The notes below the pieces were generated by a model, which searched no databases, was not told the DNA's origin, and saw only the letters and a list, made by a program, of their open reading frames with translations. 45,688 nt of DNA from Candidatus Woesearchaeota archaeon (GTDB lineage Archaea > Nanobdellota > Nanobdellia > Woesearchaeales > UBA9642). Both the position numbers and the translations under genes were made by a program. Shown here one piece after another: positions 1 through 45,688 of the stretch. The DNA is taken from the NCBI GenBank assembly GCA_013330595.1, contig DUIB01000064.1, positions 1-45,688 on the forward strand, in the 5' to 3' direction. The stretch's first letter is position 1; each line of letters starts with the position of its first letter.

Positions 1-3
1 TAT

Positions 4-843
4 ATGAAAAAGAGGCATTTAGTTGCAATTATTGCATTCCTGGCCTTTATGAGTGTAAGTTTTGTGAAGGCAGACCTTGTGTGCGGCCATGCTCCTGATT
101 CTTTATTGGGTTATGGACAGGTAGATATTTCTGGAATTATTATATCATGCAATAACATTGCCGACAGTATATGCCCTGAAGATTATGAAGATTACAATAA
201 TGCAAGCATATATGCCAGTTGTCTTAGCTGCTCTGATCCTGATTGTATAGGCACAGTCAGGGGAGTAGTACGTAGCTCTGCTGGTTTTCCAGTTGAAAGA
301 GCACTAGTAACTAGCCATCCTATCAGATGGAATACACTTGCTCCCAGCTTAGAAACCTCGACTTTCACTGATATATTGGGAAGATATACTTTATCAACAG
401 TTTCAGGCGTTTATTATGTGAGCGCACTTAAAGAGGGTTTTGACACAGAGCTAAAGCTTACATCTGTATTAAGAAACCAGAATACGAACCAGGACTTTAA
501 TCTACTTAATGGCACTTGTCATGAAGATTGCACAAATTCTTATGGACGGTGCAGTGCTGCATGTGATGGGTTGACATTCGAAAATGCGACACAGAGATGT
601 AAATTTTTCGATAGTAATACAAGATTATTATGCAACAATAGGATGAAAGGGTCAAGCGTATTTAATAGTATATATAATGATACTCATGCTTATTTTATTG
701 AGTGCTGTGAATCAGCTCCTGAATTAAAATATTATTCTAAGGTTAATATCAATTCAGCAGATATTAGTGATTTGGTAAAGATAGAAAAAATAGCCAGGTA
801 TAACGAGATACCGGTTAAGGTTATTATTGCCTATTGGTATTAA
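4..843 (+). CDS. Secreted Cys-rich protein with carboxypeptidase regulatory-like (beta-sandwich) segment
   Basis: N-terminal signal peptide-like MKKRHLVAIIAFLAFMSVSFVKA; segment GTVRGVVRSSAGFPVERALVTSHP...TDILGRYTLSTVSGVYYVSALKEGF resembles CarboxypepD_reg-like repeats; Cys-rich C-terminal part. Confidence 0.7.
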   Translation: MKKRHLVAIIAFLAFMSVSFVKADLVCGHAPDSLLGYGQVDISGIIISCNNIADSICPEDYEDYNNASIYASCLSCSDPDCIGTVRGVVRSSAGFPVERALVTSHPIRWNTLAPSLETSTFTDILGRYTLSTVSGVYYVSALKEGFDTELKLTSVLRNQNTNQDFNLLNGTCHEDCTNSYGRCSAACDGLTFENATQRCKFFDSNTRLLCNNRMKGSSVFNSIYNDTHAYFIECCESAPELKYYSKVNINSADISDLVKIEKIARYNEIPVKVIIAYWY

Positions 844-986
844 TGATTCTGAAGTGAAATGTATCCATTATTCATATTGAAAGATAAATCTTTATAAATA
901 TACTAATTATATAAAGGGCTATAATATATATTTATATACATTTGCTTTGACAATAGTGTTTGTATTGCTTAGCAAGGGGTGAGTTT

Positions 987-1529
987 GTGAATAAAAGAGC
1001 CTATTTTTTTATCCTCGATGCATTTATTGGAGGAGCAGTAATATTTCTTACGTTAATGATCTTGCTTAATTCAGATAACACTATTAACCAAAGGGCCAGG
1101 GAATTCAGTGAAGCTGATGAATATCTCAATTTTTTAGATCAAACACAAATTCAGGACCTCAATAATCCATATGTAAATACATTAATTCTTGGAGGCAATA
1201 TTAGCGACACTAAAAATACTATAATTGAGCAGATACATTATTTTCACTACATGATTTATGAAGGATGCGCTACGCAGGCATGCAAGAATTATTATAATGA
1301 CACAGCAAGAACTATGTTAGCAAATATAACCCAGGGCCTTGTTGCTGAAAAATATGGCTTTGATTATCTTATTAAGGATTCTGAAGCTAATTACTCCATA
1401 TTTTCCAAAAAGCTCAACGAGCTAACTAAAGCAAGGACAGTATTAGTTGCAAGAAGAATCGCTTTTGTTCCGATAAATAAAACAAGAATTTATGGGCCTA
1501 ATATCGTTGAAGTAAAGGTGTGGTATTAA
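987..1529 (+). CDS. Pilin-like / type IV pilus-associated membrane protein
   Basis: GTG start at 987 gives MNKRAYFFILDAFIGGAVIFLTLMILL, a pilin-like N-terminus typical of archaeal T4P loci; ORF track extends to 960. Confidence 0.65.
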   Translation: MNKRAYFFILDAFIGGAVIFLTLMILLNSDNTINQRAREFSEADEYLNFLDQTQIQDLNNPYVNTLILGGNISDTKNTIIEQIHYFHYMIYEGCATQACKNYYNDTARTMLANITQGLVAEKYGFDYLIKDSEANYSIFSKKLNELTKARTVLVARRIAFVPINKTRIYGPNIVEVKVWY

Positions 1530-1530
1530 T

Positions 1531-2544
1531 ATGAATAAATTGTTCAATACAAGAAAATCAATACTATTTACTTTGGCTGCAGTATTATTGTCAGCCTTGT
1601 TTTATACTTACTTTTCTTACAATAAAATCACGCCCGCGTACTATATCTATCAACCTATTAATGCAAGAATTCAGGTCATGGACAATTATGTGAAGAGTTT
1701 TGATGGATATCTTGCTCAGAGCATGGAGATATCAGCCTATACTGCTTTGGAATCTATATATGAAGAGAGATCCAGCACAGGCATCTTTTTTGCTGATAAG
1801 ATTGAATTTGATAATATGTTTGCTGAATGTGTAAAGTGTGGCATTGATTGCGCTACTGTCCCTGATGAATGTTCACATATGACAGCTACTGATATAGAAG
1901 GATTCATAAGAAATATGACAGAAATTGCAAAAAACAGACTTAACCTGAAGACAATTTATGAAGTAAATTCTGTCCAAGTAAAACAATCATGGCCATTTGA
2001 AGTCGAGGTTTCATTGAATATAACTTATTACGTAACAGATCTATCACGGAGCTTTTTATCGGACAATTTTGCTTCTTGGAATTCGACAAAGATCATCACA
2101 AGGTCAGTTTCTATAATAGGATTAAAGGATCCGCTGCTTGGAATAAGCACTGCTAAAGGATATGAAAGAGATATCAACTTATCTAGCATCTGTGCTTATA
2201 ATGAATCCTGTTGGAATATCACTTCTGCAAAATTATTTTATGACTCAAATTCATATCACTTTTCAGTTGAGGGGACTGGCTATATTCAGAGGTTTTGGAA
2301 TGATAGTTCAAATTCCCCATGTTGTGGCATAGAAAGCTTCCTTAATATAGGTGAGGCTTCTGGAAATAATTCATATGTTGATCATTACTATTACACTGGG
2401 AATTACACTTGTTCTCCGATAGGAGGAAATAAGGTCAAGATAATTCAATTTGATAACATTGATACAGGATTCAAGCTTGATGAGGAGACAGCAGTAAGGT
2501 ATAACATATTGGATGATGGAGAGCTGATCTGCCAATATCCTTAA
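1531..2544 (+). CDS. Membrane-anchored extracellular protein of pilus locus
   Basis: Single N-terminal TM, Cys pairs, tightly spaced after upstream pilin-like ORF. Confidence 0.65.
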   Translation: MNKLFNTRKSILFTLAAVLLSALFYTYFSYNKITPAYYIYQPINARIQVMDNYVKSFDGYLAQSMEISAYTALESIYEERSSTGIFFADKIEFDNMFAECVKCGIDCATVPDECSHMTATDIEGFIRNMTEIAKNRLNLKTIYEVNSVQVKQSWPFEVEVSLNITYYVTDLSRSFLSDNFASWNSTKIITRSVSIIGLKDPLLGISTAKGYERDINLSSICAYNESCWNITSAKLFYDSNSYHFSVEGTGYIQRFWNDSSNSPCCGIESFLNIGEASGNNSYVDHYYYTGNYTCSPIGGNKVKIIQFDNIDTGFKLDEETAVRYNILDDGELICQYP

Positions 2545-2568
2545 TTGGCATAAGATGCTTTATTGTGG

Positions 2569-2703
2569 TAGTAAGCGACAAAAGTTTTTGGTAATAATTT
2601 AGCATCTCGAGACTCAGAAGTTATTCTGAGTGCTCGCTCGAACATGCAATAAAATTGCATGATTCGAAGATGCTAAATTACCAAGCATTTAAGTCGCTTA
2701 CTA
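2569..2703. repeat. 135-bp self-complementary element, copy 1 (MITE-like): 11-bp perfect TIR tagtaagcgac/gtcgcttacta, flanked by TGG/TGG
   Basis: Identical by eye to 8502-8636; nested stems ggtaat/attacc, ttagcatct/agatgctaa and two internal hairpins. Confidence 0.9.
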
Positions 2704-2792
2704 TGGTAATGTTTCACCATTTTCGAATAATTAACAAACTTTTTATATGCTTCAGGCAGATATCTTGATAAGAAAGATAGAGAGTGTTTATT

Positions 2793-3245
2793 ATGGGTGA
2801 AGAAGTTATAAGAACAGGAGTAGATGAATTGTTAGATTTGCTTAAAGATAAGCCTAAAATTCCTCTTATCGAGGCTGCAAGAAAGATTAATATCCCTGTA
2901 GACATTGTTCAGGCATGGGTTGATTTTCTTGTGGAGGAGAGAATTCTGGGGATAGAATATAAATTTACAACCCCCTATATCTATATTAATCAGCCAGGGG
3001 ATTCAAAGGCTGTTTTGAGTGAAAAATCTTTGATAGTCGATATCTCTTATTTCAGGAATAAATTTATAGAAAGGGCAAAAAAGGATAATATTCCTGAAGC
3101 AAAGATACCTGATCTTTGGAAAAATCATTTAACACAAGAGCTTGATATAAAGAAAAAATTTTTCTTTTTTGAGGCACAGCAGAGAAGATTAAGAAATATC
3201 GAGGAATTGTGGAATACCTATCAATTATATTTGTTTTCCAGTTAA
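2793..3245 (+). CDS. Winged-helix-like protein of pilus locus
   Basis: MGEEVIRTGVDELLDLLKDKPKIPLIEAARKINIPVDIVQAWVDFLVEERILGIEYKFTTPYIYIN resembles a wHTH; TATA-like ctttttatatgc upstream. Confidence 0.65.
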   Translation: MGEEVIRTGVDELLDLLKDKPKIPLIEAARKINIPVDIVQAWVDFLVEERILGIEYKFTTPYIYINQPGDSKAVLSEKSLIVDISYFRNKFIERAKKDNIPEAKIPDLWKNHLTQELDIKKKFFFFEAQQRRLRNIEELWNTYQLYLFSS

Positions 3246-3257
3246 AAAGAGGTTATA

Positions 3258-4439
3258 ATGGAGCTAGAAGAATTTTTGGAAATTGATATCCTGCACTTTC
3301 TTGAGCATAGCAAAGAGGTTAAAGCGCAGTCTTATGTCGACAAAGAGGAGGATTATGGCGTATTTCTTAATAAGGATTTTTTGAAGGAATTGGATAAAGC
3401 AGTCGAGAGCGATAATGTAGCTGCCACCCAGAAATTATTTGATGAACTAAGAGACTACTATAATTCTATACCAAAGAACAGCATTGAAGAAAAAAAGGTC
3501 TATAATGTACTGGAACAGATGTATAACAAGATTGATGCCTATATAAAATTAAAAGGCAATGTTAAAGCTGTAAGAAGTTTTGCTGAAATACTCTCAGGAC
3601 ACTATATATTTTCTGACTATGATAATCCGGCATTGGCATCAATGCAAGAACAAGGCGGTACAACAGATATGAACATTGAGAGGAAGCTTCAGAATCTTGA
3701 TAGCAAGCTGACAAAGTTTGGGGAGGATGTCTCTGCCTTGAAAGAATCATTGATTGTGGATGCAGACTTAAAATCAGGTAGAGACTTGCGAATCATCAAG
3801 GTGCCAAAAAAACCAGAAAGCCGGGAATCAGGGGATGATGCCTCAAAAGATGTTAGCCGTATAAAAGAAATGGCAGCAGCTGTCAATTTGCAAATAAATA
3901 ATATGCAAATAAACAATAGGCTGTCACCACAAAAGAATGTAACTCTCCAACCTCCTATTCTTCTAAACTCAATGAAGGCTCTTAATTCTAGATTTTCCTT
4001 GAGACCCCAGCAGAATACTGTGAAATCGCAAAAATTGGCAAAAAAAGCCGGAGTGAAAAATACTGGCACTGCAATAAATGAATTGAAGAAATTTAACGAA
4101 ATCGGGATTGAAGAGCCAAAAAAATCAGACATTGAAAAACAAAGCTCTAATGAAGCTGCTAATAGAGGAATAAATCCCTCAAATCAAAAATCAAATCAAA
4201 AATCAAATGAATTCACAGAAATTTCAGGTGAAGCATCAAATACTGCCCAGAAAAGAAAATTTGGGGGCATAGATAGCATTGAAATAGACGAATTATATGT
4301 GGATGGGCTGAAGAAAATGTACGAAAAAGACTATTATTCTGCAGAGAATATTTTTAGGCATATACTTCAATTGAGGCCCAGAAACATGAAGGCAAGGATA
4401 AGATTAAAGCAGTGCTTGGAAGGCGATGTGAATGGATAA
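3258..4439 (+). CDS. Low-complexity linker protein with C-terminal TPR-like repeat
   Basis: C-terminus VDGLKKMYEKDYYSAENIFRHILQLRPRNMKARIRLKQCL is TPR-like; overlaps start of ATPase gene by 8 bp. Confidence 0.65.
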   Translation: MELEEFLEIDILHFLEHSKEVKAQSYVDKEEDYGVFLNKDFLKELDKAVESDNVAATQKLFDELRDYYNSIPKNSIEEKKVYNVLEQMYNKIDAYIKLKGNVKAVRSFAEILSGHYIFSDYDNPALASMQEQGGTTDMNIERKLQNLDSKLTKFGEDVSALKESLIVDADLKSGRDLRIIKVPKKPESRESGDDASKDVSRIKEMAAAVNLQINNMQINNRLSPQKNVTLQPPILLNSMKALNSRFSLRPQQNTVKSQKLAKKAGVKNTGTAINELKKFNEIGIEEPKKSDIEKQSSNEAANRGINPSNQKSNQKSNEFTEISGEASNTAQKRKFGGIDSIEIDELYVDGLKKMYEKDYYSAENIFRHILQLRPRNMKARIRLKQCLEGDVNG

Positions 4440-5919
4440 TTATCATGACCCGGCAGCTAAGGCTGATGCAAGAAGGAAGCCGGAAATTTCCCTGGATAAT
4501 TACAAGATCAAGATAAATGATATCATAGTTGACATTAATATTATTATCAAAGAGTATGATTCGACACCAAGATATGTGGTCTCATTGACTAATATTAGCG
4601 AGACAACCAAAATTATTCTGGAAAAAATCAGACAAGAATTTATTTCAAAAGTTGATCCGAGGGAAATAGAGAATGCACAAGAATCAGAGGATATTAGAGA
4701 CAGATTTAGGGGAGAGGTAAGAAATTTGATACAGAAATATTTCCCTTCAGCGAACGAGGATACAACAAACATGCTTGTAAATTATATCATCCAGGAAAAT
4801 CTTGGTTTTGGAAAAATTGAAATCCTTCTTAAGGATATATTTCTGGAGGAGATTGTAATCAATAACCATAATGAGCCAGTATGGGTTTATCATAAAAAAC
4901 ATGGTTGGCTAGTAACAAATATAACACTGATGGCAGAATCCAGAATAAGGCATTATGCCACGATGATAGGAAGGGATGTGGGCAAAGAAATCACCACATT
5001 AAATCCATTGATGGATGCCCATTTAAAGACAGGGGACAGGGTGAATGCAACATTGATGCCCATATCCAGCAAAGGCAACACAATCACCATAAGGAAATTC
5101 TCTGCTGATCCATGGACAATAACAAAGTTCATTCGTGATAATACGATCTCTTTAGAGGCTGCAGCATTTCTTTGGTTTGCTATTCAGAATGAACTCTCAA
5201 TATTGGTTGCAGGAGGCACTGGATCAGGAAAAACATCAATGCTAAATGTCATAAGCAATTTTTTCCCACCAAATCAGAGGATTATATCGATTGAGGATAC
5301 TCGAGAGCTTATACTGCCTAGCAATCTGCATTGGGTGCCTTTAGAGACAAGGCTTCCAAATCCAGAGGGGAAGGGAGAGATAACAATGCTTGATCTTCTT
5401 ATTAATTCATTAAGAATGAGGCCAGATAGGATATTGGTTGGTGAGATTAGAAGGCAGAAGGAAGCTCAGGTATTATTAGAGGCCATGCATACCGGCCATT
5501 CAGTATATGCTACCGTACATGCAAACAATGCAGATGAAGTGATTGTAAGGCTGACAAATCCTCCTATTGATATACCTAAAAGCATGATATCATCACTCAG
5601 TGTTGTGTTGGTTCAATCAAGAAATAGGAGGACAGGAAAGAGAAGGACACTGCAATTAGCAGAGGTCACGCCGACAGGAGATGTTAAAATTCTTTATCAA
5701 CTCAATGTTAGCAAAGATTCTCTTGATGTAATATCCAAATCAGAGACTGTTATTGAAAAATTGAAGCTCTATACAGGTTGGAGTGAGGATGAAATAAATA
5801 GTGATTTGAAGGAGAAAGTGAATATACTGCAATGGATGCTGACAAATAACATTGAGGATGTTAATCATATAGGAATGATTATGTCTAAATATTATATTGG
5901 CAATCTTGTTTTGGATTGA
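4432..5919 (+). CDS. Type II/IV secretion system ATPase (GspE/TadA/VirB11 family)
   Basis: Walker A GGTGSGKTS, RPDRILVGEIR, EAMHTGHSVYATVHANNADEVIVRL. Confidence 0.95.
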   Translation: MDNYHDPAAKADARRKPEISLDNYKIKINDIIVDINIIIKEYDSTPRYVVSLTNISETTKIILEKIRQEFISKVDPREIENAQESEDIRDRFRGEVRNLIQKYFPSANEDTTNMLVNYIIQENLGFGKIEILLKDIFLEEIVINNHNEPVWVYHKKHGWLVTNITLMAESRIRHYATMIGRDVGKEITTLNPLMDAHLKTGDRVNATLMPISSKGNTITIRKFSADPWTITKFIRDNTISLEAAAFLWFAIQNELSILVAGGTGSGKTSMLNVISNFFPPNQRIISIEDTRELILPSNLHWVPLETRLPNPEGKGEITMLDLLINSLRMRPDRILVGEIRRQKEAQVLLEAMHTGHSVYATVHANNADEVIVRLTNPPIDIPKSMISSLSVVLVQSRNRRTGKRRTLQLAEVTPTGDVKILYQLNVSKDSLDVISKSETVIEKLKLYTGWSEDEINSDLKEKVNILQWMLTNNIEDVNHIGMIMSKYYIGNLVLD

Positions 5920-5930
5920 GCAGGTGAATT

Positions 5931-6740
5931 ATGAGTTTTTACAGATTATTAGCCAATAATTTTCCGAATCTTAAAAAAGACTTAGTAAGAGCAGGGATAA
6001 GTGATACTGCTGAAAAATATGTTAAAGACACTTTTCAGATGACCTTATTTATGTCATTTGGCATTTCTGTGGTCAGCATATTCTTTTTCCTCAAATATAA
6101 AATAAACATAATGTTGTCTATCTTGATTTTGTTTTTTTGTCTATTATTGTTTTTTGCTTTTTTTCTGAAAAGAGCTGAGGTGAGGATTATAAAAAGGGAA
6201 AAGGAAATCGACAGGGATGTATTATTCGCAGGAAGATTCTTGCTTGTCAAAATCAATTCTGGGAAGCCCTTGATTAATGCTATCGGTGATGCATCAATTA
6301 GCTATGGTGTCGCAGGCAAATTTTTTAAGGAGATCGTAAGAGATATCGACTTAGGAACCCCTCTGGAGCAGGCCCTTGAAAATGCCTATAAGACAACGCC
6401 TTCTAAAAGGTTTAAAAAAATACTATTCCAGATAAATAATGCATTAAAGATAGGAGTTGATCTTTCAGCACCGCTGGAATCGACGCTAGATGAGATTTCC
6501 CAGGAGCAACTGGTAGAAATACAGCGGTATGGCAGGAAACTTAATGGAATAATTATGTTTTATATGCTGCTGGCAATAGTCATCCCTTCGCTAGGTATAA
6601 CTTTGTTCAGCATAATCACCTCGATGGTTTCCATTAATTTCAGTTCACAGATATATGTTGTTGTGATTTTACTGCTGATTGTAATTCAAATAGTGTTTTT
6701 GACTGTTTTCAAATCAATTAGGCCAAACCTAAACATATAA
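5931..6740 (+). CDS. T2SF/TadB-like pilus assembly membrane protein
   Basis: Multiple TMs; ...FAGRFLLVKINSGKPLINAIGDAS... adjacent to ATPase. Confidence 0.85.
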   Translation: MSFYRLLANNFPNLKKDLVRAGISDTAEKYVKDTFQMTLFMSFGISVVSIFFFLKYKINIMLSILILFFCLLLFFAFFLKRAEVRIIKREKEIDRDVLFAGRFLLVKINSGKPLINAIGDASISYGVAGKFFKEIVRDIDLGTPLEQALENAYKTTPSKRFKKILFQINNALKIGVDLSAPLESTLDEISQEQLVEIQRYGRKLNGIIMFYMLLAIVIPSLGITLFSIITSMVSINFSSQIYVVVILLLIVIQIVFLTVFKSIRPNLNI

Positions 6741-6741
6741 A

Positions 6742-7752
6742 ATGAGAAATTTTGCATCAGAATTCGGAAAGGCATTTATCTTTAAGAGGATAAGACCAGG
6801 CATCAGAAGATTTTTTCTCAGAGCAGGATATGATGATGTGCCATACAGGATGTTCGGATACCTGTTTTATCTAACGTTATTTATGACATATATCCTGTAT
6901 ATTATTTTTATTTACCCGAGGATTGTCGCATTCAATGCAATGACTATAGTTGTCGTTACCTTCACTACATGGGTTGTTGTTCCTCTGGCAATAATCAGCC
7001 TAATTGTAGTATATATATATTTTAGCATGACAATCAGAATCTTTCAAAGAACAAAAGAGATAGAAAGGATACTTCCTGAATATTTGCAATTAGTGAGCTC
7101 AAATCTTAAGGGAGGATTATCTTTTGAAAACAGCTTATGGAATGCGATAAGCCCTGAATTTAGCATAGTTGCTAAGGAGATTACCATTGTATCAAAAAAG
7201 GTTATGACAGGGAGCGATCTGACTATTGCATTAGAAGAGTTCACAGAAAAATACAACAGCCCTTTGCTTAAGAGGTCATTTGATCTCATAATAGGAGAGG
7301 TAGAGTCTGGTGGTCAGATAGCGTTTATTGTTGACAAAGTCATAGATAATCTGAGGAAAACCAAGGTGCTGAAGGAGGAAATGACTGCATCAACCTTGAC
7401 TTATATGATATTTATAGGGGCTATTGTTATATTGATAGCACCAGGATTATTTGCCCTGTCATATCATCTTCTGAAGATAATGGGAGGATTCGGTGCGCAG
7501 CTCTCAGCCTCTCCGATACAAGGGCTCCCGATTAAGATGTCAGGCGGAAATTTAGACATTGATGCTTTCAGGAATTTTTCAATATCAGCATTGTTGATGG
7601 TTTCCTTGTTTTCATCTATGCTGATATCTATTATCGAAAAAGGAGATGTGAGAGGAGGTCTGAAGTATATCCCTGCATTCATGATAAGCTCAATATTTTT
7701 TTATTTTGTTTTTGTATCTGCTCTAGAAATGGTTTTTGGAGGAATAGGATAA
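6742..7752 (+). CDS. T2SF/TadC-like pilus assembly membrane protein
   Basis: EIERILPEYLQLVSSNLKGGLSFENSLWNAI motif, multiple TMs, adjacent paralogous gene. Confidence 0.85.
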   Translation: MRNFASEFGKAFIFKRIRPGIRRFFLRAGYDDVPYRMFGYLFYLTLFMTYILYIIFIYPRIVAFNAMTIVVVTFTTWVVVPLAIISLIVVYIYFSMTIRIFQRTKEIERILPEYLQLVSSNLKGGLSFENSLWNAISPEFSIVAKEITIVSKKVMTGSDLTIALEEFTEKYNSPLLKRSFDLIIGEVESGGQIAFIVDKVIDNLRKTKVLKEEMTASTLTYMIFIGAIVILIAPGLFALSYHLLKIMGGFGAQLSASPIQGLPIKMSGGNLDIDAFRNFSISALLMVSLFSSMLISIIEKGDVRGGLKYIPAFMISSIFFYFVFVSALEMVFGGIG

Positions 7753-7794
7753 ACTTGCTTTAATTAAGTCTGAAAGACTTAAAAAAAAGGGATA

Positions 7795-7986
7795 TAGTTG
7801 AGGACATAAATAACCTATAAGTTAGCATCTCGGAAATGAGGATTAATCCTCATTATCCGCTCGAACCTTGGACAGAGTTCAAAGGTTCGAAGATGCAAAG
7901 AAATACTTGGTATTTCTTGCACAAGAAATTTTATGCATGAAATTTCTTAGTGCTAACTTATTATAGGGAACTATTGTCTTCAACTA
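7795..7986. repeat. Divergent member of the 2569/8502 element family; 12-bp terminal stem tagttgaggaca/tgtcttcaacta (one G-U), flanked by ATA/ATA
   Basis: Shares core skeleton ttagcatctcg-[hairpin]-cgctcgaac-[hairpin]-ttcgaagatgc with the 135-bp copies; two further hairpins on the 3' side. Confidence 0.8.
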
Positions 7987-8040
7987 ATATTGCAGTAAAT
8001 TTATAAATATGCTAATATGATAACACATTTGAGGATTTGT

Positions 8041-8496
8041 ATGATAAAAAGATCTCAGGTTGCACTTGAATTTTTGATGACATATGGATGGGCTATGCTC
8101 ATTATTTTGATAGCATTCGGATCATTAGCTTATTTTGGAATGTTTAATCCAGAAAAAGTTCTTCCAGATAATTGTTTGTTTGGAAATGGATTAACATGCG
8201 TTGATGGAATAATAAGGCGCGAGGCCCCTAATACCTATAATGTGACATTAGTTCTGCAAAATACATTAGGACAAACCATGTATTCCCTCAGAGTCAAAGT
8301 TGATACTGTAAATTGCAGTGTGTTGGGAAGCCAAAATTTGGCAAGTGAAGACAAAAGGTTTGTCGAGTGCAATGTAACTTCATCATCATTCAGCATTGGG
8401 AAAAAAGCAAAAGTCAAGATGACAGCCAATTATAGGAGGACTGCTTCAGGATTAGATCAAGCATCAATTGGAGAGATATATGCTACAGTTCAATAA
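8041..8496 (+). CDS. Class III signal peptide archaeal pilin
   Basis: MIKRSQVALEFLMTYGWAMLIILIAFGSLAYFG: QxSxExxxL-type class III motif. Confidence 0.85.
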   Translation: MIKRSQVALEFLMTYGWAMLIILIAFGSLAYFGMFNPEKVLPDNCLFGNGLTCVDGIIRREAPNTYNVTLVLQNTLGQTMYSLRVKVDTVNCSVLGSQNLASEDKRFVECNVTSSSFSIGKKAKVKMTANYRRTASGLDQASIGEIYATVQ

Positions 8497-8501
8497 TGCA
8501 T

Positions 8502-8636
8502 TAGTAAGCGACAAAAGTTTTTGGTAATAATTTAGCATCTCGAGACTCAGAAGTTATTCTGAGTGCTCGCTCGAACATGCAATAAAATTGCATGATTCGA
8601 AGATGCTAAATTACCAAGCATTTAAGTCGCTTACTA
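8502..8636. repeat. 135-bp self-complementary element, copy 2, flanked by CAT/CAT
   Basis: Same 135-nt string as 2569-2703. Confidence 0.9.
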
Positions 8637-8668
8637 CATAATACTGTTGCTGCTAATAGGGTTAGAAA

Positions 8669-9127
8669 ATGAGAAGATCTCAGGTTGCATTGGAATTTCT
8701 CGTGACATATGGATGGGCTATTCTCGGAGTTACAATTGTCTTGACAGCTATCTTGTATTTTGGTATCTTGGATACAGGTAAGTATGTAAATGATGCCTGT
8801 AACTTCGGAACACAGTTTGCCTGTGAGGATTGGAGACTGACAACAGATGGAATTCTCCAGGTTACGTTAAGGAATAATTTCGGTGTGCCTATTGATATCA
8901 CTGAAGCTTATGCTTCATCTGACTATGGGCAGGATGTTAACTGTAATACAATGGCATATTTTGCAGTTAATGCTGTCAACTCAAGCAGTTGCTCAATTAT
9001 TAGTGGATCAGAAACTATTCCTGAAAATGAAAAAGTCAAAATAAAAGTGCTGATAGGCTATCAAGGACCTTCAGGAAATCCGCATAATCTAAGAGCTGAT
9101 ATTATTGCCACAGCGCAATCACCATGA
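8669..9127 (+). CDS. Class III signal peptide archaeal pilin (second copy)
   Basis: MRRSQVALEFLVTYGWAILGVTIVLTAILYFG. Confidence 0.85.
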   Translation: MRRSQVALEFLVTYGWAILGVTIVLTAILYFGILDTGKYVNDACNFGTQFACEDWRLTTDGILQVTLRNNFGVPIDITEAYASSDYGQDVNCNTMAYFAVNAVNSSSCSIISGSETIPENEKVKIKVLIGYQGPSGNPHNLRADIIATAQSP

Positions 9128-9207
9128 TTGTGCTCAATCATAATATTTATAAATCATGATAGATTCCTATGGGAATAGGTCATTCTAAAATTTTGAAAGG
9201 TGATTAC

Positions 9208-9831
9208 ATGGAAGGATTAAAGACAGGGACTACAACTTTGGGAATAGTCTGCAAAGATGGGGTTGTCATTGCAGCTGACAGAAGAGCTACAGCTGGAAAT
9301 TTTATTGCATCAAAAGATGTTGAGAAAGTAGTGCAGATCAATGAGAATCTTGCGATTACAACAGCCGGATCAGTCAGTGATATACAATTGTTCATAAAAT
9401 TATTCAGGGCAGAATTAAAGCTTAAGAATATCAAAACAAACAGGTCCAATACCATAAAGGAGGCTGCTAATCTTGCAGCTAGGATGGTTTATGAAGGTGC
9501 AAGACAGTATTTTCCAAGTATAGCACATTTTCTTTTGGCTGGTTTTGATAATAGCGGGACTCATTTATATGAGCTATATCCTGATGGAAGCATGTCAGAG
9601 ATCAAGGATTATATATCTTCAGGATCAGGAAGTCCAATGGTGTTTGGAGTATTAGAGAGCAGCTACAAGGACACGTTGAGTGTTAAGGATGGAGAGGACC
9701 TTGCATTAAGGGCAATCTCTGCTAGTATCCAGAGGGATGCAATGTCAGGAAATGGTATTGATGTAACAGTCATAACAAAGGATAATATCAAAAAAACAGT
9801 ACAGAGAAAGGTTCCTACAGTACCTGTATGA
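9208..9831 (+). CDS. psmB: Proteasome beta subunit
   Basis: MEGLKTG|TTTLGIVCKDGVVIAADRRATAGNFIASKDVEKV, N-terminal Thr after short propeptide; in-frame ORF extends to 9169. Confidence 0.95.
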   Translation: MEGLKTGTTTLGIVCKDGVVIAADRRATAGNFIASKDVEKVVQINENLAITTAGSVSDIQLFIKLFRAELKLKNIKTNRSNTIKEAANLAARMVYEGARQYFPSIAHFLLAGFDNSGTHLYELYPDGSMSEIKDYISSGSGSPMVFGVLESSYKDTLSVKDGEDLALRAISASIQRDAMSGNGIDVTVITKDNIKKTVQRKVPTVPV

Positions 9832-9854
9832 AGTTCTTTTATTAGAGGATTATA

Positions 9855-11756
9855 ATGACAAGTGAAATTATCAAAGAAATATTAAAGTGTATTCCAGAAG
9901 GAAAAATAAGTGATGTTAATTTTGAAGGAGCTAACATTGTCCTGTATACAAAGAAGAAGGATTTCTTTTTAGACAATGGAGGCATAATCAAAGGCATAGT
10001 TGATACTATAAAGAAAAGAATCGAATTAAGGCCAGATCCAAGTATATGTATGGAACAGGAAAAGGCTGAAAAGACAATCAAGAAATTAATGCCAGAAGAA
10101 GCTAAATTAGGAAATATCATTTTTGATGTCCAGAGAAGCATTGTAATAATAGAATCAGAAAAGCCTGGCATGGCTATTGGAAAAGACGGCGAATTATTAC
10201 AGGAAATAAAGAAAAAAACTTTATGGGTTCCGATAATTAGAAGAACACCTACTATTAGAAGCCAATTGATTGAAAATATCAGAGAAGTTCTTTATCAGAA
10301 TAATGATTATAGGAGAAAATTCCTTCATAAGACTGGTGAAAGGATATATAATGGATGGCTTAGAAGACAGAAAAAAGAGGAATGGATAAGGATAACATAT
10401 CTAGGAAGCGCACGAGAGGTAGGAAGATCATGTTTGCTGTTGCAGACTCCTGAATCAAGGGTGTTGTTAGATTGCGGAATAAATGCAGGTGCAGATTCAC
10501 AGGAAGAGATGTATCCTTATCTTGAGGCTCCTGAATTCAATATAAGCCAATTGGATGCAGTCATAGTAAGTCATGCACATCTTGATCATTCTGCTTTGAT
10601 TCCTTATCTATTCAAGTTTGGTTATAGAGGACCGGTTTATTGCACTCCACCGACAAGGGATATGATGGCGTTGCTGCAATTGGATTTTGTAAAAATTCAA
10701 AGAGAGGACGGGAAAGAGCCTATATATACAAGTGATGATGTAAAGGAAATGGTCAAGCATACAATAACACTTGAATATGATGAGGTTGCTGATGTGACGC
10801 CTGATGTTAGGATTACCCTTTACAATGCCGGTCATATTCTTGGAAGTGCAATGGTCCATTTGCATATTGGAAATGGATTGCATAATCTTCTATATTCTGC
10901 TGATACTAAATATGCTAAGACATCAATGTTAAGCCCTGCAATAACCCAATTTCCGAGACTTGAAACATTGCTTATTGAATCAACTTATGGTGGAAAAGAC
11001 AATGTGATGCCGCCGACAACAGAGGCTGATGAATTGCTTGGAAAGATGATTGGAGAGACAATTGAAAGAAGAGGGAAAGTCCTTATTCCAGTACTTGGAT
11101 CAGGCAGGGCTCAGGAAATAATAGTTCTGCTTGAAAGATTAATAAGGGAAAAAAAGGTTCCTGATGTTCCAATTTACGTAGATGGAATGGTTTGGGATAT
11201 CACAGCAATACATACAGCATATCCAGAATATCTGAATAATGATGTAAGGCAGCAGATATTTACTCGAGATAATAATCCATTTTTAATGCCAAACATCAAG
11301 AGGATAGGATCACAAAAAGAGAGACAGCAATTACTAGAAGAGACAGGATCATGTGTTGTCCTTGCGACCTCAGGAATGCTTGTCGGCGGACCTTCAGTGC
11401 AGTATTTCAAGGCATTGGCAAATAATGAAAGAAACACTCTTATATTCAGTTCATACCAGGCAGAAGGCTCTCTTGGATCAAGAATTCAGAGAGGAGAAAA
11501 AGAGTTTGTCTTCAGGAATGGCAGTGGCAATGAAGTGGTTAGTGTTAAGATGGAAGTCGTTAAATTAGAGATCACAGGACATAGTGATAGAAAAGAATTG
11601 ATGAATTTTGTCTATAAGTGCAATCCACGCCCAAAAAGGATATTGATCAATCACGGAGAGAATTCAAGGGCATTAAACCTTGCAAGCTCCTTGCATAATC
11701 AGTACAAGATTGAGACTCTTGCCCCTAGAAATCTGGATGCGATAAGGATAAAGTAA
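9855..11756 (+). CDS. KH-domain beta-CASP ribonuclease (aCPSF1)
   Basis: N-terminal KH domains (GMAIGKDGELLQEI), metallo-beta-lactamase HAHLDHSALIPYL, beta-CASP region, C-terminal GHSDRKELMNFV. Confidence 0.95.
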   Translation: MTSEIIKEILKCIPEGKISDVNFEGANIVLYTKKKDFFLDNGGIIKGIVDTIKKRIELRPDPSICMEQEKAEKTIKKLMPEEAKLGNIIFDVQRSIVIIESEKPGMAIGKDGELLQEIKKKTLWVPIIRRTPTIRSQLIENIREVLYQNNDYRRKFLHKTGERIYNGWLRRQKKEEWIRITYLGSAREVGRSCLLLQTPESRVLLDCGINAGADSQEEMYPYLEAPEFNISQLDAVIVSHAHLDHSALIPYLFKFGYRGPVYCTPPTRDMMALLQLDFVKIQREDGKEPIYTSDDVKEMVKHTITLEYDEVADVTPDVRITLYNAGHILGSAMVHLHIGNGLHNLLYSADTKYAKTSMLSPAITQFPRLETLLIESTYGGKDNVMPPTTEADELLGKMIGETIERRGKVLIPVLGSGRAQEIIVLLERLIREKKVPDVPIYVDGMVWDITAIHTAYPEYLNNDVRQQIFTRDNNPFLMPNIKRIGSQKERQQLLEETGSCVVLATSGMLVGGPSVQYFKALANNERNTLIFSSYQAEGSLGSRIQRGEKEFVFRNGSGNEVVSVKMEVVKLEITGHSDRKELMNFVYKCNPRPKRILINHGENSRALNLASSLHNQYKIETLAPRNLDAIRIK

Positions 11757-11778
11757 TTCTATATATCAAATTTAAATT

Positions 11779-11876
11779 TAGTATTCTATTCTCGCGCTAG
11801 ACTCACACAGCATATGCTATAGATGTTATTTCGAGCTATTTGTTATAGCGTATATTCAGTTAAGTTCGCCAGCTAG
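11779..11876. repeat. Intergenic nested inverted repeat (attctcgcgctag / ctagcgcaagaat, inner atatgctata / tatagcgtat)
   Basis: Direct reading of complementary arms; one mismatched or wobble pair in each arm; boundaries approximate. Confidence 0.6.
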
Positions 11877-11937
11877 CGCAAGAATCATTTTTAACAACAG
11901 TAATATTTATATATGTGTTTCTTTAGATTTATATAAA

Positions 11938-12474
11938 ATGGCTGTGTTCACAGGAAGATTCAGTGTATTGGAAGGAGATCCTATGCTTATAAGGCATAAA
12001 GGAGTTTTTGACTTTGAAGGGCTATATAGGATGATGCATGCCTGGATCATAAACAAAAGATTTTTATTCCATGAAGGCCGGTATAAAGATAAAGTATATA
12101 CTCCATTTGGTAATGAGCTTGAGATTGAATGGGAGGCAGAGAAAAAGGTCACAGAATATATTAGGGAGTGGATAGTGATCAGTTTTCATTTGTGGGACTT
12201 TTCAGAAGTCGAAGTTATTAAAGAAGGAAAGAAGGTCAAGATGACCAAATCAAGAATGGAAATAAGGTTTGATTGCCAGCTTGAGATGGATTATACAAAA
12301 AAGTTCCAAGGAGCAGGAAAACTTGCCCAACAATTAGGATCATTTTATCAGAACAAAGTGATGTATTGGGAATGGCGCATTAAATATGCAGATGCATTGA
12401 CATATAGCTTATATGATTTGCATCAAAAATCAAAAAAATACCTAGAATTTGCATCTGGCACAAATGCTTACTAA
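11938..12474 (+). CDS. Conserved archaeal-type hypothetical protein, paralog of next ORF
   Basis: Shared layout with 12477-12977: KGVFDFEGLYRMMHAWI vs EGVFSLKELYRLIDKWF; KKVKMTKSRMEIRFDCQLEMDY vs DSVKFKMNKGRAEFYFDAYVVTDY. Confidence 0.75.
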   Translation: MAVFTGRFSVLEGDPMLIRHKGVFDFEGLYRMMHAWIINKRFLFHEGRYKDKVYTPFGNELEIEWEAEKKVTEYIREWIVISFHLWDFSEVEVIKEGKKVKMTKSRMEIRFDCQLEMDYTKKFQGAGKLAQQLGSFYQNKVMYWEWRIKYADALTYSLYDLHQKSKKYLEFASGTNAY

Positions 12475-12476
12475 AA

Positions 12477-12977
12477 ATGGCTGAGATAAAAACTTTAATA
12501 GACGGAAAATCATTGTCATATGAAGGAGTCTTTAGCCTTAAGGAGCTTTATAGGCTTATTGACAAATGGTTCAAGGATCACGGATATGATAAGCAGGAAA
12601 TAAAGAATTGGGAGGATGTCACAGAGACTGAGAAACAGATTGTTCTAGAAATAATCCCATACAAAAAGGTTTCTGATTATGCAAGATTGGATGTAAGGAT
12701 ATTTATGATATTCTCAAAATTGACAGAAATAGTCCTAGAGAAAGACAGTGTTAAATTCAAGATGAACAAAGGCAGGGCAGAATTCTATTTTGATGCATAT
12801 GTGGTTACTGATTATGAGAATAAATGGGAGACAAGAGCGGTGTTCTATTTCATAAAGAACATATTCGACAAGTTCATCTACAGGATGTACACATACAATT
12901 ATGATGCAGAAGTCATAAGAGACTGCACAGAAATAGAGAACGAGATAAGATCATTCCTGAATATGGCAAGGTTCTAG
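12477..12977 (+). CDS. Conserved archaeal-type hypothetical protein, paralog of previous ORF
   Basis: See previous entry; 2-nt gap between ORFs. Confidence 0.75.
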   Translation: MAEIKTLIDGKSLSYEGVFSLKELYRLIDKWFKDHGYDKQEIKNWEDVTETEKQIVLEIIPYKKVSDYARLDVRIFMIFSKLTEIVLEKDSVKFKMNKGRAEFYFDAYVVTDYENKWETRAVFYFIKNIFDKFIYRMYTYNYDAEVIRDCTEIENEIRSFLNMARF

Positions 12978-13255
12978 TAATATTCTAAGAAGAAGTTCCA
13001 CGCTTCTTTGATTATTTGGGCATCCTCATATAATTCAGCATCTGCATGGGCTTTCATTCTTTGAATTATAATATTATACATATCGTTTTTTTTGTCTTGT
13101 TCCAATTTCTTAATGTCTATTTTCCAATTGTCCATTATTTTAGAATTAAATGTATTATTATTTTTTTTGTATTCCTTAAAATCAGAAATATAATCCTTTA
13201 CTATTGCAACTGCATTCATATCCTTCTTAAGCATATATATCGTAGTGAGTGTCAT
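12974..13255 (-). CDS. Small hypothetical protein
   Basis: 93-aa ORF, Lys/Asn-rich, converges on the upstream gene. Confidence 0.45.
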   Translation of the reverse strand: MTLTTIYMLKKDMNAVAIVKDYISDFKEYKKNNNTFNSKIMDNWKIDIKKLEQDKKNDMYNIIIQRMKAHADAELYEDAQIIKEAWNFFLEYY

Positions 13256-13310
13256 TTAATAAATTTTCTGCATAACATTTAAAAACCTCTCAAGGTTTAT
13301 CTTTTTCAAT

Positions 13311-13559
13311 GCCGGCGTGGCACAACCTGGTACTGCGCAAATCTTTAATAAAAGAGCGTAAGCCTGGAATTATATTCCAAGAAGAGTACCATCAAGCTTG
13401 TTTCCGCAAGGATATCCCGGAGACTTTTGCGAAAAGTCTCGTCAAAAGCGGGCGACATTCACTTCGTGAAGTCCCCCTGAAAAAGATCATTCGCAGGTCG
13501 GGAAATTCAAACCTTAGGAAAACAGAAGTGTTTTTCCGGTGAAAGTCCGGGCGTCGGCG
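13311..13559 (+). ncRNA. Candidate structured RNA gene (~249 nt), tRNA-like ends but not a canonical tRNA
   Basis: 5' GCCGGCG pairs with 3' CGTCGGC (7 bp, one G-U); TCCGG/CCGGG hairpin at 13535-13551 abutting the terminal stem; A-box-like TGGCACAACCTGG at 5' end and B-box-like GGTGAAAGTCC at 3' end; CTGCG(13333)/CGCAG(13492) and ATCTTT(13341)/AAAGAT(13482); perfect GAGACTTTT-GCG-AAAAGTCTC; G-U pairs favour + strand; locally higher GC than the AT-rich surroundings. Confidence 0.6.
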
Positions 13560-13655
13560 TATTTACAATTCCCCTGTGTTGGTTGCTTTGTTTTTGCCGC
13601 GTTCTCAGCGACAAGGTTTATATACTTCTATGCCTTTGTATTATTGGAGGGAAAA

Positions 13656-14030
13656 ATGTTAGATCTGCATAGATATGGGGCTAAATATGAGTCTGGGAAA
13701 AGGTTTGTATTGAATTCGAGCTTAAGTCAACACAACAAGGACTTAATCTTGAAGTTCGATCAGCATATGCAATTGATTGGTGTAGGCAAGCCTAGGATAA
13801 TGAAGTATTTTGACAAAATAACAAGGCTTGGAATATGGCTCAATAAGGATTTTGAACAAGCCACAAAAGAAGATATTGAGAAGGTAGTCATTTCTATACA
13901 CCAGCGTACTGATTTGGCTAAAGCTACAAAGATAGACTATAATATAATTCTGAAAAGATTCTATAAATGGCTTTTAGGACATGAAGAAGAATATCCTCGA
14001 CAAGTAAAATGGCTAAAAACACTAGGATAA
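13656..14030 (+). pseudogene. Tyrosine recombinase/integrase N-terminal SAM-like domain only (catalytic domain absent)
   Basis: NKDLILKFDQHMQLIGVGKPRIMKYFDKITRLGIWLNKDFEQATKEDIEKVVISI...KATKIDYNIILKRFYKWLLG is core-binding-domain-like; stops before any R/HxxR/Y catalytic region; promoter-like ggtttatatacttc just upstream. Confidence 0.65.
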
Positions 14031-14054
14031 ATCTAAGAAATGAAATGTGTAGAC

Positions 14055-14591
14055 TTATTCTACTGTTAATGTTCCTGTATACATATTCATTGAACAGGCT
14101 ATTTTGAAAGTCCCTGTTTTGGTAGGTGTAAAAGTGATGACATTATCTTTATTGCTTACAACTTTGAGCAAACGGAATGCTGGAATAGTTACTGCTTTAG
14201 AGCATCCTGGCATGCTACTAATATCTGCAATTATTTTTACAGGCACATCTTTCTTGAATATTGATGGCTCTAGTATATATGAAGAGCCTGAAACACTTAG
14301 TTTGGCTGTTTGAACATTATCTGATGTAGAGCCTGAAACACTGGCTTGTTGTGTATTGCTTGCAGTGTTGATGGCATTGCCATTAATGTTTGATGTTTTA
14401 TTTCCCATAATGCTAAATGCTGTTACACTCACTATTGCAAGAAGTATTATGGCAATAATGGATACAGTTTTTACTGAAAATTTATGATTCTTCTCTCTGG
14501 CTATTGTATGTTTTGCTTTATTATGTGAATCTATTGCTTCTTGGCTTTGAAAGTTCTTATTGCAAAAATCGCATCTAAAATCATTATCCAT
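14055..14591 (-). CDS. C2H2 zinc finger - TM - cupredoxin-like domain protein
   Basis: CDFCNKNFQSQEAIDSHNKAKH finger; one TM; C-terminal SMPGCSKAVTIPAFRL...ITFTPTKTGTFKIACSMNMYTGTLTVE cupredoxin pattern (Cys...CxMxM). Confidence 0.75.
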   Translation of the reverse strand: MDNDFRCDFCNKNFQSQEAIDSHNKAKHTIAREKNHKFSVKTVSIIAIILLAIVSVTAFSIMGNKTSNINGNAINTASNTQQASVSGSTSDNVQTAKLSVSGSSYILEPSIFKKDVPVKIIADISSMPGCSKAVTIPAFRLLKVVSNKDNVITFTPTKTGTFKIACSMNMYTGTLTVE

Positions 14592-14724
14592 GTTATTGGC
14601 ACCTCGAAGTGCATATCCTTAAGCAGGCTTGTTAATTATGCTGTAATAAATAGAAAACAAAATTCTATTTTAATATTTTATGAATTATCCGCTATTTTTC
14701 TAAGTATCTAAAAGTATATCGGAT

Positions 14725-15513
14725 TTATCCTCCACCGCATCCGCATCCTCCGCCGCCTGCACCACAATTTCCGCCTGTTGGTTTAGGTGGTGTTGCTTGT
14801 GTCTGAGCCTGCGCACTGGTATCACGCGTACCGTCAGCATTAACTACTTCAAATGAACCCGCACCCATCCCCATTCCACAAGTGATCCAGAATATTCCTG
14901 TCTTGTCTGGAGTGAATTCTATGATATTGTCGCTAGAAGTGATAGTTTTTCTAACATTAAAATCTCTTATTACAATATTTTTCATACATCCGCTTAGGGT
15001 GCTTGCATCCACCTCTATTCTTGCTGGTACTCCGACTGTTAATTTGTTAGGTGTGAGCTTATATGAAAAATCTACTAATGCAAGTTTTGCATTCTGAACA
15101 CTTCCAGATCTTGCTGCCGCATTTCCAGTACCTGCTAAATTGCCCGCTGCAACTTGATTTGTTGAATAATCCACACCATTACTTGTTCCTCCAGCAAGTA
15201 TGGTTCTTGCTGAAAATACTAATATTAACGCAATAATAAATACTGCTCCACCAATAACATATTTTCCCATATTTGCATGCTTCTCTGATGTATTATTTGA
15301 TTCAGATTTTTTATGCTCAGTTTTGCTTGGTAGTTCTTCTTCGTCTTCACTGTCTGCTTTGATTCTTTCGTTCCATTCATCTCCTATTTTCTTGCAGCAT
15401 TTTTCGCAGAGTACACTGCCGTCTTCATAATCCCAGAATGTTTCTGCATTAGTTTCTCCGCAATTATCACATTTATCTTCTGGACTTGTATTTTCGTTTT
15501 TTTGATTACTCAT
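14725..15513 (-). CDS. Zinc ribbon - TM - cupredoxin-like domain protein with C-terminal Cys/Gly tail
   Basis: CDNCGETNAETFWDYEDGSVLCEKCC; TM; GCMKNIVIRDFNV...IIEFTPDKTGIFWITCGMGMGAGSFEVV; tail NCGAGGGGCGCGGG. Confidence 0.75.
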   Translation of the reverse strand: MSNQKNENTSPEDKCDNCGETNAETFWDYEDGSVLCEKCCKKIGDEWNERIKADSEDEEELPSKTEHKKSESNNTSEKHANMGKYVIGGAVFIIALILVFSARTILAGGTSNGVDYSTNQVAAGNLAGTGNAAARSGSVQNAKLALVDFSYKLTPNKLTVGVPARIEVDASTLSGCMKNIVIRDFNVRKTITSSDNIIEFTPDKTGIFWITCGMGMGAGSFEVVNADGTRDTSAQAQTQATPPKPTGGNCGAGGGGCGCGGG

Positions 15514-15529
15514 TTTTTCTCCTCCAATT

Positions 15530-16777
15530 TTATGCGAATAATGGCGATTTTGGTCCGTAGATCATTATTAATGTAATTATCGCCGTTATTATTACGCATG
15601 CTGATGCAAAGGTTGCGAAATCTGTATGTTTCTTTTTTAAGTCTTTTTTTCCTTCCACAACTTCTTCATAAAATAAGTATATTAACCCTATAAGTATCAG
15701 TACGTTTATGATCATATAATATGGCATAAAAATAAATACATGATCCGTAAATATCATAACTGTAATCATTGCGCCCATAGTTCCGGCCATCACTCCTGAC
15801 ATCATGCCCTGTACTGCGCCCATGATGCCGCATACTGCTCCAGTGATTGTTCCTGCAATTACTGCAATTGTCATTCCTACCATTGCGCCTGTGAAGAACC
15901 CATTTGTTCCTCCAACAACTGCGCCAATCATCATCCCTGCCTGCATTCCTACTGTCATTCCTATCATCATGCCTGTCATACATGTCACTGTCCCCTTATA
16001 TGATGCCATATACCATATCGCAGCACCAATACTTGCAATGCTTATGTCCAGATATATCAGCCACCACGCATAATGTTCAAGAAAGTTTGGGATAGTATTA
16101 TTCCAAAATCCTGCTATGGCAATTACTTGAATTAGTACAAGAATAAGAAATGTTAATAATCCGTACCTGAATGTCTTATATATCATTCCATATTTGTGTG
16201 AATTTTCCCTAAAATCTTTCCATCTTTCCTTAAAAGATTTTCTCTCAAAAGGCCTGACTGATGCCCTAAACCCGAGATCTTCCACTGCAGTTACAAAATC
16301 TTCAGCCTTAATCATATTTTCATCATATTGTATATCCATTGAGTCAAAATGTATTTTATAATTCTTTACACCCTCTATACGAGTCATCTTTTTTTCAATA
16401 AGCCTTGAACAACTCTCACATTCAATGTCTGGAATGTATATTTTTGTCTTTATTATCTTTGATTCTTTCTTATGATTCTGTTCCTCGGGAGTTGTTTTGC
16501 TATTATCGGCTGCTTTAGTGTGTTTTAATGATGTTTCTAATCCCAGATTTTCAATAGCCAAAGCGAGATTTTCTGCATTAATCATTTGCTCATTATAGAG
16601 TACATCAATAGAATCAGGATAAATGTCATAATCCTCGATTCCTTCGATATATGCAATTTTATCCTCTAAAACTCGTGTATTGTCATCGTTTAGATTTTTT
16701 ATATATATTTTTGTTTTCATCATTTTATTCTCATCGCTTATAGTTTCTTCTGTGTCAAGAACATTGTTCTTGATCAC
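15530..16777 (-). CDS. Two-HMA-domain membrane protein with Met/Gly-rich transmembrane region
   Basis: HMA-like domain 1 lacks CxxC; HMA domain 2 has CESC; then TM region with MGMTVGMQAGMMIGAVVGG...GAMVGMTIAVIAGTITGAVCGIMGAVQGMMSGVMAGTMGAM. Confidence 0.8.
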   Translation of the reverse strand: MIKNNVLDTEETISDENKMMKTKIYIKNLNDDNTRVLEDKIAYIEGIEDYDIYPDSIDVLYNEQMINAENLALAIENLGLETSLKHTKAADNSKTTPEEQNHKKESKIIKTKIYIPDIECESCSRLIEKKMTRIEGVKNYKIHFDSMDIQYDENMIKAEDFVTAVEDLGFRASVRPFERKSFKERWKDFRENSHKYGMIYKTFRYGLLTFLILVLIQVIAIAGFWNNTIPNFLEHYAWWLIYLDISIASIGAAIWYMASYKGTVTCMTGMMIGMTVGMQAGMMIGAVVGGTNGFFTGAMVGMTIAVIAGTITGAVCGIMGAVQGMMSGVMAGTMGAMITVMIFTDHVFIFMPYYMIINVLILIGLIYLFYEEVVEGKKDLKKKHTDFATFASACVIITAIITLIMIYGPKSPLFA

Positions 16778-16793
16778 TCAGAAGATTTAGTTT

Positions 16794-19013
16794 CTAAATT
16801 TTCTTTTGTTTCAATAATAAGCTATTTGTTACAACACTTACACTGCTCAATGCCATAGCTCCGCCAGCAATGATTGGGCTTAAGAGCCATCCTGTAAACG
16901 GATAAAGTACTCCTGCAGCGATAGGTATCCCTAAGACATTATAGAACAACGCCCAGAACATGTTCTGTTTAATTTTGGTCATTGTCTGTCTGCTCAATTT
17001 TATTGATTTAGGAACATCAAGCAGATCATTTCTCATTAATACTATGTTGCCAGTTTCCATTGCTACATCTGTTCCAGAGCCCATTGCAATTCCAATATCC
17101 GCCTGTGCTAACGCTGGAGCATCATTCATTCCATCTCCTACCATTACAACTCTTGATTGATTGTTTTTCTTGTCTTTTTTATTCTGCAATTTTTTAACAT
17201 AGTTTGCCTTATCTCCCGGCAATACTTCTGCAAATACATTATCTGTTTTTATTCCTGCTTGTTTAGCAATTGCTTTTGCAGTCCTGACATTATCTCCAGT
17301 AATCATGTACACATCAATTTTCATTTCCTGTAATTGTTTTACTGCGAGTTTTGATGTTTCCTTAATTGTGTCGGCAACAGCAATTATTCCGAGAAGTTTT
17401 TTTGTATCAGATAGCAACATTACTGTCTTGCCTTCTTCTTCTAAATCTTGTATTCTGCCTTCATGTTTATTTATAGATATTTTTTGTCTTTGCATTAATT
17501 TTACATTGCCAAAATAGTACTGTTTACTTGCAATCTTCGCCATAATCCCATATCCAGGCATTGCCTTGAAATTCGAAACTTTAGTTATTGCCAATTTTTC
17601 TTGCTGTGCTTGTCTTACTATTGCATCAGCCAATGGATGTTCGGAAGGTTTCTCAATGCTTGCGGCAATTTTCAATAAGTTATCTCTTGACACGCTCTTT
17701 TCAAATGACACTGCATCTGTTGTCTCTGGCTTTCCATTGGTTATAGTTCCTGTTTTGTCAAATATTACATACTTTACTTTATGTGCTGCTTCTAATGAAT
17801 CTGCACCCTTGATCAGTATGCCTTCTTTTGCACCTTTTCCTGTACCTACGATTATTGAAGTTGGTGTAGCCAATCCTAGTGCGCATGGGCATGCAATCAC
17901 AAGGACTGCAACAGCAGTTATTAGGGAGAATGCCAGTGATTTTCCTATCAAGAAAAACCAGATGCTGAATGTCGCAATTGCAATAAGTATTACTATAGGC
18001 ACAAAATATGCAGATATATTGTCTGCAAATCTTTGTATTGGGGCTTTTCTTCCCTGTGCATCTTCAATCAATTTTATTATATTTGCAAGTGTGGTGTTCT
18101 CTCCGATTTTTGTTGCCTTAAATGTTAATGTTCCATGTTTATTTATTGTTCCACCGATTACATTGTTCCCTTTTTTCTTTTCTACAGGAATGCTTTCTCC
18201 TGTTATCATGCTTTCATCAACTGAAGACAATCCTTCCACAACTGTGCCGTCCACTGGAACTTTCTCTCCAGGTTTTACAAGAACCAGATCGTTTAATAAT
18301 ACTTGATCTACCGGTATCTGCATTTCTTTTTTGTTTCTTATGACTGTGGCAATTTTTGGCGATAATTCCATTAATTTTTTTATGGCTTCAGAAGTTTTTC
18401 CCTTAGCAATGGCTTCAAGATATCTTCCGAAAACTACAAATGTTATTAGAATTGCTGATGTTTCAAAATATTGCCCTAGAGAAGGATCAAAAAATATCGC
18501 ATAAACACTGAATATGTATGCTGCTGATGTTCCTATGGCTATTAATGAGTCCATGTTTGCAGTCTTATTTTTTAGTGCGACCCATGCGCTCTTGTATATG
18601 TCTGCTGCAACTATGAACTGCACAGGGGTTGCTAGTAAGAATAATATAAATAAGTCGTAAGGCACTTTAACGCCCAATGGCATCAATACCATGCCTATTA
18701 AAAACGCGGGAATTGTGAATATTAAACTAAAGTATAGATTGTTTTTTATATTATCTATATCTTTTTTTTGAGAGGCTTCCTTATTTCGGTTATCATTCTT
18801 AGTGCTTATAGATGCACCATAACCTTTATTTTTTACAACCTTTATTAAATCCTCTTCTGATAATTTATTTTCATCATATGCAACCCTTGCTTTTGCTGTT
18901 GCATAATTGACATTGGCTTCACTCACTCCTTCTGTTTTTGATAATGCCCTGTTTATCAGTGTTGTGCAGCTGGCACAATGCATCCCTGTGATGTTTAGAT
19001 CAGTTTTTTTCAT
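16794..19013 (-). CDS. copA: P1B-type copper-translocating ATPase
   Basis: N-terminal HMA GMHCASC, CPC in [39 protein letters not shown]. Confidence 0.95.
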
Positions 19014-19028
19014 AGTTCCAGCCTACCA

Positions 19029-19322
19029 TTATCTTGACGTGCCAGAAATCACGGATTTCTGATCATGATCAAGAACATACTTTGCAGTTCTTGACATTTT
19101 TGCTTCATAGCCTTCTTTCGATATAATTTGAATCAGTTTAGACTCATCAATCATTCTGTCATCGTACGATACTGTCGCATTACTTTTCTTCAGGTCTACT
19201 TTTGCATCTTTTACTCCCTTGTGTTCTGTTAATGCATCTGTCAATATAATTACACAACTTTTGCAATGCATTCCTTTAACATCTAATTCTATTTTTTTCA
19301 TATTTTCATCCTCCGTGATCAT
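19029..19322 (-). CDS. HMA-domain metal chaperone (CopZ-like)
   Basis: MKKIELDVKGMHCKSCVIILTDALTEHKGVKDAKVDLKKSNATVSYDDR. Confidence 0.85.
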   Translation of the reverse strand: MITEDENMKKIELDVKGMHCKSCVIILTDALTEHKGVKDAKVDLKKSNATVSYDDRMIDESKLIQIISKEGYEAKMSRTAKYVLDHDQKSVISGTSR

Positions 19323-20149
19323 ACTAGAACCCCTTTTATTGGCTCATCAAAGAAGTCTTTCTCAACAATATGCATCATATCAAATCCGGTGTCTGTTTCT
19401 TTTGCTATTCCTACAATAAGTACATCTTTACTGAAGAAATCAGTGATTATATCTCCAGGATTTGTGAAAAGTTTTTCCTCTTGCATCATCTTTGCTTCTT
19501 TTGCACCAATAATCATAGGATAATATCTTTTTTTACCAATGACTTGTTTATAGAATAAGTTAATATTTCCATCAATAAGCTCAATTTTCGCTGGTGATGG
19601 TTCATCCCTATTATATATATAAAATAATTTAGGAGTGTTTGCATCTTTGAATTTTATTAATAATATGCCAGAATCCCCTTTTAATTTATTATACTCTTCA
19701 TTATTCAAGAAATGAAAATCATCTGCAAAAGTTCCTGTTTTCGCCAGCACTCCATCAATTCTAAAATCAATACCGTAATCAGTTATGGTATCGCCAACAT
19801 TTTTGAATTCATCCTCTTTCTGCATCATTGATCCTTCAACATTGCCTATGACCATTCCGCCAACTTCTGGAATAGGATTGCCCTGAGATGCTGTAAGCTT
19901 AGCCATTGCATTATTTTTTGCAAGAGCAAACATATCAATGCTCCCTTTATCAGTATATGCTGCTTTCAGTTGAACATCTTTAAGCATATTCAATACTGTC
20001 GCATCCACAGTTGCAATTTCCAAGGCATTCATTGCTTCAACATTATTTGATGCTCCTACAGCAAAATATAATATACTCCCAGCAATTAACAGCAACACCG
20101 CCATCACTATTGATGTTTTTCTTTGAACAAAATATTCCTTTCCGATCAT
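19319..20149 (-). CDS. Membrane-anchored protein with internally duplicated unknown domain
   Basis: N-terminal TM; repeat pair MVIGNVEGSMMQKEDEFKNVGDTITDYG-IDFRIDGVLAKTGTFADDF / MIIGAKEAKMMQEEKLFTNPGDIITDFFSKDVLIVGIAKETDTGFDM. Confidence 0.75.
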   Translation of the reverse strand: MIGKEYFVQRKTSIVMAVLLLIAGSILYFAVGASNNVEAMNALEIATVDATVLNMLKDVQLKAAYTDKGSIDMFALAKNNAMAKLTASQGNPIPEVGGMVIGNVEGSMMQKEDEFKNVGDTITDYGIDFRIDGVLAKTGTFADDFHFLNNEEYNKLKGDSGILLIKFKDANTPKLFYIYNRDEPSPAKIELIDGNINLFYKQVIGKKRYYPMIIGAKEAKMMQEEKLFTNPGDIITDFFSKDVLIVGIAKETDTGFDMMHIVEKDFFDEPIKGVLV

Positions 20150-20172
20150 TGTATGCCCCCTATCATATTTTT

Positions 20173-20427
20173 TTAAAATTCTGATTCATCCTCTAATTCT
20201 CTTTTCATTTCATGATATTCTTTTATCGATATCTCCCCTTTGGCATATCGGGATTTTAGTATTGTTTTTGGATCTTTCTCAGCCTTATGAGGTGTATGAT
20301 GCATGTTTTGGCTTATTAGCCAAGCTATTAACCAGATAATTACTCCCCAGAAAGCTATCATGAGTATCCATCCAAATAGTCCCATGCCAAAGCCCATGCT
20401 CCATCCGAAATCATTATAATACATCAT
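20173..20427 (-). CDS. SHOCT-domain small membrane protein
   Basis: TM plus C-terminal LKSRYAKGEISIKEYHEMKRELED. Confidence 0.8.
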   Translation of the reverse strand: MMYYNDFGWSMGFGMGLFGWILMIAFWGVIIWLIAWLISQNMHHTPHKAEKDPKTILKSRYAKGEISIKEYHEMKRELEDESEF

Positions 20428-20552
20428 ATTATCAGTTTTTTTAAAACATAATATTTATTTAGAGCCATGTATGCTTATAAATAGTATTTGAAGACTTACT
20501 CTACAGTCAACCTGCAGAAGTTTTATAAAGGGTAAAATGCACTCTTTTTGTT

Positions 20553-21212
20553 ATGTCGACTATACTTATGTCCCCAGACTGGTTTTTCGGATATGATGTG
20601 CTTTTTGAATTATTTTTCTTTATAATTTCTTTAGCTATAGCTTTTTACGCATTAAAAGTATACCATGCTACAAGCCAGAAGTTGGCGCAATATTTCGGTT
20701 TTGGATTCTTGCTCGTGGCATCATCATATCTGGTGCAGTCGATATCTAATTATTTGGTATACTCTAAACTAAATGCCCAGATATGTATAATGGCCAATGT
20801 CTCTTCAGTATCGGTTGTGGATGCGATAGGCACTTATGCATATATGTTATTGATGATTTCAGGGTTTACGGTATTGTTATTTGTCAGCCTTAAAAGTGAT
20901 AAAATGCGTACTTTATGGATATTATTATCCGTATCAATAATCGCCATAATGCTCAGCAAAAATCCCCTATATACATTCTATCTCTTGTCCTCTATATATC
21001 TAGCGTTCATCGCATGGAATTTTGTAGAAAACTATCTGAAAAATAAGCAAGCCATGACATTAACTGTTGCGCTAGCATTTATATTTCTATGGTTTGGGAC
21101 ATTCCACTTTCTAATATCAGTAGATCATGAATTATTCTATGTAATCGGACACATACTAGGATTGTGCGCGTATATCATGATTCTAATAAATTGGTATTTG
21201 GTCAGAAAATGA
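20553..21212 (+). CDS. Polytopic (about 7 TM) membrane protein, possible sensor
   Basis: Hydrophobic multi-TM ORF; ATGA overlap with wHTH gene. Confidence 0.7.
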   Translation: MSTILMSPDWFFGYDVLFELFFFIISLAIAFYALKVYHATSQKLAQYFGFGFLLVASSYLVQSISNYLVYSKLNAQICIMANVSSVSVVDAIGTYAYMLLMISGFTVLLFVSLKSDKMRTLWILLSVSIIAIMLSKNPLYTFYLLSSIYLAFIAWNFVENYLKNKQAMTLTVALAFIFLWFGTFHFLISVDHELFYVIGHILGLCAYIMILINWYLVRK

Positions 21213-21487
21213 GCGGTAAAAGAGGTAGAATTGCGATAATGAATGATATGTTAGAAATAATCAGGAATAAAAATAATAAGGCAAAGCCCACTAATATAAT
21301 GTACAAGGCAAATCTTTCGCACGAGATGCTTATAGAATACATTACAGAGCTAATGCAAAAAAAGTTTATCATAGAAACAAAGGATAAAGAAGGAAGAAGG
21401 ACATACAGCCTAACAGACAAAGGATACAAATTCTTAACAGACTACAAACAAATGCAAGGATTCTTAGCATCATACGACTTAAACTAA
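21209..21487 (+). CDS. Winged-helix DNA-binding protein
   Basis: RIAIMNDMLEIIRNKNNKAKPTNIMYKANLSHEMLIEYITELMQKKFIIETKDKEGRRTYSLTDKGYKFL; start overlaps upstream stop by 4 nt. Confidence 0.85.
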   Translation: MSGKRGRIAIMNDMLEIIRNKNNKAKPTNIMYKANLSHEMLIEYITELMQKKFIIETKDKEGRRTYSLTDKGYKFLTDYKQMQGFLASYDLN

Positions 21488-21599
21488 TTCCACAAATATA
21501 GAAAATTCGTTTATAAATTTTCTGCAGTCGGAATCCAGATTTGTTCTGCAAATTGGTTATAAATATCCTGCATATTTCTAATGATTGAGGTGATTAATC

Positions 21600-21734
21600 A
21601 TGAATCAAATCGGAATATCGACAATCGGGCTGCAAATGAGGGAGCGAAGAGTTGCATACTGGGAAAAATATCATAACTTGCCCGGATGCAGGGAAATGGT
21701 TGACTATTTTGATAAAGATCTAGCAACCATTTGA
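21600..21734 (+). CDS. Small protein (44 aa)
   Basis: ATG with SD-like gaggtg; TATA-like ttataaatatcc upstream; MNQIGISTIGLQMRERRVAYWEKYHNLPGCREMVDYFDKDLATI. Confidence 0.5.
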   Translation: MNQIGISTIGLQMRERRVAYWEKYHNLPGCREMVDYFDKDLATI

Positions 21735-21747
21735 GAAGGTGAAAACA

Positions 21748-21909
21748 ATGGGTAATTGCGAAGACTGTCAAAAAACTATTCGCACAGGAGATGGAGAAAT
21801 AAGTGTGGACATGTGCAAAATGCTTGGAACATGCACATGCACAATAAGAAAAATTGCAGTAAAACAACTGTGTCAAGAACCACCAGTCAAAGACTGGTGG
21901 CATGATTAG
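21748..21909 (+). CDS. Small Cys-rich protein (53 aa), putative metal binding
   Basis: MGNCEDCQKTIRTGDGEISVDMCKMLGTCTCTIRKIAVKQLCQEPPVKDWWHD; SD-like gaaggtg upstream. Confidence 0.55.
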   Translation: MGNCEDCQKTIRTGDGEISVDMCKMLGTCTCTIRKIAVKQLCQEPPVKDWWHD

Positions 21910-22075
21910 CGAACTAATCATGTTTGTTCTTGATCACGCCAAAGAAATTCCTATGAATTTCTTGGCCCAAGAAATACTGTGTATTTCTCTGGGATCAGAA
22001 ATGCCGCTTTATGTAATATTACATAGATAAGCTTCGCTTATCCACTCATCGTGGATGAGTGGTATTTCTGACACA
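21869..22075. repeat. Multi-branched inverted-repeat element enclosed by tgtgtca/tgacaca
   Basis: Nested stems: caagaac/gttcttg containing ccaccagtc-aaa-gactggtgg and catgattag-cgaa-ctaatcatg; two agaaat-type hairpins; tcagaaat/atttctga containing three hairpins including ccactcatc-gtg-gatgagtgg. Confidence 0.8.
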
Positions 22076-22113
22076 TAAAAAAAATAAAAAAAATGGAAAA
22101 CAAAGGTGAAAAA

Positions 22114-22419
22114 ATGAAACAAACATATGGAATAATGGGATTAGTAGGAGTATTCCTTCTATTAATTGGAGCTGCAAGCGCATATGCATATAGCACAAAT
22201 AATGTTGGAAATGGAATGATGGGAAGCAATACAAACTACAGAAGCATGATGAACACCCATAATAGAAATTATGCGGGAATGATGGGAAATATCGACAAAA
22301 AAACACGAGACCAAATGGATGAGATTCATGACCAGATAATCAAGAATCTTGACCCTGAAACAGCAAAGCAGATGGATGCAATGCATGACGCATGCATGGG
22401 AGACAATGACGATGATTAA
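22114..22419 (+). CDS. Secreted Met/His/Asn-rich small protein, putative metal-binding
   Basis: Signal peptide-like N-terminus; GNGMMGSNTNYRSMMNTHNRNYAGMMGN; C-terminal MDAMHDACMGDNDDD. Confidence 0.65.
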   Translation: MKQTYGIMGLVGVFLLLIGAASAYAYSTNNVGNGMMGSNTNYRSMMNTHNRNYAGMMGNIDKKTRDQMDEIHDQIIKNLDPETAKQMDAMHDACMGDNDDD

Positions 22420-22471
22420 ATAGCGAGTACACGAGTTTTTTTATCTCTAAAACATATTTTTTGAATAAAAA

Positions 22472-22684
22472 ATGAAACACAATCATTTGCTATGGATGAT
22501 TTTGGCTTGTGCAATTCCATTACTTATAGTATTATTGCTACCGGTATTTGGGATAAAGAGCAATTACAGCATAATCATAGCTATGGTATCAATGATTGTT
22601 ATGCATCTATTCATGATGAGAGATCATAGACATAAGCATGACGAAGCATCAGATTCAAACAATAAAAAAAGAATTAGCATTTGA
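22472..22684 (+). CDS. Small His-rich membrane protein (DUF2933-like)
   Basis: Two TMs, MHLFMMRDHRHKHDE tail. Confidence 0.6.
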   Translation: MKHNHLLWMILACAIPLLIVLLLPVFGIKSNYSIIIAMVSMIVMHLFMMRDHRHKHDEASDSNNKKRISI

Positions 22685-22702
22685 GTAAACATTAGTTGGG
22701 TA

Positions 22703-25192
22703 TTATTTTAAGAATAGCAATAAGAATTCCTCTATTTTGAACATTGTTTTTTGTATTGGAGCATATGCTACGTAGCGATTAAGGTAAGTTATAGTGCCTG
22801 TCAGTATTGCCATCCCTAATAAAATAAATAGTATTCCAGAGATTAGCGTTGTGGAATGTATTTCTATGTCTTTTTTCCATACTTTAGTTTTAATCATTTT
22901 GCCTTTTAGAATATTCCATAATTTGCTATCATCATGTCTTTTCATATATAACGATGCTAATATTAATGGTATAGATAATCCTATTGAATACATAAATAAC
23001 AGTAAACCTCCTGATAAAAAATTCCCGACTGTAGATGCTAATATTAGAATACTGACGAGTATTGGACCGATACATGGTGTCCATGCAATCCCTAAAGTTG
23101 CACCTGTTAATAATCCTCCAATTATAGTTTTTGATTTATTAGCATATACATTAAATCCAGAAAACCCTATTCCAGTCAATATATAGATGCCTAAAAGTAT
23201 TATTAACGCTCCTGCTATTTGTGTAAATAATGGAATATTCTGTTTTAGGAATCCCCCCAAAATTGTTGAAGTCATACCCAGCAGGCTAAAAACCAGGCTT
23301 AATCCTATAAAAAAAGATACAGACATAATGAAAATATTCTTTTTAGAAGTTTTCAACGCATAACCTATATATGCAGGCAATATTGGAAGTGTGCATGGAG
23401 AAATAAATGATATCAATCCAGCAATGAATGCTATTATCATCATTATAATCATGAGACTGTTGAATGTTTCTGTTCCATTAAGAACATTATTGAGCCAGAA
23501 ATCCTTCCTTCTCGTATCATATAATTTATCCATGACTGGCTTATTTTTATTGAAATCCTTCAAGTAATTTTTTTCAAGAATTTCTTCTGAAGCTTTAATA
23601 TAATAATATCCCCTGTCTAGACCGCCTATATTATTCGACAGCGTACCTAAAGTGCGTACAGCTACATCTAGATATAACGGTTCCTTAGTCAGTTCATATA
23701 ATCGAATATACGCATAAACCATGATGCCATTTTCCTCAGAAGGTTTATTGAGCAATATATTTTCTCCAGGTGCATATGACTCTATATCATTGCTGTGTCT
23801 TTCAAAGAATCCAGAACTATTCCAATCGTACAAATTATCCAAAGTATAATTAGCAATCTGTTCAGCATTATATAAATAATTATTGTCATATTGTGCAGCA
23901 TCTGTAAACGCGAGTAGCATATATGCATTATCTGTCAAGGATCCTGTGATGCCTTTCTCTCCGGAAGGAGTGATATAATGGTATACTCCGTCATTATTTG
24001 TAAGCATATTTATCTTATAAAAATCAAGCGTATCTTTTGCTATGTCATAATATTTTTTATCTATAGTCTTATTCCATATATAAAGAAATGTGATTATAGC
24101 TTCACTATTCCAGTCGGTATATTTTGTTCTTTCAAGCCGAGGTTTTTCTTTGGGTCGATCGATTAATGAGTAATATCTTTCTTCAGGAGAGGCATCGGTA
24201 TTTGAAGCGAAACCTCCATTTGAATCGTACCATGATAGCAACATGTTAAGGGTTTTATTAGTTACTTCTTGAGCTATAGAATCATTACTTAGAGTGTAGA
24301 GACGATAATATGTTTTTAACAGTCGAGCATTGTCATAAAGCATCTTCTCATAATGTGGGGGAGTATAGTCCCTGGTTGTTCCATAACGATGAAATCCTCC
24401 TTCAACAGGATCAAAAAGATTATAATTATTTTTCAATTCAGAAATATTTGTATATTCATTATGCAGTGTATTAACAATCATCAACAAATATTTTTTATCA
24501 TAAGCTTTTTCGTATGTATCTAGAAAGAAATCTGAAGTTCTTGGCTGAGGAAATTTCTGTCCTGAACCAAAGCTTCCATAAATAGGATCGTACATTTGAA
24601 TGTTATACGCAATGTACGAATCTATTAATTGCTTTAATTCTCCGACCGTGAGGATATGTTCAGGGAGGGGAACATAGTTGTAAGTATGCTTTGCAGAGGT
24701 AATATTGTTTTTTACTGAATCCAAGGCTTGTTGCATGGTAGACAACATAACATTTGGAGGTCTAGGACCTGAAAATCCTGCAATTCTTTTGCCTTGAGGA
24801 CTAAGAATTGTTGTCGAAGGCCACCCGCCTTCTAAATATTGTCGTGTAAGATCCTGGCGTTTATCAGCATCAACATATACTGGTATAAAATTTTTATTTA
24901 TATAATTCACGACATCAGCATTAAACAAATAATCTTCACTTTCATAAACTTGACACCAATAACACCAACTCGGTGCTGTAAGCAACAGAAAAACAGGTTT
25001 ATTATCATTTGCTGCTTCTTGAAATGCATTAGCATTATATTCCCTCCAATTTATTAGTGGCTTAAGCTTTTCAGCATTTTCATAAGAATATCTTTCAACA
25101 GCAAAAACAGCAGGAATCATAAGAAAAGCAAGAACTACAAAGATGAAGATCTTTGATATACTGGAGTTTATTACGGATGTGAAATATTTCAT
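22703..25192 (-). CDS. Thioredoxin-like (WCYWC) + YyaL/DUF255-like + C-terminal CcdA/DsbD membrane domain fusion
   Basis: APSWCYWCQVYESEDY; alpha/alpha-barrel-like middle (GGWPSTTILSP, GGFHRYGTTRDYTPPHYEKMLYDNA); C-terminal ISFISPCTLPILPAYIGYAL...LGIAWTPCIGPIL. Confidence 0.9.
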   Translation of the reverse strand: MKYFTSVINSSISKIFIFVVLAFLMIPAVFAVERYSYENAEKLKPLINWREYNANAFQEAANDNKPVFLLLTAPSWCYWCQVYESEDYLFNADVVNYINKNFIPVYVDADKRQDLTRQYLEGGWPSTTILSPQGKRIAGFSGPRPPNVMLSTMQQALDSVKNNITSAKHTYNYVPLPEHILTVGELKQLIDSYIAYNIQMYDPIYGSFGSGQKFPQPRTSDFFLDTYEKAYDKKYLLMIVNTLHNEYTNISELKNNYNLFDPVEGGFHRYGTTRDYTPPHYEKMLYDNARLLKTYYRLYTLSNDSIAQEVTNKTLNMLLSWYDSNGGFASNTDASPEERYYSLIDRPKEKPRLERTKYTDWNSEAIITFLYIWNKTIDKKYYDIAKDTLDFYKINMLTNNDGVYHYITPSGEKGITGSLTDNAYMLLAFTDAAQYDNNYLYNAEQIANYTLDNLYDWNSSGFFERHSNDIESYAPGENILLNKPSEENGIMVYAYIRLYELTKEPLYLDVAVRTLGTLSNNIGGLDRGYYYIKASEEILEKNYLKDFNKNKPVMDKLYDTRRKDFWLNNVLNGTETFNSLMIIMMIIAFIAGLISFISPCTLPILPAYIGYALKTSKKNIFIMSVSFFIGLSLVFSLLGMTSTILGGFLKQNIPLFTQIAGALIILLGIYILTGIGFSGFNVYANKSKTIIGGLLTGATLGIAWTPCIGPILVSILILASTVGNFLSGGLLLFMYSIGLSIPLILASLYMKRHDDSKLWNILKGKMIKTKVWKKDIEIHSTTLISGILFILLGMAILTGTITYLNRYVAYAPIQKTMFKIEEFLLLFLK

Positions 25193-25194
25193 GA

Positions 25195-25342
25195 TATTGT
25201 ATGGATATTCTTTATTATCGTGTATTGTTTGAATATTGAATATGATAAAACCAGTATGCTAAACACTCCAACTATCGGCTGTATGGGTGTAAAATAGTTG
25301 AGGAGTCCTGAAATATCTGATATTGTTATTTTTATTGCTCAT
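25195..25342 (-). pseudogene. Small single-TM ORF with apparent frameshift near its start
   Basis: SD-like gaggtggaaca then ATG AGC AAT AAA AAT AAC AAT; that frame stops at 22 codons, while the +1 frame reads ISDISGLLNYFTPIQPIVGVFSILVLSYSIFKQYTIIKNIHTIS* and ends in ATGA overlap with the downstream fusion gene. Confidence 0.5.
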
Positions 25343-25351
25343 TGTTCCACC

Positions 25352-26113
25352 TCATTTAATAACTATCAACTGTAATTTTTCCTCAATATTAAACACCCAA
25401 TTTATGATATTTGGAAATGATCGTGTCAACCATTCTGTGCCGTTAAGGAGGAAAAATATTCCTAGCAGTATGAATATTGCCGAGGCAATAATGTTTGTTG
25501 TATGGAGATAACATTCTTTTTTTCCGATTCTTATTATTATAAGTTTTCCATAAAGGAATCTCCACAGTTTAGGAATTTTTTCCGTTCTATCTGCAATTAT
25601 GGATATGATGATTAATGGGGTGATCATTCCCATAGCATACATTAATAATAAAAATCCTCCTTGAATGACTGTTCCTGTGGCGCTAGCAATCACTAATACT
25701 CCACCCAATACTGGCCCTATACATCCAGACCATGCTAATCCAAATAATACTCCATATAAGATAGTAGCTAAAGGCGTGAATTTCTTTTGCTGTGGCAATT
25801 GATGAATAAAAGATATCCCGGATAGTATCGCTATACCAATAAGTATCAGCAGAACGCCTACAACTCTCATGAATATTAATTTGTTCTCCGTAATAAATCC
25901 GCCGATACTGCCTGCAAAGACTCCCAATGCAATGTAAACAATTGCTATCCCAAGCCCCAAATATATCGTATGCCGTGTTAATGATCTAAAATCATTTTTC
26001 ATACACATCGACAAATAAACAGGAAGTATAGGCAATGTGCATGGTGCAAGAAATGTCACTATCCCTGCTACATATGATATGATGGATAAAAAAAGTATAT
26101 TCATCGTATTCAC
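25352..26113 (-). CDS. CcdA-family cytochrome c biogenesis/thiol-disulfide transporter
   Basis: VTFLAPCTLPILPVYLSMCM...LFGLAWSGCIGPVLGGVL. Confidence 0.9.
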   Translation of the reverse strand: MNTMNILFLSIISYVAGIVTFLAPCTLPILPVYLSMCMKNDFRSLTRHTIYLGLGIAIVYIALGVFAGSIGGFITENKLIFMRVVGVLLILIGIAILSGISFIHQLPQQKKFTPLATILYGVLFGLAWSGCIGPVLGGVLVIASATGTVIQGGFLLLMYAMGMITPLIIISIIADRTEKIPKLWRFLYGKLIIIRIGKKECYLHTTNIIASAIFILLGIFFLLNGTEWLTRSFPNIINWVFNIEEKLQLIVIK

Positions 26114-26889
26114 TTAGATAATTCTGCATCAATAAGTTGCTTAAATGCTGCAAATGGCTGTGCACCTATAAGTGCTTTCCCATTTATAAAAAATGCTGGT
26201 GTTCCGCTTACACCTAATGATATGCCGTCTTTCTGGTCTTTTTGAACTTCTGACTGGTATTTTCCAGTGTCAAGACAAGAATCGAACTTAGTTGTATCAA
26301 GCCCGATTTGCTTAGCCCACAATTTTAGATTCTCAATGGATAAGCTTTGTTGGTTCTGGAATATTTTATCATGATATTCCCAGAATTTCCCTTGTTCATT
26401 AGCACATTCTGCAGCTTCTGCAGTTTTTTCTGCCTGGGCATGGAAACTTAATGGAAAGTCCCTATATACAAATCTTACTTTTCCAGTATCTATATATTCT
26501 GATTTAATTTGGAGAAATGTTTGGGAATAGAATCTTTCACAGAATGGACATTGGAAATCACTAAATTCAACTATGGTAACAGTGGCATCTTTAGAGCCTA
26601 TCGACGGGTCTCCATCGTCATTAACATTAACTTTTTGATTGCCTTGATCATTTGCTGGAATGGTCTTTGCTAAAGGATTGTTTTGTTGTATGTCTTTGTT
26701 ATCTGATGGCTGAAGATTATTTTTAGTAAGCTTGGATAGCAAGTATATATTAACACTGAAACATGCTATTAGCAAAATCCCTAAAATCATACTTACAAAA
26801 AACCATGGGTTTTTTCCCAGACTAATTTTTCTATGTTCAATGTGTCTATCAACTTTCCTATGTTCGCTATGTTCATCATTTTCATGCAT
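26110..26889 (-). CDS. DsbA-like thiol-disulfide oxidoreductase, membrane anchored, His-rich N-terminus
   Basis: FSDFQCPFCERFYSQTF, GVSGTPAFFINGK; ATGA overlap with CcdA; SD-like aggtga before ATG at 26889. Confidence 0.9.
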   Translation of the reverse strand: MHENDEHSEHRKVDRHIEHRKISLGKNPWFFVSMILGILLIACFSVNIYLLSKLTKNNLQPSDNKDIQQNNPLAKTIPANDQGNQKVNVNDDGDPSIGSKDATVTIVEFSDFQCPFCERFYSQTFLQIKSEYIDTGKVRFVYRDFPLSFHAQAEKTAEAAECANEQGKFWEYHDKIFQNQQSLSIENLKLWAKQIGLDTTKFDSCLDTGKYQSEVQKDQKDGISLGVSGTPAFFINGKALIGAQPFAAFKQLIDAELSK

Positions 26890-26961
26890 GTAAATCACCT
26901 TTAATTGCTATGTTACATAAGATGAAACCATATATAAATGCTTCCTGAAACCAAAATTCAT

Positions 26962-26987
26962 AAACAATATAAATAAAAATATTGTTT
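26962..26987. promoter_or_regulatory. Inverted-repeat operator candidate aaacaatat-N8-atattgttt in divergent promoter region
   Basis: Perfect 9-bp arms; nearby TGAAACC at 26923, 26946 and 26996 plus inverted TGAAAC at 26984-26989. Confidence 0.55.
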
Positions 26988-26994
26988 CACTATA

Positions 26995-27495
26995 ATGAAA
27001 CCGACAAAACAAGGTGTTAACAGAAATTTGATGATATCGATAATAATATTTTCTTCCTTTATATTCTTAATACTTATTCTAATATTCACTTATCATCTCA
27101 GTACAGAAGAGTCAGTAATGTCCCCTATACTGAGCCCTTTCATAAAATATCACGTATATTTCATGATAATCGTAAGCTCTTTTGGTATTGCTGTAGGTGC
27201 AAGCGTATTTTATTTTATGTCAAAAAAGCTTGAAGATAAGGAGACAGATGCAAAAAAGAATACTGAAATACTGCTAAAATTCCTAAATAAAGACGAAAGA
27301 GAAATAATAAAAAAGATAGTTGAAAGCAATGGGAAAATATTGCAATCACAATTGTCTCGTACAACCAGCTTAAATAAGGTGAAGGTACATAGAATATTAT
27401 CAAAACTTAAAGAAAAGGAATTAATAAAAATACAAAATCATGGCAAAACTAATATTATACTCATGCCTGATGAAATATATTCTTCGTTGGTTTAA
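26995..27495 (+). CDS. Two-TM membrane protein with C-terminal winged helix (transcriptional regulator)
   Basis: Two N-terminal TMs; LNKDEREIIKKIVESNGKILQSQLSRTTSLNKVKVHRILSKLKEKELIKIQNHGKTNIILM. Confidence 0.85.
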   Translation: MKPTKQGVNRNLMISIIIFSSFIFLILILIFTYHLSTEESVMSPILSPFIKYHVYFMIIVSSFGIAVGASVFYFMSKKLEDKETDAKKNTEILLKFLNKDEREIIKKIVESNGKILQSQLSRTTSLNKVKVHRILSKLKEKELIKIQNHGKTNIILMPDEIYSSLV

Positions 27496-27617
27496 AATAT
27501 TATTCGATAGCTTCATCTAAGTATAGCAGCACTGGTATTCCCTTGTTTTCTTTTTCTATTGTTTTTATTCTCTCCTCTTGTTTCATATATAGATATAGGG
27601 AGGTGCCATGCTAAAAA

Positions 27618-28349
27618 TTATATTTTCAATTCTAATTCCAACCCAACATGATCAGAAAACAATTCATTGGCCGGGCTTATGTATTTTAGCTTGAAATGTT
27701 TGCTCATGAAAATATGATCATAAGCTTTCTTGGGATTCCATGATGGATATGTTTTGTATTTGTTGATGTCAGTCAAGAAATTCAATGGCATTAACTCATC
27801 TATAGATTCTGTATTGAAGTCTCCTGACAGGATTATTGGATATTTTTCCTTTTGAAGATGATTTGCAATGAAATCAATCTGTTTTTTTCTGTCTGATCTG
27901 CTCAATGATAAATGCGTTATAAATGCCTTTATTGTTTTATTTTTTATTTTTAGATTCATTCCTGAAAGAAATCTTGCCTGGCCATTCCCGGGCAATTTGA
28001 TATGCTCTGAGGATATTATCTTGAATTTAGATAAAATGCCGTTACCCTGGTCGATATACCTACCAAATTTGTATGTCGGGAAAAATATTTTATTATTTAT
28101 ATTTGATGACTCTGAGATTCTTTCTAGCTGCTGCTTGAATATTGTCCTTGTTGATTCACCGTCCAATTCTGTGAAAAAGGCAATATCAATATTTTGTTTA
28201 ATGAGATATTTTGATAACAGATCAATTGCCTTCAATGAATGTTCATAAAAGATGCTTGGAAACATCCTGAATGGAATAAGAAAATAATCATAATTATTTT
28301 TGCAAAAAGCTCCTTGCTGAAAATTCAATAATAATAGTCTTATTTCCAT
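27618..28349 (-). CDS. Endonuclease/exonuclease/phosphatase family protein
   Basis: AFFTELDGES, LSGDFNTES, KAYDHIFMSK, LFSDHVGLELEL. Confidence 0.85.
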   Translation of the reverse strand: MEIRLLLLNFQQGAFCKNNYDYFLIPFRMFPSIFYEHSLKAIDLLSKYLIKQNIDIAFFTELDGESTRTIFKQQLERISESSNINNKIFFPTYKFGRYIDQGNGILSKFKIISSEHIKLPGNGQARFLSGMNLKIKNKTIKAFITHLSLSRSDRKKQIDFIANHLQKEKYPIILSGDFNTESIDELMPLNFLTDINKYKTYPSWNPKKAYDHIFMSKHFKLKYISPANELFSDHVGLELELKI

Positions 28350-29089
28350 CTTAGTTCTGCTAATATTGGCAGGTGATCAGACACTTTTAATTCATCAATA
28401 ACATAATATTTTAGTACACCGAAATCCTTGCTATAATAGATATAATCGATCCTTCTTTTTGGCTTCCAGCTTGGAAATGTCTTTGGTGTTTCCAGCCTGA
28501 TTAATCCTGTATCATTAAGAGCCTGAAGCTCTTTTTCATTGCTGGTGTTAAGATCTCCAGTCAGTATTATTGGCCCGTTGATTTTTTTTATGATTTCAGT
28601 AATCTGCTCTAATTCTCTTTTTCTGCTGAATTTTCCTAATGCTAGTTGTGTTGTTAGGATAGTGACTATTTTGTTATTTACACTTATTTTACTCAGGCTT
28701 AATGCTCTATGTTCTCCATGTCTTACTAGCTGAAAATTTTGTGTGTCAGTTATATCATATTTTGTTAGTATTCCATTGCCTTGATTAACAAGATTGAGTA
28801 TTTTTCTTACAGGAAAAAAGTGAAATTTCTTCAAAACTGTTTTGTTGGCTAGTTTCTTAAGATTATTTCCATGAAGTGTCCTGAAGCTTCCTCCATCGAT
28901 CTCTACAAAAGTGCAGATATCAACATCTTCTTTGTTTATTACTCTTGCGATATTGCTTATGGCATTTACGTTATGCGGGATAACATACTTCCATGCTGAT
29001 GTCAAATACTGCCAATAGCCTCTTGTTATTGAAGCGCAGTATTCAATATTCAATGTAAGAATTCTTATTGTGTCTCTTTTCTCTGGCAT
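28340..29089 (-). CDS. Endonuclease/exonuclease/phosphatase family protein (paralog)
   Basis: TFVEIDGGSFR, LTGDLNTSN, RRIDYIYYSKD, VSDHLPILAEL. Confidence 0.85.
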   Translation of the reverse strand: MPEKRDTIRILTLNIEYCASITRGYWQYLTSAWKYVIPHNVNAISNIARVINKEDVDICTFVEIDGGSFRTLHGNNLKKLANKTVLKKFHFFPVRKILNLVNQGNGILTKYDITDTQNFQLVRHGEHRALSLSKISVNNKIVTILTTQLALGKFSRKRELEQITEIIKKINGPIILTGDLNTSNEKELQALNDTGLIRLETPKTFPSWKPKRRIDYIYYSKDFGVLKYYVIDELKVSDHLPILAELRWK

Positions 29090-29157
29090 TCTTGAAACGA
29101 AGAATTATGATTAATAAAGTTTGTGATTAATATTTTTAGGTATTGGAAGAGTAATTA

Positions 29158-29508
29158 CTAAAAATCTGCTCCAATAATCTTCTTGTACTTTTCTAAGAAC
29201 GATTGTTCATCTCCAAAACCGAACTGCATAAAATCGTGTTTTAAACTATTTGGACCTACTCCTTTTACATCGAAATCCTTGCCTTTTTCATTTCTAATAT
29301 GATAATAAGTTCTTACTGGAGATACTGGATCTCCTGCACACAGTCCATCTTGGAAGGTATCTTCTCCATCTTCGAATTTGACAAACAATGTTCCATACTC
29401 CTTCCAGTCATGAGCAATTAATTGGCCTAATTGACTAAATCTAGAATGATCTCTATTTACTACTAATACTGCAATGTTTTTGGCATGTGATGTAGGATTC
29501 CACGTCAT
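29158..29508 (-). CDS. Hypothetical protein
   Basis: 116-aa ORF with good composition. Confidence 0.6.
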   Translation of the reverse strand: MTWNPTSHAKNIAVLVVNRDHSRFSQLGQLIAHDWKEYGTLFVKFEDGEDTFQDGLCAGDPVSPVRTYYHIRNEKGKDFDVKGVGPNSLKHDFMQFGFGDEQSFLEKYKKIIGADF

Positions 29509-29630
29509 AATATTACCCCCTGTTGACAGGAATGATGCCTCCTATATAAATTTTCCGTTCACTATTTATTTAACAAGTTTTATGAGCACCATAAGTAATA
29601 TTGCCTTACGAATCATTTAAAGAATCAGAA

Positions 29631-29942
29631 TTATTCATCAATCATCTCGATCTCTATATTAAGGCCTTCTGGAATCGGGACTTTCATCACAAGCCTTAAC
29701 GCCCTTTCATCAATGCCCAGGTCGATCAATCTTTTATGGACTCGCATCTCAAACCTGTCCCAGGTTGCCGTACCGTTACCGCATGGACCTTTTCTTGTTG
29801 TTAAACGTAATTTTTTTGTAGGCAAGGGAATAGGGCCTTTCATCACTACTCCTGTTTTTTCAGCTACATCCATTATGTATGCACATGTTTGATTAATCTT
29901 GTTTATGTCAGTGCTTGCTAATTTTATCCTTGCCTTCTGCAT
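29631..29942 (-). CDS. rps10: Ribosomal protein S10 (uS10)
   Basis: [74 protein letters not shown]. Confidence 0.95.
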
Positions 29943-30001
29943 GATTTACTCCAATGATGAATTGTTAGTTCATCATGTTTGAAAATTAAAAAAATAAAAT
30001 A

Positions 30002-31306
30002 TTATTTCTTAACAACATCAATGCACATTCCTGCTGCAACTGTTGCTCCTGAATCCCTGATAGCAAATCTTGAAAGTTGTGGGATTGTTTTCTGTGTCTC
30101 AATCACTAATGGATGCACTGGCTTTAACTTGACAATTGCTGCATCTCCATTCTTTATGAAATCAGGATGCTCTTGCAATACTTCACCAGTCATTGGATTT
30201 AGTTTCTTGACAATTTCTGTAACCTGGCATGCAACCTGTGCTGTATGGATATGGAATACAGGTGTATAGCCTACTGTTATTACAGATGGATGATTCAATA
30301 CAACAATCTGTGCAGTAAATTCTGTTGCAATAGTTGGAATACTGTCTTCATGTCCAAGTACATCTCCTCTAGCAACATCCTTTTTTCCAAATCCTCTAAC
30401 ACTTAATCCTACATTGTCTCCAGGAACTGCTTCTTTTAATTGCTCATGATGCATCTCAATGCTCTTTACCTCTCCTGGAATTCCTTTACCTTCTCTTCCT
30501 GGAACTGCAATCACTTTATCATTTACTTTCAATACTCCTGTTTCTACTCTTCCAACAGGAACAACCCCTATACCTGTGATGTTATAAACATCTTGGATTG
30601 GAAGCCTTAATGGCAATTCAGTAGGTTTTTGCGGAACTTTTAAGTTATTGATTGCTTCAAGCAGTGTTGGTCCAGTAAACCATGATAGTTTATCTGATTT
30701 CTTGACAACATTATCTCCTAGCAATGATGCTAATGGAAGGAATTGAACATCTTCAACTTTCCATCCAGATGCCTTAAGCAATGCTGTAATTACTTTCTTT
30801 ATACCTTCAAATCTTTCTTGAGAATAACCCTGCATGTCCATCTTGTTTACAGCAACAATCAATTGCTGTACACCAAGAATTTTTGTTAAACGGCAATGCT
30901 CAACTGTCTGTGGTGGAAGTTCTGTTATTGTTTCTGTTCCTTTAATCTCATTTGCTCCGCATACAAGAACAGCTGCATCTGCCTGTGATGCTCCTGTGAT
31001 CATGTTCTTTACAAAATCCTTGTGCCCAGGTGCGTCGATTATTGTGAAATAATACTTATCAGTCTCAAATCTCTTGTGAGAAAGATCAATTGTTACGCCT
31101 CTCTCCTGCTCTTCTTTTAAGTTATCCATAATGAATGCAAACTCAAATCCACCTTTGCCAAGCTCTTGTGCTTTATCTTTAAGTTTTCTCATTGCCTGTT
31201 CATCAACATTTCCTGAATCATACAATAGTCTTCCTACTGTTGTTGATTTTCCATGATCTACATGTCCTACAAATACAAGATTTATGTGCTCTTTCTCTTT
31301 TGCCAT
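30002..31306 (-). CDS. tuf: Translation elongation factor EF-1 alpha
   Basis: [54 protein letters not shown]. Confidence 0.97.
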
Positions 31307-31605
31307 TTTATGACCTCCAAATTTTAAACATAAATTCCAATAATAAATTGAAATCTATTTCACTGAACGTACTAAACTCATTAACCCCCAAATGGGTATT
31401 TTTAGAGGAAATATAGGCTATTTATAAATATTATGTTTTAGCATTCGGTGGCATATTAACTTTCAGAAGGCTAAAACCTGTTAATTATTGAAGAATGATA
31501 AATTAGGATATATAGCAAAATGTCGCCAAATTTCTTTATAGTATTTATGACCGGCAAGTCAATACAAAAACAAACTTTATAAATAATAGCTTATTCTCAT
31601 GCAAA

Positions 31606-32193
31606 ATGGAACAAACAAATATAATCCCTATTATAGAGTATTTGAAGACAAATCCTAGAGAAATAGAATATAATAATGAGAAATTACGAGAAGCATTAAA
31701 AGATGTGATTTTTTGTGATGATGCATTTGCAACAGATCTTCAAAAAGACTATGAAAACAACGAAAATGCATTCAAAAATATTGTCTATAAAGATAATTTT
31801 ATTTTGAAAATATCTTTGGGAAAGATATTGAGATTTTCTAATATCGGTAATTATCAGCCATCATTTATGGATAAACATAGACATAAAAGAGAATTCCATA
31901 AGGGCAGATTACCGTATGGATTAATACTAGACGATTTGATACAAGATCCAACAATAGTACAATCTATGGCAGATTCTCCTTCAAAATATTCTCTATTGGG
32001 AAAGATTGAAGTTATCGAGATAGATACTTCAAATCCTGAGAAATCTTACCTTTACATCTCAAAAAAACCTGTATTAACAATCTGTGGGGCTGATGATAAT
32101 TATATAAGAAAATGGGAAGATAAACATACTTATCATTTTAGGGATAAAGATAATATATTCAGTAAAAAGAAATTAGTAATTGAGACCAATTAA
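31606..32193 (+). CDS. Hypothetical protein
   Basis: 195-aa ORF. Confidence 0.6.
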   Translation: MEQTNIIPIIEYLKTNPREIEYNNEKLREALKDVIFCDDAFATDLQKDYENNENAFKNIVYKDNFILKISLGKILRFSNIGNYQPSFMDKHRHKREFHKGRLPYGLILDDLIQDPTIVQSMADSPSKYSLLGKIEVIEIDTSNPEKSYLYISKKPVLTICGADDNYIRKWEDKHTYHFRDKDNIFSKKKLVIETN

Positions 32194-32459
32194 AGATCAT
32201 AAAATTTCTTCAGCCAGAAACTATCCCAGTATTCTTTCCTATGTTGTGATTCAAGGTCCTTCTGGAATGTATAAAGACTATCAATAACTTTTGGATCAGT
32301 CTCTGTTTTAAGTTCTAACTTAACATTATCGATCTTGGCTTCAAGAGACTTCATGTCTTTTCTTTGAAAAGAACATGTGAGTCCAATAAAATATACTATT
32401 ACGACAGGAAACAATCCGTATTTTATTACAGGATGCTTAATGATTGTCTTTAGATTCAT
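32190..32459 (-). CDS. Small single-TM hypothetical protein
   Basis: 89 aa, ATGA overlap with EF-2 stop. Confidence 0.6.
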   Translation of the reverse strand: MNLKTIIKHPVIKYGLFPVVIVYFIGLTCSFQRKDMKSLEAKIDNVKLELKTETDPKVIDSLYTFQKDLESQHRKEYWDSFWLKKFYDL

Positions 32460-34636
32460 TCTGAGGCTTCTTCTTCTGTTCCTTTAAGGCCTTTCCTGTT
32501 CCTGATCTGGGTTATGATCTTCATCTGCAGTTCTTCAGGAAGTTTCTCAAATGTCTGGTCAAGAACAAAGAAGTTTCCTCTTCCTTCTGTTGCAGATCTC
32601 AAGTCTGAGCTTAATCCAAACATCTCTCCAACAGGAAGCTTTCCCTTAACCATGATCTGAGCTCCTTCTTGTTGCATATCCAATAATTGTCCTCTTTTGC
32701 TGCTGATTAGTTTTGAGATCTCTCCCATGAATTCAACAGGCGCATCAAATTGCAGGACTTGAACAGGTTCAAATATCAATGGATTAGCAGTCATCATAGC
32801 TCCTCTGATACCTTCTCTTACTGCAGGGTATACTTGAGCTGGACCTCTATGGATTGCATCTTCATGAAGCTTAACATCATCTAAGATCACTTTAACTCCA
32901 ATGCATGGTTCCTTTGATAATGGGCCTTTCATCATGACATCTTCAAACATGTCAGAGACCATTTCAATAACTTCACCAATATGAACAATTCCTCTTGTAC
33001 CATCAATAAGCATGTTTCCATTATATACATCTCTCACTTTTCTAGATTCCTTGCTGTCCATTCCAGCTTCTTCTAATGATTGCCATAATTCCTGAGAATT
33101 CTTTTTAACTCTACCACTAGAAATGCTTCCAGACTTTATTGCTGCTTTTAATTCATCTGACAAAGGTTCAACCTTAAAATAGAACTTGTTATGCTTATTA
33201 GGGCTTTTTCCCTCATAATCTTCAGGACTATTTCTTGTTATAGTCTCTCTATATACAACAATCGGCGGGCTTGATACTATTTCGACACCTTTTTCTGATT
33301 TGATCCTATTCTCAATAATCTCAAGATGTAATTCACCCATTCCAGACATTAAATGCTCACCAGTCTCTTGATTGATTTCAATCACAATACTAGGATCTTC
33401 TTTTGAAATCTGAATCAAGACTTCAACAAGTTTAGGAAGATCAGAAGGTCTTTTAGCTTCAATAGCCTTTGTCATGACAGGTTCAAAGATATGAGTAATC
33501 TGTTCAAAAGGTTCAATCTCTCCAATACTTACAGTCTCTCCAGGATATGCTCCTTTTAGACCACCTGCGCCAATAATATTGCCTGCAGGAATATTATCTA
33601 CAATCTCCCTTTTTGGACCATTATATACATATAGTTGCTGGACTCTGACATCCATCTTAGCTCTATTAAGCCTCATCATGTCTCCTCTATGCAATGTTCC
33701 TCCAAAGACTCTTCCAGCTGCAATCTCTCCAGCCTGAGGATCAATAACAATTTTAGTGATAACAAAAACACCCGGCCCTTTCGGATCAGCCTTAAGAAGT
33801 GCCTGGCCTAATGGACTTTGCAAGTCTCCATGCCAAATTTTAGGAATCCTATATTCCTGAGCTCTGATTGGACTTGGATGATGCTTAATTACTGCATCTA
33901 AGATAACTTCATGCAATGGAGCTTTATGTTTAAGCTCTTTCCATGCATCATTCTCATAAGCATCAATAATATCCTTAAAACTTATTTCTTTTTTCTTCAT
34001 GTACGGAACTGATAATGCCCAATTATGAAATGCAGATCCAAAACATACACTTCCATCAAGAACATTAACCTGCCATTTAGGACCCATATCTGGACTAATA
34101 TCAATGATCAATCTATTAACATGATTAATAATCTTCATGAATCTCTCCTGCATAGCTTCAGGAGTCAGTTTTACTTCTTTGATCAATCTATCAACTTTGT
34201 TAATGAAAAGAATAGGTTTAACTCTTTCTCTTAAAGCTTGTTTCAATACAGTCTCTGTCTGAGGCATAATACCTTCAACAGCGCAACATAAAGTAATAGC
34301 TCCATCAACAGCCCTCATAGCTCTAGTAACATCACCACCAAAATCAACATGTCCAGGAGTGTCAATAAGATTAATAAGAAATTCTTGACCATCAACCTCA
34401 TGAACCATAGATACATTAGCAGCATCAATAGTGATGCCTCTAGTCATTTCATCTTCATGAAAATCAAGAACACAAGCTTTTCCTGCAAGCTCTTCAGACA
34501 TCATGCCAGCACCCCATAATAGATTATCAGAAAAAGTAGTTTTTCCATGATCAATATGCGCACATGTAGCGATATTCCTTATATTGTTAGGCCTATTCAT
34601 TATTCTCATGACCTTATCTACCATCTTTTCTCCCAT
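32456..34636 (-). CDS. fusA: Translation elongation factor EF-2
   Basis: NIATCAHIDHGKTTFSDNLLWGAGMMSEELAGKACVLDFHEDEMTRGITIDAANVSM. Confidence 0.97.
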   Translation of the reverse strand: MGEKMVDKVMRIMNRPNNIRNIATCAHIDHGKTTFSDNLLWGAGMMSEELAGKACVLDFHEDEMTRGITIDAANVSMVHEVDGQEFLINLIDTPGHVDFGGDVTRAMRAVDGAITLCCAVEGIMPQTETVLKQALRERVKPILFINKVDRLIKEVKLTPEAMQERFMKIINHVNRLIIDISPDMGPKWQVNVLDGSVCFGSAFHNWALSVPYMKKKEISFKDIIDAYENDAWKELKHKAPLHEVILDAVIKHHPSPIRAQEYRIPKIWHGDLQSPLGQALLKADPKGPGVFVITKIVIDPQAGEIAAGRVFGGTLHRGDMMRLNRAKMDVRVQQLYVYNGPKREIVDNIPAGNIIGAGGLKGAYPGETVSIGEIEPFEQITHIFEPVMTKAIEAKRPSDLPKLVEVLIQISKEDPSIVIEINQETGEHLMSGMGELHLEIIENRIKSEKGVEIVSSPPIVVYRETITRNSPEDYEGKSPNKHNKFYFKVEPLSDELKAAIKSGSISSGRVKKNSQELWQSLEEAGMDSKESRKVRDVYNGNMLIDGTRGIVHIGEVIEMVSDMFEDVMMKGPLSKEPCIGVKVILDDVKLHEDAIHRGPAQVYPAVREGIRGAMMTANPLIFEPVQVLQFDAPVEFMGEISKLISSKRGQLLDMQQEGAQIMVKGKLPVGEMFGLSSDLRSATEGRGNFFVLDQTFEKLPEELQMKIITQIRNRKGLKGTEEEASE

Positions 34637-34654
34637 AATTTTTTTGGGAAAAAA

Positions 34655-34700
34655 ATTAAGTAAAAAAAGGATTTTGCTGAAGCAAAATCATTCACTTAAT
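34655..34700. repeat. Stem-loop upstream of EF-2 (attaagt...acttaat with inner gattttgc-tga-agcaaaatc)
   Basis: Direct reading of complementary arms. Confidence 0.55.
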
Positions 34701-34771
34701 CTCTTTCACAACCTCCATATTTTGTGTTAATAATGATTTAGTATAGTGTAATATTTTTATTCTTCAATCGA

Positions 34772-35332
34772 TTAAAATACATGGACTTCATGGACTGTCT
34801 TGTATGTATGAAGCTCTTCTGGCTTGAACCATAAAGCGATTTCGTATTTAGCTTCCTCTGGTTTGCCAGATGCATGAATAAGATTCCTTATAGACTTTTC
34901 TTTATCATCAGCATACTTATATGAATGTTGAGCAAAATCTCCTCTTATTGTTCCAGGCATAGCTGATTTAGGCTCTGTCGGACCAACCATTTTCCTAACA
35001 AGCTCAACAGCATCAATGCCCTCAAGAACAAGTGCAACAACAGGTCCTTGTGTTAAGTAACTCACAACATCCTTGAAAACTCTTGGACCTTTTCTTTCTT
35101 CAACATCAAAATAATGCTTTTTAGCAAAAGCTTCATCAATCCATTGCATCTTCATGCCAACAATCTTTAATCCAACATCCTCAAATCTCTGCATGATCTT
35201 TCCAATAATCTGTCTTTGGACTCCATCAGCCTTGATTAAGACAAGGGTTCTTTCAATTTTTGATGGCGGCATATTTTCATTAATATCAGGATTTTTCTTA
35301 ATCATTTCAATCACTTCCCTTCTGCACTCCAT
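34772..35332 (-). CDS. ndk: Nucleoside diphosphate kinase
   Basis: [67 protein letters not shown]; internal start at MIKKNPDIN possible. Confidence 0.95.
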
Positions 35333-35475
35333 TTGTGCTCTCTTGGAATCCTATTAAGTTTCAATAGGTTCTTTTCACACTTGCTTGAGCAAAAATAAAG
35401 TACTTGGCCAGAAACCTTAACATACATTGTTCCAGTTCCTTTTGGAATTTCTTTGTTACAAAATGAGCATTTCAT
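35311..35475 (-). CDS. rpl24e: Ribosomal protein L24e
   Basis: [49 protein letters not shown]. Confidence 0.95.
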
Positions 35476-35482
35476 AAAATTT

Positions 35483-35602
35483 TTTGCGAAAAAATTTAGT
35501 AAACGCAAAGAACTTACGTTCTTGCGCACAAAAAACTTTTGTTTTTCTGTGAGCGTGCGACATTTTGCTTTGCAAAACTCCCACTAACTGTTTTTTCGCA
35601 AA
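35483..35602. repeat. Multi-hairpin element between S28e and L24e genes
   Basis: Outer tttgcgaaaaaa/ttttttcgcaaa (12 bp) plus ttagt/actaa; inner cgcaaagaac..gttcttgcg, cacaaaaaac..tgtttttctgtg and ttttgc-ttt-gcaaaa hairpins. Confidence 0.75.
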
Positions 35603-35621
35603 CCTCCTTGTTGTAAATTTA

Positions 35622-35924
35622 TTACTGATTGCCTCTACCCATCTTATTCAATGGCCGAGCTTCAATCTCTGTCTCTCTTAGCATTAAAGTATCTCCTACT
35701 TGAACAGGGCCTCTTACATTTCTTCTCATTGTCTTGTTCTTGTCCCTTCCATCAAGGATCTTTACCCTAACTTGAGTTGCTTCTCCTCTTGTTCCTGTCC
35801 TGCCTATGACTTCTTCTACTGTTGCAGGAACTGCATAAGTGAAATTCACACTGCCTTTGATTTCTGTGGCTTGAACATTCTCAAGTCCTTTCATTGGCTT
35901 TTGTTGTGGCTTAGAGCTTCCCAT
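35622..35924 (-). CDS. rps28e: Ribosomal protein S28e
   Basis: [57 protein letters not shown]. Confidence 0.93.
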
Positions 35925-35928
35925 TATT

Positions 35929-36231
35929 TCACTCCTTTAACATTGACTTTGCATCACCAGCATCGAGAATAACAACAGCTGCTGTTGGTTTTGTCAATCC
36001 TGCAGCTGCTCCTAATTCCTCTTTGTTTGGGACTTCAATGCATAATATTCCTTTTTCTTTTGCTAATAATGGCAAGTGCATAACTATCTCCTTTGGATTA
36101 ACATCTCCTGCATATACTACTGCTAGAGCTGTTCCTCTTTCTAAGAATTTAGTAACTTCATTAGTGCCTTTTTTTATTTTACCTGATTTTCTTGCTATCT
36201 CAACAAGTTCATATCCTTTATGGTCTGTCAT
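35929..36231 (-). CDS. rpl7ae: Ribosomal protein L7Ae
   Basis: [44 protein letters not shown]. Confidence 0.95.
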
Positions 36232-36435
36232 TTTTTCCTCCAGGTATTAAGAAATAATACCTCATTCAGCCGAAGCTTCATTAATCACTGGTATTTTCTA
36301 GGAATAATAAAGTGTTTATAAATATTGTTGTTATGGAAAATTAGTCTTTGATTGCTGAGTGATTGATTATATTTTCTATTTCTTGGCTTGAACTACAGTT
36401 TAAAAAATATCGTTCTCAATTTAAGCTTAGAATTA

Positions 36436-36786
36436 TTATTTTTTTCTTCTAATTATATCTTGTATTACTTTTTCATTGTTTATATGTCCACAGTCACATA
36501 TTACTGGAAAGCTAGTAGAAAATAACACACTTTTGCATTGCTCACAGTTAAATCCGAAGACTTGCTCTGGAAAAGAAAGATCAAACTCCTCTAATGGAAA
36601 TTCCTGAAAGTTTATTTCTTTGTGCTTTGGCTTCTGAAGGTCTTTAATCACTTCTATTATTCCTTCGGATAGGCACTGAAGACAAATGTTTAGTTCTCCT
36701 TTAGCATATGTACAGTTAAAGACTGCGGTTTCATTACTATCGCAACCGCACATATTGCATATTCGCAACGGATTTAAGGACTCCAT
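36436..36786 (-). CDS. Zn-binding hypothetical protein (multiple CxxC)
   Basis: CNMCGCDSN...CLQCL...CEQCKSVLFSTSFPVICDCGH. Confidence 0.6.
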   Translation of the reverse strand: MESLNPLRICNMCGCDSNETAVFNCTYAKGELNICLQCLSEGIIEVIKDLQKPKHKEINFQEFPLEEFDLSFPEQVFGFNCEQCKSVLFSTSFPVICDCGHINNEKVIQDIIRRKK

Positions 36787-36905
36787 ATCTGTATACTAAA
36801 GAATATACTAATATATAAATGTTTTGTTATAATGGGAGAGAGACGAATTTCATTTAATGATTATAAAACAGAAAACAATATATATACTAGGAAAAAGTAG
36901 ATAGC

Positions 36906-37784
36906 ATGATCATAATATCAGTAATAGTTGCATTAGTTGCATTGGTCATTGGATCAATAACTGATTTCAAGAAAAGAGAAGTCCATGATTATGTCTCTTA
37001 TGGATTGACATTCATTGCAGTTGCAATAAGCATTATCTACACAATAATTATTTGGGATTACACACCATTGGTACAGACAATAATGGGATTATTGATTGGA
37101 CTAGGTATTGCATATGCAATGTTCTATCTAGGGCAATGGGGAGGAGGAGACAGCAAGCTGATTATTGGCTTAGGTGCTGTCCTAGGATTTAATGTTTTTC
37201 CAGTATTTGGAGACAGTAATTTTCTGTTTCCACTGCTTATTATAAACATTATTCTCGCAGGAGCTATATATGGATTGATATTCAGTGTATATCTGGCCAT
37301 TAAACATAGACATGAATTTATCAAGAATTTGAGAAAATGGCTGGATAAAAAGCAAATAATGAATGCAAGAAGAATCTTGTTAGGATTTGTAATAATTTCA
37401 GTAATCCTAATAATGTTTTTTATACCGCAGGAATTTAAGCTGCTATTGCTAAGCATTGCGGCATTGTTGTTTCTAGTTTTTTATGTTTGGATTTTTGTGA
37501 AAATAATCGAAGAAAGCTGTATGATAAAACTAGTTGATATAGAAAAATTAACAGAAGGAGACTGGATATTCAAGGATGTGTTTGTTTCAGGAAAATACAT
37601 AACAGGGCCAAAGGATCTTGGAATATCAAAACATCAAATCAATGTTCTTAAAAAATTCAGGAGTCAGGGAAAAATCAAAAAAATTATGATTAAAGAGGGT
37701 ATTCCGTTTATTCCAGCATTCTTTATAGCTTTCATATTAACAATAATGATGTATTATATGAAGATTCCTAGCTTATTATTCTAA
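36906..37784 (+). CDS. A24-family (GxGD) prepilin peptidase
   Basis: SITDFKKREVHDYVSYGL and GGGDSKLIIGLGAVLG aspartyl motifs, polytopic. Confidence 0.85.
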   Translation: MIIISVIVALVALVIGSITDFKKREVHDYVSYGLTFIAVAISIIYTIIIWDYTPLVQTIMGLLIGLGIAYAMFYLGQWGGGDSKLIIGLGAVLGFNVFPVFGDSNFLFPLLIINIILAGAIYGLIFSVYLAIKHRHEFIKNLRKWLDKKQIMNARRILLGFVIISVILIMFFIPQEFKLLLLSIAALLFLVFYVWIFVKIIEESCMIKLVDIEKLTEGDWIFKDVFVSGKYITGPKDLGISKHQINVLKKFRSQGKIKKIMIKEGIPFIPAFFIAFILTIMMYYMKIPSLLF

Positions 37785-37824
37785 ATAGGAATATATTGAG
37801 AATTTTATGTGTTATTATAAATAG

Positions 37825-38376
37825 TTATGGGATTCTTTCCAATGACTTCAGCCAATAATTATTTTTCTTTTCAGAATTCTTTTCCTCTGCAGCATTTGAA
37901 TCATCCTGCCTAATCTCTTGTGAGGCAACCACTTCTGCTGGAGATGTTGTTTTATTCTGAGTATTTGAATCCTCAAGAGTTATACCTTCGCTAATCATTC
38001 TCTGCATACTATCCAATGAGTCATTAGTTGCCTGTTTCATGTCCCAGTCAAGCTTTAACCCATCATCTGTTCTTCTTGGGATTACGTGGACTGAGAAATG
38101 ATTTATTGTCTGTCCTGCAGGAACACCATTCTGGATTATAATATTTGTCCCATGAACTTTTAAGACTTCAAAAAGTATCATTGACATCTTATTAGCAGCA
38201 ATAGCCATGGATTTCAGAATATTTGAAGGAACCTGATCCATTATTGTTAAATGCTCTTTAGGGAATATTTGTAGATGTCCTGAAGTTGAGGTATTTGCAG
38301 CAAGGCTTATTATTAGTTCATTATTCTCATAAATAATATGATCCTTCAATATTCCATCACACACATCACATGCCAT
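37825..38376 (-). CDS. HIT-superfamily protein, variant triad (HFSVH)
   Basis: MACDVCDGILKDHIIYENNELIISLA...GHLQIFPKEHLTI...NHFSVHVIPRRTDDGLKLDW. Confidence 0.75.
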   Translation of the reverse strand: MACDVCDGILKDHIIYENNELIISLAANTSTSGHLQIFPKEHLTIMDQVPSNILKSMAIAANKMSMILFEVLKVHGTNIIIQNGVPAGQTINHFSVHVIPRRTDDGLKLDWDMKQATNDSLDSMQRMISEGITLEDSNTQNKTTSPAEVVASQEIRQDDSNAAEEKNSEKKNNYWLKSLERIP

Positions 38377-39092
38377 TATCCACCGAATAATTTTGCAATA
38401 TCATCAAGATTGACATTCTTGGAATCCTTCTTTGGTTTATCATCTTGTTTTGCATCATGTTTGATAGGCTTTTTTTCTTTATCGTGCTCTTTCTGATTAT
38501 CATAATCTTTTTCCTTCTTATGCTCTTTTTTGCTATCTGCAATATCCTTTTTTGCAGTTTCTTCATGCTCTTCAATATGATGTATTTTTTTTTTATGTTT
38601 TATATCAGTATGCTTATTGAAGACCTGCTCAAAATACGGCTTTAATGTTTTTTTCAATTTATCAGCCTGTTCAGCATTCATCTCATATTTTGGCAATTCC
38701 AGTAATCCATCATTCTCTTTTCTTGGAAAAACATGAATCAATACATGAGGGGCTTTTTGGCCAGCAGCCATGCCATTTGCAATGAATATTGAGGTTCCTT
38801 GGCATTGCAGGGTTTTCAGTAATGTGTTTGACATTAATTTCACAGTATCAAACATATGAGCTAAAAGATCATCAGGGATATGCGGCAAAATCATGTAATG
38901 CTCTTTTGGCATGATCAGAATATGCCCTTCAGATGCAGGATTAATGTCAAGTATGCATATTGCCTTATCATCCTCATGCAATACTTTAGAAGGGATCTGT
39001 TTAGTTGCAATCTTGCAGAAAATACAGTTCTGCTTCTGGAGCTCTGCAATCTCCTCTGCAGACATATTGCTTGTGTCAATCTCATCAGGCAT
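38376..39092 (-). CDS. HIT-superfamily protein, variant triad (HVLIH), long charged C-terminal tail
   Basis: CIFCKIATKQIPSKVLHEDDKAICILDINPASEGHILIMPKEHY...PHVLIHVFPRKENDGL; Lys/His/Asp-rich tail. Confidence 0.8.
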   Translation of the reverse strand: MPDEIDTSNMSAEEIAELQKQNCIFCKIATKQIPSKVLHEDDKAICILDINPASEGHILIMPKEHYMILPHIPDDLLAHMFDTVKLMSNTLLKTLQCQGTSIFIANGMAAGQKAPHVLIHVFPRKENDGLLELPKYEMNAEQADKLKKTLKPYFEQVFNKHTDIKHKKKIHHIEEHEETAKKDIADSKKEHKKEKDYDNQKEHDKEKKPIKHDAKQDDKPKKDSKNVNLDDIAKLFGG

Positions 39093-39203
39093 GATAATAC
39101 TTCAATAAGCCGATATATAAATTTTGCTGTCCGCACATGATAGATCTTTTTCAATCGCTGATATTGAATAAAATACTGGTGCAGGAGTATTTCTGCATTA
39201 TCT

Positions 39204-40169
39204 CTATATAAGATAATATATGTATGCCATATAGCATATTACTAACAGAATTCCCTGCCATCTTTTCAGGATGTGTTTCTCTCCAATGAAAAGTGCTATA
39301 AACAATAATGCTGTTGCTAACATTGCAACAATAACGCTGAAGGCCAACGATTCATTGATTGTGATTGTGTGCAATAATGATCCTATACCTAGTATGAATA
39401 GCATATTTATTATATTTGATCCAATAATGTTTCCTACAATAAGATCTGTTTCTTTTTTCAAAGCCGCCTTAACGCTAACAAATAGTTCTGGAAGTGAAGT
39501 TCCGGCTGCTATGATAGTGGCTGATATGAAGAATTGTGTTATGCCAATATTCTTTGCTATTATGACTGCAGTATCAACAGTCATTCTTCCTCCAATATAT
39601 AATGCAATAGTTCCAATGATCAATGCGCCTATAAGCATGTACATTTTATGGAATTTAGGATCTGCCAGCTTGATTTCTTCCTTAGTTTCTGTACTTTCAA
39701 GCCTTTTTTTGACAATTATGTCTGACGTGTAATAAATGAATACCCCGAACAATGCTATAAGAATAATCCCGTCAAAAAATGATAATTTATTACTCATTCC
39801 TAATAATGGTTTGTTGATTATTATTAATAATACTGTTAGCGTGAAGAAACTGAAAGGAATTTCCTTCCATATAGTTGTGTGGCGGAAGATCAAAGGATAG
39901 ATCATTGCACCAATTCCTAATATCAAAAGTATATTTGCAATACTGCTTCCGACAAGATTTCCTAATATAATGTCGGAATTTCCTGATATAGAGCCTGCTA
40001 TGGTGACAAAGAGTTCAGGAAGTGATGTTCCTAATGCTACGATTGTCAGTCCAACGATTAATTTATGTATGTTGAATTTTTTCGCAAGTGATGCGGCGCC
40101 CTCTAATAGCCAATCCGCACCTTGTATCAATAGGATTAATCCTGCAACCAAATAGAGATATTCTTGCAT
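39204..40169 (-). CDS. Sodium/calcium exchanger (CaCA family)
   Basis: Duplicated motifs ALGTSLPELFVTIAGSISGNSDIILGNLVGSSIANILLILG and AAGTSLPELFVSVKAALKKETDLIVGNIIGSNIINMLFILG. Confidence 0.93.
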   Translation of the reverse strand: MQEYLYLVAGLILLIQGADWLLEGAASLAKKFNIHKLIVGLTIVALGTSLPELFVTIAGSISGNSDIILGNLVGSSIANILLILGIGAMIYPLIFRHTTIWKEIPFSFFTLTVLLIIINKPLLGMSNKLSFFDGIILIALFGVFIYYTSDIIVKKRLESTETKEEIKLADPKFHKMYMLIGALIIGTIALYIGGRMTVDTAVIIAKNIGITQFFISATIIAAGTSLPELFVSVKAALKKETDLIVGNIIGSNIINMLFILGIGSLLHTITINESLAFSVIVAMLATALLFIALFIGEKHILKRWQGILLVICYMAYIYYLI

Positions 40170-40312
40170 GTCATATTTATAGGACTATTGTTTATTAATT
40201 TTACTTATATAAAATATATTTTTGATAATTTTATACATAATTTTCTTTAGATAATTTTTTATCAAAATATTTATAAATGACAAATCTGGATATGGATTAG
40301 AGAGGTGATCTG

Positions 40313-43003
40313 GTGTTTTTTGATGAGAGTATAAAGGATGTATATTTAAGGCTGAATTCTAGTGAAAAAGGCTTGACATCAGTTGAAGCTCAGGACAGAT
40401 TATCAAAGCAAGGATTGAATGAGATTGATTCTGGGAAAAAAATAAGCATATTCAAATTGTTCATTAATCAATTCAAGAATTTCTTAGTTATATTATTGAT
40501 ATTTGCCGCATTATTGAGTTTGGTTACAAAGGATATTCCTGAGTTTTTCGGAATTATCAGTATTGTATTATTAAGTGTTATTCTAGGATTTGTGCAGGAG
40601 TATAGGGCAGAAAAAGCCATGGAAGCCCTGAAAAAAATATCTGCCCCTTTTGCAAAAGTGATAAGAGATGATATGGAGCAGAATATTCCTTCAAAAAAGA
40701 TTGTTTTAGGTGACATTATCATATTGGATGAAGGAGATATAATCCCTGCAGATCTGAGAATAATAGAATCACAAAGCATTCAGATAGATGAAAGCTCGCT
40801 AACAGGAGAAAGTATGCCTGTAAAAAAGACAACTGCTGAATTAAAAGGTGTTCTATCAATAACTGAACAGGAAAACATGGCTTTTATGGGAACAATAGTA
40901 ACATATGGAAAAGGCATCGGAATTGTTGTTAATACAGGAATGAAAACTGAATTCGGAAAAATAGCTCATTCTATACAAAGTATAGAGGAACAACAAACTC
41001 CATTGCAAATCAAATTTGAAAAAATGGCAAAGCAATTAAGCATTGCGGTATTTGGATTAGTATTCCTTGTTTTTATCTTAGGATATTTCAGCCTGAAGAT
41101 GGATATTGCGGTTTTGTTCTTATTCTCATTAAGCCTGGCTGTTGCTGCTGTTCCAAGCAGCTTGCCTGCAATTGTCACAATAAGCCTTGGATTAGGAGCA
41201 AAAAGATTGGCATCAAAGAACATGATAATCAAGAAATTGCCTGCAGCAGAAAGCCTTGGATCAGTTACAGTAATATGCTCAGATAAAACTGGCACAATAA
41301 CAAAAAACCAGATGACAGTAACCAAATTATATGTTAACAATAAGATTATTGATGTTACAGGTTCTGGATATGATCCTGAAGGCCAATTTCTTTTCAATAC
41401 AAAACCTGTTGATAACAAAGTTCTTGAGCCTCTTCTTAGAGCAAGCTATTTATGCAATAATTCTAAACTTGTCTTTAACAAATCCTGGACTATTATCGGA
41501 GACAGCACAGAAGGAGCATTGATTGTCGCTGCAAAGAAATCCGTTAAGGATGAATCATATTTTGAGGAGAATTTTGTCAAGAAAAGTGAACTGCCATTTG
41601 ATTCAGACAGAAAAATGATGTCAATTATTTATGAGAATCTCCTTAACAAAAAAACTGAGGCTTATGTTAAAGGAGCTCCTGATATAATACTGAAAAATTG
41701 TTCATATATCTTGATTGATAAAAAAATAATAAGATTAACAAATAAGGATAAAGAAAAGATATTGAAACAGAATAATGATTTTGCAGAATCTTCATTGAGA
41801 GTTTTAGGAGTTGCATACAAAGACGTTACAAAAATAAGAAAAACCGAGACCTCAACAATCGAAAAAGATCTTGTATTTATCGGATTAACTGGAATGATTG
41901 ATCCTCCAAGAGAGAATGTTGATCTGGCAATAAAACAATGTGAAGATGCAGGAATTAAGGTAATGATGATTACAGGAGATCATCCTATAACTGCAAAAGC
42001 TGTTGCTAAACAGATTGGATTGCTTAAAGACGGGGATCTAGTAATTACTGGAGCTGAGCTTGATCAAATGTCAGATGCAGTTCTTGAACAGGAGATTGAC
42101 AATATTAGAATAATTGCTAGGGCATTGCCTATTCAAAAAACAAGGATTGTTGATGCATTGCAGAAAAAAGGCAATGTTGTTGCAATGACAGGGGATGGTG
42201 TGAATGATGCTCCTGCATTAAAGAAAGCAGATATTGGGATTGCTATGGGAATTATTGGAACAGATGTTAGCAAAGAGGTTGCAAAGTCAATACTTGCAGA
42301 TGATCATTTCAACACTATTGTAAATGCGATTGCAGAAGGAAGGAATATTTATGATAAAATTATTAAGTCAACAAAATATCTTTTGGCATGCAATGCAGGT
42401 GAAATTTTATCAGTTTTCCTTGCAATATTAATGAGATTCCCTTTACCTATGGTACCGTTGCAATTATTGCTTATGAATCTTCTTACAGATGGGTTGCCTG
42501 CTCTTGGCTTGGGATCAGAGAATGCAGAGGATGATGTGATGAAAAGGCCTCCAAGAGACCCTAAAGAGAATCCTATAACAAAAGAGATGTTAATGCTGAT
42601 AATATTTTTTGGTATTGCAATGGGCTTAGGGACATTGTTTGTTTTTATCAAATATTTGCCTCTTGGCGAGAGTTATGCACAAACAATGGCATTCACCACA
42701 TTAGTGATGTTTGAGATGTTTGCTGTGATGTCGGCAAGAAGCTTTGCATCTTTCAAAAAACTTAATCCATTCAGCAATACTTGGCTTACATTAGGAATTA
42801 TTAGTTCAATATTGATTCAAATAGCCGTGATTTATATTACTCCATTGCAGACAGTTTTTGGAACAGTTCCAATAACATTAGTTGATTGGATAATCATTTT
42901 ATCAGTTTCAAGTCTTGGATTTATAATGATGGAAATAAGCAAGCTTTTGATTAAGCCGCATTTTTTAGCAAAATTTAAAAAGCGCTCAGTCCAGGTTAAT
43001 TAA
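40313..43003 (+). CDS. P-type cation ATPase (Ca2+-type, P2)
   Basis: [60 protein letters not shown]. Confidence 0.93.
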   Translation: MFFDESIKDVYLRLNSSEKGLTSVEAQDRLSKQGLNEIDSGKKISIFKLFINQFKNFLVILLIFAALLSLVTKDIPEFFGIISIVLLSVILGFVQEYRAEKAMEALKKISAPFAKVIRDDMEQNIPSKKIVLGDIIILDEGDIIPADLRIIESQSIQIDESSLTGESMPVKKTTAELKGVLSITEQENMAFMGTIVTYGKGIGIVVNTGMKTEFGKIAHSIQSIEEQQTPLQIKFEKMAKQLSIAVFGLVFLVFILGYFSLKMDIAVLFLFSLSLAVAAVPSSLPAIVTISLGLGAKRLASKNMIIKKLPAAESLGSVTVICSDKTGTITKNQMTVTKLYVNNKIIDVTGSGYDPEGQFLFNTKPVDNKVLEPLLRASYLCNNSKLVFNKSWTIIGDSTEGALIVAAKKSVKDESYFEENFVKKSELPFDSDRKMMSIIYENLLNKKTEAYVKGAPDIILKNCSYILIDKKIIRLTNKDKEKILKQNNDFAESSLRVLGVAYKDVTKIRKTETSTIEKDLVFIGLTGMIDPPRENVDLAIKQCEDAGIKVMMITGDHPITAKAVAKQIGLLKDGDLVITGAELDQMSDAVLEQEIDNIRIIARALPIQKTRIVDALQKKGNVVAMTGDGVNDAPALKKADIGIAMGIIGTDVSKEVAKSILADDHFNTIVNAIAEGRNIYDKIIKSTKYLLACNAGEILSVFLAILMRFPLPMVPLQLLLMNLLTDGLPALGLGSENAEDDVMKRPPRDPKENPITKEMLMLIIFFGIAMGLGTLFVFIKYLPLGESYAQTMAFTTLVMFEMFAVMSARSFASFKKLNPFSNTWLTLGIISSILIQIAVIYITPLQTVFGTVPITLVDWIIILSVSSLGFIMMEISKLLIKPHFLAKFKKRSVQVN

Positions 43004-43028
43004 AGATAAAAGAAAGAGATGATATATA

Positions 43029-43244
43029 ATGAGTTATGGATTTCCCAGGCCAATATTGTTCAAGATCGAGAAGATAGTAGGATTCTTGTTATTCATCATA
43101 GGATTATTTGCAGTTCTTAAACTGTTCGGAGTTCTTAATGAGAATCTTCTTGTGCCAAATCAATACATGGCTTGGTTCACAGCAATTGTCTGCGTGATCT
43201 TCGGCTTTATCCTAATGAGCCATAAACAGCACGGGATATATTAA
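43029..43244 (+). CDS. Small two-TM membrane protein
   Basis: 71-aa hydrophobic ORF following ATPase. Confidence 0.6.
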   Translation: MSYGFPRPILFKIEKIVGFLLFIIGLFAVLKLFGVLNENLLVPNQYMAWFTAIVCVIFGFILMSHKQHGIY

Positions 43245-43302
43245 TTTGATTGCGTATAGTTCTGTACAATACATTTTTAAAACTATTACGATTCTTAGTA
43301 TT

Positions 43303-44343
43303 ATGGATAAATCTGCTGAGGAAGTATGTGATGAATGTGATGTTCCTGAAAATGAATATGATCCGCATAGTCTAGAGAAGATCTCGAGAAACATTGACAT
43401 TAAGAAGAGATTTGAGGATCATTATAGATTATTGTTAGGAGAGGATTATGATAAGTTTATGAATTATTCTTTATCATACATAAGAAAATGCATCAGAGTA
43501 AACACTTTAAAGGCATCTGTTGATGATATAAAGAAAAGGCTTGATGAGAGATGGAATCTTCATGAAATACCTTGGTGTAGACAAGGATTCTGGATTGATT
43601 TCAAGGATGGAAAAAGATTTGATCTAGGAAATCTTATTGAGCATCATCTAGGATATATTTATATCCAGGAATCAGCATCAATGATACCTCCTGTAGTTCT
43701 TGATCCTAATCCTGGAGAAAGGGTTCTTGATCTTTGTGCAGCCCCGGGATCAAAGACAAGCCAGATTGCAATGTATATGCAAAATAAGGGAATTATTGTT
43801 GCTAATGATGTTTCTGGAATGAGATTAAAAGCATTAGGGATGAATCTGCAAAGATGTGGTGTAAGAAATTCAATAATAACAATGATGCAGGAGAATAAAT
43901 TCTTATGGATAAAAAAACAGAATCCTAATATTGAATTTGATAAGATACTTGTTGATGCACCCTGTTCAGGAACAGGAACAATAAGAAAATCATTGAGGAC
44001 AATCAAAGAATGGAATCCGTTGTCCATAACAAAACTTAGCAAGATACAAAGAAACCTTATTGATGCAGGATTTCAATTATTAAAATCAGGAGGAACAATT
44101 GTTTACAGTACATGCACTATTGAGCCTGAAGAGAATGAGGCTGTTGTTTCTTATTTGATTGATAAATATGAAGATGCAGAATTGCTTGAAATAGATTCTG
44201 AATCACTTGGAATAAAAAGAACTCCATCAATAATAAAGTTTCAGGATCTTCACATAAATCCTGTAGTAAAGGAATGCCTAAGATTACATCCATATGATAA
44301 TAATACAGAAGGCTTCTTTATTGCTAAGATAAGGAAAAAATGA
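43303..44343 (+). CDS. RsmB/NOL1/NSUN-family RNA m5C methyltransferase
   Basis: VLDLCAAPGSKTSQIA, DKILVDAPCSGTGTIRKS, GGTIVYSTCTIEPEENEAVV; ORF extends to 43246. Confidence 0.95.
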   Translation: MDKSAEEVCDECDVPENEYDPHSLEKISRNIDIKKRFEDHYRLLLGEDYDKFMNYSLSYIRKCIRVNTLKASVDDIKKRLDERWNLHEIPWCRQGFWIDFKDGKRFDLGNLIEHHLGYIYIQESASMIPPVVLDPNPGERVLDLCAAPGSKTSQIAMYMQNKGIIVANDVSGMRLKALGMNLQRCGVRNSIITMMQENKFLWIKKQNPNIEFDKILVDAPCSGTGTIRKSLRTIKEWNPLSITKLSKIQRNLIDAGFQLLKSGGTIVYSTCTIEPEENEAVVSYLIDKYEDAELLEIDSESLGIKRTPSIIKFQDLHINPVVKECLRLHPYDNNTEGFFIAKIRKK

Positions 44344-44356
44344 GAACCTAAAGGGA

Positions 44357-45628
44357 TTATTCATTATCTTCAATTAACCACTTCCAAACAGGTTTAATTA
44401 TTATTTTTCTTCCTTTTATCCTCTCTTCATCCTCTTCATTGAGCGTTAATATCAGGCCTTGCTTTAGCTTATATTTCTTTAAGGCATCCATTAGTCCATT
44501 AATCTCTCTTTCCTTATTTTCATCTGTTAATTCATAGCATACTTGTATTGCATTTATTATTTCCCGATTTTTTACGATAAGGAAATCACATTCAGTTTTA
44601 TTAGAATGATAGAATATGTCTATATTTGTTTTTAAGTGATTGAAGACCAGATTTTCCAGCAGCCAGCCTTTATCCTTAGTTACTTTCTTTGAAAGGATAT
44701 TGATGAAACCATTATCTAACACATATAGCTTTTTGTCATTTATTATCTGTCTCCTGATCGAATAGTCAAACTTATTTATTGTCTTAGCAAAATAAGTCTC
44801 CTCAATATATGAGATGTACTTCTTTATTGTATTGACGCTTTTTATGCCTATGATTTTTCTTATAGAGTTATAACTGAATCTGTTTGAGAAATTTGTTATT
44901 AGTAATGAATATAATTGCCTTAATAGGTATATGTTACTTACTTTATATCTTACTGCTATATCTTTGACTATGACGTCATCATAAACTCGTGATAAAATCT
45001 CAGGATCGCCATAGATTATATATTCTGGCATGCCTCCATTTACAAGATATTCCTCAAAGAGTCTTTTTATCTCTGTCCTTTTTTCAACAATATAAAATGA
45101 TTCTTTTGTGAGCTCAATTCCCTTGAATTTCATAAATTCAGTGAATGAAAAAGGTTTTACTATTATGTCTATATGCCTGCCTGTAAGCTTTGTGCCAAGC
45201 TCCCTGCTCAATAATGTGGCGCTTGATTCTGTGATGAAAAACTTAAAGCCTTCTTCGTATAATCTTCTTATGAATATCTCAAATCCGCTAATGTTCTGAA
45301 TCTCATCCAGAAAGAAGGTTTTTTGATTTCCGAAAAGTCCTATCAATGCCTCATGCAGCCTGTTGAATTCCTTTGCAGGAAAATCCATTAATCTCTCATC
45401 CTCAAAATTGATATAGAAAAATTTTTTATCATCATATTCTTTTCTTATTATTTGCCTTAGCAGAGTAGATTTTCCTGATCTCCTTAGTCCGGTAAGGACA
45501 ACTATGTGAGGCAGCCTGATTTTTGATCCTATTGTCTTCAATATGGTTCTCTCTAAGCCATATGCCTTGTTTAGGATTGTTTCTTTTTGCCTTATCAGGA
45601 TCTCCTTTATCTCATTTTCCGAAAGCAT
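44357..45628 (-). CDS. AAA ATPase with DUF4143-type C-terminal domain
   Basis: VLTGLRRSGKSTLLRQII, KTFFLDEIQNISGFEIFIRRLYEEG, NLVFNHLKTNIDIFYHSNKTECDFLI. Confidence 0.9.
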   Translation of the reverse strand: MLSENEIKEILIRQKETILNKAYGLERTILKTIGSKIRLPHIVVLTGLRRSGKSTLLRQIIRKEYDDKKFFYINFEDERLMDFPAKEFNRLHEALIGLFGNQKTFFLDEIQNISGFEIFIRRLYEEGFKFFITESSATLLSRELGTKLTGRHIDIIVKPFSFTEFMKFKGIELTKESFYIVEKRTEIKRLFEEYLVNGGMPEYIIYGDPEILSRVYDDVIVKDIAVRYKVSNIYLLRQLYSLLITNFSNRFSYNSIRKIIGIKSVNTIKKYISYIEETYFAKTINKFDYSIRRQIINDKKLYVLDNGFINILSKKVTKDKGWLLENLVFNHLKTNIDIFYHSNKTECDFLIVKNREIINAIQVCYELTDENKEREINGLMDALKKYKLKQGLILTLNEEDEERIKGRKIIIKPVWKWLIEDNE

Positions 45629-45688
45629 AATACAGAAAATATCATCTTACTTATAAAGGTTGTCATTATAATTGCATAAAATTGATGG

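Follow-up and report, generated by a model that had tools for sequence, protein, structure and literature searches.

Integron attC sites and AAV-type ITRs are folded, bulged and branched palindromes that are recognized by their shape, and the hallmarks of REPIN/RAYT systems are an HuH Y1 transposase and tetranucleotide-tagged palindrome pairs. Nearest in kind to the elements analyzed here are ERIC, RUP and Correia, which are shorter than 200 bp, encode no protein, carry TIRs with a terminal TA, are flanked by target duplications (TSDs), lie between genes and give a fully base-paired transcript (PMC2229807, PMC10969869). Archaeal MITEs, listed from Sulfolobus, Halobacterium and others, are likewise non-autonomous miniature elements, and our comparison with them is by listing rather than by sequence (PMC10969869). 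They remain little studied. The elements bracketing the archaeal pilus locus described below, hereafter Y-elements, are of the MITE class by their TIRs, TSDs, size and copy number. They constitute a new MITE family and belong to none of the named families against which they were tested.

The 135-bp elements of the pilus locus

The window, i.e., the whole stretch of 45,688 nucleotides that was analyzed, carries two Y-elements of subfamily A on the plus strand, A1 at 2569–2703 and A2 at 8502–8636; a further copy with 100% identity (E 6.5e-66) was found on contig C55. Direct reading of the sequence bore out what the first-pass annotation had reported of the two window copies: they are one and the same 135-nt string, their 11-bp TIRs read TAGTAAGCGAC and GTCGCTTACTA (in A1, 2569–2579 on the plus strand and 2693–2703 on the minus strand), and 3-bp duplications abut both of them, TGG for A1 (2566–2568 and 2704–2706) and CAT for A2 (8499–8501 and 8637–8639). 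The element is more than the plain self-complementary palindrome of that annotation: it has the form of a Y with two bulged arms.

In the Y, the TIRs pair as the terminal stem, which is followed by a short inner stem from which two hairpin arms branch; each arm carries a small bulge close to the junction. The three-way-junction core of A1 spans 2599–2676 (plus strand), as delimited by the fold, covariation and the exact inner-stem pattern; its inner stem, TTAGCATCT/AGATGCTAA, closes two bulged hairpins at 2608–2636 and 2638–2667. The inner-stem pattern places the core of A2 at 8532–8609 (plus strand). Modeled as DNA, the 135-mer folds at −44.3 kcal/mol, far beyond chance against shuffled sequences with a mean of −12.1 and a standard deviation of 2.64 (z = −12.2).

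A third Y-element, E3 of subfamily E, sits between A1 and A2 and had been overlooked by the earlier annotation. It occupies 7795–7986 (plus strand), has the ends TAGTTGAGGACA..TGTCTTCAACTA and is flanked by ATA at 7792–7794 and 7987–7989. Its 192 bp include a nested 54-bp double-hairpin insertion at 7897–7950, which lies between two TGC triplets (7894–7896 and 7951–7953). This insertion represents a second small repeat type, made of two adjacent AAGAAAT..ATTTCTT hairpins with a GTGC/GCAC joint; another was seen beside the L016 element (near 1465), and a similar double hairpin extends from window position 21942 onwards.

The pilus cassette around these copies is syntenic in several relatives, along the whole stretch in genomes G001 and G003, from the ATPase on in G002 and in part in G005. 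The gaps that hold copies in the source genome are element-free in G001–G003 and partly in G005. The alignment of empty and filled sites that had been proposed as a check could be carried as far as syntenic gaps lacking the element in G001–G003, the relatives being too diverged for base-exact junctions. Just downstream of A1, and not part of it, a TATA-box-like sequence, AAACTTTTTATATG, lies at 2736–2749 (plus strand). Relatives conserve it upstream of their ortholog of the gene, its AAACTTTTTATA motif being shared. The pilus and proteasome genes are followed directly downstream, at 9855–11756 of the window, by the gene for FttA, the archaeal transcription termination factor.

Family members, end types and relatives

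The source genome (G000) is small, a 94% complete MAG of 1.35 Mb in 71 contigs, and its host is archaeal by its genes for FttA, EF-1A/EF-2-type factors, a proteasome subunit and archaeal pilus proteins. A BLASTn search of this genome with the 135-mer returned ten matches, so further copies do exist, and covariance models of the full element and of the core detected 17 loci: 16 intact or nested relatives and one chimera. Subfamily A comprises four copies, three of them identical, with the TIR TAGTAAGCGAC; B has three copies (TIR TAGTTGCCGAC), C a single copy (TIR TAGTTGC(A/T)GAC), D a single copy that combines the TIR TAGTAAGCGAC with other arms, E three copies (TIR TAGTTGAGGAC) and F four copies, with the ends GTATTGACTTAGC. 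Elements of subfamilies A–E measure 134–136 bp (E3 being counted without its nested insert) and those of F 129 bp. The remaining locus, L022, has an A/D-like left end and a B-like right end, has lost one arm and has no TSD; as a chimera of two subfamilies, it shows that copies can recombine.

All twelve A–E elements have TAGTNNNNGAC ends, and an exactly abutting 3-bp TSD, expected by chance in about 2% of cases per element, flanks 11 of them, D1 being the sole exception. The copies lie between genes, in many cases no more than 10 bp from a stop codon, and their orientation relative to the genes varies. The family is short, non-coding and multicopy, with TIRs and with TSDs of 3 bp in 20 of 21 elements across G000, G002 and G166. 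Together with the dispersal and nesting of the copies and the syntenic relatives that lack them, these features uphold the initial reading of a non-autonomous, MITE-like insertion.

The same core occurs in G000 with two end types, TAGTNNNNGACA with a 3-bp TSD versus GTATTGACTTAGC with a TSD of about 8 bp. For the F elements, the duplications match at 8/8, 7/8 and 8/8 positions, and F3 matches if a loss of 2 bp at its left end is allowed. All 17 core loci lie inside elements, and the covariance-model search revealed no free-standing core in G000. In subfamily F, the arm is nearly identical in sequence to the D type and is set inside unrelated ends that go with another TSD length. The end type AAGC is paired with the arm CTCAG in A and ATGAG in D, and the end type TGNN with CTCAG in C and ATGAG in B and E; as all four combinations exist, recombination has probably reshuffled ends and arms. 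The core, being common to elements with 3-bp and 8-bp TSDs, is therefore a module of two transposon types, which means that such cores can switch transposon type.

Two further observations concern the second end type. Locus L170 (G000:C69:49240–49453) is a 214-bp element with F-type ends, a different multi-hairpin core and an 8/8 TSD. Contigs C25, C50, C61 and C66 of G000 start just inside a GTATTGACTTAG repeat end of this type, which suggests that the assembly was interrupted by a longer multicopy element that is missing from it.

Elements with like ends, other cores and 3-bp TSDs (9/9 elements) were found in G002, of the same genus, and in G166, of the same order. Those of G002 are 168 bp long (3-bp TSD in 5/5, one duplication being readable as up to five A's) and those of G166 131–279 bp (4/4). 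The target duplications of A–E, G002 and G166 have no common target sequence. The longest G166 element, at L070:1501–1779 (G166:C41; 279 bp), has TAGTTGGCGACA ends and an AAT/AAT TSD; its multi-branched inside folds at −100.6 kcal/mol, and its outer parts are common to the 147-bp elements of that genome.

None of the 370 further genomes sampled from the phylum contained the core itself. Matches to the core pattern (three in 84,980 genomes and two in a viral scan) were attributed to chance, as none folds by the model, and a viral TIR match, L087, was rejected as a stretch of a tailed-phage-like contig with neither core nor TSD. Phages and plasmids gave no element match, two exact-pattern viral scans were empty, and viral contigs searched with the pilus ATPase gave no match. 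Literature searches retrieved no paper joining MITEs, archaea, target duplications and DPANN, and nothing on Woesearchaeota transposases or three-way-junction repeats.

As to the mobilizer, the earlier statement that the window holds no transposase gene stands for the 40 ORFs covered by a Pfam scan. The short ORF at 13539–14030 gave a sub-threshold match to a phage-integrase SAM-like N-terminal domain (PF13495, 22.2 bits, cut-off 27). Neither PF01609 and PF00665 nor exact TIR patterns disclosed an autonomous partner in G000, at 94% completeness and with four contigs starting inside second-type ends. Exact TIR matches in this genome are of two kinds: these elements themselves, and single matches, of which the five that were inspected lie within genes. 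In G000, G002 and G166, the DDE_Tnp_1 and rve transposases found are bounded by other ends, none like those of the Y-elements. Duplications of 3 bp are made by the IS families IS3, IS30 and parts of IS5, which are candidates for the source of the mobilizer.

Evolution of the fold and competing explanations

In an alignment of the eight distinct A–E sequences, the 45-pair Y had 98.6% of its cells paired, with 17 pairs changed on both sides; none of 500 shuffles scored as high, and sliding the partners by 1–3 columns reduced the pairing to 25–41%. With subfamily F included, compensated change affected 14 of the 31 predicted core pairs. Comparisons between subfamily consensuses revealed 7–13 fully compensated pairs and 0–3 others each, and the broken pairs all involve the single-copy subfamily C. 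Within subfamilies, by contrast, there were 21 single uncompensated changes versus one compensated change. Of the 21, 18 are G.T or A.C steps, 10 with G.T on the plus strand and 8 with A.C (G.T on the minus strand), i.e., with no strand bias. From this compensated versus uncompensated contrast, which is the main finding of this work, the fold appears to be selected or self-corrected while the elements propagate and to decay after insertion. The pattern is not one that suggests selection for a single RNA strand at every host site. Covariation of the TIRs alone could reflect one protein reading both ends, which does not explain the covariation of the hairpin arms.

We consider it very probable that the Y-elements are a non-autonomous, MITE-like family with a modular Y core, whose fold matters during propagation and is subject to drift after insertion. 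A trans-acting transposase would insert the elements between genes with a 3-bp target duplication. The core is a module, present also in elements whose ends differ and whose TSDs are 8 bp long, with end types and arms combined variously. The fold may be maintained in one of two ways: through recognition of the folded single strand, by a protein or by the transposition process, or through a self-templated correction of the hairpin that ‘perfects’ new copies. To judge from the compensated versus uncompensated contrast, each copy would then drift after its insertion. At the pilus locus, three copies inserted into intergenic gaps independently of one another, any putative effect on expression or mRNA processing being incidental. 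A more far-reaching version, which we advance tentatively and regard as rather doubtful, is that the branched palindrome is a transferable module that passes from one transposon to another even where their ends and TSD lengths are unrelated, and that every round of propagation renews its fold, through recognition of the single strand or through self-templated correction. If true, this would amount to an archaeal transposition or copying route with a folded strand as a functional intermediate.

A stable bulged three-way junction with covariation, located between co-directional genes and present three times in one pilus operon, could also be a structured RNA of use to the host, e.g., a signal that acts between the genes of an operon in termination or in the processing or stability of mRNA; transposition would have spread it, and selection would keep it at each site. 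Insertions of Correia and ERIC are known to affect mRNA cleavage (PMC10969869). We nevertheless hold such a role to be unlikely, considering that changes within subfamilies are uncompensated and free of strand bias, that the orientation of copies relative to genes varies, that the pilus operons of relatives work without the element, and that Rfam scans gave no family match beyond chance.

Being identical and in direct orientation, A1 and A2 had also been read as a pair able to excise about 5.9 kb as a circle, and the chimera L022 documents recombination among copies. Recombination between them is possible in principle, but a composite mobile unit or deletion-circle pair carrying the 5.9 kb of pilus genes is highly improbable and, as a composite, largely refuted. 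The TGG to the left of the first copy and the CAT to the right of the second leave the outer ends without a matching duplication, and a composite unit was rejected on these differing TSDs, which indicate that A1 and A2 inserted independently. Moreover, the genes between them are ordinary pilus genes conserved in synteny, and a third copy, E3, lies inside the interval. Lastly, an assembly artefact or ordinary terminator hairpins are scarcely credible: although the genome is fragmented into 71 contigs, some of which begin in a repeat end, each copy has unique flanks and distinct TSDs, the syntenic order runs across both copies in G001 and G003, and 16 diverged copies have a common anatomy.

Comparison with known systems

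With the propagating MITE-like family as the preferred reading, the Y-elements offer a natural experiment that separates the demands of propagation from the events that follow insertion, and they make it testable why many prokaryotic MITEs are near-perfect foldbacks. No homology to the Y-elements was found in the collections searched. In contrast to ERIC, RUP and Correia, they are branched, with two bulged arms, show compensated change between subfamilies, have a 3-bp TSD outside TAG..CTA and reside in an archaeal host. From the listed archaeal MITEs they differ in a core that is common to two end types.

REP/REPIN with TnpA-REP (RAYT) and the subterminal hairpins of IS200/IS605 offer a possible analogy in mode, as a bulged hairpin is recognized there as a single strand; these systems use HuH single-strand transposition, whereas the Y-elements have TIRs and TSDs (PMC8266576, PMC6006769). 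The likeness to attC sites and AAV ITRs is one of resemblance only, since the Y-elements are dispersed, with TSDs, and come without an integrase, a cassette array or a Rep protein.

Together, the new features are a branched core found in two end types, the exchange of modules, and the sharp separation of compensated from uncompensated change. The apparent selection on the fold, or its ‘perfecting’, in new copies is unusual for an element of an otherwise familiar kind.
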